64,000 nucleotides of DNA from Candidatus Peregrinibacteria bacterium GW2011_GWF2_38_29 (GTDB lineage Bacteria > Patescibacteriota > Gracilibacteria > UBA1369 > UBA12463): positions 1 through 64,000 of the forward strand of contig LBUS01000003.1 in NCBI GenBank assembly GCA_000992695.1, given 5' to 3'. The notes below the pieces were generated by a model. It searched no databases. It was not told where the DNA came from and saw only the letters and a program-made list of their open reading frames with translations. Shown here in pieces: positions 1-64,000 of the stretch (the stretch's first letter is position 1; every line of letters begins with the position of its first letter). The position numbers and the translations under genes are program-made.

Positions 1-93
1 ATGTATTATAATGACCTTGAACATTGCTCCCTTGACGGACTATCACCTAACCAAGCCCTCAGCCTACAGAAAGTGCAAAATGTCCGTACCTAA
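1..93 (+). CDS. C-terminal end of an integrase-type transposase, cut by window edge
   Basis: The frame is open from the first base and stops at the TAA at 91-93, so only about 30 codons are visible. The residues YYNDLEHCSLDGLSPNQAL match the tail of DDE integrase-core transposases (IS3/IS481 type), where a YN..RPH..L.G.(S/T)P..(A/E) motif follows the catalytic glutamate. The usual RPH is LEH here, so this may be a decayed copy. The catalytic residues would lie left of the window. Family assignment rests on this one motif; the insertion-sequence end was not identified. Confidence 0.5.
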   Translation: MYYNDLEHCSLDGLSPNQALSLQKVQNVRT

Positions 94-144
94 AACAAAA
101 TGGGAACGGATGCAATTTTGTTCTTTGAGCTCAAATTTTTATGC

Positions 145-157
145 TGCCTCCGTCCCC
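145..157 (+). repeat. 13-bp dispersed repeat, copy 1
   Basis: TGCCTCCGTCCCC. Identical copies lie at 9282-9294 and 56306-56318. This one sits where the -35 box of the tRNA-Leu promoter should be. GC-rich in an AT-rich background. Confidence 0.7.
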
Positions 158-164
158 CAAATCA

Positions 165-173
165 TGATATAAT
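165..173 (+). promoter_or_regulatory. TG-extended -10 box of tRNA-Leu
   Basis: TGATATAAT ends 12 nt before the first base of tRNA-Leu. There is no good -35 at the usual distance because the GC-rich 13-bp repeat occupies it, so the extended -10 must carry recognition. Confidence 0.6.
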
Positions 174-185
174 CAAATTACATTC

Positions 186-271
186 GCCGGGGTGGCGAAA
201 TGGCAGACGCACCGGCCTTAGAAGCCGGCGGGGTAACACCTGTAAGAGTTCAAGTCTCTTCCCCGGCACCA
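186..271 (+). tRNA. tRNA-Leu (anticodon TAG)
   Basis: Acceptor strands GCCGGGG (186-192) and CCCCGGC (261-267) pair fully, followed by discriminator A and an encoded CCA (269-271). The anticodon stem CCGGC/GCCGG closes the loop CTTAGAA, giving anticodon TAG. A long variable arm fits class II tRNA-Leu. The T arm is AAGAG-TTCAAGT-CTCTT. Confidence 0.97.
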
Positions 272-274
272 AAA

Positions 275-2698
275 TTAAATAGTTTCGTATGCGCTTTGAA
301 GAAGTTCCGCAACTTGGTTGTAAGCGGCTTTTGCCGGATAGCTTTCTATAAATAAGTCCCTTCCTTGCTTTTTGAGTTTTGCTAACTCTTTCTTCAATCT
401 TGTTTTTGCTTTATGAAGCACGTGGCTTATCGTTTTCGTTGCTGACTTTTCTTGATCTTTAAATAGCATTCTTGCTATTTCATCCGCTTTATATCTTACG
501 CCGTCATCGCACATTCCAAGATTCAATCTTAACCAATGCTTATGTTGATCTGTCATTGCTACTGAATCAGATGCTGTTCTACATTCTCTCGTTTCTGTTG
601 ATTTGTATTCTCCATTGCACCAATTTTCAAAGGCCTTTTCGTCTTTAACAATGACTACGTCTCCATCTAATAAAAGACACTCTCTTTTTGGTGCGGCTAC
701 AAGTTTCCCTTTTCCTGCGGCTCTATCTCGTATTTCTTTAAGTAATTTAGCTTCGAGTTGTCTTATTCTTTCTCTTGTTAGGTATCTTTCTTCACCCATG
801 GCTTCTAGCGTCATTCCTTCGATTAATCGTTGTCGCAAAAATCTAGCATCATTTGGAGACAAAAGTTTTAATGCTTTTTCAACGAATTGGTTTCTTTGTG
901 ATGCGTCTGCAACTATATCTTGGCATGCCTCTACCATAGCTTCCGGCAAAAAATCTCCAACTTTATCAGCATCAGGATCATTATCAACCGGAGCGTCCAA
1001 TGAAACACGCCCCGAATGAACAAACGCCATTCCGCTTCTTATGTCTTGTATCATTTCAAGGCTACAGTGACACATTGCGGCTATTACATAGTCAGGCTTG
1101 CCTGTATGTTTTTCTCTGATTTTTTCGATAATTTCGATAGGCACGCCTTCAATTAGATCCCTGCTTCTTTTGCCTGGGTTTTGTTCGAGAATTGCGCGTA
1201 CAACTTGTTCCGGTAAATGGAATTGATCAACAATTCTATCGATACTCCACGGCTCAAATGCCCAGATTTTACTTTTAGTCTCTATCACATGAGATGGGCT
1301 TCTAATTGCGTCTAATGTTTCAATATATCTTCTTGATCTATTATCCACATATCCTCCAACATATGTTGTAAGTTTTGATCTCATTGGATCGCACATCGGT
1401 AATTTTTCCAAAACATCCAATAGCGCCTCACCCTCGACATCGCTTGAATCCTCGGAAAATAATGCAGCCTTACTGATACGATATTTTGCTTTACCTCTAT
1501 TTAAAGCTGATGATACCAACCTGAAAATAGAGGCCATAACTCTATTTCTTGCTGAAACATCTCCTCTTTGAAGCAATATAACGTCTGCTTCTTGCAGGCA
1601 TCTTTCATAATGAGTTGCCGCAAAACCTGCCGCTTTTTTCTCAAGTTCAAATAAATCTCTGCTGTATGCGCTTCTGGTGCATTTTCTTTTTTGAGTTTTT
1701 GTTATATCCTCTTTAAAATATTGCTCCCTTGCTTCTTTTACTCTCTCATAGCCTCCAACAACATCTCTGTCCCTATAATCATTGAAAGACGCTTGCCTTA
1801 AATATTCATCGAGCATACTTGGTCCTTTTTGCTCAAGTGCTGATTTTAATTGCGTATAAAATTGTTCAACTTTTTCCGGACATAAAATTTCGGAATACAC
1901 ATCCTCAATTCTTCTTTTTCTGATATCCCTTTCTCGTTTGCTTTGAACTTTTTTTACGTCTTTTAAGTCATCTTCTTTTAACCTTCCCATCTTTTCCACT
2001 ACTCTTTGCGCATCAAGTCCATGGAATAAATATAAATAAGCAACTAATAATATTTCTTGATTTTTACATTTTGGCTCGACTTTGTCGCTAATATTTTTTG
2101 CAAACCATATCAAAAAGTTATTAGCCAAATCATTCATTTGTTGCCATTCTAACTCTCCATTTTTTCGCAACTTCCCAATTTCTTCTTCTGATGTTTTTAC
2201 CCCCCCCAAATCGTCTTCTTCTATCGCGATCGCTCCAAATCTTTGATCTTCCATATTAAACATATCTAGCGGGAACCTTGCTTCAAGGCAAGTTGCAACC
2301 AGTTCTAAAATTTTTTCTCTTACTTTTTCATTTTTTCTTGCTGCGATCAAAGCAGCATTTAAACTTTCATTTCTTGCAGCTTGCGTTTGAGGAGTCATTC
2401 CTTTAGATGGATGATGATTTTTTGTATTCACTTGTCTCATCACTCCTTGATCTCTCAGGATTTGCTTAACTCTTTCGCGTATTAAAAATCTAACGTTCAG
2501 ACGCTCAGCTTTACCGGACCATAAATCATCTATGACGCTCTTAACCGCAAGACTTACTATCTCGGCTCGATTCGAAATGTCTTTTAAAAGCGCCTTAGCT
2601 GATGCGGCTTTATCTTTTTCCGCCTTTTGTATTGCGTCTATTTCGTCTTCTGCAATGCGTGTGTAATCCGCCTGTAATGCGTCAAATATTGAAGTCAT
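275..2698 (-). CDS. Giant divergent sigma-70 family factor
   Basis: An 807-residue protein whose second half carries sigma-70 signatures. A region 2-like segment (about residues 385-475) ends in TTYVGGYVDNRSRRYIETLD and then IRSPSHVIE, matching the TYA.WWI.Q.I.R and IR.P.H..E pattern of regions 2.4-3.0. Next come SLDAPVDNDPDAD (about 567-580), like the region 3.2 SLD.P...D motif, and a region 4 helix-turn-helix (about 613-655) with TRERIRQLEAKLLKEIR. About 380 N-terminal and 150 C-terminal residues are unassigned. I use the second ATG: TTGACA (2728-2733) and TAAAAT (2706-2711), spaced 16, leave only 7 nt to it. Cytoplasmic, acting with core RNA polymerase. Probably an alternative sigma, since the aromatic residues of region 2.3 that melt DNA are poorly conserved. 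Function inferred. Confidence 0.75.
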   Translation of the reverse strand: MTSIFDALQADYTRIAEDEIDAIQKAEKDKAASAKALLKDISNRAEIVSLAVKSVIDDLWSGKAERLNVRFLIRERVKQILRDQGVMRQVNTKNHHPSKGMTPQTQAARNESLNAALIAARKNEKVREKILELVATCLEARFPLDMFNMEDQRFGAIAIEEDDLGGVKTSEEEIGKLRKNGELEWQQMNDLANNFLIWFAKNISDKVEPKCKNQEILLVAYLYLFHGLDAQRVVEKMGRLKEDDLKDVKKVQSKRERDIRKRRIEDVYSEILCPEKVEQFYTQLKSALEQKGPSMLDEYLRQASFNDYRDRDVVGGYERVKEAREQYFKEDITKTQKRKCTRSAYSRDLFELEKKAAGFAATHYERCLQEADVILLQRGDVSARNRVMASIFRLVSSALNRGKAKYRISKAALFSEDSSDVEGEALLDVLEKLPMCDPMRSKLTTYVGGYVDNRSRRYIETLDAIRSPSHVIETKSKIWAFEPWSIDRIVDQFHLPEQVVRAILEQNPGKRSRDLIEGVPIEIIEKIREKHTGKPDYVIAAMCHCSLEMIQDIRSGMAFVHSGRVSLDAPVDNDPDADKVGDFLPEAMVEACQDIVADASQRNQFVEKALKLLSPNDARFLRQRLIEGMTLEAMGEERYLTRERIRQLEAKLLKEIRDRAAGKGKLVAAPKRECLLLDGDVVIVKDEKAFENWCNGEYKSTETRECRTASDSVAMTDQHKHWLRLNLGMCDDGVRYKADEIARMLFKDQEKSATKTISHVLHKAKTRLKKELAKLKKQGRDLFIESYPAKAAYNQVAELLQSAYETI

Positions 2699-2705
2699 GA
2701 CTGCT

Positions 2706-2733
2706 ATTTTAAACAAAAGCTTTTGTATGTCAA
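2706..2733 (-). promoter_or_regulatory. Promoter of the sigma-like gene, leaderless geometry
   Basis: On the minus strand TTGACA, 16 bp, TAAAAT, then 7 nt and ATG. The predicted transcription start falls on or next to the start codon. Confidence 0.7.
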
Positions 2734-2820
2734 TTTTAGTTTGGGTACGTGATCATGAAAATTGATTTTTGTATATGAGAAAAATGCGATTGAAAAATTG
2801 CCTGCAACTTTATTTTTGGG

Positions 2821-2826
2821 TATAGT
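2821..2826 (+). promoter_or_regulatory. -10 box of dnaE, leaderless geometry
   Basis: TATAGT followed by ACTCCTG and ATG at 2834. A weak -35 (TTGCCT, 2799-2804) lies 16 bp upstream. Confidence 0.5.
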
Positions 2827-2833
2827 ACTCCTG

Positions 2834-5800
2834 ATGTCATTCGTCCACTTACACGTACACTCATATTACAGCTTGCTTGATGGGCTTGCTTCGCCGGAAT
2901 CGCTTGTAAAACGCGCAAAATCGCAGGGTTCGCCGGCGCTTGCTTTGACGGATCATGGCGTTATGCATGGCGCGATTGAGTTTTTTAAAGCCGCAAAAAA
3001 ACACGGCATAAAGCCGATTGTTGGGTGCGAAACTTATATCGCAACTCGAACGCGTTTTGATAAAACTCCCGGAGTTGACGTGAGACCTTTTCACCTGACT
3101 CTTTTGGCAACGGACTTTGTTGGATATAAAAACCTAATAACCCTTGTTACGAAGGCGCATCTTGAAGGTTATTATTATAAGCCGAGAATTGATTTGGGCC
3201 TTTTGAATGCGCATAAAGAAGGTTTGATTGGCATGAGTGGATGTCTTGTTGGGGAAATTGCAAGAACTGCCGTGAATGGCGATATGAGCGCAACTGAAAA
3301 AGTTTTGCAAAAATATACTGATGTTTTTGGAAAAGATAAGTTTTTTCTTGAAATTCAAGATCACCCTTTGATTGAGATTCAGGATAAAGTTAATAATGCT
3401 TTGATTGAACTTGGCGGGAAGACCGGAGTTGGGCTTGTTGCAACCAATGATGTGCATTACGTGGACGCAAACGACGCGGATGCGCATGATGTTTTGATTT
3501 CCATACAAACGCAAACAACGATTAAAGATGAATCACGCATGAGATATACCGGCGATTATTCGCTTAGGCCGCCTGAAGAAATGATTAAAGTTTTTGGGCA
3601 CGTTCCGGGTGCGATTGAAAATACGCTTAAAATAGCGGAGATGTGCAATTTGGATATTCCGCTTCACCAAGATTTACTTCCTGTTTTCAATACGCCAAAT
3701 AATATTCCTGCGGATGAATATTTGGCAGGATTGTGTCGTGAAGGAATTGTGACAAAATACGAAGGCGCACAGTTAAAAGAAGCGCAGGAAAGGCTTGAAT
3801 ATGAGCTTGGAATCGTACATCAGATGGGTTTTGACGCATATTTTTTGATTGTTCATGATTTTGTGAAATTTGCGAAAGATAATGGAATTGTCGTTGGGCC
3901 TGGTCGTGGAAGTGCTGCGGGTTCTGTTATTGCTTATGCGCTTGATATAACGGAAATTGACCCGTTGAAATATAACTTACTTTTTGAACGCTTTTTAAAT
4001 CCGGAAAGAATCAGTATGCCTGATATTGATATTGATTTCTCGGATGATCAGCGCGATCGAGTTCTTGACTATGTTGTTCAGAAATATGGAAGAAATAATG
4101 TCGCGCAAATTATCACATTTGGAACAATGGCTTCCAGAGCCGCTGTTCGCGATGTTGGACGCGCGCTTGGTTATACATATGCTGATGTTGATCGAATTGC
4201 AAAAATGGTGCCGCCACCTTTTCAAGGAAAACATATTCCTTTGAATACGGCTTTAACAACTGACTCCGAGCTTAAAACCGCTTATGAAACCGAGGAAAGT
4301 TCAAAGAATATTCTTAATTATGCGAAACAATTGGAAGGAACTGTTCGGCATTCCGGAACACATGCTTGTGCGGTTGTCATCTCAAAAGAGCCACTTATCA
4401 ATTACACGCCACTCCAATTTGCTTCCGGAAAAGATGATGAAGTTATCACTCAATATGAAATGCATGCGATTGAAGATATCGGACTTCTTAAAATGGACTT
4501 CTTGGGACTAAAGAACCTTACAATCCTCAAAAAATCCGTTGAAATGGTGAAAAATACAAAAGGAATTGAGGTTGATATTAGAAATGTTCCAATGGATGAT
4601 AAAAAAACATTTAAATTACTTCAGGAAGGAAACACGACAGGCGTTTTTCAGCTTGAATCAACTGGAATGAGAAAATATTTGAAAGAATTAAAGCCGACTC
4701 GTTTTGAAGATATTATTGCTATGATTTCGCTTTATCGCCCGGGACCAATGGAATGGATTCCGATGTATATCAGCGGAAAGCACAAGCCGGAAACGGTTAA
4801 GTATATGCATAAAAGTCTTGAGCCGATTTTGAAAGAGACTCATGGAGTTGCGATTTATCAAGAACAGATTTTGGAAATCGCGAGACAATTTGCAGGATTT
4901 AGCCTTGGTGAAGCTGATATTTTGCGCAAGGCTGTTGGTAAAAAAATTGCGGAACTTCTTGCAGAACAAAAAGAAAAGTTTATTGAAGGCGCAATGAAAA
5001 AAGGCCATAGCAAAAAATTCGCAGAAGAAGTTTTTGAAAACGTTGTTGAGCCTTTTGCCAGCTATGGTTTTAATAAGGCGCATGCGACAAGCTATGCCAT
5101 GATTTCTTATAAAACGGCTTATATGAAGGCCTATTATCCGACTGAATTTATGGCCGCCTTAATGACTTGCGAACAAGGAAATACGGAAAAAATCGTTATT
5201 GAAATACAACAATGTGAAGCCAATGGAATTGAAGTTTTGCCACCGTGCGTGAATGAATCGGATTTAACTTTCACTTATGTTGGAGAAGGAAAAATTCGCT
5301 TTGGATTGCTTGCTTTGAAAGGCGTTGGAGAAGGCTCTATAAATGAAGTTATTCAGGTTCGAAATAAAGGTGGAAAATTTTTGTCTCTTGAGGATTTTGC
5401 AAAACGCGTACCTTCAAAATTGCTTAATAAAAAGCTTATTGAAGCGCTTGCCTATTCCGGTGCTTTTGACGGATTTGGAGATCGCAGAAATATCGCGGAA
5501 AATGTCGAAGAAATTTCAAAATTTGCAAAAGGTCATCAAACTTCCGAGGCTGATGGACAAACAAATATGTTTGATATGTTTAGCGAGGAGGATAAGGTTG
5601 CAAGCGGAAGTTCACTTAGTTTAAAACCAAGCGCCCCTTCAACAAGCCTTGAAAAATTCGCATGGGAAAAGGAATATTTGGGACTTTATGTTTCCGGACA
5701 TCCACTTCAGGGACTTCGAAAATATCTCGCAAAAAAAGCATATTTAATTGAAAGGCTTACTGCAAAGGAAGCGAATAAAGGTATAAAACTTGCAGGCGTT

Positions 5801-6352
5801 GTTAATGCTCCAAAAAAAGTTTTTACAAAGTCCGGTTCATATATGCTTTATTTTGATCTTGAAGATCCGACAGGAAGAATCTCTGTAACGCTTTTCCCAA
5901 GGACATATCTTCAATATGGGCATTTTATAAAGGAGAATGCGATTGTTATGCTTGGCGGAAAGCTTGTTGCCAGAGGGACCGGTTATCAATTTTTGTGTGA
6001 TAACGTGCAAACGCTATCACTCGACAGTATGATTGAAAGTGCAAAAAATGATAAACTTTATGATCCAAATGAAAAAGTTTCAAGACGTGTGAAAAATATT
6101 TCTTATGAAAAAGATAATGATGAGGACGAGCTGAGTTTGGAGGAAGTCGTAAAACCTTATATAATAAGCTTGCCATCAGGCGCGCAAGCTGAAACTTTAA
6201 ATAATATTAAAGATTTGCTGACAAGGCATAAGGGCAAAACACCTGTTGAAATACACATAAAAGACGGAGAAAGTTCAAAAAGAATCAAGGCTCCGTTTGG
6301 GATTGAGGTTAATGATGATTTTAAAAAAGAACTAGATTCATTCTTAAAATAA
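2834..6352 (+). CDS. dnaE: DNA polymerase III alpha subunit
   Basis: Replicative DNA polymerase of the DnaE1 type, about 1172 residues. The N-terminal PHP domain opens with HLHVHSYYSLLDG and contains TDHG; these are metal-binding residues often linked to proofreading. The polymerase core carries GPGRGSAAGS and the catalytic PDIDIDFSDD (about residues 396-405). Helix-hairpin-helix and OB-fold regions follow, with LAGVVNAPKKVFTKSG in the OB fold. The reading frame is open 24 codons further upstream, but homologues start at MSFVHLHVHS, and a -10 box sits 7 nt before that ATG. aspS follows after 3 nt, so the two are probably co-transcribed. The gene is divergent from the sigma-like gene. Confidence 0.97.
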   Translation: MSFVHLHVHSYYSLLDGLASPESLVKRAKSQGSPALALTDHGVMHGAIEFFKAAKKHGIKPIVGCETYIATRTRFDKTPGVDVRPFHLTLLATDFVGYKNLITLVTKAHLEGYYYKPRIDLGLLNAHKEGLIGMSGCLVGEIARTAVNGDMSATEKVLQKYTDVFGKDKFFLEIQDHPLIEIQDKVNNALIELGGKTGVGLVATNDVHYVDANDADAHDVLISIQTQTTIKDESRMRYTGDYSLRPPEEMIKVFGHVPGAIENTLKIAEMCNLDIPLHQDLLPVFNTPNNIPADEYLAGLCREGIVTKYEGAQLKEAQERLEYELGIVHQMGFDAYFLIVHDFVKFAKDNGIVVGPGRGSAAGSVIAYALDITEIDPLKYNLLFERFLNPERISMPDIDIDFSDDQRDRVLDYVVQKYGRNNVAQIITFGTMASRAAVRDVGRALGYTYADVDRIAKMVPPPFQGKHIPLNTALTTDSELKTAYETEESSKNILNYAKQLEGTVRHSGTHACAVVISKEPLINYTPLQFASGKDDEVITQYEMHAIEDIGLLKMDFLGLKNLTILKKSVEMVKNTKGIEVDIRNVPMDDKKTFKLLQEGNTTGVFQLESTGMRKYLKELKPTRFEDIIAMISLYRPGPMEWIPMYISGKHKPETVKYMHKSLEPILKETHGVAIYQEQILEIARQFAGFSLGEADILRKAVGKKIAELLAEQKEKFIEGAMKKGHSKKFAEEVFENVVEPFASYGFNKAHATSYAMISYKTAYMKAYYPTEFMAALMTCEQGNTEKIVIEIQQCEANGIEVLPPCVNESDLTFTYVGEGKIRFGLLALKGVGEGSINEVIQVRNKGGKFLSLEDFAKRVPSKLLNKKLIEALAYSGAFDGFGDRRNIAENVEEISKFAKGHQTSEADGQTNMFDMFSEEDKVASGSSLSLKPSAPSTSLEKFAWEKEYLGLYVSGHPLQGLRKYLAKKAYLIERLTAKEANKGIKLAGVVNAPKKVFTKSGSYMLYFDLEDPTGRISVTLFPRTYLQYGHFIKENAIVMLGGKLVARGTGYQFLCDNVQTLSLDSMIESAKNDKLYDPNEKVSRRVKNISYEKDNDEDELSLEEVVKPYIISLPSGAQAETLNNIKDLLTRHKGKTPVEIHIKDGESSKRIKAPFGIEVNDDFKKELDSFLK

Positions 6353-6355
6353 AAT

Positions 6356-8125
6356 ATGCACAAAACAACTTTTAGAACACATACATGCGATGAATTGAAT
6401 ACGAAAAATAGCGACGAAAAAGTCACGCTTTCGGGCTGGATTATGCGAAGACGTGATCACGGTGGGCTTATTTTTGTTGATTTGCGTGATAGATATGGAT
6501 TGACGCAAATCGCGATTGATCCGACAAAAATTGCGGAAGCAAATGATATAAAAATTGAATCTGTTATGCAGGTGAAAGGAGTTGTTCGATCTCGTCCGGA
6601 AGGCATGATTAATGCGAAACTTAAGACGGGTGAAATTGAAGTTGTTGCTGAGGAGATTAAGATTTTATCCACTTCAAAAACTCCTCCATTTGAGATTGAT
6701 AGCGATAAAGAGGTGAATGAAGAAATGCGCTTGGAATACAGATATTTGGATTTAAGAAGAACGCGCATGCAAAGAAATATTATCGTGCGACATAAAGTGA
6801 TAAAAGCTGTTCGAGATTATTTTGATAAGAATGATTTTGTGGAAGTTGAAACACCAATGTTGATTAAAGGAACGCCGGAAGGAAGTCGCGAATATCTTGT
6901 TCCTTCAAGACTTTATCCCGGTAAATTTTTTGTTTTACCACAATCTCCACAACAATTGAAACAACTTTTGATGGTTTCCGGATTTGATCGATATTTTCAA
7001 ATTGCAAGATGCTTTCGTGATGAAGATCAACGCGGAGACAGACAACCGGAATTCACGCAAGTTGATGTTGAAATGTCTTTTGTGGAAGCCGAAGACGTGA
7101 TGTCTGTTAATGAAAAACTTTTGATTGAACTTTTAAAAGAATTTGCACCTGATAAGAAATTAATGAATGTAAAATTGCCAAGAATGACTTGGAAAGAAGC
7201 GATGGATAAATATGGAGCGGATAAGCCGGATATTCGATTTAGCCTTGAAATACATGATATTACGGACTTGGTTTCCGGATCAGGCTTTAAAGTTTTTTCT
7301 GAAGCAAAAAGCGTTGGGAATTTTGTCAGAGGACTTTTGATTCCGGGTGGTGCAACATTTTCAAGACGCGAACTTGATGAATTTGAAGCGTCTGCAAAAT
7401 CTTATGGCGCGCATGGCTTGATTTATATGGTTTATGAAAAAGGCGGCATCAAATCCCCTATTCTTAAATATCTGAAACCGGAAGAAGTCGATGCGATCAC
7501 AAAAGAATTTGGCGCAAAAGAAGGCGATACTGTTTTAATTTGTTCCGCTGGATTTAAAGTAGTTTGCGAAACGCTCGGACATATTAGGCTCGTTTGCGGA
7601 GATAAATTGAATTTGCGTGATAAGAATGTTTTTGCTCCACTTTGGGTTATTGAATTTCCAATGTTTGAGTGGAAACCGGAAGAAAATAAGCTTGATGCAT
7701 CGCATCATCCTTTCACGGCACCTATGAATGAAGATGTTGATTTACTTGATAAAGAGCCGGAAAAAGCGCGTGCAAAAGCCTATGATTTGGTTTTGAACGG
7801 AGTTGAAATTGGTGGCGGAAGCGTCCGTATTCATGATCCGAAAGTTCAAAGCAGAATTTTTGAAATTCTGAAAATTACGCCTGAAGATGCAAAACTTCGA
7901 TTTGGACATTTGCTTCGAGCATTTGAATATGGCCCACCTCCACATGGCGGAATCGCTTGGGGAATTGATAGATTTATTATGATGATTTTGGATGAACCAA
8001 ATATTCGCGAAGTGATCGCCTTTCCAAAAGATCAGAAAGCCAAAGATTTGATGATGGGCGCGCCTTCCGAGGTGCCGGAAAAACAGATTAAAGAGGCAAA
8101 TATCTCAATAAATCTCAAAAGTTAG
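6356..8125 (+). CDS. aspS: Aspartyl-tRNA synthetase
   Basis: Class II synthetase that charges tRNA-Asp, 589 residues, the usual bacterial length. It shows the N-terminal anticodon-binding OB fold (LSGWIMRRRDHGGLIFVDLR), class II motif 2 (FRDEDQRGDRQPEFTQ), a GAD insertion domain (about 290-400) and motif 3 (GGIAWGIDRFIMMIL) near the C-terminus. It begins 3 nt after dnaE and has no Shine-Dalgarno motif, so translation probably couples to dnaE. The 3' spacer is a G-poor run of CAAAA/TTCAAA words. Whether it is discriminating or also charges tRNA-Asn cannot be decided here. Confidence 0.97.
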   Translation: MHKTTFRTHTCDELNTKNSDEKVTLSGWIMRRRDHGGLIFVDLRDRYGLTQIAIDPTKIAEANDIKIESVMQVKGVVRSRPEGMINAKLKTGEIEVVAEEIKILSTSKTPPFEIDSDKEVNEEMRLEYRYLDLRRTRMQRNIIVRHKVIKAVRDYFDKNDFVEVETPMLIKGTPEGSREYLVPSRLYPGKFFVLPQSPQQLKQLLMVSGFDRYFQIARCFRDEDQRGDRQPEFTQVDVEMSFVEAEDVMSVNEKLLIELLKEFAPDKKLMNVKLPRMTWKEAMDKYGADKPDIRFSLEIHDITDLVSGSGFKVFSEAKSVGNFVRGLLIPGGATFSRRELDEFEASAKSYGAHGLIYMVYEKGGIKSPILKYLKPEEVDAITKEFGAKEGDTVLICSAGFKVVCETLGHIRLVCGDKLNLRDKNVFAPLWVIEFPMFEWKPEENKLDASHHPFTAPMNEDVDLLDKEPEKARAKAYDLVLNGVEIGGGSVRIHDPKVQSRIFEILKITPEDAKLRFGHLLRAFEYGPPPHGGIAWGIDRFIMMILDEPNIREVIAFPKDQKAKDLMMGAPSEVPEKQIKEANISINLKS

Positions 8126-8191
8126 AGCTCAAAAGTCAAAACCACAGTTCAAAATTCAAACCTATAATTTTGTGTACATGTAAATTTAAGT

Positions 8192-8220
8192 TTGTTTTAT
8201 TTTTAAATTTTTGCGATAAT
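8192..8220 (+). promoter_or_regulatory. Promoter of the 285-residue orphan gene
   Basis: TTGTTT (8192-8197), 17 bp, then GATAAT (8215-8220) preceded by TGC, a TG-extended -10. It leaves an 18-nt A/T-rich leader before ATG 8244. Confidence 0.5.
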
Positions 8221-8243
8221 AATATCCTTTAAATAAATTTTAT

Positions 8244-9101
8244 ATGGATACATACACTCCCGAACAAGTTTTAGCTTTGTCTGATGAAGAAATTATTCGC
8301 GACATTGAACGAAATGATGATTTTGCCGCGTATTTACGAGAATTGCAGTTGGAAATTTATGGAGATGATACGCTCGGTGAAGTAAAAACCGCTTTGACGG
8401 GAGAAGCGATAAATCGTGCAAGCGTTGATTGCAACTGGAGAAAAGAATGGACAGAAGATGATCGCAAACAACATAGAGAAGAGCTTTATCCGTTGGCATT
8501 CAAAGGAGATGAAGCTATTGATATCAGAGTTAGAACTCTTGCTCGTGTTAGATGTGCTATAAAAAGAATAGCTGATAGCGTATCTGATTTAGCACATAGA
8601 TCAGACGAAAGAACAAAATTACAAAATCTGCTTAAAAGAACAAAAGACGGAGATTTGACTGTTAGATATGCTGATTCCGACAGAGATGGTGGACTTCATT
8701 TGGCGGGAGAAGATTCTCGAGAAGTCATGTTTGGATGGGGTCTCAATTTTAGCCCTGATTTACAACTTAAGCTAGCTAGTGATTATGAAATAATGCCTTA
8801 CGATCCCATTATGCCTGATAAGGGCGCTGAAATAATCGGTATTTTGGCACAAGAATGTCAACTTTCTCCTGTTGCATGGAAAGTCTTACTTGATAGAGAT
8901 AATGATTCAACTTATAGAGCTATTTGGAATACAAAAGATACTCGACTTGAAGTTATGGATATAATTATGAGATCTGATAAATTCGCCTTACTCTATCGAG
9001 CAAGAACTGAAAAAAGTGCAAGAGCCGATTTATTAAAACGAGCTTCGGAATTTCATGATGCAAATTTTAAAACATGGTTCAGACATAGACCAATCCGATA
9101 A
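8244..9101 (+). CDS. Uncharacterised acidic protein, 285 residues
   Basis: I do not recognise this protein. It is soluble in appearance, with no signal peptide or membrane segment, rich in Asp, Glu and Arg, and probably mostly helical. The N-terminus has an LSDEEIIRDIERNDDF-type acidic helix. A central stretch contains DSDRDGGLHLAGEDSREVMF, and the C-terminus is basic (WFRHRPIR). It has its own TG-extended promoter, and a strong terminator lies about 150 nt downstream at 9252, so it is probably monocistronic. The tRNA-like element on the opposite strand lies in its 3' region. Confidence 0.7.
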   Translation: MDTYTPEQVLALSDEEIIRDIERNDDFAAYLRELQLEIYGDDTLGEVKTALTGEAINRASVDCNWRKEWTEDDRKQHREELYPLAFKGDEAIDIRVRTLARVRCAIKRIADSVSDLAHRSDERTKLQNLLKRTKDGDLTVRYADSDRDGGLHLAGEDSREVMFGWGLNFSPDLQLKLASDYEIMPYDPIMPDKGAEIIGILAQECQLSPVAWKVLLDRDNDSTYRAIWNTKDTRLEVMDIIMRSDKFALLYRARTEKSARADLLKRASEFHDANFKTWFRHRPIR

Positions 9102-9137
9102 TTTTTTTGTTTTCTTAAATTCAAAAACCGGCAGGAG

Positions 9138-9251
9138 TGGTGGAACCTACGGGAATCGAACCCGCCTAATTTTATGGTAAAATAAGCTTGTTCTCTGTTC
9201 ATTTAACAGAGTGGTGGAGGTTCTTAGCCTTATGGTTAAGGATCAGGTCCC
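9138..9251 (-). ncRNA. Atypical 114-nt tRNA-like RNA with alanine-type acceptor
   Basis: Read on the minus strand, the 5' end GGGACCT (9251-9245) pairs with AGGTTCC (9148-9142), giving a 7-bp acceptor with a G3-U70 wobble, the alanine identity element. Discriminator A and CCA (9141-9138) follow. The T arm is canonical: GCGGG-TTCGATT-CCCGT. In between there is no normal D arm or anticodon arm. Instead there are hairpins CCTT-AACCAT-AAGG, CTCTGTT-AAATG-AACAGAG and a 9-bp A/T-rich stem closed by CCA. A G3-U70 acceptor plus T arm is typical of tRNA-Ala and tmRNA, but tmRNAs are about 350 nt and this one lacks their conserved 5' GGNTTCGACG segment. It could be a reduced tmRNA-like RNA, a specialised tRNA-like RNA or a decayed gene. 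No convincing minus-strand promoter was found. Confidence 0.5.
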
Positions 9252-9280
9252 ATCCCCGGTAGATTTATCGGGGATTTTTT
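9252..9280 (+). terminator. Rho-independent terminator
   Basis: ATCCCCG (9252-9258) pairs with CGGGGAT (9269-9275) over a 10-nt loop and runs into T(6). It is oriented for plus-strand transcripts from the 285-residue gene. Confidence 0.85.
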
Positions 9281-9281
9281 G

Positions 9282-9294
9282 TGCCTCCGTCCCC
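9282..9294 (+). repeat. 13-bp dispersed repeat, copy 2
   Basis: TGCCTCCGTCCCC, directly after the terminator and before the promoter of the TraG-like gene. Confidence 0.7.
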
Positions 9295-9304
9295 GTATCC
9301 GAGC

Positions 9305-9333
9305 TTGAGTTTTCGGCGGTTTTGTGTTAAAAT
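9305..9333 (+). promoter_or_regulatory. Promoter of the TraG/TraD-like gene
   Basis: TTGAGT (9305-9310), 17 bp, TAAAAT (9328-9333) preceded by TGT. About 24 nt of A-rich leader without a Shine-Dalgarno motif precedes ATG 9364. Confidence 0.65.
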
Positions 9334-9363
9334 ATAAGAAAGAAATAAAAAAATAAACAGTCA

Positions 9364-11838
9364 ATGGTTCAATTCCTACAAATTTTTGGGATAGTCCTGG
9401 CCGTTATTGCCGTACTTTGGTTCATTCTTTGGCGCATGCGTAAGCGTTATGATATGAAACGCATGATGAATCTTGTTTTTTTGCGCGTAAAAGTACCAAG
9501 AAAGGAATCTAAAGAAGATAATGAACGTGAACGTGAAGCCTTTTCTTCTCAAAAGAACTTTAAGGAAATTGCCGGCTTGATGACTCACTTTTTTGAGTCC
9601 TTACACGGCATGTATCAGCATGAATTTAAGTATTTTTTCAAGGGACAAGATTTTCTTTCTCTTGAGCTTGTGGCATTTGAAAAACAAATACATTTTTATT
9701 TTGTTATGCCGCGAAATTTATTCAGCTTTTTTGAAAAACAGATTACAAGTTTTTATAATGATGCTGTTATTGAAAAAATGCCGGATTATAACTTATTTAA
9801 GCCAAACTCTCATGTTGTAGGTTGTTATATTCGTGAAAAAATCAGCTGGATGTTTCCAATAAAAACTTATCAGAGGATGAATTCCGATCCGCTTAATAAT
9901 CTTATAAATGCTCTTTCCAAACTTGAAGATAATGAAGGCGCCGCAATTCAAGTTATGATTCGACCCGTTGAAGATGGATGGCAAAAACGTGGACGCAAAT
10001 TTGCAGAAAAAGTGTTTGGAAAAAAGACCAGCGACGTTGAATGGTGGAATCCTCTCACTTGGATTTCCGCTATATTTGAAGCGCTTATTACGAGTGACAA
10101 AAAACCTCAAATGGGTGAACAGCAAGGCAGAACAACACCTATGACAGATGAGGAAACAAAGGCTCTTGAAGAAAAGAATTCAAAGCCGGGCTATAACACT
10201 GTGATTAGAGTTGTTTCCAGCTCACCAAGCAAAAGAGAAGCCGATGTGAATCTTCATAATATCAAGAATGCATTTGGCCAATATGACGCGCCAAATCAAA
10301 ATGAATTCTTATATACAAGATGGCATAACGACAGGCTCCTTATCTCGAATTTCATCTTCAGAAGGCCTGTTCGAAACTGGTTGCAATGGTTTAAAAGTAA
10401 GAAAATGATTTTGTGTTCGGAAGAAATTGCGAGCTTATTTCATCTTCCAAATATCCGTTATAATCAAAATCCTTCTATTGCATGGCAGAACTATAAGATT
10501 GCTCCTCCGCCTCCAAATTTGCCTGCTGAAGGGCTTTTGTTGGGCTATAACACTTATCGTGGTGTTACAAAAGAAGTTAAGCTTAAGCGTGAAGATAGAT
10601 TTAGACATTTTTATCTTGTCGGACAAACCGGTACGGGTAAATCTTCCCTTCTTCAAGTTATGATTCGCCAAGATTTAAAAAATGGTGATGGACTTGCTAT
10701 TATTGATCCTCATGGAAGTCTTGTTGAAGACATTTTGCCATTTATCCCTCGTGAACGCGCGGATGATGTCATTTACTTTAATCCCGGTGACATGGATCGC
10801 CCGATGGGTATGAATTTGCTTGAAGGCGACACATGGGAAGAAAAGGAATTCGTTTCTCAGGAAGCCATGAACATCATGGTTAAGTTGTTTGGTGAAGAAA
10901 TCTTTGGGCCAAGAATCCAGGACTATTTTAGAAATGGTTGTTTGACGCTTATGTCTGATCCGGATGGTGGCGCCATCACAGATATCGTTCGCTTGTTTAC
11001 AGATGATGATTATCAAAGATATAAGGTTGAGAAAGTCACAAATCCAATCGTTAAATCCTTCTGGCAGCATCAGATGGCCAAAACCGGACAAAGAGAAAAA
11101 CAGGAAATGATCCCGTATTTGGCTGCTAAGTTTGGTCAGTTTGTCACGAATACAATGATGCGTAACATTATTGGTCAGGCAAAATCCTCTTTTGATTTCT
11201 TTGAAGCAATGCAGAATAACAAAATTATTCTTATCAATCTTTCAAAGGGTGAAACCGGTGAAACAAACTCAAAATTGCTTGGTATGGTGATTGTCGCGAA
11301 AATCCAAATGGCGGCTATGCGCAGACAAAAAATTGCAAAGGAAGCCAGAAAAGACTTCTTCCTATACATCGATGAATTTCAAAACTATGTTACGGATTCC
11401 ATTGAAAGCATCCTTTCAGAAGCTAGAAAATATCGCCTTGGACTTATTATTGCTCACCAATATTTGGCTCAGCTTGAAGATAAAGGTGGCGAACTTTCCA
11501 AGAAACGTGCGACTGTTAAAGAAGCCGTGTTTGGTAACGTTGGAAGTATGATGGCTTATAAAATCGGTGCGCAAGACGCAGAATACCTTATGAAGGAATT
11601 TGCGCCTGTATTTAGCGATCAGGACTTGATTAATATGGATAAATTTAAGGGTGTTATAAAACTTTCCATTGATATGCAACCTTGCCGCCCATTTAGCCTT
11701 ACTCCTACGAATCCTTACCTTGAAAAAGGTGATTTTGAAGCCGCAGAAGCTTATAAACAACTTTCGAGATTGAAATACGGCCGCGATAAGGAATTTGTGG
11801 ATAGAGAGATTATCAGGAGAATTGGGGGGAATATGTGA
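9364..11838 (+). CDS. Membrane-anchored TraG/TraD/VirB4-like ATPase
   Basis: An 824-residue protein with one N-terminal membrane segment (about residues 5-25: FLQIFGIVLAVIAVLWFIL) and a cytoplasmic AAA+/HerA-type ATPase. Walker A is GQTGTGKSS (about 420-428), followed by IIDPHG. The Walker B-like LYIDEFQNY (about 667-675) precedes SEARKYRLGLIIAHQYLAQL, the pattern of type IV secretion coupling proteins. Related ATPases without other conjugation genes are common in CPR genomes, where they may energise DNA uptake or pili; no mating-pair genes are visible here. It ends at TGA and is followed by a G-poor spacer. Fold assignment is strong; the transported substrate is unknown. Confidence 0.85.
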   Translation: MVQFLQIFGIVLAVIAVLWFILWRMRKRYDMKRMMNLVFLRVKVPRKESKEDNEREREAFSSQKNFKEIAGLMTHFFESLHGMYQHEFKYFFKGQDFLSLELVAFEKQIHFYFVMPRNLFSFFEKQITSFYNDAVIEKMPDYNLFKPNSHVVGCYIREKISWMFPIKTYQRMNSDPLNNLINALSKLEDNEGAAIQVMIRPVEDGWQKRGRKFAEKVFGKKTSDVEWWNPLTWISAIFEALITSDKKPQMGEQQGRTTPMTDEETKALEEKNSKPGYNTVIRVVSSSPSKREADVNLHNIKNAFGQYDAPNQNEFLYTRWHNDRLLISNFIFRRPVRNWLQWFKSKKMILCSEEIASLFHLPNIRYNQNPSIAWQNYKIAPPPPNLPAEGLLLGYNTYRGVTKEVKLKREDRFRHFYLVGQTGTGKSSLLQVMIRQDLKNGDGLAIIDPHGSLVEDILPFIPRERADDVIYFNPGDMDRPMGMNLLEGDTWEEKEFVSQEAMNIMVKLFGEEIFGPRIQDYFRNGCLTLMSDPDGGAITDIVRLFTDDDYQRYKVEKVTNPIVKSFWQHQMAKTGQREKQEMIPYLAAKFGQFVTNTMMRNIIGQAKSSFDFFEAMQNNKIILINLSKGETGETNSKLLGMVIVAKIQMAAMRRQKIAKEARKDFFLYIDEFQNYVTDSIESILSEARKYRLGLIIAHQYLAQLEDKGGELSKKRATVKEAVFGNVGSMMAYKIGAQDAEYLMKEFAPVFSDQDLINMDKFKGVIKLSIDMQPCRPFSLTPTNPYLEKGDFEAAEAYKQLSRLKYGRDKEFVDREIIRRIGGNM

Positions 11839-11927
11839 TAAATAACTCAAAGCTCAAAACTCAAAAGTCAAAGCTACAAGTTAAAAATCAAAACTATTTT
11901 TAGCTTGTCCCGGGACGAAAACCGACC

Positions 11928-11947
11928 ATTCCTCCACGTGGAGGAAT
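11928..11947. other. 20-bp perfect palindrome with CACGTG centre
   Basis: ATTCCTCCACGTGGAGGAAT is perfectly self-complementary. A 10-bp palindrome GTCCCGGGAC (11907-11916) lies just upstream. Both are in the spacer between the TraG-like gene and the 3D-domain gene. Either a hairpin limiting read-through (no clear T run) or a dimeric protein site. The rest of 11839-12060 is G-poor CAAA-type sequence with no gene. Confidence 0.6.
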
Positions 11948-12063
11948 TATACGATACTATTAAGATAATTTACGTCAAATTGTTTGTTTTTGGTGTTTTA
12001 GTCTAGCTATATACTAAAACTTCTATTTATCAATACCACATGCACGACTGAGCTCAATTTTTA

Positions 12064-12072
12064 TGATATAAT
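12064..12072 (+). promoter_or_regulatory. TG-extended -10 box of the 3D-domain gene
   Basis: TGATATAAT. Transcription would start near 12079, just past the TTG that opens the longest frame at 12076, supporting the ATG at 12118. The leader is A-rich (CAAAAAATAAAAACAAAAAA). Confidence 0.65.
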
Positions 12073-12117
12073 TATTTGATATTGCCGAATCGAAAAACAA
12101 AAAATAAAAACAAAAAA

Positions 12118-13650
12118 ATGCAAAATAAAAATAAAAAAATATTTACATGTGTGTTGTCCGGCTTGTTTGTGTTTTCACTTATATGTCCGATAACAATACA
12201 TCAAGCGCCTGTTGCAAAAGCTGAAAGCAAACCTGTGTCACAATATATAGCAGACGCTGTTCCGACCGCACCAAATGTTGGCAAAGAGCCTTATACTGCC
12301 GGAATACTTGAAAGACCCGATGTCTATCCTTATAAGAAGCTTTTTATGATTACGGCATATTATAGACCAATGCCCGGTCAAAAGCGTTATGCGACCGGTA
12401 GCTATGCGTCAGAAGTTAGACTTAATGGAGACATGACTGCCGCTGACGGAACGAAGGTTTATCCCGGAATGGTTGCAACTTCAAAAAGTTATGCGTTTGG
12501 GACTAAAATGTATATACCAACAATTGGCGTAGTCGCAGTTCATGATAGAGGTAGCGCAATTGTTAATTCCGGTCAAAGAAATCAGCAATACGATAGAATT
12601 GATATATGGATGGGCGCCGGAGATGAAGCGTTGGTTCGAACGCTTGCTTGGGGGAAAAGAGTTAAAGAAGTTATTGTTTATGGAAAAGACTCAAGCATTA
12701 AAGAAAGTGTTTATTTGGCTAATTATGATGCGGATGAAGATACATTGGCTTCGACTATTTTTGCCGCAGGGACAATCGCAAAAGCCGCACCAAAAAAAGT
12801 TTATACAATGTTCCCTCGTGATGTTTGGTATTTGAGCAAGGGTGATGATGTAACAAAGCTACAGACAGTTTTGTATCACCTGGGCTACCTTGAAAAACAA
12901 CCAAGCGGATTCTATGACAAAGCAACGCGTGAAGCGGTTTATAACTTTCAAAGAGACAATGACATAGTTGATAACTGGGAAGAAAATGGCGCAGGCCACA
13001 CAGGCCCACAAACAAGATGGAAACTTGAAGCTATATATACAGCGTTTGGAAGGGAAAAATTCCCTGAAACCGGCATAAAAAAGGCTTCCAAAGGCGATGG
13101 TGTTAAAAAGCTTCAGCAAGCCTTAAAAGAGCTTGGATATATTGTTGATGTAACCGGAGTTTTTGATGATCAAACCGTGACGGCACTCTTTATGTTCCAG
13201 GTTGATAATGGAGTTTTGACGTCCAGCAGTGAAACCGGCTCAGGTTCTTTTGGTCCAAAAACAAAAACAACACTTATAAAGAAATATTTGGCAAAAATTA
13301 CGGCCGAGAATAAAGATACGGTTGATACAAATATCAATGCCGATCAAGCACTAAAAAAAGATCTTAAACTCGGAGATACGGGAAAAGACGTTGTTGCTTT
13401 GCAAAAAGAATTAATAAGAATGAATTATTTGAAAATCAAACCAAGCGGGTATTTTGGAGTTCTTACAAAGCACGCGGTTTTCAAGTTCCAGCAAGCGGTT
13501 GCGCTTATGGATAATGAAAAACAAGCAAAAGCCGGTATTTTTGGACCTACGACAAGGAATAGGATGAACCAAGTTATCGCAGAAAGAACATACACAAAGT
13601 TGGCAATGAGTGAGAAGAAAACTGTTGCCACTGCAGTGAATAATCAATAA
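12118..13650 (+). CDS. Exported 3D-domain protein with three peptidoglycan-binding repeats
   Basis: A 510-residue exported protein. The N-terminus is lysine-rich followed by a hydrophobic core (FTCVLSGLFVFSLICPITI), a signal peptide or anchor. The 3D domain (about residues 75-195) contains FGTKMYIPTIGVVAVHDRG and YDRIDIWMG with the conserved aspartates of the MltA-like double-psi barrel. Three PG_binding_1 repeats follow, at about 240-290 (SKGDDVTKLQTVLYHLGYL), 321-370 (SKGDGVKKLQQALKELGY) and 418-470 (GDTGKDVVALQKELIRMNYL). Likely a wall-bound lytic enzyme. The longest frame starts at a TTG at 12076, but the promoter overlaps that region. The small gene at 13665 follows after 14 nt. Confidence 0.9.
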   Translation: MQNKNKKIFTCVLSGLFVFSLICPITIHQAPVAKAESKPVSQYIADAVPTAPNVGKEPYTAGILERPDVYPYKKLFMITAYYRPMPGQKRYATGSYASEVRLNGDMTAADGTKVYPGMVATSKSYAFGTKMYIPTIGVVAVHDRGSAIVNSGQRNQQYDRIDIWMGAGDEALVRTLAWGKRVKEVIVYGKDSSIKESVYLANYDADEDTLASTIFAAGTIAKAAPKKVYTMFPRDVWYLSKGDDVTKLQTVLYHLGYLEKQPSGFYDKATREAVYNFQRDNDIVDNWEENGAGHTGPQTRWKLEAIYTAFGREKFPETGIKKASKGDGVKKLQQALKELGYIVDVTGVFDDQTVTALFMFQVDNGVLTSSSETGSGSFGPKTKTTLIKKYLAKITAENKDTVDTNINADQALKKDLKLGDTGKDVVALQKELIRMNYLKIKPSGYFGVLTKHAVFKFQQAVALMDNEKQAKAGIFGPTTRNRMNQVIAERTYTKLAMSEKKTVATAVNNQ

Positions 13651-13664
13651 TCAAGTATCAAAAC

Positions 13665-14135
13665 ATGTCGTTAGATGCGCAAAAACCGGAAAAAATTGAA
13701 GAACCAAAGGATTTAAAGCTTAATCCTGAGCAGATTTCTGAAATGTCTCACGGTCAACGAATTAAACTGCAAAAGGAAGTCGCTGAAAAGGCTTATGAAA
13801 GATTTGAAGATGACAATGAAAAACTTAATAAAACCGCTGATTTTTTTGAAGAAAAAGCAAGTGGAGGTGTTTATTTTAGCGATAACTATACTGTTAACAA
13901 TTGGATCGATAAAATCGAGATACAAGCACATGGACTTACAAATCTTGTAAAATTAATCAAGCCTCCAACTGTGCGTTTGCTTAACATTTATGACGAAATT
14001 TATTTGAATTTAAATCGAGCAAAAGAATACATTGAAAATTGTGAACGAGCAAAATTTAAAATGCCAATATCAAAAGAAGTAATTCGCGATACGGAAGCAC
14101 TTTTAATTTCAGCTTTAAGTCAAATTATGCAATAA
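13665..14135 (+). CDS. Uncharacterised charged helical protein, 156 residues
   Basis: Not recognised. It is a soluble protein rich in Lys and Glu with a long predicted helix (about 25-65, SHGQRIKLQKEVAEKAYERF) and no signal peptide. It follows the 3D-domain gene by 14 nt with no terminator or promoter between, so probably the same mRNA. Its last 21 nt overlap the end of the convergent tsaE-HD gene. Confidence 0.7.
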   Translation: MSLDAQKPEKIEEPKDLKLNPEQISEMSHGQRIKLQKEVAEKAYERFEDDNEKLNKTADFFEEKASGGVYFSDNYTVNNWIDKIEIQAHGLTNLVKLIKPPTVRLLNIYDEIYLNLNRAKEYIENCERAKFKMPISKEVIRDTEALLISALSQIMQ

Positions 14136-15149
14136 GCTTTTTTCCAACTTATATATTTTACGTTCGATCACAGATGTGTATTTTGGGATTTTTCTATTTT
14201 GAAAATAACGTTTTCTGCCGTCTTCAAAGCGCTCTTTTAATGTAACGACTTTTGTATGTTTTACGCGTTTGTCCGCATAATAAACAAGTGTTTCTTCAAG
14301 AGTTTTGAGTGGGTATTTTTGGCTTATTATAGCGTCAAATTGCTGGGTTAAGACTGAACCGGCAAGCGATGCCATGTCCTGATTTTTGCGGTCGAGATTC
14401 TTCAAAACATCCATGGTTGCTTGCACGTCATTCCCAAAACCATATTTTTTTTGAAGTTTAGTCCAAAGTTTTATTGCGTTTTTTGATGGTGCCATTTTTT
14501 GGCCAAATTGACTGCCTCCCCAATTGAAAAAGCTTATAGGCTTGAGCAAATCGTGCAAAAGCGCAATTTCCTCAATGCGCTTTAAATCAACATAAGTCCC
14601 CTTTTTTATGAATTTTTCACCCATTTTAAGCGCGAAATCCGCGACCGTTTTCATGTGTTTGATGACGTGTGCAGGTGTGAAATATTTTTTATATAAATCT
14701 GAAATCCAATCTGTATTTTGCGGAAATTTGATAGTCAATTTTCGTGAGTTTTTGGCTTTATATTCAAAAAAGATGTCAATTCGATTTTTCGGTAAAACCT
14801 GTGAAAGATTTTGGGCCCATTCAATAATAACAAGCGCGTTTTTCTTTTTCATAATTTCGTTAAGTGTGTGATGCAAAACTTCATCATCATTGTTGATGCG
14901 ATAAAAATCGCAGTGATACATTTCAACGTTCTTCTCTTTATATTCGCGAATAAATGAAAAAGTTGGACTCTTTATTTTGCTTTTATGTACGCCCAAAGCT
15001 TCTGCGCAACCTTTTGCAAAAACAGTCTTTCCAGCACCAATTTCGCCATATAAACAGACAACACCCTTAAAATTCATGCTTTTAACCATGTTTTGGGCGA
15101 ATTTTGTCGTATTTATCTCACTTTTCGACGTATATACACTTGATAACAT
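14115..15149 (-). CDS. tsaE: TsaE ATPase fused to an HD-family domain
   Basis: The N-terminal 145 residues are TsaE, the ATPase of the complex that installs t6A37 on ANN-decoding tRNAs: Walker A GEIGAGKT (about 34-41), SPTFSFIREY, YHCDFYRI and IIEWAQN. The remaining 200 residues resemble an HD metal-dependent phosphohydrolase: TPAHVIKHMKTVADFALKMG (about 153-172) then IALLHDLLKP (about 193-202), giving H...HD. TsaE proteins are normally about 150 residues, so this is a fusion. The 3' end overlaps the convergent 156-residue gene. A -10 (TATTAT) overlaps that of the divergent M23 gene. The HD domain could act on a nucleotide or be a binding module; that is open. Confidence 0.85.
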   Translation of the reverse strand: MLSSVYTSKSEINTTKFAQNMVKSMNFKGVVCLYGEIGAGKTVFAKGCAEALGVHKSKIKSPTFSFIREYKEKNVEMYHCDFYRINNDDEVLHHTLNEIMKKKNALVIIEWAQNLSQVLPKNRIDIFFEYKAKNSRKLTIKFPQNTDWISDLYKKYFTPAHVIKHMKTVADFALKMGEKFIKKGTYVDLKRIEEIALLHDLLKPISFFNWGGSQFGQKMAPSKNAIKLWTKLQKKYGFGNDVQATMDVLKNLDRKNQDMASLAGSVLTQQFDAIISQKYPLKTLEETLVYYADKRVKHTKVVTLKERFEDGRKRYFQNRKIPKYTSVIERKIYKLEKSLLHNLT

Positions 15150-15159
15150 CGCGATTTTT

Positions 15160-15169
15160 TGATATAATA
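15160..15169. promoter_or_regulatory. Overlapping divergent -10 boxes (tsaE-HD and M23-SLH genes)
   Basis: On the plus strand TGATATAAT (15160-15168) serves the M23-SLH gene. On the minus strand the same bases read TATTAT (15169-15164), 14 nt before the tsaE-HD start. The two -10 boxes share bases, so the promoters should exclude each other. Confidence 0.5.
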
Positions 15170-15193
15170 TGATAATACCTTGAAAACATAATA

Positions 15194-17158
15194 ATGGTTA
15201 AAAACAAAAACAAAAATAGAAAATCGTTTATTTCGAAACTTCACGAGCATGACCATAAACGTAAAGCCAATCGCAAGATTGTATTTTTCGTTGTTATTCT
15301 CATGTTTGTTTTGTCTTCGTTTTTTGCGTTTCAGAATGTATCGCAATATCATGCGAGCATTATTCCAATAAGACCTGTGCCTGCATTTGATGGCACGACT
15401 TATCCTGTTAAACAGGTTCCAAACTGGGCCCACCTTACAAGCGCGGAATTTAAAATGAATTTTAGCTCAATTCCGGCTGCAAAATTAATCCCTTTGCCAA
15501 GATATGAAACCGGAATTATTTCAGATAGAACTGCAAAAGATAATACTCATATTAATGCGCGCATAACTTATCCTGTTGTTTATCTTGGAAATTATAAATT
15601 TGATGGAATTGAAAACATTGGCTCACATCCTGCTGTTGATATCAAAATTCCTACAGGCACACCTATTTATGCAGTTGCAAATGGGTTTATTAGTAAGCTT
15701 GAAAATCTTTCGAGTGGATTTGGAAACCACCTTGTTGTTACGCATGAAAACGTTCCGGATCCAAATGATTCTTCCAAAAAAACAACGCTTTATTCTTCAT
15801 ATAGTCATTTAAGTGCGCTTAATGTGACTGAAGGTGAAGTCGTTTTGAAAGGTCAACAAATAGGATTGAGCGGCAATAGCGGGCTTGCTTCTGCGCCACA
15901 TATTCACTTCCAAATTGATAATGATTCAGCTCCTTGGCATCCATATTGGCCGTTTACATATAAAGCCATGAGCGATGCCGGAATTAAAACTTTTAATGAT
16001 GCTGTTGATCTTGGGCTTGGCAGAAGCGATGCTGAATTAATGACAACAAATCCAATGGCATATGTTCAAAATCATATGATTGGTTCACCTGTTTTTGATA
16101 CAAATGGAATAATTAATAATACGCAAACAACAGTTCCAACAAATACAAATGTTAATACAAATACTAACGTAAATACGGTTACTTCCGATAATAACGCAAA
16201 CATCTCAAATGGCTCTGATTTAACCTTAAAAATCACATCAAAAGCTTCATACACATGGAACGAGGGAATACTTTTCACAATCACCGTATATGAAGGAGAA
16301 AATAAATTTTCAGGCAATTTTGATGGCGCAATAAGCATTTCTTTGAGTGGCAATGGAATCGGTATGCTTGATAAAACAACTTTGATTTCAAGTGATTTCC
16401 GAGGATCATCTGCAAACGTTACACTTATTAACCCTGCGCCCGGATCAGGTAGCGTTACTGTTGAATTTAAAGGTAAAAAATATACATCGCAAGGATTCCA
16501 AATCGTTTCAAAAGGATACAATCCAAATGAACGCGTTGTCTTTACAGAACAAACAAGAGATACACTTCAAGGAAGCTTGCTTTTTGCCGATATCAGCAGT
16601 TCATTCCCAAACTATCGTTCAATACAATATTTGAAAAATAAAAATGTAATCGCCGGCTATGAAGATGGCACCTTTAGGCCTGATCAAGTTGTTTCCAGAG
16701 CGGAAGCTTTGAAACTTATCTTTGAGGCTACAAATACGCCTTCAAGAACCGCCGCATCAATTCCGTTTAAAGATGTTAAATCTACGGATTGGTTTGTGAA
16801 TTACGTTATGACCGGATATCTGAATAATGTTGTTCAAGGATATACGGCTGATAATACTTTTAGACCTAATAATACAGTTAATAAAACCGAATTCTTGAAA
16901 ATGCTTCTTCTTGCGATGAAAATCGATGTGAATATGAATTTTGCAGGATTTATTTATGATGACGTTTCTTCAAGTGATTGGTTTGCTTCTTATGTTGCTT
17001 ATGCAAAAAATAAGAATCTCGTGCCGGTTGTTAATAATAAATTCAATCCTAACGAAGGTATGAAGCGCAAAGATGTTGCCGAAGTTATTTATCGAGTTAT
17101 GGTCATAAAAGACATGGGTGCGGATAAATATTCGGATGGATTGGCGGTGGCGCAATAG
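15194..17158 (+). CDS. M23 endopeptidase with three C-terminal SLH domains
   Basis: A 654-residue surface protein. A basic N-terminus is followed by a signal anchor (IVFFVVILMFVLSSFFAF, about 36-53). The M23 (LytM-type) zinc peptidase domain has HPAVD (about 144-148) and HIHF (about 235-238), cleaving peptidoglycan cross-bridges. A threonine/asparagine-rich linker (repeats of TNVNTN) and a beta-rich domain (about 340-440) lead to three SLH domains (about 467-645), each with an NKNVIAGYEDGTFRPD-like or equivalent turn. SLH domains bind pyruvylated wall polymer, and a CsaB-like pyruvyltransferase is encoded at 41.9 kb. Probably remodels the wall while anchored to it. Divergent promoter shared with tsaE-HD. 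Confidence 0.93.
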   Translation: MVKNKNKNRKSFISKLHEHDHKRKANRKIVFFVVILMFVLSSFFAFQNVSQYHASIIPIRPVPAFDGTTYPVKQVPNWAHLTSAEFKMNFSSIPAAKLIPLPRYETGIISDRTAKDNTHINARITYPVVYLGNYKFDGIENIGSHPAVDIKIPTGTPIYAVANGFISKLENLSSGFGNHLVVTHENVPDPNDSSKKTTLYSSYSHLSALNVTEGEVVLKGQQIGLSGNSGLASAPHIHFQIDNDSAPWHPYWPFTYKAMSDAGIKTFNDAVDLGLGRSDAELMTTNPMAYVQNHMIGSPVFDTNGIINNTQTTVPTNTNVNTNTNVNTVTSDNNANISNGSDLTLKITSKASYTWNEGILFTITVYEGENKFSGNFDGAISISLSGNGIGMLDKTTLISSDFRGSSANVTLINPAPGSGSVTVEFKGKKYTSQGFQIVSKGYNPNERVVFTEQTRDTLQGSLLFADISSSFPNYRSIQYLKNKNVIAGYEDGTFRPDQVVSRAEALKLIFEATNTPSRTAASIPFKDVKSTDWFVNYVMTGYLNNVVQGYTADNTFRPNNTVNKTEFLKMLLLAMKIDVNMNFAGFIYDDVSSSDWFASYVAYAKNKNLVPVVNNKFNPNEGMKRKDVAEVIYRVMVIKDMGADKYSDGLAVAQ

Positions 17159-17187
17159 CAGAACTGGAGCGAAGCGTAAGTTCCGTT

Positions 17188-17526
17188 TTATATTTTATCC
17201 AGAATTTCTTTTGTCTGTTTTTTAAGCTTTGGCAATTCTTGTTTTACAACTTTCCAAATTAGATCAAAATCGGCTCCAAAATATTCATGTATCAATATAT
17301 CCCTTGTCCCTGCAATTTTCTTCCATGGAATCAATGGGTGTTTTTTCTTTAATTCATCCGGTAAATATTTAACAGCCTCGCCTATTATTTCCAGTCTTCT
17401 CGTTACGGCATCCTGCAACTGTATGTTCTTTAAAAACTGAGTTTTCGTGAAAGATTTAGTATATTTTTCAATAAAATTTATACTTTCGAAAATATGTTTT
17501 AGAAATACTTTGTTATCTTTTTTCAT
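17188..17526 (-). CDS. hepT: HepT-like HEPN toxin
   Basis: A 112-residue HEPN protein of the DUF86 family. It contains the RX4HXY motif RDILIHEY (about residues 86-93) near the C-terminus, with catalytic Arg and His for RNA cleavage and the Tyr that a partner MntA AMPylates. Its start overlaps the end of the upstream mntA-like gene by 14 nt, the standard antitoxin-then-toxin order. It lies convergent to the M23-SLH gene with about 30 nt between the ends. Confidence 0.88.
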   Translation of the reverse strand: MKKDNKVFLKHIFESINFIEKYTKSFTKTQFLKNIQLQDAVTRRLEIIGEAVKYLPDELKKKHPLIPWKKIAGTRDILIHEYFGADFDLIWKVVKQELPKLKKQTKEILDKI

Positions 17527-17803
17527 AGATAAGTTTTTGCTCTTGTAATATAGCTTTTCTAAGAAACGGATGCACGGATTTATACGTCAGAATATCAACT
17601 TTTTTGTTCAGTTTACTTTCTAATAACATTCTCAATTCAACCAGGTCAAAAAGCGTTTTATTATTTTCGAGTTTTACCAAGATATCGACATCGCTCATCT
17701 CATTATCGTCTCCACGAGCAAAAGAGCCAAAAATCGAAGCTTTCAATACGCCTTGGCGTTTTAAAATCGGAATAATCTGCTTTGTTATTGATTGAGCTGT
17801 CAT
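17513..17803 (-). CDS. mntA: MntA-like nucleotidyltransferase antitoxin
   Basis: A 96-residue minimal nucleotidyltransferase. GSFARGDDNEMSDVD matches the GSX10DXD motif exactly, so catalysis should be intact. In characterised pairs MntA transfers AMP groups to HepT and neutralises it. It is the first gene of the pair. Its TG-extended -10 (TGCTATAAT) is only 6 nt before the ATG, predicting a leaderless mRNA. Confidence 0.88.
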   Translation of the reverse strand: MTAQSITKQIIPILKRQGVLKASIFGSFARGDDNEMSDVDILVKLENNKTLFDLVELRMLLESKLNKKVDILTYKSVHPFLRKAILQEQKLIYEKR

Positions 17804-17809
17804 GCTTTA

Positions 17810-17818
17810 ATTATAGCA
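17810..17818 (-). promoter_or_regulatory. TG-extended -10 of mntA-hepT, leaderless geometry
   Basis: Minus strand TGCTATAAT, then TAAAGC and ATG. It is the clearest leaderless start on this strand. Confidence 0.7.
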
Positions 17819-17832
17819 AACTTATTTGTTGT

Positions 17833-17860
17833 TTGAAATTTATTAATTTTGTTGTAAAAT
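17833..17860 (+). promoter_or_regulatory. Promoter of tRNA-Arg
   Basis: TTGAAA (17833-17838), 16 bp, TAAAAT (17855-17860). About 38 nt of 5' leader precedes the mature tRNA. Confidence 0.5.
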
Positions 17861-17904
17861 CTTAGCGATTTGAAGCGCACGAAAAGCGCAAACGCTTGAA
17901 ATAC

Positions 17905-17979
17905 GCGCCCATAGCTCAATGGATAGAGCAGCAGCCTTCTAAGCTGTTGATGTAAGTTCGATTCTTACTGGGCGTACCA
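17905..17979 (+). tRNA. tRNA-Arg (anticodon TCT)
   Basis: Acceptor GCGCCCA (17905-17911) pairs with TGGGCGT (17969-17975), with a G-T wobble at the first pair. Discriminator A and encoded CCA end at 17979. The anticodon loop CTTCTAA gives TCT. D arm AGCTC...GAGC and T arm GTAAG-TTCGATT-CTTAC are canonical. Confidence 0.96.
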
Positions 17980-18025
17980 AATGTACGTAGCATCTGTGGG
18001 GCGGTAGCTCTGTACGGCCAAATTC

Positions 18026-18051
18026 AAAGCTGTAGACAGGTGCTTTTTTTT
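18026..18051 (+). terminator. Probable terminator after tRNA-Arg
   Basis: AAAGC (18026-18030) pairs with GCTTT (18042-18046) and runs into T(8). The stem is short but the T run is strong. A further possible stem GGC...GCC lies at 18002-18019. Confidence 0.5.
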
Positions 18052-18099
18052 AATCGCTTTTAAGATCTCCACCACGATCGATGGATCTTGCAGTTGTAA

Positions 18100-18897
18100 T
18101 TACTTTGTCCATTCGTTTGGATTTCGCAAGAATGCCAATGCTTTTACCATCATATAAGATCTTGCATCGCCCAATATTCCTGCTGCTTCTGCTAATATTT
18201 TATCTCTATTAGCTCCTATTAGAGCTCCTCCGATAACGTCAACTCCTGCGGCTTTTGCCAAACTTTCCAGTCCTCTTTCGCGAGCTTGAGCCCTTGCAAT
18301 CCTTTTGCTTGAACCTTGCCCATGAGGAAGTCTGCTCGCTTTTTCATATATATCGTATAAAGCTTGTGTGACCACAGAAACTCTTGGATCTGCCGGTGCA
18401 ACTTCTGAGGTTCTTCTTCTAACTACGTTACGTGCAACCTCTAATGTTGTCGTGACTGTATCCGCTGAACGTTCTGGTACCGCTGTTATTGTTTCTGACG
18501 ACACTCCCGCCACTGCTTTTTCTGGCATTGCAACTTCGTCAACAACAGCTGTTGATTCTAATGATACTGGCCTATCGGTTTTTAATGGAGTTGGCAATGC
18601 TTTTTCTGTAGGTCGAGATAATGGTGGCGCTTCTCTTCTTGGTTGTTGCTGATGTCTTTCTGGTGTAACAACGAGTTCTGCCCCATTTTTTCCTTCCTTT
18701 CGTGTTTTTTCTACTTTAGCCAATGCCGCATCTAAACGTCTAGCAACTCTCGTTGTCTCGTCTTCTACTTCTAATACGACTGGTGATGCTGCCGAATGCG
18801 CTTCTGCACGTCTTGTTGGATGCGCTTGCTGTCTTAATCTTTCCCTAACGTCCACCGCATCTCCTGCTGTTGCTATCGCACAATGATTTCCACACAT
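18100..18897 (-). CDS. Uncharacterised protein with disordered centre, 265 residues
   Basis: Not recognised. The N-terminal 60 residues are charged. The middle (about 70-165) is rich in Pro, Glu, Thr, Val and Ala and looks disordered. The C-terminal 90 residues look folded and helical (VVTQALYDIYEKASRLPHG; ending LAFLRNPNEWTK). There is no signal peptide despite Cys near the start (MCGNHC). It lies downstream of the 1154-codon orphan on the same strand with a 58-bp gap containing its own TAAAAT-like box, so co-transcription is uncertain. Confidence 0.6.
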   Translation of the reverse strand: MCGNHCAIATAGDAVDVRERLRQQAHPTRRAEAHSAASPVVLEVEDETTRVARRLDAALAKVEKTRKEGKNGAELVVTPERHQQQPRREAPPLSRPTEKALPTPLKTDRPVSLESTAVVDEVAMPEKAVAGVSSETITAVPERSADTVTTTLEVARNVVRRRTSEVAPADPRVSVVTQALYDIYEKASRLPHGQGSSKRIARAQARERGLESLAKAAGVDVIGGALIGANRDKILAEAAGILGDARSYMMVKALAFLRNPNEWTK

Positions 18898-18955
18898 AAT
18901 AAATTTATTTATTTTTTAAGATTTAATTTTATCACACACGATTATGCCTTTACAA

Positions 18956-21900
18956 TTACATTCTCAAAAGCATTTGATAATCATCCGGATTTTCTCTTAT
19001 TAAAGCCTCCTTTTCGGCTTTAATTGCTTGTTCCATTTCCACTAAAAGTTGATTAACCTCTCTAATCACGCCAAAATCAACGCTATTTGATGATCGCGTC
19101 CACTCACCCATGAATCTCCCAACCATCCGCTCATGAGCTTCCAATGAATCTCCTTTTTGTGCGTGATCAAATACCCATGCGGATTCATGCAAGAATGGTA
19201 GAAGATTATGTTCATATAAAATTCTATTAAATTTTTCGACATAAACCTTCATTAAATATCCAAACCTTTTTCCATGTTTTGCGTGGTTTGCAAGGGTTGT
19301 TAAAACGCGAAATCTATCAAATCCAAACGGATCGTGTTGAGCTAAAATATCAAGCCTATTATGTGCCTCCGGGACATCAAATGGGAGCCCCGTTCTCCTC
19401 ACTCCGGCTCCAAGAGCCATAATGCGAGCGCCCGTTCCCTTATCATGCGTTGTTGAAAATGCGCCATTTGCATATGGAACCGCCCTTGTTGCCCCAAGAA
19501 GTATAGATGCGCCCATTATTGCCGCCACTTCTTCCGACTGCTCTCCTGCTCCACAAAATTGTAAATCCGGTTCCGCCCCAGTAACTCCTAATGTTTTCAA
19601 TACTCTTACCATTAGTCTTAATTCGGCGCCACTCATAGTAACTGGCAATAACAAAGATTGACCTGCGTGAATTAGTTGAAATGAAGTGTTAGTTAAGCCA
19701 AACACCTTCTCTAGAAAAGCTAATAGATCTTTACTCATTGGATGATGCGTGTGTATTTTTCCTCCACCTGCCATTTGCCCTAAGGTTTCTTCTCTTGCTT
19801 GCAATACTCTTCTTTCAACTAACGGTATTGCGTTCCCAATATTTCTTATCAATGCTCCTTCATATTTTCTTAAGACAATGCTTAAATCTTTTCCAGTGCC
19901 TTGATTCCCGGGCAAAAATAGACCTGCGCCTGATACTGGCAATCTTTCAAATCTTCTTGGGTCACATCCTTCAACCTCCATTGCGCCAATTGCAGTAAGC
20001 GTGCTTACCATTGCAATTAATGCGCGTGTACTTTCTTCACCGGTTGCCATCAACCCTTCTTTTGGTATATCAACTCTCCCTGAAGATACATTAAAACCAC
20101 CGGTTAAAGAGCTTCCGATCAACTGCCTGAAAAATGCTAATGATCTTACGCTCTCAACTTCCGCTTTTAATCCTTTTAAGTCAACGAATCCTGCCAACTC
20201 AGCATCGCTTTCAATTGATGCTATCACCTTCAATTGCTTATCCATTTCTGCAAGCGACAGCTGTGGCATTTGCGCAATCGCTTCTCTTCTTGACAATTTA
20301 ACTATTCTTTCCTTTGCCCAATGCGCCCTTTGATCATCCACACAGTCATATACTTTTGCAATTGCGGCTCTTATTCCGGTAATTTTTCGAGCTAGATTAT
20401 TTAATTTTCCAACTGGAACCGGACATTCCAGCCCGGGAATCTCCCTAGTATCAAAAAGGGCTTGTCGTGATTCACCTCTGTTATTTCTCTGATATGTGAT
20501 TTTCACCATTGCCGCCACTCTATAATCAACACCTTTACCTACCAAATCCGCAAAGGCATCATAAGCCCCGCTAAATCTTGCACTTTCATCGCTCAATACC
20601 AATGCGTTTATTATTCTTGCGTGATCTTTCATATTCACACCTCCCGGCAATTTATATAATCCACGCCCCTCTTTAGAAAATCTGTATGGAACATGCTCGT
20701 ACGTCTCCATCGCTTCTCGTAACACATCTTCTTTACAACCCATTGCTTTTGCTCTTTTTAGAACAAGCATCATACCGTCCCTATACCCTCTGAATCCCGG
20801 CTCGAGACAATATTTCGCATAAGCATCAAATGCTTTATTTGACGCCGTTTTGCCAAACTTTTCAGCAAATCCTATTGCGTGCCTTACTAAAATTTTAAAT
20901 TTAGCAGGTGATTTTTTTAGCACCTGAAGCATCGGTGGCTCCATTCTACCCGCATCAAAATATGCACTTGCGCTATCCCCAATGCTTGTTACAGCAAGTG
21001 CTCCCATCTCCAAAAATACACCTACATTCTCTTTTGGTAGCATTTTTCCCGCGCAATCATCCACTAATCTACGTGCGCAATTCGGAGCGCCTTGAAAAAA
21101 TCTAATGTATTCCAAAAGACCATCAACCCCTCCTGGGAAATTATCGTCCAATAATTCATACTGGTCAACAATGCGATAACCAACTGACGGAACTTGCTCC
21201 GGAATATGCAAAATTGCGTTTATTTTCTCGTCAGGCAAGCCTTTTCTTTTTTGTAAGTCACTTAATTTATCAATAGCTTCGGCTACATTTACTCCGAATC
21301 CGCCAACATGTAAATAATCATAATCGTTTGTTCCTTTCTTCTTTTTTATAAAAGTCGGCCTGTTTGGACTATATTTATCTCTACTTGTTCTCAAAACTAA
21401 TTCGGCAAAATCGACGCCTTCTTTCTGAAAAATCGTCATATCTTCAATTGCCGTTAATTCTTTTATTGCTCTTTCCGCATCAAGCACCGGAAACGCTTCG
21501 TCTCTTAAACTATCCCCGACTGATATTGCTGCTGAACGCGCCAATTTGAAATATATAGGCAGCATGTGCCCTTTGCCTGCTTCTTGTATTTTTTTAACTA
21601 CATCCGGTAATTTTGCGCAAACTTCTTCAATCCTTGTGTGATATTCGCAAGCTGAAACAACCTCCAGTGCATCGTTCCTATATTCCGGCGGTAATTCATT
21701 CCAAAATCCACCGAGCATTCCTTCAAGCTGCCACATACCCCATGAATAATCCATGCCATCATAATGTTCATCGCATATCGTTCCCTGAAATTTAGCCGCA
21801 ATAATCGCTACTAATTTTCCATATTTTTCATATAAATATTGGAAGGTTTTTTCACTGCCATCATGTGAATGCGTGTGCAATTTGCCTTTTTCGTCCAAGT

Positions 21901-22420
21901 CTTTTTCGTAGCAAGGCTCAAAAAAACTGTGAACCAATCCTCTAAAAACACTCGCCCTGAATCCAAAATACGTGAGATATCCAAGGCATTGAATTGCATC
22001 ATTCCCAATTTCATACAATGCATCCGGATCGCCTTTTGCCATTAATTCTAAAGTTGGCAACATTTCCTCTTCAAAATAACGTGTATTTGGGAAAGCACTA
22101 CGGCGGTCGTTATCATTATTAAAAAATCGTTCTCTATCATTGCCATATATACCGTAAGCCTTACCTCCTTTATATGCTCTTTCCATTATCTCAAGCCTTT
22201 TTGCTTGAAACGTTTTAGCAAGATGCGATATAACGGCTTCCACCTTCTCTTGCCTGAGACTTTCGGCATACCTATTACAAATAAAAATATTCGCAGGCTC
22301 ATATACGGCCGTTCTATTTTGGCCATTACCTCTATTTGTAGGAATTGGCTCATTTAAGCCTTCGTATTCGTCCGGACATTCTTCGCCCGAATCTAATATA
22401 TCTAAATCATTTAGTGACAT
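18956..22420 (-). CDS. Giant orphan cytoplasmic protein, 1154 residues
   Basis: I recognise no family. No signal peptide, membrane segment or nucleotide-binding P-loop is visible; it appears soluble, mixed helical, with an acidic N-terminus (DILDSGEECPDEYEG). Two histidine-bearing patches stand out: LHTHSHDGSEKTF (about residue 182) and GGGKIHTHHPMSKDLLAFLE (about 888). The C-terminal third is Leu/Ala/Gly-rich. It faces the methyltransferase gene across a symmetrical divergent promoter region. The long uninterrupted frame and normal amino-acid composition support a real gene. Confidence 0.75.
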   Translation of the reverse strand: MSLNDLDILDSGEECPDEYEGLNEPIPTNRGNGQNRTAVYEPANIFICNRYAESLRQEKVEAVISHLAKTFQAKRLEIMERAYKGGKAYGIYGNDRERFFNNDNDRRSAFPNTRYFEEEMLPTLELMAKGDPDALYEIGNDAIQCLGYLTYFGFRASVFRGLVHSFFEPCYEKDLDEKGKLHTHSHDGSEKTFQYLYEKYGKLVAIIAAKFQGTICDEHYDGMDYSWGMWQLEGMLGGFWNELPPEYRNDALEVVSACEYHTRIEEVCAKLPDVVKKIQEAGKGHMLPIYFKLARSAAISVGDSLRDEAFPVLDAERAIKELTAIEDMTIFQKEGVDFAELVLRTSRDKYSPNRPTFIKKKKGTNDYDYLHVGGFGVNVAEAIDKLSDLQKRKGLPDEKINAILHIPEQVPSVGYRIVDQYELLDDNFPGGVDGLLEYIRFFQGAPNCARRLVDDCAGKMLPKENVGVFLEMGALAVTSIGDSASAYFDAGRMEPPMLQVLKKSPAKFKILVRHAIGFAEKFGKTASNKAFDAYAKYCLEPGFRGYRDGMMLVLKRAKAMGCKEDVLREAMETYEHVPYRFSKEGRGLYKLPGGVNMKDHARIINALVLSDESARFSGAYDAFADLVGKGVDYRVAAMVKITYQRNNRGESRQALFDTREIPGLECPVPVGKLNNLARKITGIRAAIAKVYDCVDDQRAHWAKERIVKLSRREAIAQMPQLSLAEMDKQLKVIASIESDAELAGFVDLKGLKAEVESVRSLAFFRQLIGSSLTGGFNVSSGRVDIPKEGLMATGEESTRALIAMVSTLTAIGAMEVEGCDPRRFERLPVSGAGLFLPGNQGTGKDLSIVLRKYEGALIRNIGNAIPLVERRVLQAREETLGQMAGGGKIHTHHPMSKDLLAFLEKVFGLTNTSFQLIHAGQSLLLPVTMSGAELRLMVRVLKTLGVTGAEPDLQFCGAGEQSEEVAAIMGASILLGATRAVPYANGAFSTTHDKGTGARIMALGAGVRRTGLPFDVPEAHNRLDILAQHDPFGFDRFRVLTTLANHAKHGKRFGYLMKVYVEKFNRILYEHNLLPFLHESAWVFDHAQKGDSLEAHERMVGRFMGEWTRSSNSVDFGVIREVNQLLVEMEQAIKAEKEALIRENPDDYQMLLRM

Positions 22421-22460
22421 TTTTTGATTTTCAAATTGGAGCGTTAATTTAGCATGGAAA

Positions 22461-22513
22461 ATTATAGTTTGTCAAACATAATGATTGACAAATCTACAAT
22501 AATTTGTTATTCT
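22461..22513. promoter_or_regulatory. Divergent promoter region with 8-bp inverted repeat
   Basis: On the plus strand TTGACA (22485-22490), 17 bp and TATTCT (22508-22513, preceded by TGT) drive the methyltransferase, whose ATG is 8 nt on. On the minus strand TATAAT (22466-22461) serves the 1154-codon gene. TTTGTCAA (22468-22475) and TTGACAAA (22485-22492) form an inverted repeat spaced 9 bp. It may be an operator, or may simply be -35-like sequence on both strands. Confidence 0.6.
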
Positions 22514-22521
22514 ACCAATCC

Positions 22522-23388
22522 ATGACCTTAGACCCTGCACATTTAGACAAAACCTTTGAACCGCCAATTGATGGCGATCCAAATGCGCATATCTTTAGAG
22601 TTGATAGACTTTTTCCTGACCCAATTGTTGCGATATTTAGGCAAATCGGGAATAGATTGGAGCAAGTCGTTGGGCTAACAACTGTGCCTTGCAAACTTGA
22701 GGAAGCAACCGCTGACCATTCCGATGAAATATTACGCCCACATCGAGCTGCAGGCTTGCCTGCATTGGAATTTAGGTGGTTTTTAGAAGCATTGCATAAT
22801 GCTGGTCACTCAAATTCACTAGAATCCATGCGAAAACTGGATATTCTTGACCTTGGATGTGGAAGCGAAATACCGGAAGCCAATAGCTGGACCAGATACC
22901 CTCCTGAATTATGCAGAGCACTACATCGTGCAGGTGTTCGTGTTGTTGGCGTTGATGTTATGCCTCAAGACATCAAAGATAAAAATCAAGGATGGGAGTT
23001 TCACAGACTAGATCTTACCGAGAAAAATGCGCTTTCAGTGTTTTCGAGCAATTCATTTGACGTTGTTAGCATGGATCTGTTTTTGGGTCATGTCAATCCC
23101 GACGCCACGTCTCCAAGGCTTGGAGGATTCACCTTCCAGCTTGATTCGCCTGAATATATAAAAATTGAAATGGAAGTATTCACACAAGCTTTACGCATAC
23201 TTAGAACTGGCGGACTTTTAAAAGTAAATAATAATATTGTTTACAGAAAGGTTGTTGATAAAACTAATTTTTGCTTCAAATTTGAGCTTGTGACGGGAAG
23301 CGGAAAAGAAGAGCTTCCTTATACTTATTTCGATTGCAGTGCTCTTCAGTTCCAAGAATGCTCGCCTCAAGCCATCCCTTTAACGTGA
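22522..23388 (+). CDS. Class I SAM-dependent methyltransferase
   Basis: A 288-residue protein with a Rossmann-type methyltransferase core in its second half. Motif I is LDILDLGCGSEIPEA (about 110-124), then VRVVGVDVMPQD (motif II acidic residue), FHRLDLTEKN and FDVVSMDLFLGH (motif IV). The N-terminal 105 residues are family-specific and unassigned; the substrate is unknown. The longest frame starts at TTG 22504, but the -10 box overlaps it, so ATG 22522 is chosen. Predicted leaderless. Divergent from the 1154-codon orphan, with which it may be functionally linked. Confidence 0.8.
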   Translation: MTLDPAHLDKTFEPPIDGDPNAHIFRVDRLFPDPIVAIFRQIGNRLEQVVGLTTVPCKLEEATADHSDEILRPHRAAGLPALEFRWFLEALHNAGHSNSLESMRKLDILDLGCGSEIPEANSWTRYPPELCRALHRAGVRVVGVDVMPQDIKDKNQGWEFHRLDLTEKNALSVFSSNSFDVVSMDLFLGHVNPDATSPRLGGFTFQLDSPEYIKIEMEVFTQALRILRTGGLLKVNNNIVYRKVVDKTNFCFKFELVTGSGKEELPYTYFDCSALQFQECSPQAIPLT

Positions 23389-23405
23389 TGTGATATAATT
23401 TCCTC

Positions 23406-23885
23406 ATGCAACTTCGCGAGGGTGAACAAATTTTGCGCACGTACCACCATCATATTTTACCGATGGTTTTTCAAATTATTAAAGTTTCACTTGGGAGTGC
23501 ACCGTTTTTTGCAATTATTTATTTTGCGAGAAACAGCATGTCCATTGGCGGACTCAGCATTGCTCTTGGAGTTATAATTGGAATTTTTGGAATTTTAATT
23601 TTGCATATATTTGTTGATGACAGGCTCGACAGATTGGTAATTACGAATAAAAGAATAGTTATGATTGATTGGAAAATGATTATCCTTAAAGTTGAAAATG
23701 AAGTTGATATACGCGATATACAAGAAGTTAAACTCACTTCACGCGGGATCTTGTCCAGCTTTAGAATTTTCGATTATGGAGTCTGTACGATTGAAACCGC
23801 TTCACACGATTTATCGATTTGTTTTATTGATGCACCGCATCCCAGCCAAATCCGTGATTTCATTTTTTCGCTAAAAAAAGTATAA
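23406..23885 (+). CDS. Membrane protein with bacterial PH domain
   Basis: A 159-residue protein with two membrane segments (about 20-42 and 46-68, the second IALGVIIGIFGILILHIF) followed by a bPH2-type (DUF304) domain with the characteristic DRLVITNKRIVMIDW. Function of the family is unclear; many are small membrane-associated proteins. It has a TG-extended -10 (TGATATAAT, 23391-23399) only 6 nt before the ATG. The stop codon overlaps the -10 box of ruvB. Confidence 0.8.
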   Translation: MQLREGEQILRTYHHHILPMVFQIIKVSLGSAPFFAIIYFARNSMSIGGLSIALGVIIGIFGILILHIFVDDRLDRLVITNKRIVMIDWKMIILKVENEVDIRDIQEVKLTSRGILSSFRIFDYGVCTIETASHDLSICFIDAPHPSQIRDFIFSLKKV

Positions 23886-23892
23886 TTCCAAT

Positions 23893-24957
23893 ATGATAAA
23901 AAGGGATGCAGAAAATAAGCCCAAGAAAACCGTGACGCCAGTTTCGCCATTTTCGGAAAATGATCCGACTGTAGCGAAACTTGAAGTTACATTAAGACCA
24001 AAAAAACTGAGCGAATACATTGGCCAAATGGAGGCAAAAAAGAATTTGATTGTTTTTATTGAAGCTACGAAAAAACGCAAAGAACCGCTTGAACATATTT
24101 TGATTCACAGCCCCGCGGGTCTTGGAAAAACAACTTTGGCAAATATTATTGCGAATGAAATTGGCGTAAATATAAAAACGACTTCCGGACCGGTGCTTGA
24201 AAAACAAGGAGATTTGGCCGCATTGCTAACGAATTTACAAGAAGGTGATGTTTTATTTATTGATGAAATTCATAGACTCAGACCGGCTGTTGAAGAAATT
24301 CTATATAGTGCCATGGAAGATTTTGCGCTCGATTTGATGCTTGGGAAAGGCCCATCCGCAAAAACAATGAGACTTACTTTGCCGAAATTTACTTTGATTG
24401 GAGCAACTACAAAAATAAGCATGTTGAGCTCCCCTCTTCGCGATCGTTTTGGACATAATTTTAAATTAAATTTTTATACTGTTGATGAAATAAAACAGAT
24501 TATTTTAAGATCAGCGAAAATTCTTGGATGCAAAGTTAACGATGACGCAGCCGAAAAACTTGCAAAGTGCTCAAGACAAACGCCAAGAATCGCAAATAGA
24601 CTTCTTCGCAGAATCCGTGATTTTGCTGATTATGAAGGCAAAACAGAAGTAACATATAGCCTTGTTGAAACGAGCCTGATGGCACTTGGAGTTGATGCGC
24701 TTGGGCTTGATGAAACCGATCGAAATTTGATTCGAGTTGTAATTGAAAAATTTCGTGGTGGACCGGTTGGATTAAATACATTGTCTGCCGCAACATCTGA
24801 AGAAGAAGCCACGATTGAAGAAGTTTATGAACCATTTTTGATGCAACTTGGATTTTTGGAAAGAACTCCTCGCGGAAGAATCGCGACAGAAAACGCATAT
24901 AATCATCTTGGAATAAAATGTTTAAGGACAAACGAAAATCAGACCTTATCGCTATAG
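23893..24957 (+). CDS. ruvB: Holliday junction branch-migration ATPase RuvB
   Basis: RuvB hexamers drive branch migration of Holliday junctions with RuvA. 354 residues. The AAA+ core has Walker A SPAGLGKTT (about 74-82; most RuvBs have GPPGLGKTT), Walker B LFIDEIHRLRPAVEE, sensor ATTKISMLSSPLRDRFG and the C-terminal winged helix with GFLERTPRGRIAT. TATAAT (23881-23886) lies 6 nt before the ATG and overlaps the upstream stop codon, predicting a leaderless message. The last 40 nt overlap the next gene in another frame. ruvA and ruvC are not nearby. Confidence 0.96.
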   Translation: MIKRDAENKPKKTVTPVSPFSENDPTVAKLEVTLRPKKLSEYIGQMEAKKNLIVFIEATKKRKEPLEHILIHSPAGLGKTTLANIIANEIGVNIKTTSGPVLEKQGDLAALLTNLQEGDVLFIDEIHRLRPAVEEILYSAMEDFALDLMLGKGPSAKTMRLTLPKFTLIGATTKISMLSSPLRDRFGHNFKLNFYTVDEIKQIILRSAKILGCKVNDDAAEKLAKCSRQTPRIANRLLRRIRDFADYEGKTEVTYSLVETSLMALGVDALGLDETDRNLIRVVIEKFRGGPVGLNTLSAATSEEEATIEEVYEPFLMQLGFLERTPRGRIATENAYNHLGIKCLRTNENQTLSL

Positions 24958-25793
24958 GCTTATATGTTTTGGCGATAATTCTACTTGGTGTTGGGTATTT
25001 TTCGTTGAACGCAAAAACGCCTGCGCCAAAGCCAAATATCCCGATTATTGAAATGACGACTATTAAAGGAACCGTGAAGTCTATTGGCGTGAATTTGAAA
25101 CATGTTGCCAGCCATATCCTTGCAATGGATAATGGCAATGTTGTTATTCTGGATGCAAATGGGAATGATTTGACTGAATATGAGGGTAAAAAAGTCGACG
25201 TTGAAGGAAAGTTTGAAAAAAGAACTAATGAAAAAGAAATTTTTATAGTTAGTGATGTTGATTTGGTGGATGAAGATAGTACGGCCAATCCTGATGCCGG
25301 TAAAACTACACTTCTTTGGAAAACTTTTGAAAGCGCAGACATTGGAGTTTCATTTAAATATAGAGAAGATTTTACAGTGGAGACTGCAAGCCGTTCAATA
25401 ACCGTGAAGATACCTGTTAAAATTCTTGAAACCGGAAAAATGGTTGCTGAACCCGGACAAGTTGTAATAGAACCGGTTGCGCCGAAATTTGATTTGATTG
25501 ACTTTGTGATTATCTACAAAAATAACATGACTTTGGATGAATATATTGCGAACTTGAAAGATCCGAGCATACAAAAAAGCAAAATCAGCGTTGATGGCAC
25601 CTTGGCTTATAAAAGGACTCTTCCGGACGGAAAAGTTGAATTTTATGCGGCGCGTGAGAGTAAAATGATCTATAAAATCTCATATACTCCAAGTGAAAAG
25701 AAGTTTTACGATCCAAATTTGAATATTTTCTACGAAATCATTACAGAAATGAAATTTATACCTTTCAGCTTAAAAGGACCATTCACGCAATAA
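24918..25793 (+). CDS. Membrane-anchored extracytoplasmic protein, function unknown
   Basis: A 291-residue protein with an N-terminal signal anchor (LIAIGLYVLAIILLGVGYF, about 10-28). It has an OB-like beta segment (about 45-115, including IKGTVKSIG and VDVEGKFEKR), then a second beta-rich domain (about 135-280) beginning DIGVSFKYREDFTVE, a pattern seen in PsbP-like exported domains. No enzyme motif is visible. It starts inside the 3' end of ruvB (40-nt overlap), so translation is likely coupled. Confidence 0.7.
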   Translation: MFKDKRKSDLIAIGLYVLAIILLGVGYFSLNAKTPAPKPNIPIIEMTTIKGTVKSIGVNLKHVASHILAMDNGNVVILDANGNDLTEYEGKKVDVEGKFEKRTNEKEIFIVSDVDLVDEDSTANPDAGKTTLLWKTFESADIGVSFKYREDFTVETASRSITVKIPVKILETGKMVAEPGQVVIEPVAPKFDLIDFVIIYKNNMTLDEYIANLKDPSIQKSKISVDGTLAYKRTLPDGKVEFYAARESKMIYKISYTPSEKKFYDPNLNIFYEIITEMKFIPFSLKGPFTQ

Positions 25794-25811
25794 AAAAGTT
25801 GCAAAAAAATG

Positions 25812-25840
25812 TTGACTTTTCATAATTAGCACTCTATAAT
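25812..25840 (+). promoter_or_regulatory. Promoter of clpC
   Basis: TTGACT (25812-25817), 17 bp, TATAAT (25835-25840). The -10 lies in the spacer of the CIRCE operator. A possible second start is the TG-extended TGCTAGAAT at 25936-25944, 27 nt before the ATG. Confidence 0.85.
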
Positions 25841-25852
25841 AAAGAGTGCTAA
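25826..25852. promoter_or_regulatory. CIRCE operator (HrcA binding site)
   Basis: TTAGCACTC, 9 bp, GAGTGCTAA: an exact match to the CIRCE consensus. The 9-bp spacer is TATAATAAA, so bound HrcA would cover the -10 box. hrcA itself is not in the window. Confidence 0.95.
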
Positions 25853-25971
25853 AAAGGTTACTTAAAAGGCATTTTAGCTTATACAATGCAATTGGAATCC
25901 GTAAAGGTGAGATAGTTTAAATTGCCCTCAAAATATGCTAGAATGTATAGATTTCTTAACAATATACAAAA

Positions 25972-28692
25972 ATGACAGATTTCAACAAATTCGAGAAGTT
26001 TACAAAAGAAGCTAAACAAGCCTTGGTTGTTGCGCAAGAGAAAGCCAAAGAAGCTAAATTAACTTATATTGGGACTGAGCACGTTTTGATTGGGATTTTA
26101 TCTCAGCAAAATTCACTTGGCAGCTCAATACTCATGAATTTCGGAGTCACTCTCGAAAATGTGAATTTGGTTTTGCAATCGGTTGAGCGCTCAGGAATGC
26201 AAAAAACAAGCGATCGTGGCCCTGCCGGACTCAGCGGTTTTGCAAAAAGAGTCATCGAAGACGCGGCAAAATGCGCGGAAGGTTACGGTCACCAATTCGT
26301 TGGTACGGAACATTTGCTTTTCGCTCTTGTCTCTCAAGAAAATACAGCTGCGACTGTTATTCTTGAAAACATGAAAATCAATCCAAAAAACATCCGCGAA
26401 CAGATCACGGAAATTTTTGAAAGAAGCAAAGAAAATATGAAAGAAATGTCCACAAATACAAACATGGGTGGCATGAACCCAATTGAATTCCTTTTAAACG
26501 GGCTTCAAGGTGTTCTTGTTAATAATATGAATACAAATAAGGATCAATATAAAGATGCTTATAAGCACAAAAAACAGGCCAGCGGTGGACAAAAAGCTTC
26601 AAAAACTCCCGCTCTTGATTACTTCACAACCGATTTGGTTGAAGAGGCTCGTTCAAAAAAGCTTGATCCTGTTATTGGCAGATCAAAAGAAATTCAACGC
26701 GTAATAAGCATTATTTGCAGAAAAACAAAGAATAATCCTGTTTTGATTGGTGAACCCGGCGTTGGTAAAACGGCTGTTGTTGAAGGCTTGGCGCAAGCAA
26801 TCGCGAGTGAACAAGTCCCGGATAACATGCTCAATAAAAGAATTTTGTCACTATCGATGACTTCACTTATTGCAGGTACAAAATATAGAGGTGAATTTGA
26901 AGAAAGAATTAAACAAGTTTTGGATGAAGCAGCGGGTCAAACAAATATTCTCATCTTTATTGATGAACTTCATACTGTTATTGGTGCGGGAAGCGCAGAG
27001 GGAAGCCTTGATGCGGCAAATATCTTAAAGCCCGCAATGTCCAGAGGCAAAGTTCAAATCATTGGCGCAACAACAACAAATGAATATAGAAAACACGTTG
27101 AACACGACCCCGCTCTTGAACGCAGATTTCAAACCGTTATGGTTGAGGAACCAAGCGAAGAAGATTCATATCAAATGTTACTTGGACTTCGAAAAGGCCT
27201 TGAAGATCATCACAATTTGATCATCACGGATGAAGCTTTGCATGCGGCTGTTACGCTTTCAAAACGTTATATCATGGACAAATTTTTGCCTGATAAAGGT
27301 ATTGATCTTGTCGATGAAGCGGCATCTCTGAAACGCATGTCGTTTAAAGGGAATCATGACGGCATCAAAAAATTGCAGGACGAATGGAATGCAATCATCA
27401 AACAAAAAGAAGAGGCTGTATCAAGCCAAAATTATGAACTTGCGGCAGAACTTAGAAATAAAGAAGTTGCCATCATGAAACAAATGGAAGAAGCAAAAAA
27501 TGTAAAAATTCCTCGTGAAAAACGCGATAAAGTTACAGAGGAAGATATCGCAAATGTTGTTTCTGTGATGACCGGAATTCCAGTCACAAGACTCATCAAA
27601 ACTGAAGTCGCAAGACTTATGAGCCTTGAAGATGTTTTGCGCAAAAGAATTATTGCTCAAACTGAAGCTGTTGAAGCTATTTCAAAGGCTATAAGAAGGG
27701 CACGCGCAGGTTTCTCGGATTTCAATCGTCCAATCGGATCATTTATGTTCCTTGGGCCAACCGGTGTTGGTAAAACCGAACTTGTTAAAGTTCTTGCGGA
27801 AGAAGTTTTTAATGACAAAAATGCACTCGTCAAAATCGACATGAGTGAATTCATGGAAAAACATAATACTTCAAGATTAACTGGAACAACTGCGGGTTAT
27901 GTTGGTTATGATGAAGGCGGACAATTAACAGAAACCGTCAGACGCAAGCCATATTCCGTGATTTTGTTTGATGAAATTGAAAAAGCGCATCCGGATACAT
28001 TCAACTTACTTCTTCAGATTCTTGAAGATGGTTCTCTTACAGATGGAAAAGGTCGCAAAGTTGATTTCAAAAATACGATCATCATCATGACTTCGAATAT
28101 CGGTGCTGAAAAGTTGACCGAAAAAGCGGCTCCACTTGGGTTTAGCGTTCGCGGACATGAGCTTGAACAAGCTTATTCGGATTACGACGCGATCAAAGAA
28201 GAAATCACGCGCGATTTGAAACGCAAGTTTAGACCTGAATTCCTGAACAGACTTGATAAAATTATATTCTTCAAGCCTTTACAACACGAAGATATCAAGA
28301 AAATCGTCACTTTACACCTCGGATATCTTGAAGAAAGATTGAGCAAAAAAAGTCTCAAATTCGAGCTTACTCCAGCCAGTTTGGAGGTTTTGGCAAAACT
28401 TAGCTATGACCCTCAATATGGCGCGAGACCAGTTCGCAGAACTCTTCGCGATGTCGTTGAAGATCCACTCACACAAGCGTTTCTTGAGGGCAAATTCAAA
28501 GATGGCGATGTGATCAAAATCGTCAAAAAAGGCGAAAGCCAGGTTGAGTTGGAAAGGGCGGATAGAAAGGGTGAAGGTGTGTCGGGAAAAACTGAAGAGT
28601 TGAGCGCTGTTTCGACAACTGCTTCAACGGCGCCAAGTGCATCTGTAAAACCCGCAAGAAAAACCGTTAGAAAATCGACAAAGAAAGAGTAA
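25972..28692 (+). CDS. clpC: Clp protease ATPase, ClpC type
   Basis: HSP100 unfoldase that feeds ClpP, 906 residues. Order: double Clp_N repeat (1-150), linker, AAA-1 with GEPGVGKTAVVEGLA (about 261) and LFIDELHTVIGAG, a short UvrB/UvrC-like middle domain (about 465-505), and AAA-2 with FLGPTGVGKTELVK (about 594-607). The short middle domain favours ClpC over ClpB. The C-terminal tail (about 870-906) is a Ser/Thr/Ala/Lys-rich extension unlike usual ClpC. Controlled by a CIRCE-overlapped promoter with a 125-nt 5' UTR. Confidence 0.92.
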   Translation: MTDFNKFEKFTKEAKQALVVAQEKAKEAKLTYIGTEHVLIGILSQQNSLGSSILMNFGVTLENVNLVLQSVERSGMQKTSDRGPAGLSGFAKRVIEDAAKCAEGYGHQFVGTEHLLFALVSQENTAATVILENMKINPKNIREQITEIFERSKENMKEMSTNTNMGGMNPIEFLLNGLQGVLVNNMNTNKDQYKDAYKHKKQASGGQKASKTPALDYFTTDLVEEARSKKLDPVIGRSKEIQRVISIICRKTKNNPVLIGEPGVGKTAVVEGLAQAIASEQVPDNMLNKRILSLSMTSLIAGTKYRGEFEERIKQVLDEAAGQTNILIFIDELHTVIGAGSAEGSLDAANILKPAMSRGKVQIIGATTTNEYRKHVEHDPALERRFQTVMVEEPSEEDSYQMLLGLRKGLEDHHNLIITDEALHAAVTLSKRYIMDKFLPDKGIDLVDEAASLKRMSFKGNHDGIKKLQDEWNAIIKQKEEAVSSQNYELAAELRNKEVAIMKQMEEAKNVKIPREKRDKVTEEDIANVVSVMTGIPVTRLIKTEVARLMSLEDVLRKRIIAQTEAVEAISKAIRRARAGFSDFNRPIGSFMFLGPTGVGKTELVKVLAEEVFNDKNALVKIDMSEFMEKHNTSRLTGTTAGYVGYDEGGQLTETVRRKPYSVILFDEIEKAHPDTFNLLLQILEDGSLTDGKGRKVDFKNTIIIMTSNIGAEKLTEKAAPLGFSVRGHELEQAYSDYDAIKEEITRDLKRKFRPEFLNRLDKIIFFKPLQHEDIKKIVTLHLGYLEERLSKKSLKFELTPASLEVLAKLSYDPQYGARPVRRTLRDVVEDPLTQAFLEGKFKDGDVIKIVKKGESQVELERADRKGEGVSGKTEELSAVSTTASTAPSASVKPARKTVRKSTKKE

Positions 28693-28717
28693 GCTGAACA
28701 AATACTATCAAAATCCC

Positions 28718-28746
28718 TTGACTCAGCCGTTTCTTACGTCTAATAT
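28718..28746 (+). promoter_or_regulatory. Promoter upstream of rpsA
   Basis: TTGACT (28718-28723), 17 bp, TAATAT (28741-28746). A second -10 (TATAAT, 28799-28804) without a -35 lies closer to the gene. Confidence 0.55.
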
Positions 28747-28750
28747 TGTC

Positions 28751-28782
28751 CTGCTTTGAAGGGCGTAAGTTTGGTAAAGCAG
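28751..28782 (+). promoter_or_regulatory. Inverted repeat in the rpsA leader
   Basis: CTGCTTT (28751-28757) pairs with AAAGCAG (28776-28782) around an 18-nt loop. It sits at the start of the predicted rpsA transcript, where S1 proteins of other bacteria regulate their own mRNA. Function here is inferred. Confidence 0.35.
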
Positions 28783-28831
28783 CGTCCGAATAAGCTTTTA
28801 TAATTAACATGCTTTGCCGCACATTTTATAT

Positions 28832-30010
28832 ATGGGTAAAAGAAAACTGATTGCCGACGAAACAAATATCATGTCGGAGATGCTTAAAACGTTTCCTCTT
28901 CCACCTCCACCAAAAAGAGGTTCTTTGATTGAGGGCGTTGTTGTAAACGTTTCAAAAAACAAAATTCTTATTGATATCGACGGTATTCGAACCGGCGTCA
29001 TCACGGGAAAAGAAATTCATGACAGCCTTGATACGGTCAAACACCTCCAGGTTGGAGACAAAGTTTATGTTTATATTATCGAAGAAGAAAACGAAGACGG
29101 ACTTATGGTCCTTTCTCTTCGCAAAGCAGGTCAAGAACGCATGTGGCAGAAATTCATTGATGCTTATGACAATGCGACAACAATTGATGTCAAAGCCAAC
29201 GAAGCCAACAAAGGTGGACTTCTTCTTGATATGGATGGAATCAAAGGCTTTATTCCGGTTTCTCAGCTTGCGCCTATGCACTATCCACGCGTTGATGGCG
29301 CGGATCCGGGCATGATTCTCACAAGACTTCAAGAACTCGTTAAAATTCCTCTTCAAGTTAAAATTATTAATTTGGATAAGGAAAACGGAAAACTTATTTT
29401 GTCTGAAAAAGCGGCGTTTGAAGATCAAAGACAAAATGCACTTGGCAAACTTAATATCGGTGAAAAAGTTAAAGGTACGATCAGCGGACTTGTTAAATTC
29501 GGTATATTTGTCACGTTTGGCGGACTTGAAGGACTTGTTCACATTTCTGAAATTGCTTGGGGACATGTTGATAATCCGGGCAATTATGGCAGACTTGGTG
29601 ATGAAATCGAAGCTCTTGTTATTGGAATTGAAGGCGACAAAATCTCATTGTCCATGAAACGTCTTACAAAAGATCCTTGGCTTGAGGCAACAAAAAAATT
29701 CAAGACAGGACAAATGGTTGATGGCGAAGTTAATCGCATTACTCCATTCGGTGTTTTCGTTAAACTTGATGAAGAAATCAATGGCTTGATTCACTTTAGC
29801 GAATTCGGCGACGAGGCCGCAGCTTCCAAGAAAATGAAAGTCGGCGACAAGGTTAATGCAAAAATCATCGCAATCGATCCTGACGAACACAGAATTGGCC
29901 TGAGCTTGAAAGAAGATGCGAAAGTTGAAGGCGAGGTCGCAGAAGAAGCGACACAGGAAATTGGCGATGAAAAAGAGTTGAAGGCAAAGAAGAAGGCGGA
30001 CGAGGAGTAA
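28832..30010 (+). CDS. rpsA: Ribosomal protein S1, four S1 domains
   Basis: About 392 residues with four S1 RNA-binding domains (about 32-100, 115-190, 205-275, 290-360). The last two are the best conserved (GLVKFGIFVTFGGLEGLVHI and RITPFGVFVKLDEEINGLIH). Four domains resembles Firmicutes-type S1 rather than the six-domain proteobacterial form. The C-terminal tail is acidic/lysine-rich. The frame opens at TTG 28814, but ATG 28832 is preferred. S1 is of interest here because the window's genes lack Shine-Dalgarno motifs. A terminator follows at 30071. Confidence 0.93.
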   Translation: MGKRKLIADETNIMSEMLKTFPLPPPPKRGSLIEGVVVNVSKNKILIDIDGIRTGVITGKEIHDSLDTVKHLQVGDKVYVYIIEEENEDGLMVLSLRKAGQERMWQKFIDAYDNATTIDVKANEANKGGLLLDMDGIKGFIPVSQLAPMHYPRVDGADPGMILTRLQELVKIPLQVKIINLDKENGKLILSEKAAFEDQRQNALGKLNIGEKVKGTISGLVKFGIFVTFGGLEGLVHISEIAWGHVDNPGNYGRLGDEIEALVIGIEGDKISLSMKRLTKDPWLEATKKFKTGQMVDGEVNRITPFGVFVKLDEEINGLIHFSEFGDEAAASKKMKVGDKVNAKIIAIDPDEHRIGLSLKEDAKVEGEVAEEATQEIGDEKELKAKKKADEE

Positions 30011-30070
30011 TTTTAAAATTTTAAATTATAAATTTTAAAATAAAGTATAAAAATTAAAGATTAAAATCAG

Positions 30071-30103
30071 AAATCCGGGACTCAAAAGGTTCCGGATTTT
30101 TTT
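30071..30103 (+). terminator. Rho-independent terminator of rpsA
   Basis: AAATCCGG (30071-30078) pairs with CCGGATTT (30092-30099) and runs into T(7). Preceded by a G-free A/T spacer. Confidence 0.85.
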
Positions 30104-30104
30104 G

Positions 30105-30113
30105 TGATATAAT
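30105..30113 (+). promoter_or_regulatory. TG-extended -10 of the UvrD-like gene, leaderless geometry
   Basis: TGATATAAT directly after the rpsA terminator, then TTGCCAT and ATG 30121. Confidence 0.65.
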
Positions 30114-30120
30114 TTGCCAT

Positions 30121-32943
30121 ATGATTCTGAATCAAAACCAAGATGCGTGCGTGAAACATATTGATGGGCCACTTTTAGTTGTTGCTGGCGCTGGAACCGG
30201 GAAAACGCGCGTAATTACGAATCGAATTCTGCATCTGGTGCAGGAAAAAGGCATTCCGACGAATCGCATTTTGGCTCTTACATTCACGGAAAAGGCGGCG
30301 AATGAGATGACGAATCGCGTTGATACGGATATGCCATTTGGTTATGAGGAAATTTGGATAAAAACTTTTCATGGGTTTTGCGATAAGATTTTGCGCGAAA
30401 AAGGAATTGAAAACGGCATTGATCCGAATTTTAAGCTTCTTACAAAAACTCAACAATGGACCCTTTTGAAAGAGAATTTTTATGATTTTGAATTTGAATA
30501 TTATAAACCGAGTGGCAATAATTCCGGCTTTATACACACGCTTTTAACGCACTTCAGTAAACTGAAAGATGAATATATTTTGCCTGAAGAATATAAAAAA
30601 TTTGCGGAAATAAAACTTGCGGCAGCGAAAGATGATCTTGAAAAAGAAGAAGCCGATAAAATGAATGAAATTGCGAATGCATACGAAAAATATCAAGAAT
30701 TTTTATTGCAAGAAAATGCGATGGATTTTGGAGATTTGATAATCAATGCAATTCGGCTTTTTGAGGCTAGAAAAACGGTTTTGAATTATTTTCAGGACAG
30801 ATTTTCATATATTATGGTGGATGAATTTCAAGATACGAACTATGCGCAAACCTTTCTTATGCTCATGCTTGCCGGAAAGCATAAAAATTTGGTTGTTGTT
30901 GGCGATGACGATCAGGCTATTTATCGATGGAGAGGCGCTTCTTTGAATAATATTTCCATGTTTAAAAAAGCGTTTCCGGAGGCAAAATTCATTTCGCTTA
31001 TTCAAAATTATCGCAATAATCAGGACATTTTGGATGCTTCTTATTCGCTTATACAAAACAATAATCCGGAAAGGCTTGAGGCGCGCGAAAAGATTTCAAA
31101 GAAATTGCAGAGCGAAGTTGGGAAAGATACAAAAGGCTCGGCGGAAATTTGGCATTTTGAAAATTATTTGCATGAAGCAAATGAAATTGCGAGTTATATT
31201 GATGGAAAAATTAAGGAAGGCGCTAATCCTTCGGATTTTGCGATTCTTGGACGCACAAATGGCTTATTGCAACCGTTTATTGATGAATTAAAGAGCAAGC
31301 AAATCCCCTATTTTGCGCGTGCAAATCGCAGTGTGGTTGAAACGAGCGAGGCGCGAGATTTGATTTCAATTCTTCGCGTGATGATGGATAAAAAAGATAA
31401 TACTGCGATTTTTCGAATTCTTCAGATTCCGGTTTTTGATATTCCGATGAAAGATATTTTTAATTTTATGAATGAACTTAATGCGACTCACGAAAGTTAT
31501 TTTAATAATCTGGATGAGTATGGGCAGAAAAATAAAATCGACGGACTTTGCCGTGTGTATACGATTTTGGATGAATTGATAAATAATGCAAAGAGCAAAC
31601 CCGTGAGCATGATTTTTGGAGAATTTTTGGAAAAATCCGGATATATAAAATTTTTAACGGATAATCTGAACAGAGAAAATGAGGATAAAATACACAATAT
31701 CAGCGCGTTTTCAAAAATAGTCGGAGATTTTGAACGTGAAAATAAAAATAATTACATTGGACACTTTTTGGATTATTTGGACTTGATTGAGGAAGCGGAA
31801 ATTATTGAAAGTGAAAATGATTATGAGCAGGAAGAAGGCGTGAAAATACTTACGGTTCATAGCGCAAAAGGTTTGGAATTTAAAAATGTTTTTGTTGTAA
31901 ATTTGGTGAAAAACAGGTTTCCGGGGACAAATAGATCTGATCAAATTGAAACGCCGGATGCACTTTTGAAAGAACCTTTGCCAATGGGAGATCATCATAA
32001 GGAAGAAGAACGCAGACTGTTTTACGTGGCTTGCACAAGAGCAAAAGAAAAGCTTTTCTTAACTTATAGTGATAAGTATGAAGGCGTAAAAAAATGGGAA
32101 AAATCGATATTTCTGGAAGAAGTCGCGAAAGAAAATAAAATCGAACAAAAAGATTTTGAACTTAAAACTGAAATCAATATTTCAAAACCTGATTTTGGAG
32201 ATAAAATTTATAAACCAAAAAAGAAAGTCGGCGTACATGTGAGTTATAGCCAACTTGATACTTTTAACATGTGTCCGCTGAAATATTCATATAGATATAT
32301 TATCAGCCTCCCAAGCCAGCCTTCGTCGGCTTCCAGCTTTGGAACGGCAGTGCACGATACGCTTAAGGATTTGTATAAAATGATTATGGAAGGGCAAGAA
32401 GTTTCGATGGAAATTCTGCAAAGTTTATATGAAAAAAATTGGGTTAATTTGGGATATCAAAGTAAAGCTCATGAAAATAAACAAAAGCAAAAAGGTCTGG
32501 AAATTTTGACGAAATATTATGAAGCGAATTCAAAGCCTTGGGCTGTTCCGGCGTTTATTGAAAGGGATTTTAGCCTAAAAATCGGCCCGTATATGATAAA
32601 AGGGAGAATTGACCGCATTGATGAAATTGATGATGGTGTTTTTGAAATTATTGACTATAAAACCGGCAAATCAAAGCGCGACCAAAATGTGAATAAAGAT
32701 ATTCAACTTTCGATTTATACAATGGCGTGCGAGGAAATTTATGGCATAAAGATCGCAAAAGCGGGCTGGTATTTTCTTGAAGATGGCGAGAGGAAAGTGC
32801 GCGAAAAACCCGCTGATTCTGCAAAAACTCGTGAAGAAATTATCGCGATGATAAAAAACATTGAAGAATCGGACTTTGCGCCATGCGAAGGCTTCCACTG
32901 CAAATTCTGCGATTATAAAATCGTGTGCCCCGCGTGGAATTAA
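30121..32943 (+). CDS. UvrD/AddA-like helicase with C-terminal PD-(D/E)XK nuclease and Fe-S motif
   Basis: A 940-residue SF1A helicase-nuclease. The helicase part has Walker A VVAGAGTGKT (about 21-30), ALTFTEKAANEM (motif Ia), MVDEFQDTNYAQ (motif II), GDDDQAIYRWRGA (motif III) and KILTVHSAKGLEF (motif V). The C-terminal 230 residues are a RecB-family nuclease: GRIDRIDEIDDG and IIDYKTGK carry the D...DxK catalytic residues. Cys718 together with Cys927, Cys930 and Cys936 (CKFCDYKIVC) fits a [4Fe-4S] staple as in AddB, AdnB and Cas4. Likely acts in double-strand break resection or repair; no AddB partner is nearby. Predicted leaderless mRNA. Confidence 0.9.
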   Translation: MILNQNQDACVKHIDGPLLVVAGAGTGKTRVITNRILHLVQEKGIPTNRILALTFTEKAANEMTNRVDTDMPFGYEEIWIKTFHGFCDKILREKGIENGIDPNFKLLTKTQQWTLLKENFYDFEFEYYKPSGNNSGFIHTLLTHFSKLKDEYILPEEYKKFAEIKLAAAKDDLEKEEADKMNEIANAYEKYQEFLLQENAMDFGDLIINAIRLFEARKTVLNYFQDRFSYIMVDEFQDTNYAQTFLMLMLAGKHKNLVVVGDDDQAIYRWRGASLNNISMFKKAFPEAKFISLIQNYRNNQDILDASYSLIQNNNPERLEAREKISKKLQSEVGKDTKGSAEIWHFENYLHEANEIASYIDGKIKEGANPSDFAILGRTNGLLQPFIDELKSKQIPYFARANRSVVETSEARDLISILRVMMDKKDNTAIFRILQIPVFDIPMKDIFNFMNELNATHESYFNNLDEYGQKNKIDGLCRVYTILDELINNAKSKPVSMIFGEFLEKSGYIKFLTDNLNRENEDKIHNISAFSKIVGDFERENKNNYIGHFLDYLDLIEEAEIIESENDYEQEEGVKILTVHSAKGLEFKNVFVVNLVKNRFPGTNRSDQIETPDALLKEPLPMGDHHKEEERRLFYVACTRAKEKLFLTYSDKYEGVKKWEKSIFLEEVAKENKIEQKDFELKTEINISKPDFGDKIYKPKKKVGVHVSYSQLDTFNMCPLKYSYRYIISLPSQPSSASSFGTAVHDTLKDLYKMIMEGQEVSMEILQSLYEKNWVNLGYQSKAHENKQKQKGLEILTKYYEANSKPWAVPAFIERDFSLKIGPYMIKGRIDRIDEIDDGVFEIIDYKTGKSKRDQNVNKDIQLSIYTMACEEIYGIKIAKAGWYFLEDGERKVREKPADSAKTREEIIAMIKNIEESDFAPCEGFHCKFCDYKIVCPAWN

Positions 32944-33259
32944 AAAATCCCTAAACCTTGAAGAAAGTATTGGTTTCTTCCTTGCCCTTGCGAGCTAGTC
33001 CACAAAGATATAGGAGACTTTATCTTGCGATAAAATCTGGTAGATCTTTCCGATATTGAATCCATTATCTTGCGATAAAAGACTTAATATCATGTAGAGA
33101 GGCTTAGGGAGGAATCTCCTTTAACTGATTTGAATAATTCTTGTATAAGATATTAAAATAAATTTTAATATTTAGTATTTTGAATTAAGTGTTAAAGGAG
33201 GTTTCTCCCTAAGAAAAGATGAATTTTTATTTTTGTTTTAAAGAACTTTTTTACTCTTC
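32942..33259 (-). ncRNA. Candidate structured ncRNA between convergent-facing genes
   Basis: The 400-bp gap between the helicase and rmuC has a strong minus-strand promoter (33294-33266) and no convincing gene. The predicted RNA of about 320 nt contains a long imperfect stem (33103-33125 with 33191-33213) whose loop holds another 10-bp stem (ATATTAAAAT/ATTTTAATAT). Further on are three hairpins closed by GCAA tetraloops: 33065-33078, 33019-33034 (both TTATC-GCAA-GATAA) and 32985-32994. A hairpin GAAGAAA-CCAATAC-TTTCTTC then leads to a T(6) run near 32942. Repeated GNRA loops suggest a folded RNA. A 32-codon frame inside (ATG near 33095) is repetitive because it spans two of these hairpins. 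A MITE-like remnant is an alternative. Confidence 0.4.
33103..33213. repeat. 23-bp imperfect inverted repeat with nested stem
   Basis: Arms 33103-33125 and 33191-33213 match at 19 of 23 positions (outer sequence CTTAGGGAG...CTCCTTTAAC). Each arm contains its own GGAG-N4-CTCC mini-palindrome. The 65-nt A/T-rich loop contains ATATTAAAAT-AA-ATTTTAATAT. Confidence 0.75.
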
Positions 33260-33265
33260 GTATAT

Positions 33266-33294
33266 ATTATAGCACGAAATGGAAAATTATGCAA
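33266..33294 (-). promoter_or_regulatory. Strong minus-strand promoter of the candidate ncRNA
   Basis: TTGCAT (33294-33289), 17 bp, TATAAT (33271-33266) preceded by TGC. No minus-strand protein gene follows. Confidence 0.7.
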
Positions 33295-33330
33295 GGGTGA
33301 TTTTTGCTTTTTTTTATATGGCAAATGAAG

Positions 33331-33336
33331 TAGAAT
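33331..33336 (+). promoter_or_regulatory. -10 box of rmuC, leaderless geometry
   Basis: TAGAAT, then TTAGCGC and ATG 33344. No good -35. Confidence 0.45.
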
Positions 33337-33343
33337 TTAGCGC

Positions 33344-34432
33344 ATGGAAACAACTTTACTTATCGTGATCGGGTTAATTATCACAGGTGGAATCGCCTAT
33401 TTGATTTTACGTGGGCAAAAAACGGATGGACTGGAAATGCTGAATCAGAATGTTTCGGAAAATCTGAAGTTGATGATGAGCCAAATGAATGAAACTCGAA
33501 GAAGCGTTGATGAGAGATTGAAGGAAAATGCACTTGTTCTTCAGAAAAACAACGAATCTATGGGAAGTCGCCTTGATAATGCGGCAAAGGTCATTGGAAA
33601 TGTGCAGAAAGAGCTTGGGAAACTGGCGGAAACCACAAATACAATGATTGATATTGGAAAAGATATATCTTCTCTTCAAGATATTTTGAGAGCGCCAAAA
33701 TTACGTGGTGGCATGGGTGAATTGTTCTTGGAAAATTTACTCGCGCAGGTTTTTATCGAAAAAAGCTCGTATTCATTGCAATATACGTTTAGAAGCGGTG
33801 AAAAAGTTGATGCCGCAATTCACCTTCGCGAAGGTATGATGGTTAGCATAGATTCAAAATTCCCTCTCGAAAACTTCAAAAAAATGATGGAAGCACAGAA
33901 TGAAAAAGATGAGAAGAAAGCCACTTCATTCAAAAAATTGTTTTACACGGATGTGAAAAAGCACATTGATGATATTGCGAAGAAATATATTTTGCCTGAA
34001 GAAGGAACGCTGGAATTTGCTTTGATGTATATTCCTGCCGAAAACGTCTATTACGAAATCGCCACGAAAGACATGGATAATGAGAATAATTTGGCACAAT
34101 ATGCATTGAGCAAGAAAGTAATTCCGGTTTCGCCGAATACATTCTTTATTTATTTGCAAACTTTATTGATTGGGCTTCGAGGGCTTCAGCTTGAGAAAAA
34201 CACAAAGGAAGTTTTGGCTCGATTATCACATTTGCAAACCGATTTTGGAAAATTTGCTGAAGAATATGAATTAGTTGGAACGCATTTATTGCACGCCAAA
34301 AGCAGTTATGAAAAATCGGAAAAAAGATTGGGCAATTTTCAGGAAAAGCTTGTTGGTCTTGAGGGCGGAAGAGAGCATAAAGCGTTGATTGAAGAAAAAG
34401 CTTTAAAAAAAGCAGAGACAATGACTGAGTAA
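33344..34432 (+). CDS. rmuC: RmuC-family protein
   Basis: A 362-residue RmuC homologue: N-terminal membrane segment (LLIVIGLIITGGIAYLIL, about 4-22), coiled coil (about 30-110), then the RmuC domain (about 115-320) with LRGGMGELFLENLLAQV, AIHLREGMMVSIDSKFPLEN and FALMYIPAENVYYE. The family has a restriction-endonuclease-like fold and is linked to limiting recombination at repeats, though its activity is not settled. The stop codon overlaps the left arm of a long hairpin at 34431. Confidence 0.92.
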   Translation: METTLLIVIGLIITGGIAYLILRGQKTDGLEMLNQNVSENLKLMMSQMNETRRSVDERLKENALVLQKNNESMGSRLDNAAKVIGNVQKELGKLAETTNTMIDIGKDISSLQDILRAPKLRGGMGELFLENLLAQVFIEKSSYSLQYTFRSGEKVDAAIHLREGMMVSIDSKFPLENFKKMMEAQNEKDEKKATSFKKLFYTDVKKHIDDIAKKYILPEEGTLEFALMYIPAENVYYEIATKDMDNENNLAQYALSKKVIPVSPNTFFIYLQTLLIGLRGLQLEKNTKEVLARLSHLQTDFGKFAEEYELVGTHLLHAKSSYEKSEKRLGNFQEKLVGLEGGREHKALIEEKALKKAETMTE

Positions 34433-34579
34433 GGATTTTCAGTAACTGATTTTGAAGACAGTCATGAGGCTGAACGAGCATGGTGTTTTGTGAAACGAAA
34501 CGAGTGAAGCTGAATGCTAGCGAAAATTTTCACGCTGGGAAAATTGAGCGTGTCTGAAAAAGAAGTTCTGAAAATCCTT
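34431..34579 (+). ncRNA. 149-nt long-hairpin element between rmuC and infB
   Basis: AAGGATTTTCAG (34431-34442) pairs with CTGAAAATCCTT (34568-34579). After one bulged T, AACT pairs with AGTT, then a second stem (TTTT..AGACA, 34450-34460, with TGTCTGAAAA, 34551-34560). The interior has small hairpins GTTT-TGTG-AAAC and AGCG...CGCT. The left arm begins in the rmuC stop codon. The extended hairpin with an open centre is 6S RNA-like in outline, but it could also be a terminator or processing structure. No promoter of its own was found. Confidence 0.4.
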
Positions 34580-34619
34580 GTTAAATGCTTTTGATCTTTG
34601 CTTTTTAAGCTTTTTCGTT

Positions 34620-34625
34620 TAGAAT
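34620..34625 (+). promoter_or_regulatory. -10 box of infB
   Basis: TAGAAT with a weak -35 TTGCTT (34598-34603) 16 bp upstream. The leader of about 24 nt is T-rich with no Shine-Dalgarno motif. Confidence 0.45.
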
Positions 34626-34655
34626 ACATTTGCTTTAAATACGTATTTTTATTTT

Positions 34656-36851
34656 ATGTCCGTAAAAATCGCCGACTTGGCGGAAAAATTAGGCTTAACC
34701 AGCGCTGAACTTAAGAAAAAGATGAAAGAATCGGGCTTTGATATTAAGCCACAAACTCGCGTAATTGATGAAGAAACTGCTGGACTTTTTGAGTCGGGAT
34801 TTGGTAAAAATGCGGAAGCAAAAACAGAGAAAAAAGCTGGCAAAAAAATCGAAAAAGAAGCTGAGAAAATAGAAAAGAAAGTCGAAGCCGAACCTGTCGC
34901 CGAAATTGTTGAAGAAAAAGAACCTGAAAAAGTTGAAGAAGTTTATGAAGAAATTATAGATGAACAACTTGATCGCGAGATCATCAAAGCGCAAAGAAAA
35001 ATGACTGCCGGAAAGGATATAAGATCAAAAAAACCTGAAAAACCCGTATATCAACAACCTGTAGCGGCTCCTCAAATAGTTGACGGATCAATCGAAATTC
35101 CAGACGTCATCTCTGTTAAAGAATTTGCAGAAAAAACCGGACTTCCTGTTGCAAAAGTTATTGGTGAATTGATGAGAAATGGAATTTTGGCTAATATCAA
35201 CCAACAACTCGATTTTGAAACTGCACAAATTATTGCGGACGACCTTAAAATCCTGCTTAAGAGAAAAAGAACAAGCGCGTCTGCAGCAGATATTATGGAA
35301 GGAAATTTGAGCAGTCTTTTAAAGGAAGATAATAGCTCAGATATGAAAGTCAGGCCTCCAATCGTTGTTGTTATGGGACACGTTGATCATGGAAAAACAA
35401 AATTGCTTGATAAGATTCGTTCTACAAAAGTTGTTGAAGGCGAAGCTGGTGGAATTACCCAAAAAATTGGTGCTTATCAAGTTGAACATAAAGGCAGAAA
35501 AATTACATTTTTGGATACCCCCGGTCATGAAGCTTTTACGGCTATGCGTGCACGTGGAGCAAAAGTTACAGATATCGCAATTCTCGTTGTCGCTTCTGAT
35601 GAAGGTATAAAGCCACAAACAATTGAAGCTTTAAATCATGCAAAAGAAGCCGAAGTCCCAATCATCGTCGCATTAAACAAAATTGATAAGCCTGAAGCAA
35701 ATCCGGAAATGGTCAAAGGGCAATTATCCGAATACGGTTTAATCCCTGAAGAATGGGGCGGGAAAACGATTATGGTGCCGGTTTCTGCAATCACTGGACA
35801 AGGCGTTGATACAATTCTTGAAATGGTTTTACTTGTTGCGGATATGGAAAATTTGCGAGCAAATGCAAATCGCGAAGCTGTTGGAACGGTTATCGAATCT
35901 CATCTTGATAAAAGTTTTGGACCGGTTGCGAGCATTGTTGTTAATACCGGAACTTTGAAAATTGGAGATAATGTTGTTATTGGCTCTGTTTTCGGAAAAG
36001 TCAAAGCTATGAAAGACTGGAGTGGCAAAAATATTGTGAGTGCGGGACCCTCTATGCCGGCTTCCATTGCAGGCCTTTCAAAAACTCCTCAATCCGGAGA
36101 TATTTTGCACACTTTACCGGATGAAAAAACCGCGCGCGAAAGAGCGATGCAGGTTGAAAATTTACTCAAAAGCAAATCAATGGCAAGTGGTCTTGGAAAC
36201 ATTATCAGCCAAATTAAATCCGGTGCACTTAAAACTTTAAAAATCGTATTAAAAGCCGACACAAAAGGCTCTCTTGAAGCTTTAAAAGAATCTCTTGGAA
36301 AAATTCATAATGATGAAGTTGCTTTAAAAATTATTCACGGAGCAATTGGAAATATCACCGAATCTGATGTTGTTATGGCTGGAGCAAGCCAAGGAATTGT
36401 GATTGGGTTTAACACAATCGTCAGTTCACACGTTGCCAGAGTCGCTGAAATTCATGGAGTTGAAATTGCAACATATAATATTATTTATAAATTGATTGAA
36501 GATATACAAGGCATTTTGACGGGCATGCTTGAGCCTGAAATTATTGAGACAGTCCTTGGGCAAGCTCAAGTTTTGCAAGTTTTCTTTAATAAAAAACAAA
36601 CTACTATTGCCGGATGCAAAGTTATTAAAGATGTTGTTAAAAATAAGGCAAAATTGCGCGTTATTCGAGACGGAAAAGTTATTGGTGCCGGTGAAATTCA
36701 ATCTCTCAAAAAAGTCAGTGAAGCTGTAAATGAGCTTGGCGAAGGCCAAGAATGCGGTATTAAATATTTTGGTGAAGTTATATTGCAAGTTGATGATATT
36801 CTTGAAGCTTATGTTACCGAGCGACGCAAAAAAGAACTAAAATTAACATAA
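34656..36851 (+). CDS. infB: Translation initiation factor IF-2
   Basis: GTPase that brings fMet-tRNA to the 30S subunit, 731 residues. An IF2_N module at the very start ([12 protein letters not shown]), a charged Lys/Glu linker (about 55-125), a second IF2_N-like segment (about 145-205), then the G domain: GHVDHGKT (about 242), [12 protein letters not shown]. Domains II, III and IV (C1/C2) follow, with a C2 Met-tRNA-binding end ([11 protein letters not shown]). The linker is short compared with E. coli. proS follows after one nucleotide. Confidence 0.97.
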
Positions 36852-36852
36852 T

Positions 36853-38103
36853 ATGCGTTATTCAAAACTTTTTGGAAAAACAAAAAATGATGCCCCACAC
36901 GATGAAAATTCAATTAATGCCAAGCTTCTTTTAAGAGGCGGTTTTATTGATAAGGTTGCGGCTGGAATCTATAACATGCTTCCTCTTGGAATTCGTGTTC
37001 TTGATAAAGTTAAACAAATTATTCGTGAAGAAATGAATGCTGTTGATGGACAAGAAATTCTTATGCCGACACTTCATCCGATTGAACTTTGGACAACAAC
37101 GGGACGAGATAAAACAATGGATGAAATTTTATATAGAACTCATGCCGGCGACAAGGAGTTTGTGCTTGGTCCAAGCCACGAAGAGACTGTCACTCCCCTT
37201 GCCCAAAGATACACAAAATCCTATAAAGATATGCCGTTTGCGATTTATCAATTGCAAACAAAATTCAGAAATGAACCTCGTGCAAAATCAGGATTACTTC
37301 GCGGTCGCGAATTTGGAATGAAGGACATGTATAGCTTTCACACATCAAATGAAAGTCTTGATGAATATTATGATCGCGTGAAAGACGCATACCTTCGCGT
37401 TTATGAAAGATGTGGTCTTACGGCTTATCCAATGGCCGCTTCAGGAGGAGCTTTCACTCAAAATTTATCGCATGAATTTGGAATAAAGACTCCTGCGGGT
37501 GAAGATACAATGGTTGTTTGTAAAAAATGCAATACGGCTTTAAACGCTGAACTTCTTGAAGGCAAAGACAAATCAAAGTGCGCAAAATGCGGAACTGAAC
37601 TGATTGAAGAGAAAGCCATTGAAGCCGGGAATATATTTAAACTTGGAACAAAATATAGCGAGGCTTTTGATATGAAATTTGTAGACGAAGATGGCAAAGA
37701 AAAATATGTGATTATGGGATGTTATGGGATTGGTACGACACGTTTGATGGGTACAATTGTTGAAGCTTTTAATGATGAAAAAGGCATTATTTGGCCAAAA
37801 TCAGTAACGCCATATCATGTTTATATGATTTCGATTGGCGCAAATGAAGATGTGATTAAAGAATCTGAAAAACTTTATAAAGAGCTTGCTGATGCCGGAA
37901 TTGACGTTCTTTATGATGATAGAAGTGAAAGCCCTGGCAAAAAATTCAATGATGCGGATTTGATTGGAATTCCACTTCGAATTGTTATTAGTGAAAAAAC
38001 TTTAAAAGAAGAATCAGTTGAATTGAAAGAACGAACAGACAAAGAAGCGCGACTGATTTTGATTAAAGATGCAAAACAAGAAATCATAAATTTTTACAAA
38101 TGA
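36853..38103 (+). CDS. proS: Prolyl-tRNA synthetase lacking the INS editing domain
   Basis: Class II synthetase, 416 residues against about 570 for typical bacterial ProRS. Motif 1 region (LPLGIRVLDKVKQIIREEMN), motif 2 (TKFRNEPRAKSGLLRGREFGMKD split over two segments) and motif 3 (MGCYGIGTTRL) are intact, with an HGTP anticodon-binding domain at the C-terminus. Between motifs 2 and 3 the roughly 180-residue INS domain that deacylates Ala-tRNA(Pro) is absent; only a four-cysteine segment (CKKC...CAKC, about 225-250) remains. Editing must be lost or supplied in trans. Its TGA stop overlaps the ATG of rfbD (ATGA). Confidence 0.95.
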   Translation: MRYSKLFGKTKNDAPHDENSINAKLLLRGGFIDKVAAGIYNMLPLGIRVLDKVKQIIREEMNAVDGQEILMPTLHPIELWTTTGRDKTMDEILYRTHAGDKEFVLGPSHEETVTPLAQRYTKSYKDMPFAIYQLQTKFRNEPRAKSGLLRGREFGMKDMYSFHTSNESLDEYYDRVKDAYLRVYERCGLTAYPMAASGGAFTQNLSHEFGIKTPAGEDTMVVCKKCNTALNAELLEGKDKSKCAKCGTELIEEKAIEAGNIFKLGTKYSEAFDMKFVDEDGKEKYVIMGCYGIGTTRLMGTIVEAFNDEKGIIWPKSVTPYHVYMISIGANEDVIKESEKLYKELADAGIDVLYDDRSESPGKKFNDADLIGIPLRIVISEKTLKEESVELKERTDKEARLILIKDAKQEIINFYK

Positions 38104-38936
38104 AAGTTTTAATTTTAGGCGCGAATGGAATGCTTGGACATGATTTGATGGAAGTTTTTGGCACGGATAAAGCGAGCTATCAAGTTTCCGGAACCGATAA
38201 AGATGTTTTAGATATCACGGATTCCGCTCAAATTGATGCATATTTTGATGAAAATAAACCCGAAATTGTAATTAACGCCGCGGCTTATACCGCCGTTGAT
38301 GACTGTGAAAAAAATGAGGATTTGGCAAGCTTAATAAATGGCGAGGCTGTGCGGCTTTTGGCTAGAAAGTGTAAACAAATTAATGCGACTTTTATTCATA
38401 TCAGCACGGATTATGTTTTTGATGGTGAAAAAACCGGAGGATATAAAGAGGACGATGAAGTTGACCCAATGAATGCTTACGGAAGATCAAAATTACTTGG
38501 TGAAGCCTCTGTCCAAAAAGATTGTGATAAATATTATTTAATTCGCACATCTTGGCTTTATGGAAGACATGGAAAGAACTTTGTTGATACCATGATCGCT
38601 CTTGCAAATGCCGGAAAAGTGCCGCTTAGAGTAGTGAATGACCAGCGCGGAAAGCCAACTTATTCAAAAGATTTGGCAAAACACATCAAGCTTTTGATTG
38701 AATCTAATGCCGAGTTTGGCACATATCATTTTTCGAATGAAAACGATGTGACTTGGTATGAATTTGCGAAAGATATCTTTTCCGTTGCAAATATTAATGT
38801 TGAAGTTTTGCCTGTAACCTCGGAAGAATTCCCGAGACCGGCAAAAAGACCTCATATTTCAACTTTAATAAATACAAAATTTCCCCTTATGCGTGCGCAT
38901 ACCGAAGCATTAAAAGATTATCTTGGCTCAAAATAA
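38100..38936 (+). CDS. rfbD: dTDP-4-dehydrorhamnose reductase
   Basis: Short-chain NAD(P)H-dependent reductase making dTDP-L-rhamnose, 278 residues. Shows the N-terminal dinucleotide motif GANGMLGHD (about 7-15), NAAAYTAVDDCE, ISTDYVFDGEK and the catalytic YGRSKLLGE (YxxxK). Overlaps proS by 4 nt and is followed 34 nt later by rfbA. rfbB and rfbC are not in the window. Rhamnose would decorate the cell surface polymer. Confidence 0.93.
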   Translation: MKVLILGANGMLGHDLMEVFGTDKASYQVSGTDKDVLDITDSAQIDAYFDENKPEIVINAAAYTAVDDCEKNEDLASLINGEAVRLLARKCKQINATFIHISTDYVFDGEKTGGYKEDDEVDPMNAYGRSKLLGEASVQKDCDKYYLIRTSWLYGRHGKNFVDTMIALANAGKVPLRVVNDQRGKPTYSKDLAKHIKLLIESNAEFGTYHFSNENDVTWYEFAKDIFSVANINVEVLPVTSEEFPRPAKRPHISTLINTKFPLMRAHTEALKDYLGSK

Positions 38937-38970
38937 AATTTGCGCTAAACTTTACGCGTAAAAACAAAAT

Positions 38971-39762
38971 ATGAAAGGAATAATTCTTGCCGGAGGAAGT
39001 GGCACAAGACTCTCACCGCTTACAGAAGTTACGAACAAACATTTGCTCGCGATTTACAATAAGCCGATGATTTTCTACCCTTTGCAGACCCTTATTGATG
39101 CCGGGATCAAAGACATTCTGATTATTGCTGGTGCGGAACACGCAGGAGCTTTTTTACGACTTCTTGGATCAGGCGAGCGTTTTGGATGTAATTTTACTTA
39201 TCGTGTTCAAGAAGGATCTTTTGGTATTGCGCATGCTTTAAACCTTGCTTCAGATTTTGTCGGTAGTGATAATTGCGCTGTTGTCCTTGGTGATAACATT
39301 TATGAAGATAATTTTGAAGAAGATGTGAAAAATTTCAAAACCGGCTCACATATCTTTTTAAAAGAGATACTTGATCCGCAAAGGTTTGGAGTTGCCGAAC
39401 TTGACGGTGATCGTGTTATTGGTATTGAAGAAAAGCCAAAAAATCCAAAAACAAATCTTGCCGTAACCGGATTTTATATTTACGATAAAGATGTTTTTAA
39501 AATTATAGCCGATCTAAAACCTTCCGCTCGCGGTGAATATGAAATTACGGACGTTAATAATAGCTATATCCAAAAAAGCCTTATGCATGCCACAATCTTG
39601 AATGGCGAATGGACTGATAGTGGCACTTTTGAAAGCCTGTATAAAGCAAATACAATTGCTCGCAAAATTTCACTTGAAAAAGAAAGCTCTTTAGATCGCG
39701 AACACAACCCCGACGCATTAAAAAAGACTTCTGACCGGAAGATCCGATCGGAAGCCCTTTGA
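38971..39762 (+). CDS. rfbA: Glucose-1-phosphate thymidylyltransferase
   Basis: First enzyme of dTDP-rhamnose synthesis: glucose-1-phosphate plus dTTP to dTDP-glucose. 263 residues, about 30 shorter than E. coli RmlA; the shortening is at the C-terminus. The signature LAGGSGTRLSPLT (about 6-18), NKPMIFYPL, VVLGDNIYED and EEKPKNPKTN are present. An A-rich leader (GTAAAAACAAAAT) precedes it, with TAAACT at 38946-38951 as a possible -10. A dispersed 20-bp repeat begins 9 nt after the stop. Confidence 0.93.
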   Translation: MKGIILAGGSGTRLSPLTEVTNKHLLAIYNKPMIFYPLQTLIDAGIKDILIIAGAEHAGAFLRLLGSGERFGCNFTYRVQEGSFGIAHALNLASDFVGSDNCAVVLGDNIYEDNFEEDVKNFKTGSHIFLKEILDPQRFGVAELDGDRVIGIEEKPKNPKTNLAVTGFYIYDKDVFKIIADLKPSARGEYEITDVNNSYIQKSLMHATILNGEWTDSGTFESLYKANTIARKISLEKESSLDREHNPDALKKTSDRKIRSEAL

Positions 39763-39770
39763 TGAATGTC

Positions 39771-39790
39771 AAAATCTAAATTGTTCCAAA
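39771..39790 (+). repeat. 20-bp gene-end repeat, copy 1
   Basis: AAAATCTAAATTGTTCCAAA, 8 nt after the rfbA stop. Copies with one or two changes lie at 58054-58073 and, inverted, 62372-62391. Confidence 0.75.
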
Positions 39791-39797
39791 TTACAAA

Positions 39798-40757
39798 CTA
39801 CGCGGCCATTTTTTCTTCGGCTTCGCCTGGTTTTCTTGTTGTGAAAACGCTTGCGAACAATGCCTGCTTTCCGGCTTCATCCAATGTGCCTTCGTGAAGC
39901 TGTTTCATCATATCTGTTGGAGTTGCTTCCGCTGTTGTGCCAAAGTCGCAACCGTAAGTTGTTTGGATGATAACCATTTGCGCATCTCCGCTTGTTGTTA
40001 TTGTTATAACTCCATTTGGATTATCTTCTGCGCCAAAATCCTGCTCTTCAACCATAACAACGTAACCTCCGCCTTTTAATGTTTCTAAAAGCTCCGCTGG
40101 ATTTACGCCTGTTCTTGTTGCCGCTTCAACCATCTGAATTGCGTTTTGAATATCAGCTTTATCAGGCATATAGCCATCTTGAACTGTAATTTTATACACC
40201 CTAACCCCTCCGCCGGCTACGTCCACACCTTCTGTCATTGGGTGTTGAATTTTAATTACCGAGCCAGGTTCTGCCATAAGTCCTTCGTAGAAATTCTGTC
40301 CTGCGTCTTTTGCTTCAAAGCTGACTCCGACTGTCCCTGCACCGTCATCCAATATCTGCATTTGTCCGGCTCTAACTTCGCTTTCTGTGCCACCAAATAC
40401 TGAGGAAATAGGAGCTCCGGCTTCAAACCATGTCGCCAATTGCTCATCCATACAATCCAAGACCGCACCATGAGTGCCATCTGTATTGCCATCAATATCA
40501 TCTTCAATCTCTTGAGCACTATCATTTCCACTGTTTGAGTCATCGCCATTCAAATCAGGTGTACCTGTGCCATCTTCGCCACCGTTTGTATCCGGACCTG
40601 CTGTATCCGGGCCATTTGCACCGTCTTCACCGCCGGTTGTATCTTCACATTGGCCATTTTGGCCGTTGCATCCGTTCAAAACATCTGCTGTGTGATCACA
40701 ACCTGCTACGCCAACAGCTGCTATTGCCGCTAATCCTAACGCTTTAAGTGTATTCAT
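39798..40757 (-). CDS. Lipoprotein with acidic low-complexity linker
   Basis: A 319-residue predicted lipoprotein. The signal peptide ends in the lipobox VGVAGC (Cys20). A linker (about 28-90) is rich in Gly, Asp, Asn and Thr and would be extended and acidic. The C-terminal 220 residues look like a folded beta-containing domain with no motif I recognise. It lies downstream of the coiled-coil exported gene on the same strand, 34 bp apart; together with csaB this forms a surface-protein neighbourhood. Function unknown. Confidence 0.75.
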   Translation of the reverse strand: MNTLKALGLAAIAAVGVAGCDHTADVLNGCNGQNGQCEDTTGGEDGANGPDTAGPDTNGGEDGTGTPDLNGDDSNSGNDSAQEIEDDIDGNTDGTHGAVLDCMDEQLATWFEAGAPISSVFGGTESEVRAGQMQILDDGAGTVGVSFEAKDAGQNFYEGLMAEPGSVIKIQHPMTEGVDVAGGGVRVYKITVQDGYMPDKADIQNAIQMVEAATRTGVNPAELLETLKGGGYVVMVEEQDFGAEDNPNGVITITTSGDAQMVIIQTTYGCDFGTTAEATPTDMMKQLHEGTLDEAGKQALFASVFTTRKPGEAEEKMAA

Positions 40758-40791
40758 AATATTTTTAGTTAAATTAATATATTGTTAATTA

Positions 40792-41820
40792 TTATTTTCT
40801 TTCTCTTTTACCTGTACGGCCACCTCTTTGTGGCTGTCTGAAGAAAGATCCCCTTACGCCAATCTGACCTCTTAAAGTAGCATTCCAATCCGGTTCTCCT
40901 CCGGCTCTTTCAGGGGTTCTTGTGCCTTGTGCATCAAAGAACGCTCCAATCCCTACCGGTCCCGCCTTGAATATAACGCCGGCTTTGCCTCCAACTACAG
41001 GCGTTGCTGTAGTACCTCCATAAACGTCAGGGCTTGATCCTCTCGTTTCAAATCCTGCGCCTGCGTATCCCTCAATAACAAGACTTAAAAGACCTCTAAT
41101 AAGCACTATTTCTCCTTGTAAGCCAACTAAGGCCTCGATTGTTTGTGTCGTAACTTCGCTATCACATCCCTGAACTCCAATTCTGTCGGAATCAAATCTT
41201 GCTTTTTCCACAACGTTGACACCTGATTCGTTAGGATCGTGAAGTTTCTGTACAAGTCCAGCTTCTACGCTGACACCATCAACGAAATCCGTACCAATAG
41301 CTCCTTCAACTCCATTTCTCGTTGCTCTTTGAGTGGCTTTTTCCACTTTTGCGAGTCTTTTTTTAATAGCTTCATATTCCTCTTCAAGCTTCTTATCAAG
41401 GTCGGCTAATTTTTTTGCAACATCCGATGCCTTAGCAAAACTTAAATGCTCTTTTGCATTTTCTCCTAAAGCCAAGTCTAATCTATCGCTTAATTGAGTT
41501 AATCTAAGCAATAATCCGTCATATTTTTCTCCTGATTCTGCGTCTGCCGCTTTAAGCCTTTTGACAGCTGCCTCCAATCCTGAAATACGTCCCTTAAGGC
41601 CTCTCACGACTGCGTCTGATGCGCATGATGGCGCACATGGGGCTGCTGGAGCGCATAACGCTGTTTGACCTGGGGCTAAGACAGCTGACGGTGATGGACA
41701 CTGAGCATTTGCCTCTTCAGCAAGTGCTGTAAAAGCTAAGGCTAAAAGAACTAGCATTGTACCGCCTTTAAGTGTTGGCATAACGTCTGCACGATTCAAA
41801 CCACTGTTTGATGTATTCAT
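40792..41820 (-). CDS. Exported coiled-coil protein with glycine-rich beta C-terminus
   Basis: A 342-residue protein with a signal peptide (core MLVLLALAFTALAEEANAQ), a Cys/Pro/Ala stretch, a coiled coil (about 70-170, LKGRISGLEAAVKRLKAADA) and a C-terminal part of alternating small and hydrophobic residues: GYAGAGFETRG, GGKAGVIFKAGPVGIGAFFD, LRGQIGVRGSFF. That pattern resembles outer-membrane beta strands, odd for a presumed single-membrane cell. The tail is basic. Its promoter is flanked by an inverted repeat. No family recognised. Confidence 0.7.
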   Translation of the reverse strand: MNTSNSGLNRADVMPTLKGGTMLVLLALAFTALAEEANAQCPSPSAVLAPGQTALCAPAAPCAPSCASDAVVRGLKGRISGLEAAVKRLKAADAESGEKYDGLLLRLTQLSDRLDLALGENAKEHLSFAKASDVAKKLADLDKKLEEEYEAIKKRLAKVEKATQRATRNGVEGAIGTDFVDGVSVEAGLVQKLHDPNESGVNVVEKARFDSDRIGVQGCDSEVTTQTIEALVGLQGEIVLIRGLLSLVIEGYAGAGFETRGSSPDVYGGTTATPVVGGKAGVIFKAGPVGIGAFFDAQGTRTPERAGGEPDWNATLRGQIGVRGSFFRQPQRGGRTGKRERK

Positions 41821-41832
41821 ATTATTTTGGTT

Positions 41833-41881
41833 AAAATTAATGTTAGGAGAGTAATTCTACACCTTACATTAATTTTGTCAA
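41833..41881 (-). promoter_or_regulatory. Promoter with flanking 11-bp inverted repeat
   Basis: Minus strand TTGACA (41881-41876), 16 bp, TAGAAT (41859-41854). AAAATTAATGT (41833-41843) and ACATTAATTTT (41866-41876) are perfect inverted repeats around the -10. The -35 lies inside the 3' end of csaB. Likely operator for the coiled-coil exported gene. Confidence 0.6.
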
Positions 41882-42979
41882 TAGAATTTTATTTGCGGCT
41901 GACTTTTGGCTTAGACCAGCCTTAGCTTTACTTATTTTAGCTATATTGGAGTATTTATTTTTAATTAAATTGTCATATTTTTTACATAATTTTTCTGCGT
42001 TCAAATTTTTCAAATTCACGAACGATTCGCTCAAGCCGGCATATGAAAGAAGGTCTTTTATTTTATCGAATAAAGAAAGTGCCAAAAACGGCTTTTCAGC
42101 TAGGATTGATAGTATAAGTGAATGAAGTCGCATACCAATAACCGCCTCTGACCCTTTGATTAGCTCATATATATCAGCAAAATCGTTTGTATAGCTTAGT
42201 TGTTGAACAAATTTTTTATTCAAGAATGGCGCGAAAGCTAAAGAATCGTCCGGATTTGCGTTGTGAAATGGCAAAAATGCGATGTATAAGCCATGTTTTG
42301 AGTGAATTTTATCAAAAAAATCGGATAATGCTTTAGCTTGTGTCTTTGAAAGACCTTGCCTCAAAATAGCAAGCACGTATTTATGCTTAATAATTTGTTT
42401 TTTATCTGTACTTGGATTTGCTGATAAATCTTTTTCATCCAAGTAAAACGCCGGATCAGCCGTAACCTTAACCTTTGTTTTTGCTTTATCTATGCCTAAT
42501 TTTTCAAGTTCAATTTTTGAATTTTCATCGCGAACAGTGATAAATTTTGCATAATTACAAACTGCGCGAGTTATTATTTTTGTTAATGGAGCTTTAAGCG
42601 GCCCAAAACTTTGCGCCATAATAAATATTGGTTTTCTGCATACATAAGCCGCTAAAGCTTGTACACCCCAAATGATTGCCGCCCGCGGATTCGAATCGTC
42701 AAAAAGTCCACCACCTCCAAAAACAAATAGATCACAGTTTTTTATTCCACTTAAAGTGCGAAGCAGTGATAGCTTAAAAATGCCTTTAATAAGGGATTTC
42801 GGGCCCGACGGCATGAGCCTTAATGAGCGAACGCCATGCATAAGCTTTGTTGATTTTGGATCTGCGCTCGAAGCTCTAACCTCGTGTTTTTTCAAATCTA
42901 TATACTTCAAAATGCCTTTTAATATCAGCTCATCGCCTATGTTTGTTGCTCCGTAATTTCCACAAATAATTATTTTCAT
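41864..42979 (-). CDS. csaB: CsaB-like polysaccharide pyruvyltransferase
   Basis: A 371-residue GT-B-like enzyme that adds pyruvyl ketals to cell-wall polysaccharide, creating the ligand of SLH domains. N-terminus GNYGATNIGDELIL, then FGGGGLFDD, QSFGPLKAPLTK and the C-terminal VIGMRLHSLILSI are family signatures. Its ATG overlaps the rnhB stop (ATGA), so they are translated together. The M23-SLH protein at 15.2 kb is a plausible beneficiary. Confidence 0.9.
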   Translation of the reverse strand: MKIIICGNYGATNIGDELILKGILKYIDLKKHEVRASSADPKSTKLMHGVRSLRLMPSGPKSLIKGIFKLSLLRTLSGIKNCDLFVFGGGGLFDDSNPRAAIIWGVQALAAYVCRKPIFIMAQSFGPLKAPLTKIITRAVCNYAKFITVRDENSKIELEKLGIDKAKTKVKVTADPAFYLDEKDLSANPSTDKKQIIKHKYVLAILRQGLSKTQAKALSDFFDKIHSKHGLYIAFLPFHNANPDDSLAFAPFLNKKFVQQLSYTNDFADIYELIKGSEAVIGMRLHSLILSILAEKPFLALSLFDKIKDLLSYAGLSESFVNLKNLNAEKLCKKYDNLIKNKYSNIAKISKAKAGLSQKSAANKILLTKLM

Positions 42980-43569
42980 TTCAATCTAAATGTTAGCCTG
43001 TGTATTGCGCACGCACCATGCTCGGAAATGGCTTTATAATGCGCTTTCGTGCCATATCCTTTGTGAGACCTAAATCCATACATCGGATACTTTTTTTCAA
43101 AGTCCATCATTATTTTATCACGAGTTACTTTTGCAATTATAGAACCCGCTTGAATGCACTTCACACGCGTGTCCCCTTTTTCAATTGAAACCGACGGAAT
43201 CCCAAATTTAAAATCGTCAATCCCATCAATCAGCAGACACTCAGGATTAATTTTATATTTTTTATTAATATCCTTTATTGCGCTTTTAAAAGCCATAAAA
43301 GTTGCATACTTGATTCCCTTTTTATCAATTATTTCATGCGATACAACTCCAACTCCATATTCCAATTTCGATGTAATTATCTTAAATAATTGTTCGCGTT
43401 TTTCCGGAGAAAGTTTTTTTGAATCATTAAGCCCAGGAATTTTAATCCCCTTTTTCCAAACCACCGCGCCGGCAACAACCGGCCCTGCAAGCGGCCCTCT
43501 GCCGGCTTCGTCAAGACCAAATACATATTTAAATCCTGATTTGAAAAGTGAGTTCTCCAAATTTTTCAT
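42976..43569 (-). CDS. rnhB: Ribonuclease HII
   Basis: Removes ribonucleotides and RNA primers from RNA-DNA hybrids; 197 residues. The N-terminal GLDEAGRGPLAGPVVAGAV holds the first catalytic Asp-Glu; LLIDGIDDF and AGSIIAKVTRDKIM complete the active site. The longest frame starts three codons earlier at 43578, but that ATG is part of a TACAAT -10 box (43582-43577). The ATG at 43569 then lies 7 nt after the box, the leaderless spacing seen elsewhere. Overlaps csaB by 4 nt. Confidence 0.94.
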   Translation of the reverse strand: MKNLENSLFKSGFKYVFGLDEAGRGPLAGPVVAGAVVWKKGIKIPGLNDSKKLSPEKREQLFKIITSKLEYGVGVVSHEIIDKKGIKYATFMAFKSAIKDINKKYKINPECLLIDGIDDFKFGIPSVSIEKGDTRVKCIQAGSIIAKVTRDKIMMDFEKKYPMYGFRSHKGYGTKAHYKAISEHGACAIHRLTFRLK

Positions 43570-43639
43570 CGAACTCATTGTACAGCAAAATCACGGATTT
43601 GAAATTTGGAATTCTTTGAAAAATTCGATTTTCTAATTT

Positions 43640-44113
43640 CTAATTTGTTTCGGATTTCGCTTCTTCTGATTTCGAATTTTCTTTCATGACGTCCTCCTGC
43701 GCTTTCTTTGCAGCTAATTCTTCAATTGCTTTTTCACGATCCAAGATTTCTTCTTGAGATAATTTAACGCCCAAGTCCTTCAATCTTGAAGCCTTACCTT
43801 GCAATTTGCGCATGTAATAAAGCTTTGCTCTTCTTACCTTACCAACTTTTTTGACTTCGATCTTTGTGATAGTTGGGGAATAAAAAGGAAATATTTTTTC
43901 AACTCCAATGTGGTCTACGATCTTTCTAACTGTGAAACTTTTTTCAACTCCTGTTCCACTGCTAACGGAAAGGACAACGCCTTCAAAGGCTTGCACACGC
44001 TCTTTGTCGCCTTCTTTCACCTTCTGTGAAACCTTAACAGTCATTCCGGATTTTAAATCTGGAATCTTCTTGTTCATGGAAATTTTTTGGATCTCATTTA
44101 TTAATGATTGCAT
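43640..44113 (-). CDS. rplS: Ribosomal protein L19 with C-terminal extension
   Basis: Large-subunit protein at the subunit interface. The core (about 1-115) is typical, with VKEGDKERVQAFEGVVL, and GVEKIFPFYSPTI. A roughly 40-residue Lys/Glu/Ala-rich extension follows (157 residues in all against about 115). A TG-extended -10 (44159-44151) precedes a 37-nt leader. First gene of an rplS-rnhB-csaB run. Confidence 0.96.
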   Translation of the reverse strand: MQSLINEIQKISMNKKIPDLKSGMTVKVSQKVKEGDKERVQAFEGVVLSVSSGTGVEKSFTVRKIVDHIGVEKIFPFYSPTITKIEVKKVGKVRRAKLYYMRKLQGKASRLKDLGVKLSQEEILDREKAIEELAAKKAQEDVMKENSKSEEAKSETN

Positions 44114-44150
44114 AATATTTTAGTTTAGAATAAAGAAAAAATGCCATTTT

Positions 44151-44159
44151 ATTATATCA
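44151..44159 (-). promoter_or_regulatory. TG-extended -10 of rplS
   Basis: Minus strand TGATATAAT (44159-44151). Confidence 0.6.
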
Positions 44160-44206
44160 GCGAATTTCATTAAATCAAGTAAATTTTTAACAAATTCAAT
44201 AAATTC

Positions 44207-44767
44207 TTATACGCTGACTTGCAAATTGTTAATTGCAATTATATTTGTCTTGTCCGCCAAAATGTCTGTTATGAACTTATCCTTACATTTAAGTCTGTAC
44301 AAAAAGTCATCTTTTGTAAGTATGCTGAATTTAACAGGGCGCTTTGTTCCAACCTCATTATTAAGCACTTCTCCGAGTTTTTCCTTGTCTATATTTCCGA
44401 CGATAAGCAGATCGATCGATGAAACTTTTTCGATGAACATGCCGGAAAGCACAACCAAATCGATCTCTCCACATTTTGCGATTTTCTTTGTGATCGTATC
44501 ATTGTCGCTCATCGATTTTAAGATAATTCCTTTTAATTCATCAAATATTAAAAAATTCTTGTCTACAACGTAATATTTCTTGCGGTTTTTTGTCTTACTC
44601 TTGAGCAAACCGATCTTTTTCAAGTTATCAAGTTCACGTCTGATTGAATTAATTTGTTCGCCAAGTTTTCGCGTAAGTTCGCGTATGAAATATTCGTCCT
44701 CCGGATGAAGAAGAAATAATGTGAGCAGCTTTACTCGGGTTTCTGATGTGAATAAGTGTTTTAACAT
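44207..44767 (-). CDS. Winged-helix regulator with nucleotidyltransferase-like domain
   Basis: A 186-residue protein. The N-terminal winged helix (about 1-75) has FIRELTRKLGEQINSIRREL as recognition region and a basic wing (LLKSKTKNRKKYYVV). The C-terminal part (about 95-180) resembles a degenerate minimal nucleotidyltransferase: LSGMFIEKVSSIDLLIVG, lacking the GS..D.D active site, so probably a ligand-binding or dimerisation remnant. A perfect inverted repeat TTGTATA-N7-TATACAA lies 19 bp upstream of its start, and two similar sites occur further on, suggesting autoregulation. Confidence 0.75.
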   Translation of the reverse strand: MLKHLFTSETRVKLLTLFLLHPEDEYFIRELTRKLGEQINSIRRELDNLKKIGLLKSKTKNRKKYYVVDKNFLIFDELKGIILKSMSDNDTITKKIAKCGEIDLVVLSGMFIEKVSSIDLLIVGNIDKEKLGEVLNNEVGTKRPVKFSILTKDDFLYRLKCKDKFITDILADKTNIIAINNLQVSV

Positions 44768-44785
44768 GTTGTGTACACTAAAAAA

Positions 44786-44808
44786 ATTGTATACATCTTT
44801 TATACAAT
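44786..44808. promoter_or_regulatory. Operator 1, ATTGTATA-N7-TATACAAT
   Basis: Perfect inverted repeat with 8-bp arms. It lies over the likely -10/start region of the winged-helix gene. Confidence 0.65.
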
Positions 44809-45012
44809 CTCGCCGGTACTGTATAAGTTTTTTTTACTAAAATCAATAGGTTTTTGTAACTTTTTTGCGCAGAGGGTTTTTATAATACTTTTATGGCTTG
44901 CATCAGCTCAAAACCGACATTTTGGCGATGACTTGCCAAGCATGGTGAAAATATTGTTATATAACATTTACTTGTTCTATTTTTTTGTACGTTCTATATT
45001 TTGTGAAAATTT

Positions 45013-45033
45013 TTGTATCATTTTTTTATACAA
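45013..45033. promoter_or_regulatory. Operator 2, TTGTATC-N7-TATACAA
   Basis: Same geometry as operator 1 with one mismatch in the left arm. Confidence 0.5.
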
Positions 45034-45131
45034 TGTTGTTTTTTGATATACCCGCTTTTCGCTCTACTTAAAGGCTTAATTGGAATATTGTAATTATTAC
45101 GCATTCGTCTTATTTTTGATTTAATGAATCT

Positions 45132-45152
45132 ATGTATAAAAAAGTTATACAA
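45132..45152. promoter_or_regulatory. Operator 3, ATGTATA-N7-TATACAA
   Basis: Same geometry as operator 1 with one mismatch in the left arm. Confidence 0.45.
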
Positions 45153-45235
45153 ATTCAATATACGCCTTTAAACAAGTCGCTAACATAACATGATTACTGC
45201 TTATGTCTATTTGAAATACTTTAATTGCTTATCTA

Positions 45236-45781
45236 TTATTTTACTCCGTAATCGCTTAACGTCCTTTTCACCAAACCTTCAAAACGTTGTCGAAGTGCCT
45301 TTTGTTGATCTCCGGTATAAGCTGTAAAACTCCTACACACATTTTTGTCACAAACATAATCTATATCATTGGCATTACCTATAATGTCTGTGAACGTATA
45401 AGGAGCTTTTATATCATCTCCATCAATTGAGCTGGTGCCCTTCATTTCAGCTACATTAACAGATTGCACTCGCTCTCCGTCTTGGAATACTGTTCCATTT
45501 AGAATATCTGACATTGGTGCCCCACACGCCTTGCCACATTTGATATCACAAGTAACTCTTTCAGCGCCGCTTCCTATATTTACTTGCTCTATTTCTGACA
45601 CCGATAGCTCATTTCCTCTCACTTCAAGATGTGTCGCGCGTCCTTCCAGCATTGATTTTACAACGGCTTGGCATAAACGCACTGTATCTAGAACCTTTTT
45701 ATCTTGCCCTTCCTTCGCCTCTACCGACTGAGACATTGCAAGTAATGTTGTAATTAACGCTATCTGAGATAATGAATTCAT
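45236..45781 (-). CDS. Small exported cysteine-containing protein, 181 residues
   Basis: A predicted secreted protein: signal peptide (IALITTLLAMSQSVEA, cleavage likely after VEA at about residue 22), then a mature domain with six cysteines in pairs (CDIKCGKAC; VCDKNVC) suggesting disulfides. No family recognised. It is controlled by a consensus promoter inside a 35-bp palindrome, so its expression is probably tightly regulated. The next gene on the strand upstream is tig, ending 70 bp away. Confidence 0.75.
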   Translation of the reverse strand: MNSLSQIALITTLLAMSQSVEAKEGQDKKVLDTVRLCQAVVKSMLEGRATHLEVRGNELSVSEIEQVNIGSGAERVTCDIKCGKACGAPMSDILNGTVFQDGERVQSVNVAEMKGTSSIDGDDIKAPYTFTDIIGNANDIDYVCDKNVCRSFTAYTGDQQKALRQRFEGLVKRTLSDYGVK

Positions 45782-45793
45782 AGTTAAAAATTT

Positions 45794-45835
45794 AAATAAG
45801 TATTTACATTATACGTAAATACTTATTTCTGTCAA
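45794..45835 (-). promoter_or_regulatory. Consensus promoter inside a 35-bp palindromic operator
   Basis: Minus strand TTGACA (45835-45830), 16 bp, TATAAT (45813-45808). Perfect 14-bp arms AAATAAGTATTTAC (45794-45807) and GTAAATACTTATTT (45815-45828) flank the -10 with a 7-bp centre. Binding of a dimer here would block polymerase. Confidence 0.8.
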
Positions 45836-45851
45836 GCAATTCACTTTAACG

Positions 45852-47126
45852 TTATTCTTTCAACAATGCATCGAATAATTTCTGCAATGCCATTCTGTTT
45901 TTAAGCTGAACAAAGTGCTCGCGAGATTTATATTCTTCCTTGACCTTGTCTTGCTCTTTTTCAGGATAACTTGCAATGATTTTTGCAATTTCCGCTTCAA
46001 CTTCCTTGTCTTCAATTTTGACGTTTTCCGCTTTGAATAAGAATTGCAAAGCAAATCTGATCTTGATGCGTTTTTCCGCTTCCTTCTCAAATTCCTTCTT
46101 TACTTCTTCTTCGGTTTTCTTCATGTGCTTGAGATAATCTTCCATTTTCAAACCATGAGATTCGATGTCTGTGCGAAGCTGGTGCATCATGTATTCAATC
46201 TCTTCTTCAAGCAACATTGCAGGAATTTCCGTTTCAGTGTTTTCAAGAACTTTTTCAAGTAACTTATCTTCACGCTTTGCCTTTGCTTCGTGATCTTTTT
46301 GCGTCTGAAGATTTTCTTTAATTCTCTTTTTGAGTTCATCAACTGACATTTTTTCGCCAACAACATGATGAACAAATTCTTCATCCAAATTCGGCATCAA
46401 AGTTTCTTGAGTCTTCTTTACCTCAACCTTGAATTTTACTTTTTTGCTTGCGAAAGGCTTGTGGTGATAATCTTTTGGAAATGATACTTCAAATTCCTTT
46501 TTATCGTTTAATTTAAGCCCTTCAAGCTCTTTGTCGAAATCTTGCAAAAGAGTGCCATCGCCAAGAATTACGGGATGATTTTTGCTTTGTGTTCCATCGA
46601 GAGGAACGCCCGTTTCATCAAAGCCTTCAAAGTCAATTTCAACCCTATCCCCTTTTTTGACAGGCCTTTCAACGTCTTTGTGCGTTGATCTCTTTTTTCG
46701 TAAATCATCAATGACTTCATCAACTTCCTTGTCTTCTGTTTTTGCTTCTTCTTTCGGAACTTTAATGGTTTTATATTCCTTAACCTTAACCTCCGGCATA
46801 AGAGCAACTTCCGCATCATAAACGAGCGGATCTTCTGTCACAACGTTGACTTTTGGAGGCGTGACAACGTCCAATTTCTCGTCAACGACGGCTTTTGCAT
46901 ACGTTTCTTGAATCGCATGCTCCATTGCTTCATGGACAATGGCGTGTTCTCCAACCTGCTTGATAACCATATCCGCAGGAGCGAATCCTTTGCGAAAACC
47001 AGGAACTTCGACATGTTTGCCGACTTCTTCCGCAGCTTTCTTTTTGTATTCTTCAAACTTTTCTTTATCCAGCTCGACATGTATTTTTGCCTGCGAGCGA
47101 GGCAATTTTGTTATTTCGATTTTCAT
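45852..47126 (-). CDS. tig: Trigger factor
   Basis: Ribosome-associated chaperone and peptidyl-prolyl isomerase, 424 residues. The N-terminal ribosome-binding domain has the signature VPGFRKGFAPADMV (about 43-56). The FKBP domain (about 150-235, KKGDRVEIDFEGFDETGVPL) and long helical C-terminal arms (about 250-424) follow. A GATAAT box lies 9 nt before the ATG, so the leader is very short or absent. Divergent from the 843-residue orphan at 47214. Confidence 0.96.
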   Translation of the reverse strand: MKIEITKLPRSQAKIHVELDKEKFEEYKKKAAEEVGKHVEVPGFRKGFAPADMVIKQVGEHAIVHEAMEHAIQETYAKAVVDEKLDVVTPPKVNVVTEDPLVYDAEVALMPEVKVKEYKTIKVPKEEAKTEDKEVDEVIDDLRKKRSTHKDVERPVKKGDRVEIDFEGFDETGVPLDGTQSKNHPVILGDGTLLQDFDKELEGLKLNDKKEFEVSFPKDYHHKPFASKKVKFKVEVKKTQETLMPNLDEEFVHHVVGEKMSVDELKKRIKENLQTQKDHEAKAKREDKLLEKVLENTETEIPAMLLEEEIEYMMHQLRTDIESHGLKMEDYLKHMKKTEEEVKKEFEKEAEKRIKIRFALQFLFKAENVKIEDKEVEAEIAKIIASYPEKEQDKVKEEYKSREHFVQLKNRMALQKLFDALLKE

Positions 47127-47153
47127 GTTTTTAAGATTATCTGAAATTTAGGC

Positions 47154-47182
47154 TTGAGTAAAGTCGAAATTTTTGCTATAAT
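47154..47182 (+). promoter_or_regulatory. Promoter of the 843-residue orphan
   Basis: TTGAGT (47154-47159), 17 bp, TATAAT (47177-47182) preceded by TGC. The 25-nt transcribed leader is purine-rich, dominated by A (CAAAAATAAACAAAAAAC). Very similar to the promoter at 50119. Confidence 0.75.
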
Positions 47183-47213
47183 AAGTAGATAAAATCAAAA
47201 ATAAACAAAAAAC

Positions 47214-49745
47214 ATGGCGCTTCCTAATATGGCTCAGTGGGACCAATTTGAGCATCCAGAGCCGGAAAATATGGATTATGAAAGGGTTTTGCACACCATA
47301 GACAGATTTCTCGACGATCCTGTTTTTCCTAATAGATTTCAGGATTTGATGGAGAATGCGACTTCGCATGTTCGTGAAAGCGTAGCCAATGTTCTTGATC
47401 CAAATCGTGATGCGCGCATTGATGATCCGATGCATCCACATGCCGGTCCAACAATGTCTGAACAAATATCAACTCAATCTGAAGGCGAACGCAGACGTGA
47501 AAATTTTGAAGGTGGAGTTCGCGGATGGATGCGAAGAGTTATACTTAGACGACCACCAAGAAATGCAGAGACATTGCTTCCGAACACGGCCGCAGATCCA
47601 AATCGTGGCACACGCGTTTTCACACGTAGAGAAGTTCTTGGTGCAACTTATCATCTTGATCCGCAATATGCAGACAGAATTATGACTGATCCCGCGGATC
47701 CAAGATTTGCGCAATTTACGCAAGCAAGAGAATTTTTACAACAAAGATTAGGCCGTGAAATTTGGAGTGAAAGACAAGCCTATCCCGCAATGAAATGGGC
47801 ACTTTCATTCATTGCCGGCGTTCAGCCAAATCCTCCAAATCCTGCATTTGATATAAATCAATTTGTAACGGAAGCCGTTGGACAACAGGCTGATTATTCT
47901 GCCGCTGTTCGCGAAGCTGAAAATGCACAAAATGAATTTGATTTGATGACAAAGAGAATTGATGATGCGAGTAAAAATGTCGATGCTCTTTTTGATCAAG
48001 CCAGCGCATTGCAAGACTTATGCCCTGATGGATATGAAGTAACTTTAAATCGTCTAAATATTAGAGTTAACGATTTGCGCGCATTGGAAGTTACGCGTAC
48101 AAATGAAATGCTTGCAGGGGCTAATCCCGCAGAAAGATCTGAAAGAAAAATAATCAGAGATAGGGTTTCCGAATCCTTAAAACAAGCCGAAGACGCTTTA
48201 CAACGTTTAACTGACGCTAAGGGAAAAATAGATACAACAACTAGAAATTTACGTACAGCTATAACAAATCTCCCTGCGGTTCCGGCACCTGGCACGGAAA
48301 GACAAGCTGTTCTTGATTTCATACAAAATACGATGCATCTTCCAGTCGGACCAGGCGTAATAGCTCCAGCCGATATAACAGATACACTGGACCAACTCAA
48401 GTCATATGGCTTGAAGCTTGTATTCAACAGATATGCTTCGGGTCTTAGAGCTGATTTAAAAGCAAACCTTGAACATAGAAAAACAACCGCAGACAAAGCA
48501 AAAGCTGCTGCGGAATCCGCACGCGAAAATAAATTTACTCCTGAAGAGCTCGTTTATAAATTATTCTTAAGATATTTCACGACTCGTCAAAGAGATGGTG
48601 GATTTTTAAATAATGATATTCCAGATCACTGGATCGCTGGCACACCTTTCCAAAATAAAGTTAGAGAAAGAGCGCTTTTAGCCGCAAGATTCGCAATTTC
48701 AGAAGCAAAAGATCAAGCATCGTTCCAATCAAACAAAAGATTGGCTGACTATGTTCACAGCAGAAGAAATGGATTTTCACGCGTACTTTCCGGCGTTCGA
48801 TCTTCATGGCTTGGAAATAAAATTGCAACAACGTTTGGCAGACCGGAAGAAGTTTCATTTAAAGAAGCAATGACTCGCATGAGAACTGTTGAATCTGACG
48901 GAAAAAGACTTTTTGCAAGACTCGATCTCGATTTTAAACCTTTATTAACTCGCGGTGATTTTAGAAAAGCATTGCGAGACAAAAAAGTCGAACTTGATGA
49001 TCTGCCAAAACTTGCCGCATATCTTGAAGAACTTTTGAGAGGCAGCGACAAGCTTGTTGTTAGAGCGAAAGATTCAGAGCACGTATATAGGACAATAAGA
49101 AATTTGAAAATTGTCAGACAAGAAATTATGCATAAACAGTTCCTTCATAAGGTTGAAAGAGAGCCGGGCTCATTTAATGCAAAGCTTGTTGATCTTTGGA
49201 AAACCGAATGGAAAGCGGAACAAGCTCTTGATTGGGCCGCAGCGGATGAAGCTGCAAAGCGTGAGTTTATAACGATGCTTGAAAAGGCTCATTTTAGCGC
49301 AGAAAAGAAAGCCTTGAGAACTGAAATTATTGATAAATTGAGCAAGGGTGAAATTACAATTGATAATGCAACCGATCTTCTTGATAAACAAGGATTCAAG
49401 GTTAACCGCATGACTGGCGCAAAATTGTTTGCAAGAGCGCGCGCACATGGCGCAAAACTTGGCACGGTAAACGTTGGTAGGGCGGCCGGAAATTTTGTTG
49501 CGACAAAAGCTGCACCGGTTGTGAATGTTGTTAAAAAGGCTCCAGGAGCAGTTCTTACATATGGAGTCGCAAAACCTCTGAAATTTGTCGGATATACTTT
49601 ACCGGTCGGTGGTGCTAAACTTGTATACAATAGCTTTAAAAATGTGTTTTCAGACATTGGATCATCGTTCGCTGAAACATTTGGAATGAGTTCAAGCGGC
49701 GGACATGCTCCAAAAGCTGAAGCACCTAAAAAAGCAGGCCATTAA
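47214..49745 (+). CDS. Large orphan helical protein, 843 residues
   Basis: No family recognised. The N-terminal 110 residues are acidic and likely flexible. A long helical region (about 225-370) contains coiled-coil stretches (FDLMTKRIDDASKNVDALFD). A basic middle (about 510-545, RRNGFSRVLSGVRSSWLG) and helical segment (about 560-740) follow, then a Gly/Ala/Val-rich C-terminus (about 745-835: AAGNFVATKAAPVVNVVKKA) that may touch a membrane. No signal peptide. It is the first of three adjacent same-strand genes (843, 121 and 830 codons). Confidence 0.75.
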   Translation: MALPNMAQWDQFEHPEPENMDYERVLHTIDRFLDDPVFPNRFQDLMENATSHVRESVANVLDPNRDARIDDPMHPHAGPTMSEQISTQSEGERRRENFEGGVRGWMRRVILRRPPRNAETLLPNTAADPNRGTRVFTRREVLGATYHLDPQYADRIMTDPADPRFAQFTQAREFLQQRLGREIWSERQAYPAMKWALSFIAGVQPNPPNPAFDINQFVTEAVGQQADYSAAVREAENAQNEFDLMTKRIDDASKNVDALFDQASALQDLCPDGYEVTLNRLNIRVNDLRALEVTRTNEMLAGANPAERSERKIIRDRVSESLKQAEDALQRLTDAKGKIDTTTRNLRTAITNLPAVPAPGTERQAVLDFIQNTMHLPVGPGVIAPADITDTLDQLKSYGLKLVFNRYASGLRADLKANLEHRKTTADKAKAAAESARENKFTPEELVYKLFLRYFTTRQRDGGFLNNDIPDHWIAGTPFQNKVRERALLAARFAISEAKDQASFQSNKRLADYVHSRRNGFSRVLSGVRSSWLGNKIATTFGRPEEVSFKEAMTRMRTVESDGKRLFARLDLDFKPLLTRGDFRKALRDKKVELDDLPKLAAYLEELLRGSDKLVVRAKDSEHVYRTIRNLKIVRQEIMHKQFLHKVEREPGSFNAKLVDLWKTEWKAEQALDWAAADEAAKREFITMLEKAHFSAEKKALRTEIIDKLSKGEITIDNATDLLDKQGFKVNRMTGAKLFARARAHGAKLGTVNVGRAAGNFVATKAAPVVNVVKKAPGAVLTYGVAKPLKFVGYTLPVGGAKLVYNSFKNVFSDIGSSFAETFGMSSSGGHAPKAEAPKKAGH

Positions 49746-49756
49746 ACCCCTCAAAT

Positions 49757-50122
49757 ATGCCTACACAAAACGAAAATAACGAACTAAACGCATTCATCGA
49801 CAAATTCATCTCGCAAGTCATTGCAGATCTTAAAATGGATGCGATGACGCCGGAATTTGAAAAAGAATTGCGTGAAATGATTCGCGATAGAGTCGAAAAA
49901 AGGCTTATCAACATGATTATCAATAATTTGCCTGATGAAGAATTCAATACGGTTATTGATAAATTGGAAAAAGCGGGCATAACGGAAGATGAAGAAGTTC
50001 AGATTTTATCTGACGCCGTTCTCAAAATTCCTGATTTTGCTGAAAAATTTAAGGCAACTTTAAAGGAATTGCATGCCGAACTTACAGAAGACGCCGCAGA
50101 GCTTAGGAAGAGAATGAGTTGA
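49757..50122 (+). CDS. Small acidic helical protein (possibly DUF5663-like)
   Basis: A 121-residue, wholly helical protein (FIDKFISQVIADLKMDAMTP near the start). The pattern resembles a family annotated as DUF5663 in CPR genomes, but I cannot confirm that. It begins 11 nt after the 843-residue gene with no promoter, so it is co-transcribed. Its stop codon overlaps the -35 box of the next promoter. Confidence 0.7.
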   Translation: MPTQNENNELNAFIDKFISQVIADLKMDAMTPEFEKELREMIRDRVEKRLINMIINNLPDEEFNTVIDKLEKAGITEDEEVQILSDAVLKIPDFAEKFKATLKELHAELTEDAAELRKRMS

Positions 50123-50147
50123 TAAACAAGGAAAAATTTGCTATAAT
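50119..50147 (+). promoter_or_regulatory. Promoter of the 830-residue orphan
   Basis: TTGATA (50119-50124), 17 bp, TATAAT (50142-50147) preceded by TGC. The A-rich leader (AATAAAACAAAAATAAAAA) closely resembles that of the 843-residue gene, suggesting shared control. Confidence 0.75.
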
Positions 50148-50172
50148 ATATAGAATAAAACAAAAATAAAAA

Positions 50173-52665
50173 ATGAACTCAACTCCAGGACAACACGGAG
50201 GCTCTCCTGAACAGCAAAGACTTAGAACAAGTCCAGCTGAAGCTGCGTCAAGAACGCGCGGTGATGTTGTTGGCGATAGTAAACACGAGCTCTCTAAACT
50301 TGTTGATCAAATGAACGACGGCGTGAGACTTGAAGCATTGAAGGATGACGACGTCAGATGCCATGAATGGATTTCAAGCGTTGATGGTGTTGATGGCACA
50401 AATAAAGAAGCTGCTTTAAGACAAATTGAAAAATATTTGCCAAATTCTCCCGGTAGAAGAGCTCTTCTTTCCGGACTTAGAGCTTCAAAATCGAGCGACC
50501 AATATAAGGAAGCTCACAGAGCTCTTGAAAGAATCGTTGATAATATTGATAAAAAAGCACAGCATCTTGAAGAAGCAAAAACACAGCTTGATGCTGTTAA
50601 AGAAGATCGCGCACTTGGCGGACTTGGAGACATGGCCGATACCGTTTTAAATAATTTCAAGCGCGGAAGCGGACTTGAAAAAGTTGCATCAATTGCGGCA
50701 ATCGGATTTCTTGGATATTTTATGGTCAAATGGTGGGGAACTAAATCAGGAAAAGCTATCCTCGGAACAGCTGGCGGATTACTTGCTGTAAACGTTCTCA
50801 CGAGACTTGCAACCGGAAAATCAGCACTGGAACACCTTGGACTATTTCAATCAAAAGATGCTCTTGCTCCTGAAATAAGAAAACTCGCCGAGAAATCAAA
50901 AATCGCAGATAACCCACAAAAATTAAAAGCTCTCGCGAAAATGGGAGATATGGATATGGCGACTGCATATGGCTATTATGATAGCGTTAGACCGGGTTCA
51001 AAAATTCCACCGGAAAATTTCGGTATTTTTGACGGCTCATTAACCGGCGTGGAAGCTTGGACAGTCATTCATGAAATGGTTGAGAGAGCTGGCGGCGACC
51101 AAAAATTTAAAGAAAAATTCTTAAATGGCAAGGGCGACTGGACTCTTTTTAAAACAGCAATGGTGCTTTTTGAAAAAGAAGGAAAAGAGCAAATTCTTGC
51201 TTCAGATCCCGCTTCACAAAATAAAGTTAGAAGCGATTTGCGCGATGTTTTCAAAGGAGCTGAATTAAACCCTGAAATGCCAAATGAAAATAAAATGGAT
51301 TTGTTTGTTATGGGATATCCGATTGAATATTCATATGCAGAACTTGGCAAAAAACCAGGTGAAAATCCTGAATATACATTCATTGTTCAGCCTTCAGGAA
51401 AACGCGTAAAAATCGCTCTTAAAGACGATGCAAGAACACGTGCAGATAAAATCACACAATTGAAATCTTATATTTCAGATGCAATAAAAGCCTCGCTTCC
51501 AAGCGAACTCAGGAATTGCAATCTTGAATATATAAATAATGAATGGGTAATGCGCGATGTCACAATTGCGGGTACAAGAACGACTTTAAAATTTGAATTT
51601 GATCAAGAAAGAACAGAGCCTCCATATAAAGTTCGAATTCTTGGTGCGGGCGGTGGCGTTGTTAGAGAATATTTAACAAGTGGTGGCGATGCATCGATTT
51701 CGGTTGATGAATTAAAACGCTCACAACTTGCCGAAAATATTAAATCGCATTTACGCGCATTTGATGGCTTAAACGTCCAGATTACAAGCACAACTCCAAA
51801 CCCAAGCGATACAAGTTGGGATTATGTTAGAGGCACGGTTGAAGGCCTTGAATTTGGAATGGCTGTTAAAGGAAATGATTACATTCTTTATCGACCACTA
51901 AGCATTCTTCATAATGATAAATTTGTTGAAGCAAAATCAAAACAAGCAAAAGAAACTCTTCAAAATAGCGCAAGTAATTTGTCACTCAGAATTGATGATG
52001 TTGAAGAAAGATTGCTAAGATTTACAGCGGTTTATAAAGGCGCGAGCGGAAGCGTTAGAGAAAATTTATGGAAAAATAGCGTTGAAGCAAAGCATGAAGA
52101 GCTTGTTAAGGCATATGAAGTTAAGCTTAGAGAAGCTGCAACACCAGCTGATGCAGAAAGAATTTGGCAAGAAACCGTTGCAAGATATAAAGCTGAAATG
52201 GATGCAATGTATCAAGGTTTGAATAAAGATGTTTTGGATGAAAAAAAGTATGCTGATGATGATTTTAAAGTTGCTTTGAGCAATCTTGATTCGATTGGCT
52301 ATGATTCTCCGGAATTAAAGCCTATGATGATGCGACTTTATGAAAAGGTACGCGAATTTGACTATGAAGGATTGGATAAAAGCGACATTGGAACACTTGC
52401 AACACAAATCTATGGAGCAGTTCGCAAGGCCATAAGCGTATATACGGCTGAACTTGCAACCGAAAAGAATCTTACTCCACATCAACAGGCTTATGTTAAA
52501 TATCTTGAAGACGCTGTCACCGCAAAGCTCGGTGATATCAAATTGAAGAGTACAGGTTGGTTGAAAAAGACTGTTGATGCTGAAAACTTGCCTCTTGGCG
52601 CAAGCGAATGGGGGATCAAAAGATTTGCCAAATGGTCAGCGGAAAATCCGGGGGCTGTGGTATAA
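50173..52665 (+). CDS. Large orphan membrane protein, 830 residues
   Basis: No family recognised. A helical N-terminal 165 residues precedes two adjacent hydrophobic segments (about 175-190 IAAIGFLGYFMVKWWG, and 195-213 AILGTAGGLLAVNVLTRLA) that could form a hairpin anchor. The large C-terminal part (about 215-830) is mixed, with beta-rich stretches around 400-600 (TIAGTRTTLKFEFDQERTE) and charged helices after 600. Same strand and promoter style as the 843-residue orphan; with the 121-residue protein it may form one complex. Confidence 0.75.
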   Translation: MNSTPGQHGGSPEQQRLRTSPAEAASRTRGDVVGDSKHELSKLVDQMNDGVRLEALKDDDVRCHEWISSVDGVDGTNKEAALRQIEKYLPNSPGRRALLSGLRASKSSDQYKEAHRALERIVDNIDKKAQHLEEAKTQLDAVKEDRALGGLGDMADTVLNNFKRGSGLEKVASIAAIGFLGYFMVKWWGTKSGKAILGTAGGLLAVNVLTRLATGKSALEHLGLFQSKDALAPEIRKLAEKSKIADNPQKLKALAKMGDMDMATAYGYYDSVRPGSKIPPENFGIFDGSLTGVEAWTVIHEMVERAGGDQKFKEKFLNGKGDWTLFKTAMVLFEKEGKEQILASDPASQNKVRSDLRDVFKGAELNPEMPNENKMDLFVMGYPIEYSYAELGKKPGENPEYTFIVQPSGKRVKIALKDDARTRADKITQLKSYISDAIKASLPSELRNCNLEYINNEWVMRDVTIAGTRTTLKFEFDQERTEPPYKVRILGAGGGVVREYLTSGGDASISVDELKRSQLAENIKSHLRAFDGLNVQITSTTPNPSDTSWDYVRGTVEGLEFGMAVKGNDYILYRPLSILHNDKFVEAKSKQAKETLQNSASNLSLRIDDVEERLLRFTAVYKGASGSVRENLWKNSVEAKHEELVKAYEVKLREAATPADAERIWQETVARYKAEMDAMYQGLNKDVLDEKKYADDDFKVALSNLDSIGYDSPELKPMMMRLYEKVREFDYEGLDKSDIGTLATQIYGAVRKAISVYTAELATEKNLTPHQQAYVKYLEDAVTAKLGDIKLKSTGWLKKTVDAENLPLGASEWGIKRFAKWSAENPGAVV

Positions 52666-52686
52666 GGGAATTTCTAATTTAAGCTT

Positions 52687-52696
52687 GGGTCGACCC
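52687..52696. other. 10-bp palindrome GGGTCGACCC
   Basis: Perfect palindrome 20 nt after the 830-residue gene. It pairs with a larger palindrome downstream, echoing the arrangement at 11907-11947. Confidence 0.5.
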
Positions 52697-52737
52697 GAAA
52701 AAATGTTACGTGATTTTTGATTTATTTTAGGATATAG

Positions 52738-52759
52738 AAATCCGTCACGTGACGGATTT
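52738..52759. terminator. 22-bp perfect palindrome, possible bidirectional terminator
   Basis: Perfect palindrome with arms AAATCCGTCAC and GTGACGGATTT, centre CACGTG, followed by TTTTATCTT on the plus strand. Either a tight hairpin terminating the upstream gene or a protein-binding site. Confidence 0.5.
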
Positions 52760-52770
52760 TATCTTCAGTA

Positions 52771-52799
52771 TTTGCATAATCCCCTGCTTTTGTTATAAT
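52771..52799 (+). promoter_or_regulatory. Promoter of the zincin gene
   Basis: TTGCAT (52772-52777), 16 bp, TATAAT (52794-52799) preceded by TGT. The -10 overlaps the ATG at 52798 that opens the longest frame, so that ATG cannot be transcribed from it. Confidence 0.7.
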
Positions 52800-52821
52800 G
52801 GCTTCCTTTTCTACAAAAACT

Positions 52822-53487
52822 ATGGGAAGCTATAAATCATTTTTTGCGGCACTAATTATATTTGTTATTAGTTTGAATTTGATTGGCTTGCCTGCGCATG
52901 AAGCAGCGAATACACAAAAAAAGTCTGCTGATGAATATGGCGCGGCGCGAAATTTAACAATTATCAGCGACTCCAATTTGGATGAATGCAAGGATTTGGT
53001 CCAAAACACGCTCAATTCTTTACCTCAAAATCACTCCTCTACTCTGAAAAAAATCAGCTTAATCGGATCAAAAATGGACAGACGCGGATATGGCGGATAT
53101 GGTGAGATTTCCTTGCAATGTAGCGATCTTCCGGATTTGGAGATTGCCGGTGTTTTTACGCATGAAATGGGGCATGTTGTGGACGATTCGACTAATAATG
53201 TTTTTTATAAAATTAGCTGGATGGATAGTTCGCATAAAATTCGCGGAAGCAATAAAATGGATTTTGTTACCGGATATGCGATGACGGATGCGTTTGAAGA
53301 TTTTGCGGAAAGTTATACGATGTATATTTTGCACGGAAATTCTTTTAGAAAAATGGCTGATGGCAACGAAAAAATAAAAGAAAAATATTTTTTTATGAAA
53401 GATAATGTTTTTAATGGAGTTGAATTTTTTGGCTATGATAAGCCGTTAAATCAAGGTGTTCGAGTTTATGATTCGACCAGAATTTAA
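52822..53487 (+). CDS. Secreted HExxH zinc metallopeptidase (PPEP/anthrax-LF-like)
   Basis: A 221-residue predicted secreted protein. The signal peptide (FFAALIIFVISLNLIGLPAH) is followed by a zincin domain with GVFTHEMGHVVDD (HEMGH, zinc ligands and catalytic Glu) and, about 40 residues on, DAFEDFAESYTMYI, where a second Glu can be the third ligand. This spacing and the FAE.Y pattern resemble Pro-Pro endopeptidase and the anthrax lethal factor-like fold (M34). Start moved to the second ATG, see promoter. Substrate unknown; surface proteins are likely. Confidence 0.75.
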   Translation: MGSYKSFFAALIIFVISLNLIGLPAHEAANTQKKSADEYGAARNLTIISDSNLDECKDLVQNTLNSLPQNHSSTLKKISLIGSKMDRRGYGGYGEISLQCSDLPDLEIAGVFTHEMGHVVDDSTNNVFYKISWMDSSHKIRGSNKMDFVTGYAMTDAFEDFAESYTMYILHGNSFRKMADGNEKIKEKYFFMKDNVFNGVEFFGYDKPLNQGVRVYDSTRI

Positions 53488-53544
53488 TTTTCTGCAAATT
53501 TCCCCTTGCAAATCTTTTATTTATATATTAAAGTACTTGTTGTC

Positions 53545-53655
53545 TTTCCTTTTGTGTTATTAGGATATTTAGGCTTTATGGCTTTTCTAGGGCTAAAGGG
53601 CGTGGATACTCCTAAAACACTAGAAACTCTCCTCCAAGCGGGGAGAGTTTTTAAA
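53545..53655 (+). other. Structured element ending in a terminator-like hairpin
   Basis: An imperfect stem (GTGTT..TAGGA with TCCTA.AACAC, 53551-53620 region) is followed by a clear hairpin AAACTCTCC (53624-53632) with GGAGAGTTT (53642-53650) and T(5). It lies between the zincin gene and tRNA-His. It could be the zincin's terminator with an upstream fold, or a small RNA. A 64-codon frame from TTG 53506 overlaps it but is not persuasive. Confidence 0.4.
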
Positions 53656-53674
53656 TATAGTGGAAATAAATGTG

Positions 53675-53703
53675 TTGAAGAAATCGTTTTTATACGATAA
53701 GAT
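53675..53703 (+). promoter_or_regulatory. Promoter of tRNA-His
   Basis: TTGAAG (53675-53680), 17 bp, TAAGAT (53698-53703), ending 10 nt before the tRNA. Confidence 0.65.
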
Positions 53704-53713
53704 TCATGAGCAT

Positions 53714-53790
53714 GGTGACCGTAGCTCAGTTGGCAGAGCATCTCGCTGTGGCCGAGAGGGTCAAGGGTTCAAGCCCCTTCGGTCACCCCA
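53714..53790 (+). tRNA. tRNA-His (anticodon GTG)
   Basis: The extra G at 53714 (G-1) pairs with discriminator C at 53787, the histidine identity element. Acceptor GTGACCG (53715-53721) pairs with CGGTCAC (53780-53786); CCA is encoded (53788-53790). Anticodon stem TCTCG/CGAGA closes loop CTGTGGC. Confidence 0.97.
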
Positions 53791-53807
53791 GCACATAAGT
53801 TTTCTAT

Positions 53808-54959
53808 ATGCATCGCGGAATTGCCACATTTACGCTTGATGACGGGAAGTGTCCAAAATGGTTGTTTGAAAGAATGACAAAGCTTGGACGCGAGATTTTG
53901 CGCGTGATTGTAAAGGAAAACGGGCCGGATACTTTTATTAAAATGATTTCTGATCCGGTTTGGTTTCAATCGCTCGGCACGGTCCTCGCTTTTGACTGGA
54001 ACGCTTCCGGATTAACCACGATTTTGACTGCGGCTTTAAAAGAAGCGATTCGCGGACAGGAACATGATTTTGGAATTTATATTTGTGGAGGAAAAGGAAA
54101 AACATCGCTAAAAACTCCAATGGAGATTGAAAACTGGGCGGAAAAAGGCGCAATCGGTTTTAATAAAGCAAAGTCACTTGTTTATAATTCTCGTATGAGC
54201 GCAAAGGTTGATTCTTGCCTTGTACAGGACGGATTCACGATTTATCATCATTCATTTTTCTTTTCAAAAAATGGCGCGTGGGCGGTTGTTCAACAGGGCA
54301 TGAATACGGAAGAATTAACTGCGCGCCGCTATCATTGGTTTTCGGATAATGTTAAGGAAATGGTTTGCGAACCGCATTCTGGAGTCATGTCGGATGAAAC
54401 GGTTGCGGCGCTGAATATGACGGCAAAATCCAGCGGAGACGCAAGGACTTTGAGCACGGATTTGGTGCGCGGGAATTACAATTCGCTGATGAAGGATGTT
54501 GCGCTTTTAAGCAGACACGCATCCCCTGTTTCGAGCATGGCGCGAATTAAAATTCACAAAGATCAGCTGACTTTATTGAAGCTTGAAGATATTGAATTCA
54601 AAACGCATCCGGTTGTGCATGAGAATTTTGCGCAGAGCGCTTATTTGCGAAAAATCTTGTGGAAAATGTGCGATGAGAAGCCTGAAAATTATGAAAATTT
54701 GCTCTCGCGAGTTGGCGTCGGCCCAAAAACAATCCGCGCTTTGGCGCTTGTTTCTGAGGTTATTTATGGAGCAAAGCCTTCGTATGAAGATCCTTCGCGT
54801 TATAGCTTTGCACATGGTGGAAAAGACGGCACGCCTTATTTTGTTGATAAAAAAACTTATGATAATACGATCACGATGATGCGAAAATATGTGGAAAAAA
54901 TGAGAATTGCACCGAGTGAAAAACGCGAAATTCAAAATAAATTTAATGTTGCGACTTGA
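53808..54959 (+). CDS. DUF763-family protein
   Basis: A 383-residue protein matching the DUF763 family, known mostly from archaea, thermophiles and CPR. Features I see: MHRGIATFTLDDGKCPKWLF at the start, a central segment (about 130-190) with DSCLVQDGFTIYHHSFFF and QQGMNTEELTARRYHW, and a helix-hairpin-helix-like LLSRVGVGPKTIRALALVSE (about 302-321). The last motif suggests DNA binding; activity is not established to my knowledge. Starts 17 nt after tRNA-His and may be transcribed with it. Confidence 0.85.
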   Translation: MHRGIATFTLDDGKCPKWLFERMTKLGREILRVIVKENGPDTFIKMISDPVWFQSLGTVLAFDWNASGLTTILTAALKEAIRGQEHDFGIYICGGKGKTSLKTPMEIENWAEKGAIGFNKAKSLVYNSRMSAKVDSCLVQDGFTIYHHSFFFSKNGAWAVVQQGMNTEELTARRYHWFSDNVKEMVCEPHSGVMSDETVAALNMTAKSSGDARTLSTDLVRGNYNSLMKDVALLSRHASPVSSMARIKIHKDQLTLLKLEDIEFKTHPVVHENFAQSAYLRKILWKMCDEKPENYENLLSRVGVGPKTIRALALVSEVIYGAKPSYEDPSRYSFAHGGKDGTPYFVDKKTYDNTITMMRKYVEKMRIAPSEKREIQNKFNVAT

Positions 54960-55026
54960 AACTTGAAGACGTGAAAATTAAAAATTGATTGTAAATTGTT
55001 AATTGTTAATTGATAATTATATTAAT

Positions 55027-55266
55027 ATGGGTTTATTCTTCAAAACATTTCAGCAAAAATTAAAAGCATTGCTTCTCAAATTAAGCATTGAATATGGCTT
55101 AAATGAGACTGATATAGACAAGCTTCTTCGCATGGCTCATACGTTCCGCGCACAAGATGTTAAAACTGTTGAGAAAATTGCAGACACAATGATCAAATAT
55201 AAGCTTTTCGAAAAGCCTGAAGACCAAATGGTGGATGGGCTAAAGGAGAAAATGCCTAAGTTCTAA
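55027..55266 (+). CDS. Small helical protein, 79 residues
   Basis: Not recognised. MGLFFKTFQQKLKALLLKLS begins an amphipathic helical protein with no signal peptide. ATG 55027 is preferred over the in-frame ATG 8 codons upstream, which sits in the repetitive TTGTTAATTG spacer. No Shine-Dalgarno motif. Probably real given its charge pattern, but small. Confidence 0.55.
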   Translation: MGLFFKTFQQKLKALLLKLSIEYGLNETDIDKLLRMAHTFRAQDVKTVEKIADTMIKYKLFEKPEDQMVDGLKEKMPKF

Positions 55267-55296
55267 GTGCGCTAATTTCTAAAAATACGCTAATCT

Positions 55297-55920
55297 CTAT
55301 TTTGAAACGTTGGCCAAAACGCTCGCCAAAAGACTTTCAACGAATTCTTTTAATTCGCTATATGTTGGAATAATACCGTGCTTAACAACATAATCGCGCA
55401 TTACAAAAACCGCAAATTGAACAAGTATCAATTTTATATTTCCAATATCGTCATAAATTGTTTTCTTCATTCGAGCTGTGTTGAACGTGCTTTGAATCAG
55501 CATGCCAAGCGCCCAAACATTTAAATCGTGCTTAATTTTTGGATTTGAATTGTATTTTGATTCAACTTGAATTGGCGTAATCGTGTGATTTTTTTTATCT
55601 TCTTCGTCCATAAGAATAACTTCTTTTTCAAAAGCTTCTTCGCCAAGAACCATAATGCTAAGCGCAAAATGAGGTGGGATATTTTGCTCAAGAACGCGCG
55701 CAGCTAAAAGTAAAATGTCTTTCTTTTTTGGATCTTTAAAATACTGAAGAAGGATTTTTGTGAGCCTGTCTTCTTTTTTCTTTTGCTTTCCTTCGTCTTT
55801 TTGAAGCTGTTTTAAACCTGCGGCAGCCGCTTTCATCTGCTCTTTAAATTGCTCAAATGCCTGTTCAGACATTTGCTCTCCACCGCCTTCACCGGGCGAA
55901 AACATTTCTAAATCGCTCAT
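55297..55920 (-). CDS. Uncharacterised cytoplasmic protein, 207 residues
   Basis: Not recognised. An acidic/Gly/Gln-rich N-terminus (about 1-40) precedes a Lys-rich helix (LQKDEGKQKKKEDRLTKILL) and a helical domain (about 65-205). It follows rpmA by 21 nt on the same strand with an A-rich leader, so it is likely in one operon with rpmA. Confidence 0.7.
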   Translation of the reverse strand: MSDLEMFSPGEGGGEQMSEQAFEQFKEQMKAAAAGLKQLQKDEGKQKKKEDRLTKILLQYFKDPKKKDILLLAARVLEQNIPPHFALSIMVLGEEAFEKEVILMDEEDKKNHTITPIQVESKYNSNPKIKHDLNVWALGMLIQSTFNTARMKKTIYDDIGNIKLILVQFAVFVMRDYVVKHGIIPTYSELKEFVESLLASVLANVSK

Positions 55921-55941
55921 GCAATTTTTTTTATTGTTTTA

Positions 55942-56220
55942 TTAAACGGGCATGATGCTTACGATCGACTGCTTTCTCATATTTCCGTCGAATTTCTTGA
56001 CTTTCTTCTCTGTGAAAAGGACTTTTCCTGCAATTTTAGCCACGAGAGTGTGATCTTTGCTTAAGATAATGTTTTTACCAGGCAAAAATTTTGTACCTCT
56101 TTGTCTAATGATTATATTTCCCGGTTGTACTGTTTCGGATTCAAACAATTTGACGCCTAAACGCTGACCTGGGGAATTTCGATTGTTTTTACTGGAACCA
56201 CCAGCTTTTTTGTGTGCCAT
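55942..56220 (-). CDS. rpmA: Ribosomal protein L27
   Basis: Large-subunit protein whose N-terminal tail reaches the peptidyl-transferase centre. 92 residues, with [20 protein letters not shown] and the [12 protein letters not shown] signature. It starts directly at MAHKKAGGS, so it lacks the cleavable N-terminal extension of Firmicutes L27. rplU, its usual partner, is not adjacent. Confidence 0.96.
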
Positions 56221-56305
56221 AGTTTTTTATATTTTACGCCTGAATATTAGAATGCGCATATAATTTTACGAATATTTGGAAAGAATGCAAGAGAAAATTC
56301 AAAAC

Positions 56306-56318
56306 TGCCTCCGTCCCC
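56306..56318 (+). repeat. 13-bp dispersed repeat, copy 3
   Basis: TGCCTCCGTCCCC, 6 bp before the -35 box of the transglycosylase gene. Confidence 0.7.
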
Positions 56319-56324
56319 ATGGAC

Positions 56325-56353
56325 TTGACATTCTTACTGAAATTTGTTATAAA
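56325..56353 (+). promoter_or_regulatory. Promoter of the transglycosylase gene, leaderless geometry
   Basis: TTGACA (56325-56330), 17 bp, TATAAA (56348-56353) preceded by TGT, then 8 nt and ATG 56362. Confidence 0.75.
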
Positions 56354-56361
56354 TTGTATAT

Positions 56362-58044
56362 ATGGATAATAATCGACCTAAAGGCACTCCTGAACCACCT
56401 GAAGGATCTCCTGAAAATGGAGACAATTCTTCTGGCAACAATGTCGGAAGACACTTAAATAGATTTCACATTCTACTTTTGACTATCTTGGGTATGCTTG
56501 CAACTGCATGTTCCGGTGAACCTGTAAAAGAATACGGACCCGGAATTGACCCTGTTAAGCTTGCTAAAGCTATCGGTTATTTTGGCGGAAAAGCCGCTAA
56601 TGCAACCTCTAAAGAAGCCGAATCTTTAGCGGAAGAATTCTGCGTTATGCTTGGATATGAAACAGCCGCACAATGCTATCAGTGCATGCTTGAGCCAAGG
56701 ACTGATGTAGAAAATATGCTTGAATGCTCTACAAGGCCTTATTTTATACCAGGGCATCCACAAACTATTGTTGGGCAAGGTATACCGGATGAAAAAATTG
56801 AAAAATATGTACAGACTCAAAGAGGAAAAATGGGCATACAAGAACTTATTAAGTTTTTTGGTGAAATCCTCGTCCCAGGCAAAATTGATATGTATAGAAT
56901 TGACCCTCTTATGCTTGCTGAGCACACGGCTGTTAGTAAATTTTTGAACCCAATCATCGATCAAGCGTGTGAAACCGTTGGACTTAGTGAAGAAGAATGT
57001 GTCCTTTATCGAATAATATCTTTTGAAAATTCCGGAGAACTTTGGGCAAAATCAAGCGCGAATGCGGTTGGGCCTGGTCAACTTATGCCCTTTTGGATTG
57101 AAAAAGGTATAAAAAATGTTGGAGACGGTCTTTATACAAAAAACTTTTTCGTACAACGTGATTCAAAAGGTCGCACAACTTTTGATGGACGCTATGATCC
57201 TGTTTCAAACGTTGAAGCCGGAGCAAGAATAATGAAATATTTTATTGGCATATATGGAATAAATCATCCTGACTTTGTCATGCTGGCTTATAACCAAGGA
57301 GAAAATGGCGTCAATGCCTTCATCTCGGAATGGGCTGAAAGACATCTTGGTGTAAAATTTTCCGTTATAAAAAAGAAATGGAATGATGCGCATCCGGATG
57401 ACCCTTTCCAATATTCGTACTTTCTTAACTTTTTATATAATAGATACCGCATTGGCCTTGCAGTTATGCAAATGGACACTGAACTCGTTAAAAAACACAT
57501 GGGCAGCGACAACGGCGGAGCCGGATATGTTCCAAAAATAATGGCCCTGAACGTTGCGGCAAATAATCCCGGAAAATATGGAATCACCGTACCTGCCGCA
57601 AAAAGTTTGCCGGTTGTTATGGATGAAAATCAAAGAGTATCGGAAACTTGGGACAGCATGTTTGAGCCTGTGATAATGCCAAAAGATACAAGCTTACGTG
57701 AATTTGCAAAAGCAAATCTTCATGACATTGACGCTTTAGCCTTCATTAACCGCCAAGTTCGCAATATTGATGCAAAATTTGATCGTGTCGTCAGAATATG
57801 GTTACCAAAACGAGGTGCTGATAAAGACTTGCTTGCTCAAATAAAAGAAGTCGGCAAAAATATGGTTCCGGCCGATCCTACTTTAAAAAAAGATATCGCT
57901 AAAAAAGCGCCCTCTAAAAATGTAAAAAGTGGACAAAAGCCTGCCGCTGCAAAAGTCACTTCTACTACGAAATGCGCACCTCCTAAGAAAATAGCTCCAA
58001 AAAAGACCGCGCCTGCAAAACGTGGCGGAAAAAGAGGCGGATAA
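56362..58044 (+). CDS. SLT-type lytic transglycosylase lipoprotein
   Basis: A 560-residue protein. An unusual hydrophilic leader of about 33 residues precedes a hydrophobic stretch ending in the lipobox-like LATAC (Cys about 50), so it may be a lipoprotein or signal-anchored. The SLT domain (about 210-330) has RIISFENSGELWAKSS with the catalytic Glu, AVGPGQLMPFW and VMLAYNQGENGVNAF. The C-terminus is Lys/Pro/Ala-rich and strongly basic (KKIAPKKTAPAKRGGKRGG), which may bind wall polymers or nucleic acid. Cleaves glycan strands, fitting the other wall enzymes in the window. Predicted leaderless. Confidence 0.88.
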   Translation: MDNNRPKGTPEPPEGSPENGDNSSGNNVGRHLNRFHILLLTILGMLATACSGEPVKEYGPGIDPVKLAKAIGYFGGKAANATSKEAESLAEEFCVMLGYETAAQCYQCMLEPRTDVENMLECSTRPYFIPGHPQTIVGQGIPDEKIEKYVQTQRGKMGIQELIKFFGEILVPGKIDMYRIDPLMLAEHTAVSKFLNPIIDQACETVGLSEEECVLYRIISFENSGELWAKSSANAVGPGQLMPFWIEKGIKNVGDGLYTKNFFVQRDSKGRTTFDGRYDPVSNVEAGARIMKYFIGIYGINHPDFVMLAYNQGENGVNAFISEWAERHLGVKFSVIKKKWNDAHPDDPFQYSYFLNFLYNRYRIGLAVMQMDTELVKKHMGSDNGGAGYVPKIMALNVAANNPGKYGITVPAAKSLPVVMDENQRVSETWDSMFEPVIMPKDTSLREFAKANLHDIDALAFINRQVRNIDAKFDRVVRIWLPKRGADKDLLAQIKEVGKNMVPADPTLKKDIAKKAPSKNVKSGQKPAAAKVTSTTKCAPPKKIAPKKTAPAKRGGKRGG

Positions 58045-58053
58045 GAGAATAAC

Positions 58054-58073
58054 AAAATCCAAGTTGTTCCAAA
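58054..58073 (+). repeat. 20-bp gene-end repeat, copy 2
   Basis: AAAATCCAAGTTGTTCCAAA, 9 nt after the transglycosylase stop. CAAA-rich sequence continues to about 58115. Confidence 0.75.
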
Positions 58074-58206
58074 GGGCAAATGAATTTCAAAGGACAAAGT
58101 TTGAAATTACAAATGTCGCCTCGATGTTTGGACCTTAAGGTTGGATTTTGGATTTTAGATTTTGTACTTTCTATAACGTTTTACCCTTCCAAAACCTCCG
58201 GATTTA

Positions 58207-58215
58207 TGATATAAT
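58207..58215 (+). promoter_or_regulatory. TG-extended -10 of the second M23 gene
   Basis: TGATATAAT. A leader of about 13 nt precedes ATG 58235. Confidence 0.6.
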
Positions 58216-58234
58216 ATATGGATATATTAGAACT

Positions 58235-59905
58235 ATGACAAAAACAAATATAAAAAGTGTCGCTTTAGCGCTTATTGCCGCTGTATTTATGCTAAATATT
58301 GCGGTTATTCCCGTTATGGCCGCTGTTACCGACCTCAAGCCTACGGAGAACCTTTTTGTTAAAGAAAAAGTAAAAAGATCTGCGGATGAGCAAGCAAGTG
58401 ATCCAAAAGATAACGTCCCTGTTACAGTTGAAAGCACTGAAAAAGTTTTTAAAAATGCAATATTCTTAATTCAATTACAGCAAAAATTAAAAGACGCAAA
58501 CTCTTCATATCAAAAAAATTATGAAGCTTTTGCAGAAGCCAAAAAAAGGCTTGATGAGGTCGCCGACCAAACCTCGACTCTTAAAGAACAAATTTTGAAT
58601 TTTGATGCTGTAATTGAAAATACAAATAGCAAAATTGCGGCTGTTGCAACTCAAATAGGCGGATATGAACAATCGCTTTTAAAGCTTCACGAACAACTAG
58701 CAATCTATAAAGTTGCATATCAAGCTCAAAAAGACCTTCTTGGGGAATACGTGCGCATGCTTTATACGGAGGAAAATCAATATATAACTTTTGAATCTGA
58801 TGGGGAAATAAGCGCAATTAAATTGCTTGTTGCGGATAATTCCGTGAGCGACAGCATGCAGACTTTGAAATATCTGCAAACGCTCGAACAAGCTGGCCAA
58901 AATATGGTTAGAAATTTGGGCAAAGATTCGGCTGTTCTTCAAAACCAGCAAATGACTCTTGAAACTCAAAAAGCGCGTCTTGATGCGCTCCAAGAGCAAC
59001 TTGAAAATGAAAAAGCTACGCTTGTTGAACAAAAGCTTGCGAAGGCTCAACTTCTTAAAATCACGCATGGTGAAGAAGAAGTTTATAGGACTCTTGTGAC
59101 TCAGTATTTACAGCAACAAGAAGACGTTTTGATGGAAATCACTGCGCTTCGCAATAACATGACATTCATTGACGATAAGCTCCAAGAAATGGGTTCAAAT
59201 GCAACGATTGCGGATTTGCAAACGCTTGTTGATCAAAGATCAAAAGATATTTATAAATATCAGCACTTATCTGATCCAAATGCCACATTCGTTTGGTCTG
59301 TTAAGCCTTCAAGAGGGTTAAGTGCATATTTCCGCGACTCTTCATATCAAGCAAGGTTTGGCATTCCACATAACGCTATTGATGTCCCAACACCACAAGG
59401 CACTCCAATTGCCGCAGCACGTGACGGTTATGTATATAAAGTAAAAGATAATGGAATGGGATACAGTTATATGATCCTTACGCATAGTGACAATTTCATG
59501 ACTGTTTATGGGCACGTTTCACAAATTATAGCGGCTGAAGGACAATTTGTTAAAGCCGGAGACGTAATTGGACTTAGCGGTGGCGCACCCGGCACAAAAG
59601 GCGCAGGTATGATTACAACAGGTCCACATCTTCACTTTGAAATATTGCAAAATGGCGTATATAAAGATCCTTTGGATTATCTTTCACTTTTACCTTTGCC
59701 TCTTGATAGCATGCCATCGAAATATGTTAATAAGATTATGCAGCAAAGGGCTGATGCCACAAACAATGGAACAACCGGTGCGTCAGGCGATTCCACGATT
59801 GATTCTTTACCGGCCTTGAAAGATGAAGACATTCAAAAAATCATTGATGAAAGCGCAAATCAGGAAGCCGAGATAATGCGAAAATTACTGGAAAAGAATA
59901 AATAA
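58235..59905 (+). CDS. EnvC/NlpD-like M23 endopeptidase with coiled coil
   Basis: A 556-residue exported protein: signal peptide (SVALALIAAVFMLNIAVIPV), long coiled coil (about 70-335, QQKLKDANSSYQKNYEAFAE and similar), then an M23 domain (about 375-485) with HNAID and GPHLHFE metal ligands and MTVYGHVSQI. Layout matches EnvC-type division hydrolases or their activators; since zinc ligands are intact it may be active. A Thr/Ser/Asp-rich tail follows. The longest frame starts 29 codons earlier, but the -10 box lies inside that stretch, so ATG 58235 is used. Confidence 0.9.
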   Translation: MTKTNIKSVALALIAAVFMLNIAVIPVMAAVTDLKPTENLFVKEKVKRSADEQASDPKDNVPVTVESTEKVFKNAIFLIQLQQKLKDANSSYQKNYEAFAEAKKRLDEVADQTSTLKEQILNFDAVIENTNSKIAAVATQIGGYEQSLLKLHEQLAIYKVAYQAQKDLLGEYVRMLYTEENQYITFESDGEISAIKLLVADNSVSDSMQTLKYLQTLEQAGQNMVRNLGKDSAVLQNQQMTLETQKARLDALQEQLENEKATLVEQKLAKAQLLKITHGEEEVYRTLVTQYLQQQEDVLMEITALRNNMTFIDDKLQEMGSNATIADLQTLVDQRSKDIYKYQHLSDPNATFVWSVKPSRGLSAYFRDSSYQARFGIPHNAIDVPTPQGTPIAAARDGYVYKVKDNGMGYSYMILTHSDNFMTVYGHVSQIIAAEGQFVKAGDVIGLSGGAPGTKGAGMITTGPHLHFEILQNGVYKDPLDYLSLLPLPLDSMPSKYVNKIMQQRADATNNGTTGASGDSTIDSLPALKDEDIQKIIDESANQEAEIMRKLLEKNK

Positions 59906-59959
59906 TTTTGATTTTGGCGGTTTTTGATGAGAGAATTTGGCTATAAAAACCATTTTTAA

Positions 59960-61654
59960 ATGATTAAAGATTGTGGAAAATGTAATGCGAAATTTGAAGT
60001 GACGGATGAAGATCTGCAGTTTTATGTTGCTATATCCCCTTCTTTTGATGGAAAAAAATGTGATTTGCCTGCGCCAACTTTATGTCCCGACTGCAGACAG
60101 CAAAGGCGACTCGCACAATGCAATGAAATTAATTTATATCCGGGAGAATGCTTGATGTGTAAAAAGAAAATGCCGACTTGTCATGCGCCACACATTAAAC
60201 AACCAATTTATTGCCGCGAATGTTGGCATAGTGAAAAATGGGATGCAAGAAGTTTTGGACGAGATTTTAACTTTAATCGACCTTTTTTTGAACAATTTTA
60301 CGAGCTTAGAAAAGCTGTTCCCGCGCTTGCGCTAAACAGCCAAGGAGAATGTGTAAATTCGGATTATATCCATTATGCCGGTTGGTCGAAAAATTCATAT
60401 CTGATAATGCACGCGGATTATTGTGAAAATTGCTATTACGGCTATGGATTCAAGAAAAACCTGTATTGTGTTGATGGATTTTATAATCTTCACTCGGAAC
60501 TTTGCTATGACTGCGTTGATATTTATAAATCCTATGGGCTAACGTGTGCACAAGACTGCACCGCGTGCGCTTCTTCCGCTTTTATACGGGATTGCGTCGG
60601 ATGCAATGATTGCTTTCTTTGTGTGGGGCAAAGAAACGCGAGATTTTGTTTTGAGAATAAACAACTAACTCAAGAAGAGTATAAAGAAAAAATGAAAACT
60701 GTTGATTTTAGCTCGTATAAAAATTATCAGGAATATAAGGCGCGTTTGAATGAAATGGCTAAAAAACATACTTTTAAGGAATATCACGGCACCAATCTGC
60801 ACAATTGCTTTGGCGATTATTTAAAAAACTGCAAAGATTTGAAATATAGTTTTGATTGTGAAGACGTGGAAACCGGAAAATATTGCTATCAGATTGTACT
60901 TGGCGGAAAAAGCTTATATGACGTTTATCAATTTGGAACAAACTTTCAGCTTGGATATGAATGCATTATCTCCGGAGAGAATTCTTATAATATTATGTTT
61001 TCGGATAATGCACAGATGAATTCGTCGGATTTGATTTATTGCTGGTACATGGAAGGATGCAAAAATTGTTTTGGATGCGCCGGAATGAACCACGCCAAAT
61101 ATTGTATTTTTAATAAGCAATATACTGAGGATGAATATAATGCGCTTGTACCGAAAATCATTGAACATATGCGAAAAACCAAGGAGTGGGGTGAATTTTG
61201 GCCGTATAAAATTTCTTTGCATGGATATAACAAAACGAGTGCGCAAATGTATTATCCGCTAGCTCGAGAAGATGCGATTAAACAAGGTTTTAAATGGGAA
61301 GATTATGAAACGCCGGTGCCGGAATTTAGTAAAATTATAAAAGCAAAAGATTTGCCGGATAAAATTCAAGATGTTAAAGATGATATTTTGAATGCGGCTA
61401 TTGAATGCGAAATTACCGGGAAGTTGTTTAAAATTACTGCGCCGGAACTGCAGTTTTATCGTCGAGTTGGCTTGCCTGTTCCAAGGCGAAATTGGATTCA
61501 AAGACATTTTGATCGATTTAATCAAAGAAATCCGAGAAAATTTTGGAATAGAGATTGTGGAAAATGCGGTGGAAAAATAACTACAACTTATGCCCCTGAT
61601 CGTCCGGAAATTGTGTATTGTGAGAACTGTTATATGAAAACGGTGTACAATTGA
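59960..61654 (+). CDS. 40-cysteine zinc-ribbon protein
   Basis: A 564-residue protein with 40 cysteines, mostly in CxxC-type pairs, many alternating with Tyr/Phe (ADYCENCYYGYGFKKNLYC). The N-terminal ribbon (DCGKCNAKFEVTDEDLQFY) is echoed near residue 480 (ECEITGKLFKITAPELQFY), where the second copy has lost a Cys, and a final ribbon (CGKCGG...CENC) closes the protein. No signal peptide. Proteins of this kind recur in CPR genomes, usually as hypothetical; the role is unknown but zinc-stabilised binding of nucleic acid or protein is plausible. nth follows after 3 nt. Confidence 0.85.
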   Translation: MIKDCGKCNAKFEVTDEDLQFYVAISPSFDGKKCDLPAPTLCPDCRQQRRLAQCNEINLYPGECLMCKKKMPTCHAPHIKQPIYCRECWHSEKWDARSFGRDFNFNRPFFEQFYELRKAVPALALNSQGECVNSDYIHYAGWSKNSYLIMHADYCENCYYGYGFKKNLYCVDGFYNLHSELCYDCVDIYKSYGLTCAQDCTACASSAFIRDCVGCNDCFLCVGQRNARFCFENKQLTQEEYKEKMKTVDFSSYKNYQEYKARLNEMAKKHTFKEYHGTNLHNCFGDYLKNCKDLKYSFDCEDVETGKYCYQIVLGGKSLYDVYQFGTNFQLGYECIISGENSYNIMFSDNAQMNSSDLIYCWYMEGCKNCFGCAGMNHAKYCIFNKQYTEDEYNALVPKIIEHMRKTKEWGEFWPYKISLHGYNKTSAQMYYPLAREDAIKQGFKWEDYETPVPEFSKIIKAKDLPDKIQDVKDDILNAAIECEITGKLFKITAPELQFYRRVGLPVPRRNWIQRHFDRFNQRNPRKFWNRDCGKCGGKITTTYAPDRPEIVYCENCYMKTVYN

Positions 61655-61657
61655 GCC

Positions 61658-62278
61658 ATGAATACACAAGAAAAAGCAAAAAAGTTAATAAAGATACTGA
61701 AAAAACTTTATCCTGAGCCTAAAATTGAGCTCAAATACGAAAATCCCATCCAACTTTTGGTTGCTGTGATTTTGTCGGCGCAATGTACGGATAAGCGCGT
61801 GAACATTGTTACTGAGTCACTTTTTAAGAAGTATAAAACAGTTAAGGATTTTGCAAATGCGGATTTAAAAACTCTTGAAAAGGAAATATTTAGCACGGGA
61901 TTTTATAAAAATAAGGCTGGAAATATTATTGGCGCTGCAAAAATGATTGAAGAAAAATTTTGGGGAAAAGTGCCGGAAACAATGGAGGAGCTTGTGAAAT
62001 TACCGGGCGTCGCAAGAAAAACTGCGAATGTCGTTCTCTGGGTTGCCTTTGGGAAAAACGAAGGGGTGACCGTTGATACGCATGTTATTCGACTATCTCA
62101 ACAACTTGGACTCACAAAAGCAAAAACGCCTGAAAAAATCGAGCAAGATTTAATGCAATTGATCCCGCGTGAAAAATGGGGCTGGTTTTCGCTCGCGTTT
62201 GTTCTGACAGGAAGATATATTTCGCCGGCAAACAAAAAATGCACGCTTGAGATGCTGGAAGAGGCTATAGGGAAATGA
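61658..62278 (+). CDS. nth: Endonuclease III lacking the Fe-S cluster
   Basis: Base-excision glycosylase/AP lyase for oxidised pyrimidines, 206 residues. The helix-hairpin-helix (LPGVARKTANVVLWVAFG) with the catalytic Lys, and TVDTHVIRLS with the catalytic Asp, are intact. The usual C-terminal Cys-X6-Cys-X2-Cys-X5-Cys cluster is absent: the end reads GRYISPANKKCTLEMLEE with a single Cys. It is 3 nt downstream of the zinc-ribbon gene and probably co-transcribed. Confidence 0.94.
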   Translation: MNTQEKAKKLIKILKKLYPEPKIELKYENPIQLLVAVILSAQCTDKRVNIVTESLFKKYKTVKDFANADLKTLEKEIFSTGFYKNKAGNIIGAAKMIEEKFWGKVPETMEELVKLPGVARKTANVVLWVAFGKNEGVTVDTHVIRLSQQLGLTKAKTPEKIEQDLMQLIPREKWGWFSLAFVLTGRYISPANKKCTLEMLEEAIGK

Positions 62279-62371
62279 TCAATAATCAATATTCAATTTA
62301 CATTCAATTTACAAATTTCAATTTTTGAATTTTCATTTGAAATCCATCTGTCCTTTGGATTTCATTTGTCA

Positions 62372-62391
62372 TTTGGAACAATTTGGATTTT
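62372..62391 (-). repeat. 20-bp gene-end repeat, copy 3
   Basis: Read on the minus strand AAAATCCAAATTGTTCCAAA, 5 nt after the stop of the bifunctional nuclease gene. CAAAT-rich sequence continues to about 62290. Confidence 0.75.
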
Positions 62392-62396
62392 GACAT

Positions 62397-62915
62397 TTAT
62401 ATATCGGTTCCTTCTTCTTTTTCGCGGGCGATTTTTAAGAGTGCGGCCATGTAATTAATCTCTTTTTTTGTAAATTTTATTTTTGCGCCGATTTGAAATG
62501 GATTGTCTTGCGCAAGCGCATCCATAATTTTGCTATCTACAAACACAGTCGCCTTGGCCTGAAGCGCAAGAGTTATTGCATCTGAAGGACGCGCATCAAT
62601 TTGAATAGGCTTTTCAGAACCGCGTACTTTCACAAAAATTATCGAATAAAAAGTGTTGGTTTCAATTTTGTTTATAATAACTTTTTCGATTTTTCCGCCA
62701 AACTTTTTGATGATATTATCCATGAGTCTGTGCGGAGTTGGTCGATCAAATTTTATTTTTTGCATAACCTCGGCGATTGCCTTTGCTTCTGTTTCGCCAA
62801 TTGAAATCGGTAGAATCCTGTTTGCTTTTTTATCAATAAGAATTATCGCAGGATCACGCACTTTTTGCTCTTCCGCAAGCGCTAAAATCGATATTTTTAT
62901 AAATTTTTTTGCCAT
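62397..62915 (-). CDS. Bifunctional nuclease (DUF151) family protein
   Basis: A 172-residue protein of the BFN/DUF151 family: LPISIGETEAKAIAEVMQKI, and the signature IDARPSDAITLALQAKATVF. Plant and some bacterial members have been reported to cleave DNA and RNA. It follows pyrD on the same strand with only 21 bp between; a TAAAAT box (preceded by GGTG) overlaps the pyrD stop and may give it its own promoter. Confidence 0.88.
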   Translation of the reverse strand: MAKKFIKISILALAEEQKVRDPAIILIDKKANRILPISIGETEAKAIAEVMQKIKFDRPTPHRLMDNIIKKFGGKIEKVIINKIETNTFYSIIFVKVRGSEKPIQIDARPSDAITLALQAKATVFVDSKIMDALAQDNPFQIGAKIKFTKKEINYMAALLKIAREKEEGTDI

Positions 62916-62936
62916 AATTTTTTGCTATTTACGTGC

Positions 62937-64000
62937 CTATTTTACACCAGTACCGACGGCTTGTTTAATATTTTTTAATCCGTCACGTTTGAGAAATTTT
63001 TTAAGTCCGCGATTTATGTCGCCAACCATTTGCGGACCTTCATAAATCATGCCGGTAATCACTTCGATTAAATTTGCGCCAAGTTTAATTTTTAAATATG
63101 CATCTTCAGCTGAAAAAACGCCTCCACTGCCAATTATTATATATTTTCCGCGAGTCTTTTTGTAAATTTCTTGAATCAAAATGTTTGATAAATTTTCCGC
63201 AGGTTTTCCGGATATTCCGCCTTTCATCTCAGGTTTGATTTCGCCCTTCACGACCGGAATTTTCTCCCAACTTTTAGCCAAATTTGCGACAATAAATCCA
63301 CTGATTTTATGTTTATCTGTAACCGCAAGCATCTCATCAATATCGTCCGATGTTAAATCTGATGCGATCTTTAAAAAGATTGGCTTTTTAGCTTTTTCCT
63401 CGTCAATTCTCGCAAGCAATTTATCTAAAGTTTTGGCATCCATATGCGCTGTTTCATGAGACACATTTGGACAACTTATATTAATTACGATAATATCTCC
63501 GAGATCTTTTATTTGTTCAAAACATTCGACGTAATCGTTAATTCCTTTATCGCCGGTTAAAGTTTTGTCGTTTGTTTTTGCGATGTTTATTAAAAGTGGA
63601 ATTCTGAATTTTTTATTTTCTATACGCGTTCGTACTTTTTTTACGCCATCATTCATTAATCCATAATGCACAACCAGAGCTTTTGACTGCGGCAAGCGCC
63701 AAATTCGAGGACGAGGATTACCCTTGCTTGGATTATTTGTGATTGAGCCGATTTCCATAAATCCAAATCCAACATCAGGCATAATTGATGAAGTTTCTCC
63801 ATTTTTATCATATCCGCCGCCAAGCCCAATTGGATTTTTAAATTCAATGCCAAGAATTTTTTGCTCAAGCATTGAACTTTCATAATAAAAAAATCTTCGC
63901 GTGAGTTTTCGCGTTACGTTAAAGCTCCCGAGCACACCACCAACTTCTACGAACAAGCGATGAATGCTTTCCGGATCAAACTTAAAAAGAATCGGACGAA
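62937..64000 (-). CDS. pyrD: Dihydroorotate dehydrogenase, 5' end beyond window
   Basis: FMN enzyme of pyrimidine synthesis. The frame stays open to the right edge, reading RPILFKFDPESIHRLF before the TTG that opens the longest complete frame. That is the normal N-terminal helical region of class 2 (quinone-linked) enzymes, so the gene continues past 64000. NPIGLGGGYDKNGE, GSITNNP and IIIGSGGVFSAEDAY are FMN/orotate motifs. The catalytic base lies in INISCPNVS: Cys, as in class 1, where class 2 enzymes have Ser. It is thus a class 2-like protein with a class 1-like base. Membrane association is inferred. Confidence 0.93.
   Translation of the reverse strand, partial: RPILFKFDPESIHRLFVEVGGVLGSFNVTRKLTRRFFYYESSMLEQKILGIEFKNPIGLGGGYDKNGETSSIMPDVGFGFMEIGSITNNPSKGNPRPRIWRLPQSKALVVHYGLMNDGVKKVRTRIENKKFRIPLLINIAKTNDKTLTGDKGINDYVECFEQIKDLGDIIVINISCPNVSHETAHMDAKTLDKLLARIDEEKAKKPIFLKIASDLTSDDIDEMLAVTDKHKISGFIVANLAKSWEKIPVVKGEIKPEMKGGISGKPAENLSNILIQEIYKKTRGKYIIIGSGGVFSAEDAYLKIKLGANLIEVITGMIYEGPQMVGDINRGLKKFLKRDGLKNIKQAVGTGVK

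Follow-up and report, generated by a model that had tools for sequence, protein, structure and literature searches.

The window, that is, the whole stretch of 64,000 nucleotides that was analysed, belongs to a genome of 1.23 Mb in 23 contigs and contains, between two genes of the plus strand, a tRNA-like element that reads on the minus strand. One of the two genes is an ORF at 8244–9101 (285 aa) with no Pfam match, and the other, at 9364–11838, encodes a protein of 824 aa that carries coupling-protein domains of the TrwB/TraG type. The element is real: in the window sequence, positions 9251 to 9138 of the minus strand (114 nt) read GGGACCT...AGGTTCC-A-CCA, and the 7-bp acceptor stem with its G3-U70 pair, A73, the encoded CCA and the T arm all agree with a preliminary description of this DNA. 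The complete copy can be written as GGGACCT-GATCCTTAACCATAAGGCTAAGAACCTC-[CACCACTCTGTTAAATGAACAGAGAACAAGCTTATTTTACCATAAAA]-TTAG-GCGGGTTCGATTCCCGT-AGGTTCC-ACCA. Its predicted folding energy is -31.6 kcal/mol, compared with -20.9 +/- 3.4 kcal/mol in shuffled sequences (z = -3.1). The perfect hairpin directly upstream of the unit (Table 1) is followed on the plus strand by TTTTTT; it belongs to the leader of the tRNA-like RNA on the minus strand and is also a likely terminator of the plus-strand gene 8244–9101.

Table 1. Coordinates of the tRNA-like unit in the window, of its parts and of the related copies in the same genome (C, contig).
Feature	Position	Strand	Basis
Whole tRNA-like unit, 114 nt	9138..9251	-	R1 match, 40.7 bits
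Acceptor stem, 5' strand GGGACCT (G3 of G3-U70 at 9249)	9245..9251	-	Sequence and family count
Acceptor stem, 3' strand AGGTTCC (U70)	9142..9148	-	Sequence and family count
Discriminator A73 and CCA	9138..9141	-	Family: A73 in 88/88, ACCA in 68/88 copies
T arm GCGGG-TTCGATT-CCCGT	9149..9165	-	tmRNA-model match and family comparison
Hairpin CCTTA-ACCA-TAAGG at the place of the D arm	9228..9241	-	Constrained fold without the insertion
Anticodon-like arm, 5' part CTAAGAACCTC (orthologue GGGCTTGAGAACCTC)	9217..9227	-	Alignment with L166
47-nt insertion with TCTGTT/AACAGA and TTTTA/TAAAA hairpins	9170..9216	-	Absent in orthologue G001:C13 (L166); fold
Anticodon-like arm, 3' remnant TTAGG, running into the T stem	9165..9169	-	Orthologue alignment
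Perfect hairpin ATCCCCGGTAGATTTATCGGGGAT, directly upstream of the unit	9252..9275	.	Kept in the orthologue
Possible outer stem, 5' half GGGGACGGAG, weak in this copy	9285..9294	-	Sequence, orthologue, family trend
Possible outer stem, 3' half CTCCTGCCGG	9128..9137	-	Sequence, orthologue
Family copies in the same genome	C15:38226, C7:27837, C1:84452, C1:15692, C14:20758, C12:13230, C3:9138 (the window copy)		R1

The window copy receives no call from ARAGORN and no match in Rfam 15 at the gathering score. The tmRNA model (RF00023) matches it at 18.7 bits (E = 1.5e-5 for 601 bases), well under the gathering score of 47. That match covers the acceptor and the T arm only, and it is what favours the idea, raised in the same description, of a drastically reduced tmRNA with a short resume-like frame. 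The genome, however, carries a full-length ssrA (G000:C6:35380-35787, 408 nt, 150 bits), whose tag, AENANEMAFVRAARAFAPALALA, ends in ALALA, as well as smpB (E = 2e-48). The letters of the GCT AAG...TGA frame are present, but they lie mostly within an extra 47 nt that are placed after GAACCTC when the window copy is compared with its syntenic orthologue in a genome of the same genus (G001:C13, L166). The orthologue is 70 nt long and shares with the window copy the leader hairpin and the trailer. Since the insertion is absent from it, the frame is not a conserved feature, and the relatives have neither a resume frame nor pseudoknots. The reduced tmRNA is thus rejected, its probability being next to nothing.

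The element belongs to a family of tRNA-like RNAs, spotted through tmRNA-model matches at short genome sites that the tRNA model missed, with a typical member of about 70 nt. A covariance model built from 12 copies (R1) finds seven copies in this genome, and copies in all eight genomes of its taxonomic family. In the order, 44 of 89 genomes are positive with the same model at E<=1e-9; with a second, more sensitive model built from 87 copies (R2), the count is 28 among 40 well-completed genomes of the order, or 25 once matches as long as canonical tRNAs (75 nt or more) are disregarded. At least 22 of 380 genomes in a sample of the phylum pass a strict screen, 13 of them outside the order; this is a lower bound, since only 13 candidates were scored per genome. 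Additionally, when named genomes were scanned with a pattern and the hits scored with R2, matches above 48 bits fell in Candidatus Peregrinibacteria, Peribacteria, other Patescibacteria and one Phycisphaerae MAG, and those of the lower-scoring matches that were checked turned out to be mostly tmRNAs and tRNA-Ala, which their U70 would lead one to expect.

The Phycisphaerae member (L238:4535-4683, JAJDDU010000439.1; 62 bits, G3-U70) is followed, after a gap of 4 nt, by a tRNA-like gene which ARAGORN classes as tRNA-Stop (anticodon UUA) and which might suppress UAA; the contig could be mis-binned. A Thiobacillus MAG, also outside Patescibacteria, has a 71-nt alanine-type (G3-U70) tRNA-like sequence (L215:3348-3418, 44.9 bits), which is devoid of a normal D or anticodon arm and may be a separate kind.

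Copies adjoin genes that, judging by their sequences, we take to be purH (downstream, in four genomes) and recJ (in three). Because these places are shared despite strong divergence of the RNA sequences, the copies have been kept in place by descent. An all-against-all comparison of the flanking ORFs gave no common partner gene; apart from housekeeping genes here and there, it found only a Cys-rich family, at 11 loci. The Cys-rich proteins (L140, L096, L148, L152, L154 and others) are ~320-550 aa long with zinc-ribbon-like repeats, and their genes lie mostly 75-150 bp from the RNA loci, on the opposite strand. Several copies (L073, L103, L140, L158, L207, L327) are found from a few hundred bases to ~1 kb from contig ends, as if near assembly-breaking repeats.

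Existing tools largely pass these RNAs over. Rfam 15 at the gathering score gave, for 14 loci, a single match, to tRNA (29.6 against a cut-off of 29), missing the other 13, and ARAGORN took three of the 19 members examined for tRNA-Ser(UGA), calling neither the other members nor any of the 13 loci outside the order. No prior description of such a family was found in the open-licence PMC literature on tRNA-like RNAs, pseudo-tRNAs and tRNAs of Peregrinibacteria or CPR, and this family of short tRNA-like RNAs of Patescibacteria is apparently undescribed so far.

The copies read with their flanks share one design, with an acceptor GGG...(T)CC-A-CCN carrying G3-U70. The D arm has 3–4 bp and a loop of 3–5 nt containing GG, and is followed, almost without linkers, by an anticodon-like stem of ~8 bp and by the T arm. 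The absence of an anticodon arm, noted in the preliminary description, is therefore not a property of the family, whose typical members have a long arm of this kind; in the window copy it is broken by the insertion. Three members (L174, L341, L346) form a full canonical cloverleaf with G3-U70 and a long anticodon loop such as ACTTGACAC, suggesting a tRNA as the origin of the family, with the cloverleaf members as its possible ancestral form.

The compensatory changes that had been proposed as a check in relatives are abundant. In an alignment of 12 copies, arranged by hand according to structure with N padding, 95.0% of the cells are paired, compared with 67.4% in shuffles, and there are 78 double changes versus 24.5; in an alignment of 87 copies, fitted to the model, 96.3% are paired, compared with 63% in shuffles and at most 59% in slid controls, with 682 double changes versus 202; the way in which both alignments were made leans towards the structure. 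The stronger evidence of covariation is provided by the slid controls and by the wealth of pair types. As judged from these comparisons of sequence, the shared fold is under compensatory selection. A chance structure is rejected by the orthologue together with the covariation in the 87 relatives. Thus, of the two findings that the preliminary description had named as jointly pointing to a decayed or chance structure, a full-length ssrA elsewhere is indeed present, but the element is conserved in relatives. An origin as the duplicate of a tRNA end at an integration site is not supported either, because all four arms of the fold are complete in the copies, which in the order often come with promoters, terminators and conserved synteny.

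In this lineage the units are surrounded by an outer inverted repeat. A contiguous outer stem of at least 7 bp flanks 72% of the units in the order, compared with 32% when partners are swapped; for the tRNAs of this genome, the corresponding values are 28% and 17%. Outside the order, the outer stem was not detected. Promoter-like motifs are found upstream of 28% of the units in the order (5% in shuffles) and terminator-like sequences downstream of 34% (7% in shuffles).

The outer stem invites the alternative that the RNA is never charged and acts as a regulator or decoy, a tRNA mimic that would bind AlaRS, RNase P, a modifying enzyme or a tRNA-cutting toxin while the stem closes its CCA end. 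In most copies of the order this stem encloses the unit; it can pair the CCA itself, the last base of the CCA is not fixed (20 of 88 tails are not ACCA), and both the loop and the copy number vary fast. However, a sound acceptor end with its A73 and CC would be superfluous in a decoy, and outside the order the stem is not detected while G3-U70 and A73 stay. We regard such a function as possible but improbable. A tRNA-like module combined with a stem of paired ends is, in turn, the layout of the bacterial Y RNA YrlA, in which the tRNA-like end and the terminal stem would be bound by a Ro60/TROVE protein. The general resemblance is countered by the lack of any TROVE protein in the 89 genomes of the order, with a control match found in Deinobacterium, and by the alanine identity and CCA of the family, which to our knowledge are not features of Y RNAs. 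This explanation is disfavoured, and we consider it highly improbable.

Within the fold, the alanine identity elements are invariant or nearly so. AlaRS is not known to read the anticodon. All 87 aligned copies have G-U at pair 3-70, a count to be read with the fact that R1 was built from copies with G-U alone at this position, which biases its retrieval somewhat to G-U, although most matches score tens of bits higher than the floor; each of the acceptor pairs 4-7, in contrast, takes up to five pair types. G-C is found at pair 2-71 in 85 of 87 copies and at pair 1-72 in 82 of 87, and G3-U70 is also present in each of the 13 copies examined outside the order. A73, G2-C71 and G3-U70 belong to the alanine identity elements of bacteria (PMC9976931). 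The anticodon-like loop is by comparison free. Its commonest bases are C32, U33 and A38, U33 not being constant, position 37 is mostly C or A, and the triplet is not fixed, with UGA commonest (22 of 100, the phasing being ambiguous in some copies), followed by many others. The family thus has no fixed alanine anticodon in a 7-nt loop, and the genome has its own tRNA-Ala (G000:C4:124832). Since G3-U70 and A73 are invariant while the anticodon is free, a use of alanine outside decoding is the simplest reading, and the suggestion of an Ala-accepting RNA for another use, already made in the preliminary description, finds support, within the reach of sequence evidence, in the invariance of these elements across a multi-copy structured family.

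An alanine-charged RNA might still act on the ribosome, as an odd elongator or as a frameshifting or codon-independent tRNA, if its arms fold into an L that is accepted by EF-Tu and alanine is added at special sites or at stalled ribosomes. The GG of the D loop and the T loop are kept as invariant columns, the T stem is strong, with G-C at 51-63, the commonest loop bases are C32, U33 and A38, the alanine identity is ssrA-like, and the few cloverleaf members (L174, L341, L346) keep a full tRNA shape. However, the triplets, taken as anticodons, would lead to alanine at codons for Ser, Thr, Leu, Pro, Arg and Ile, most copies have a pyrimidine at position 37, U33 is not constant, and an anticodon-like stem of 8 bp without a linker would put the loop too far out. 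The known Ala-tailing pathway is disfavoured as well, since RqcH (NFACT_N) exceeds the curated cut-off in none of 40 genomes. A function on the ribosome is thus possible but improbable.

Relative to this family background, the window copy has two faces. Its anticodon-like arm is split by the 47-nt insertion, for which no convincing source was found among the loci of its own genome that were compared, and both this arm and the D arm are disturbed in a constrained fold. In turn, the only change in the acceptor with respect to the orthologue is G4 to A, which turns pair 4-69 from G-U to A-U, so the acceptor has stayed sound. The copy could therefore be a decaying pseudogene of the family, an explanation compatible with the one that we favour for the family as a whole. 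The split arm and the remodelled D arm point in this direction, as does an R1 score (40.7 bits) that is the lowest among the seven copies of the genome, and a copy elsewhere with an insertion of ~26 nt in the T loop (L339, G003:C40:2851-2948) suggests that copies do decay. The perfect acceptor, the conservation of the T arm, CCA, leader hairpin and trailer, and the folding of the insertion itself into hairpins speak against decay, and the chance that the copy is a pseudogene falls just short of even. Insertion-bearing copies thus recur, L339 being found besides the window copy.

For the family we favour, tentatively and with somewhat less confidence than an even chance would imply, an alanine-accepting, non-decoding RNA that would serve as a dedicated alanine donor, with FemAB as its likeliest recipient and the window copy as an insertion-bearing member. 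The RNA would be transcribed from its own promoter and then trimmed; such processing must be assumed because most copies in the order have their CCA end enclosed in a longer stretch of pairing. The ordinary alanyl-tRNA synthetase would charge it with alanine, and the charged RNA would donate the alanine outside codon-directed translation, most probably to a FemAB-type peptidoglycan aminoacyl transferase, which would spare cell-wall synthesis from competing with translation for Ala-tRNA. The window copy retains the acceptor/T-arm minihelix, which would in principle be enough for alanylation, although it may be a decaying copy.

FemAB-type enzymes use aminoacyl-tRNA for cell-wall bridges. One is encoded in this genome (G000:C1:78339-79403), and they occur in 78 of 89 genomes of the order and in 330 of 380 of the phylum sample (3 of 14 control genomes), including all 22 RNA-positive genomes of the latter. 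In the order, FemAB is found in 40 of 44 RNA-positive and 38 of 45 RNA-negative genomes; it is so widespread that its co-occurrence with the RNA says little. The two are adjacent at one of 101 loci, which is not significant; at that locus (G004), femAB is followed 108 bp downstream by the RNA. In Weissella, Ala-tRNA(Ala) is a substrate of FemX (PMC10552525). In Staphylococcus aureus, escape from EF-Tu is achieved by changed 49-65 and 51-63 pairs (PMC9976931); such pairs were not seen in the family, where the T-stem column for 51-63 is G-C in 85 of 87 copies. Since FemAB is also present in RNA-negative genomes, is adjacent at a single locus, and the EF-Tu-escape changes are absent, the recipient is the weakest link of the proposal.

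More generally, and with similar reserve, we can speculate that Patescibacteria may run a second, parallel alanyl-RNA pool, made of multi-copy minimal tRNA-like RNAs that the ordinary AlaRS would charge through the G3-U70 code alone and that, freed from decoding, would feed a non-ribosomal process, be it cell-wall bridging or another transfer of alanine. If this is true, RNAs scattered over the phylum with only the operational (acceptor) code for alanine and no anticodon code would offer a natural test of the 'second genetic code', ultra-small bacteria would devote scarce genome space to several non-decoding alanine adaptors, and a new or poorly studied alanine-transfer step would be expected in the envelope or translation of Patescibacteria.

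The family can be compared with several known RNAs. The tRNA-like domain of tmRNA (RF00023) has the same 7-bp acceptor with G3-U70, a T arm and no decoding anticodon, whereas the family, at 70 nt, lacks the mRNA part and the pseudoknots and coexists with full ssrA and smpB. With tRNA-Ala it shares G3-U70, A73, G1-C72, G2-C71, the T arm, the GG of the D loop and the encoded CCA; it differs in having no fixed alanine anticodon, an anticodon-like stem of 8 bp, a D arm of 3–4 bp with a 3–5-nt loop, no U8/A9, 26 or variable-loop linkers and, in the order, an outer stem. YrlA and other bacterial Y RNAs likewise have a tRNA-like module and a stem that brings the two ends together, the family being distinguished by its alanine identity and CCA and by the absence of a TROVE partner in the genomes searched. 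The tRNA-Other of Bacillus cereus, a pseudo-tRNA, also resembles a tRNA, has its place outside translation and forms part of a longer transcript; it is only poorly aminoacylated in vitro, has a Trp anticodon and occurs in some Bacilli (PMC3399842), and it does not form a G3-U70 family. S. aureus has dedicated non-proteinogenic tRNAs for cell-wall synthesis (PMC9976931), and its tRNA-Gly for peptidoglycan resembles the family in being tRNA-shaped, present in several copies and believed to serve a non-ribosomal transferase. In contrast to it, the family has alanine instead of glycine, a far more reduced fold, no EF-Tu-escape pairs, a role that we infer here, and members in many families of the phylum.
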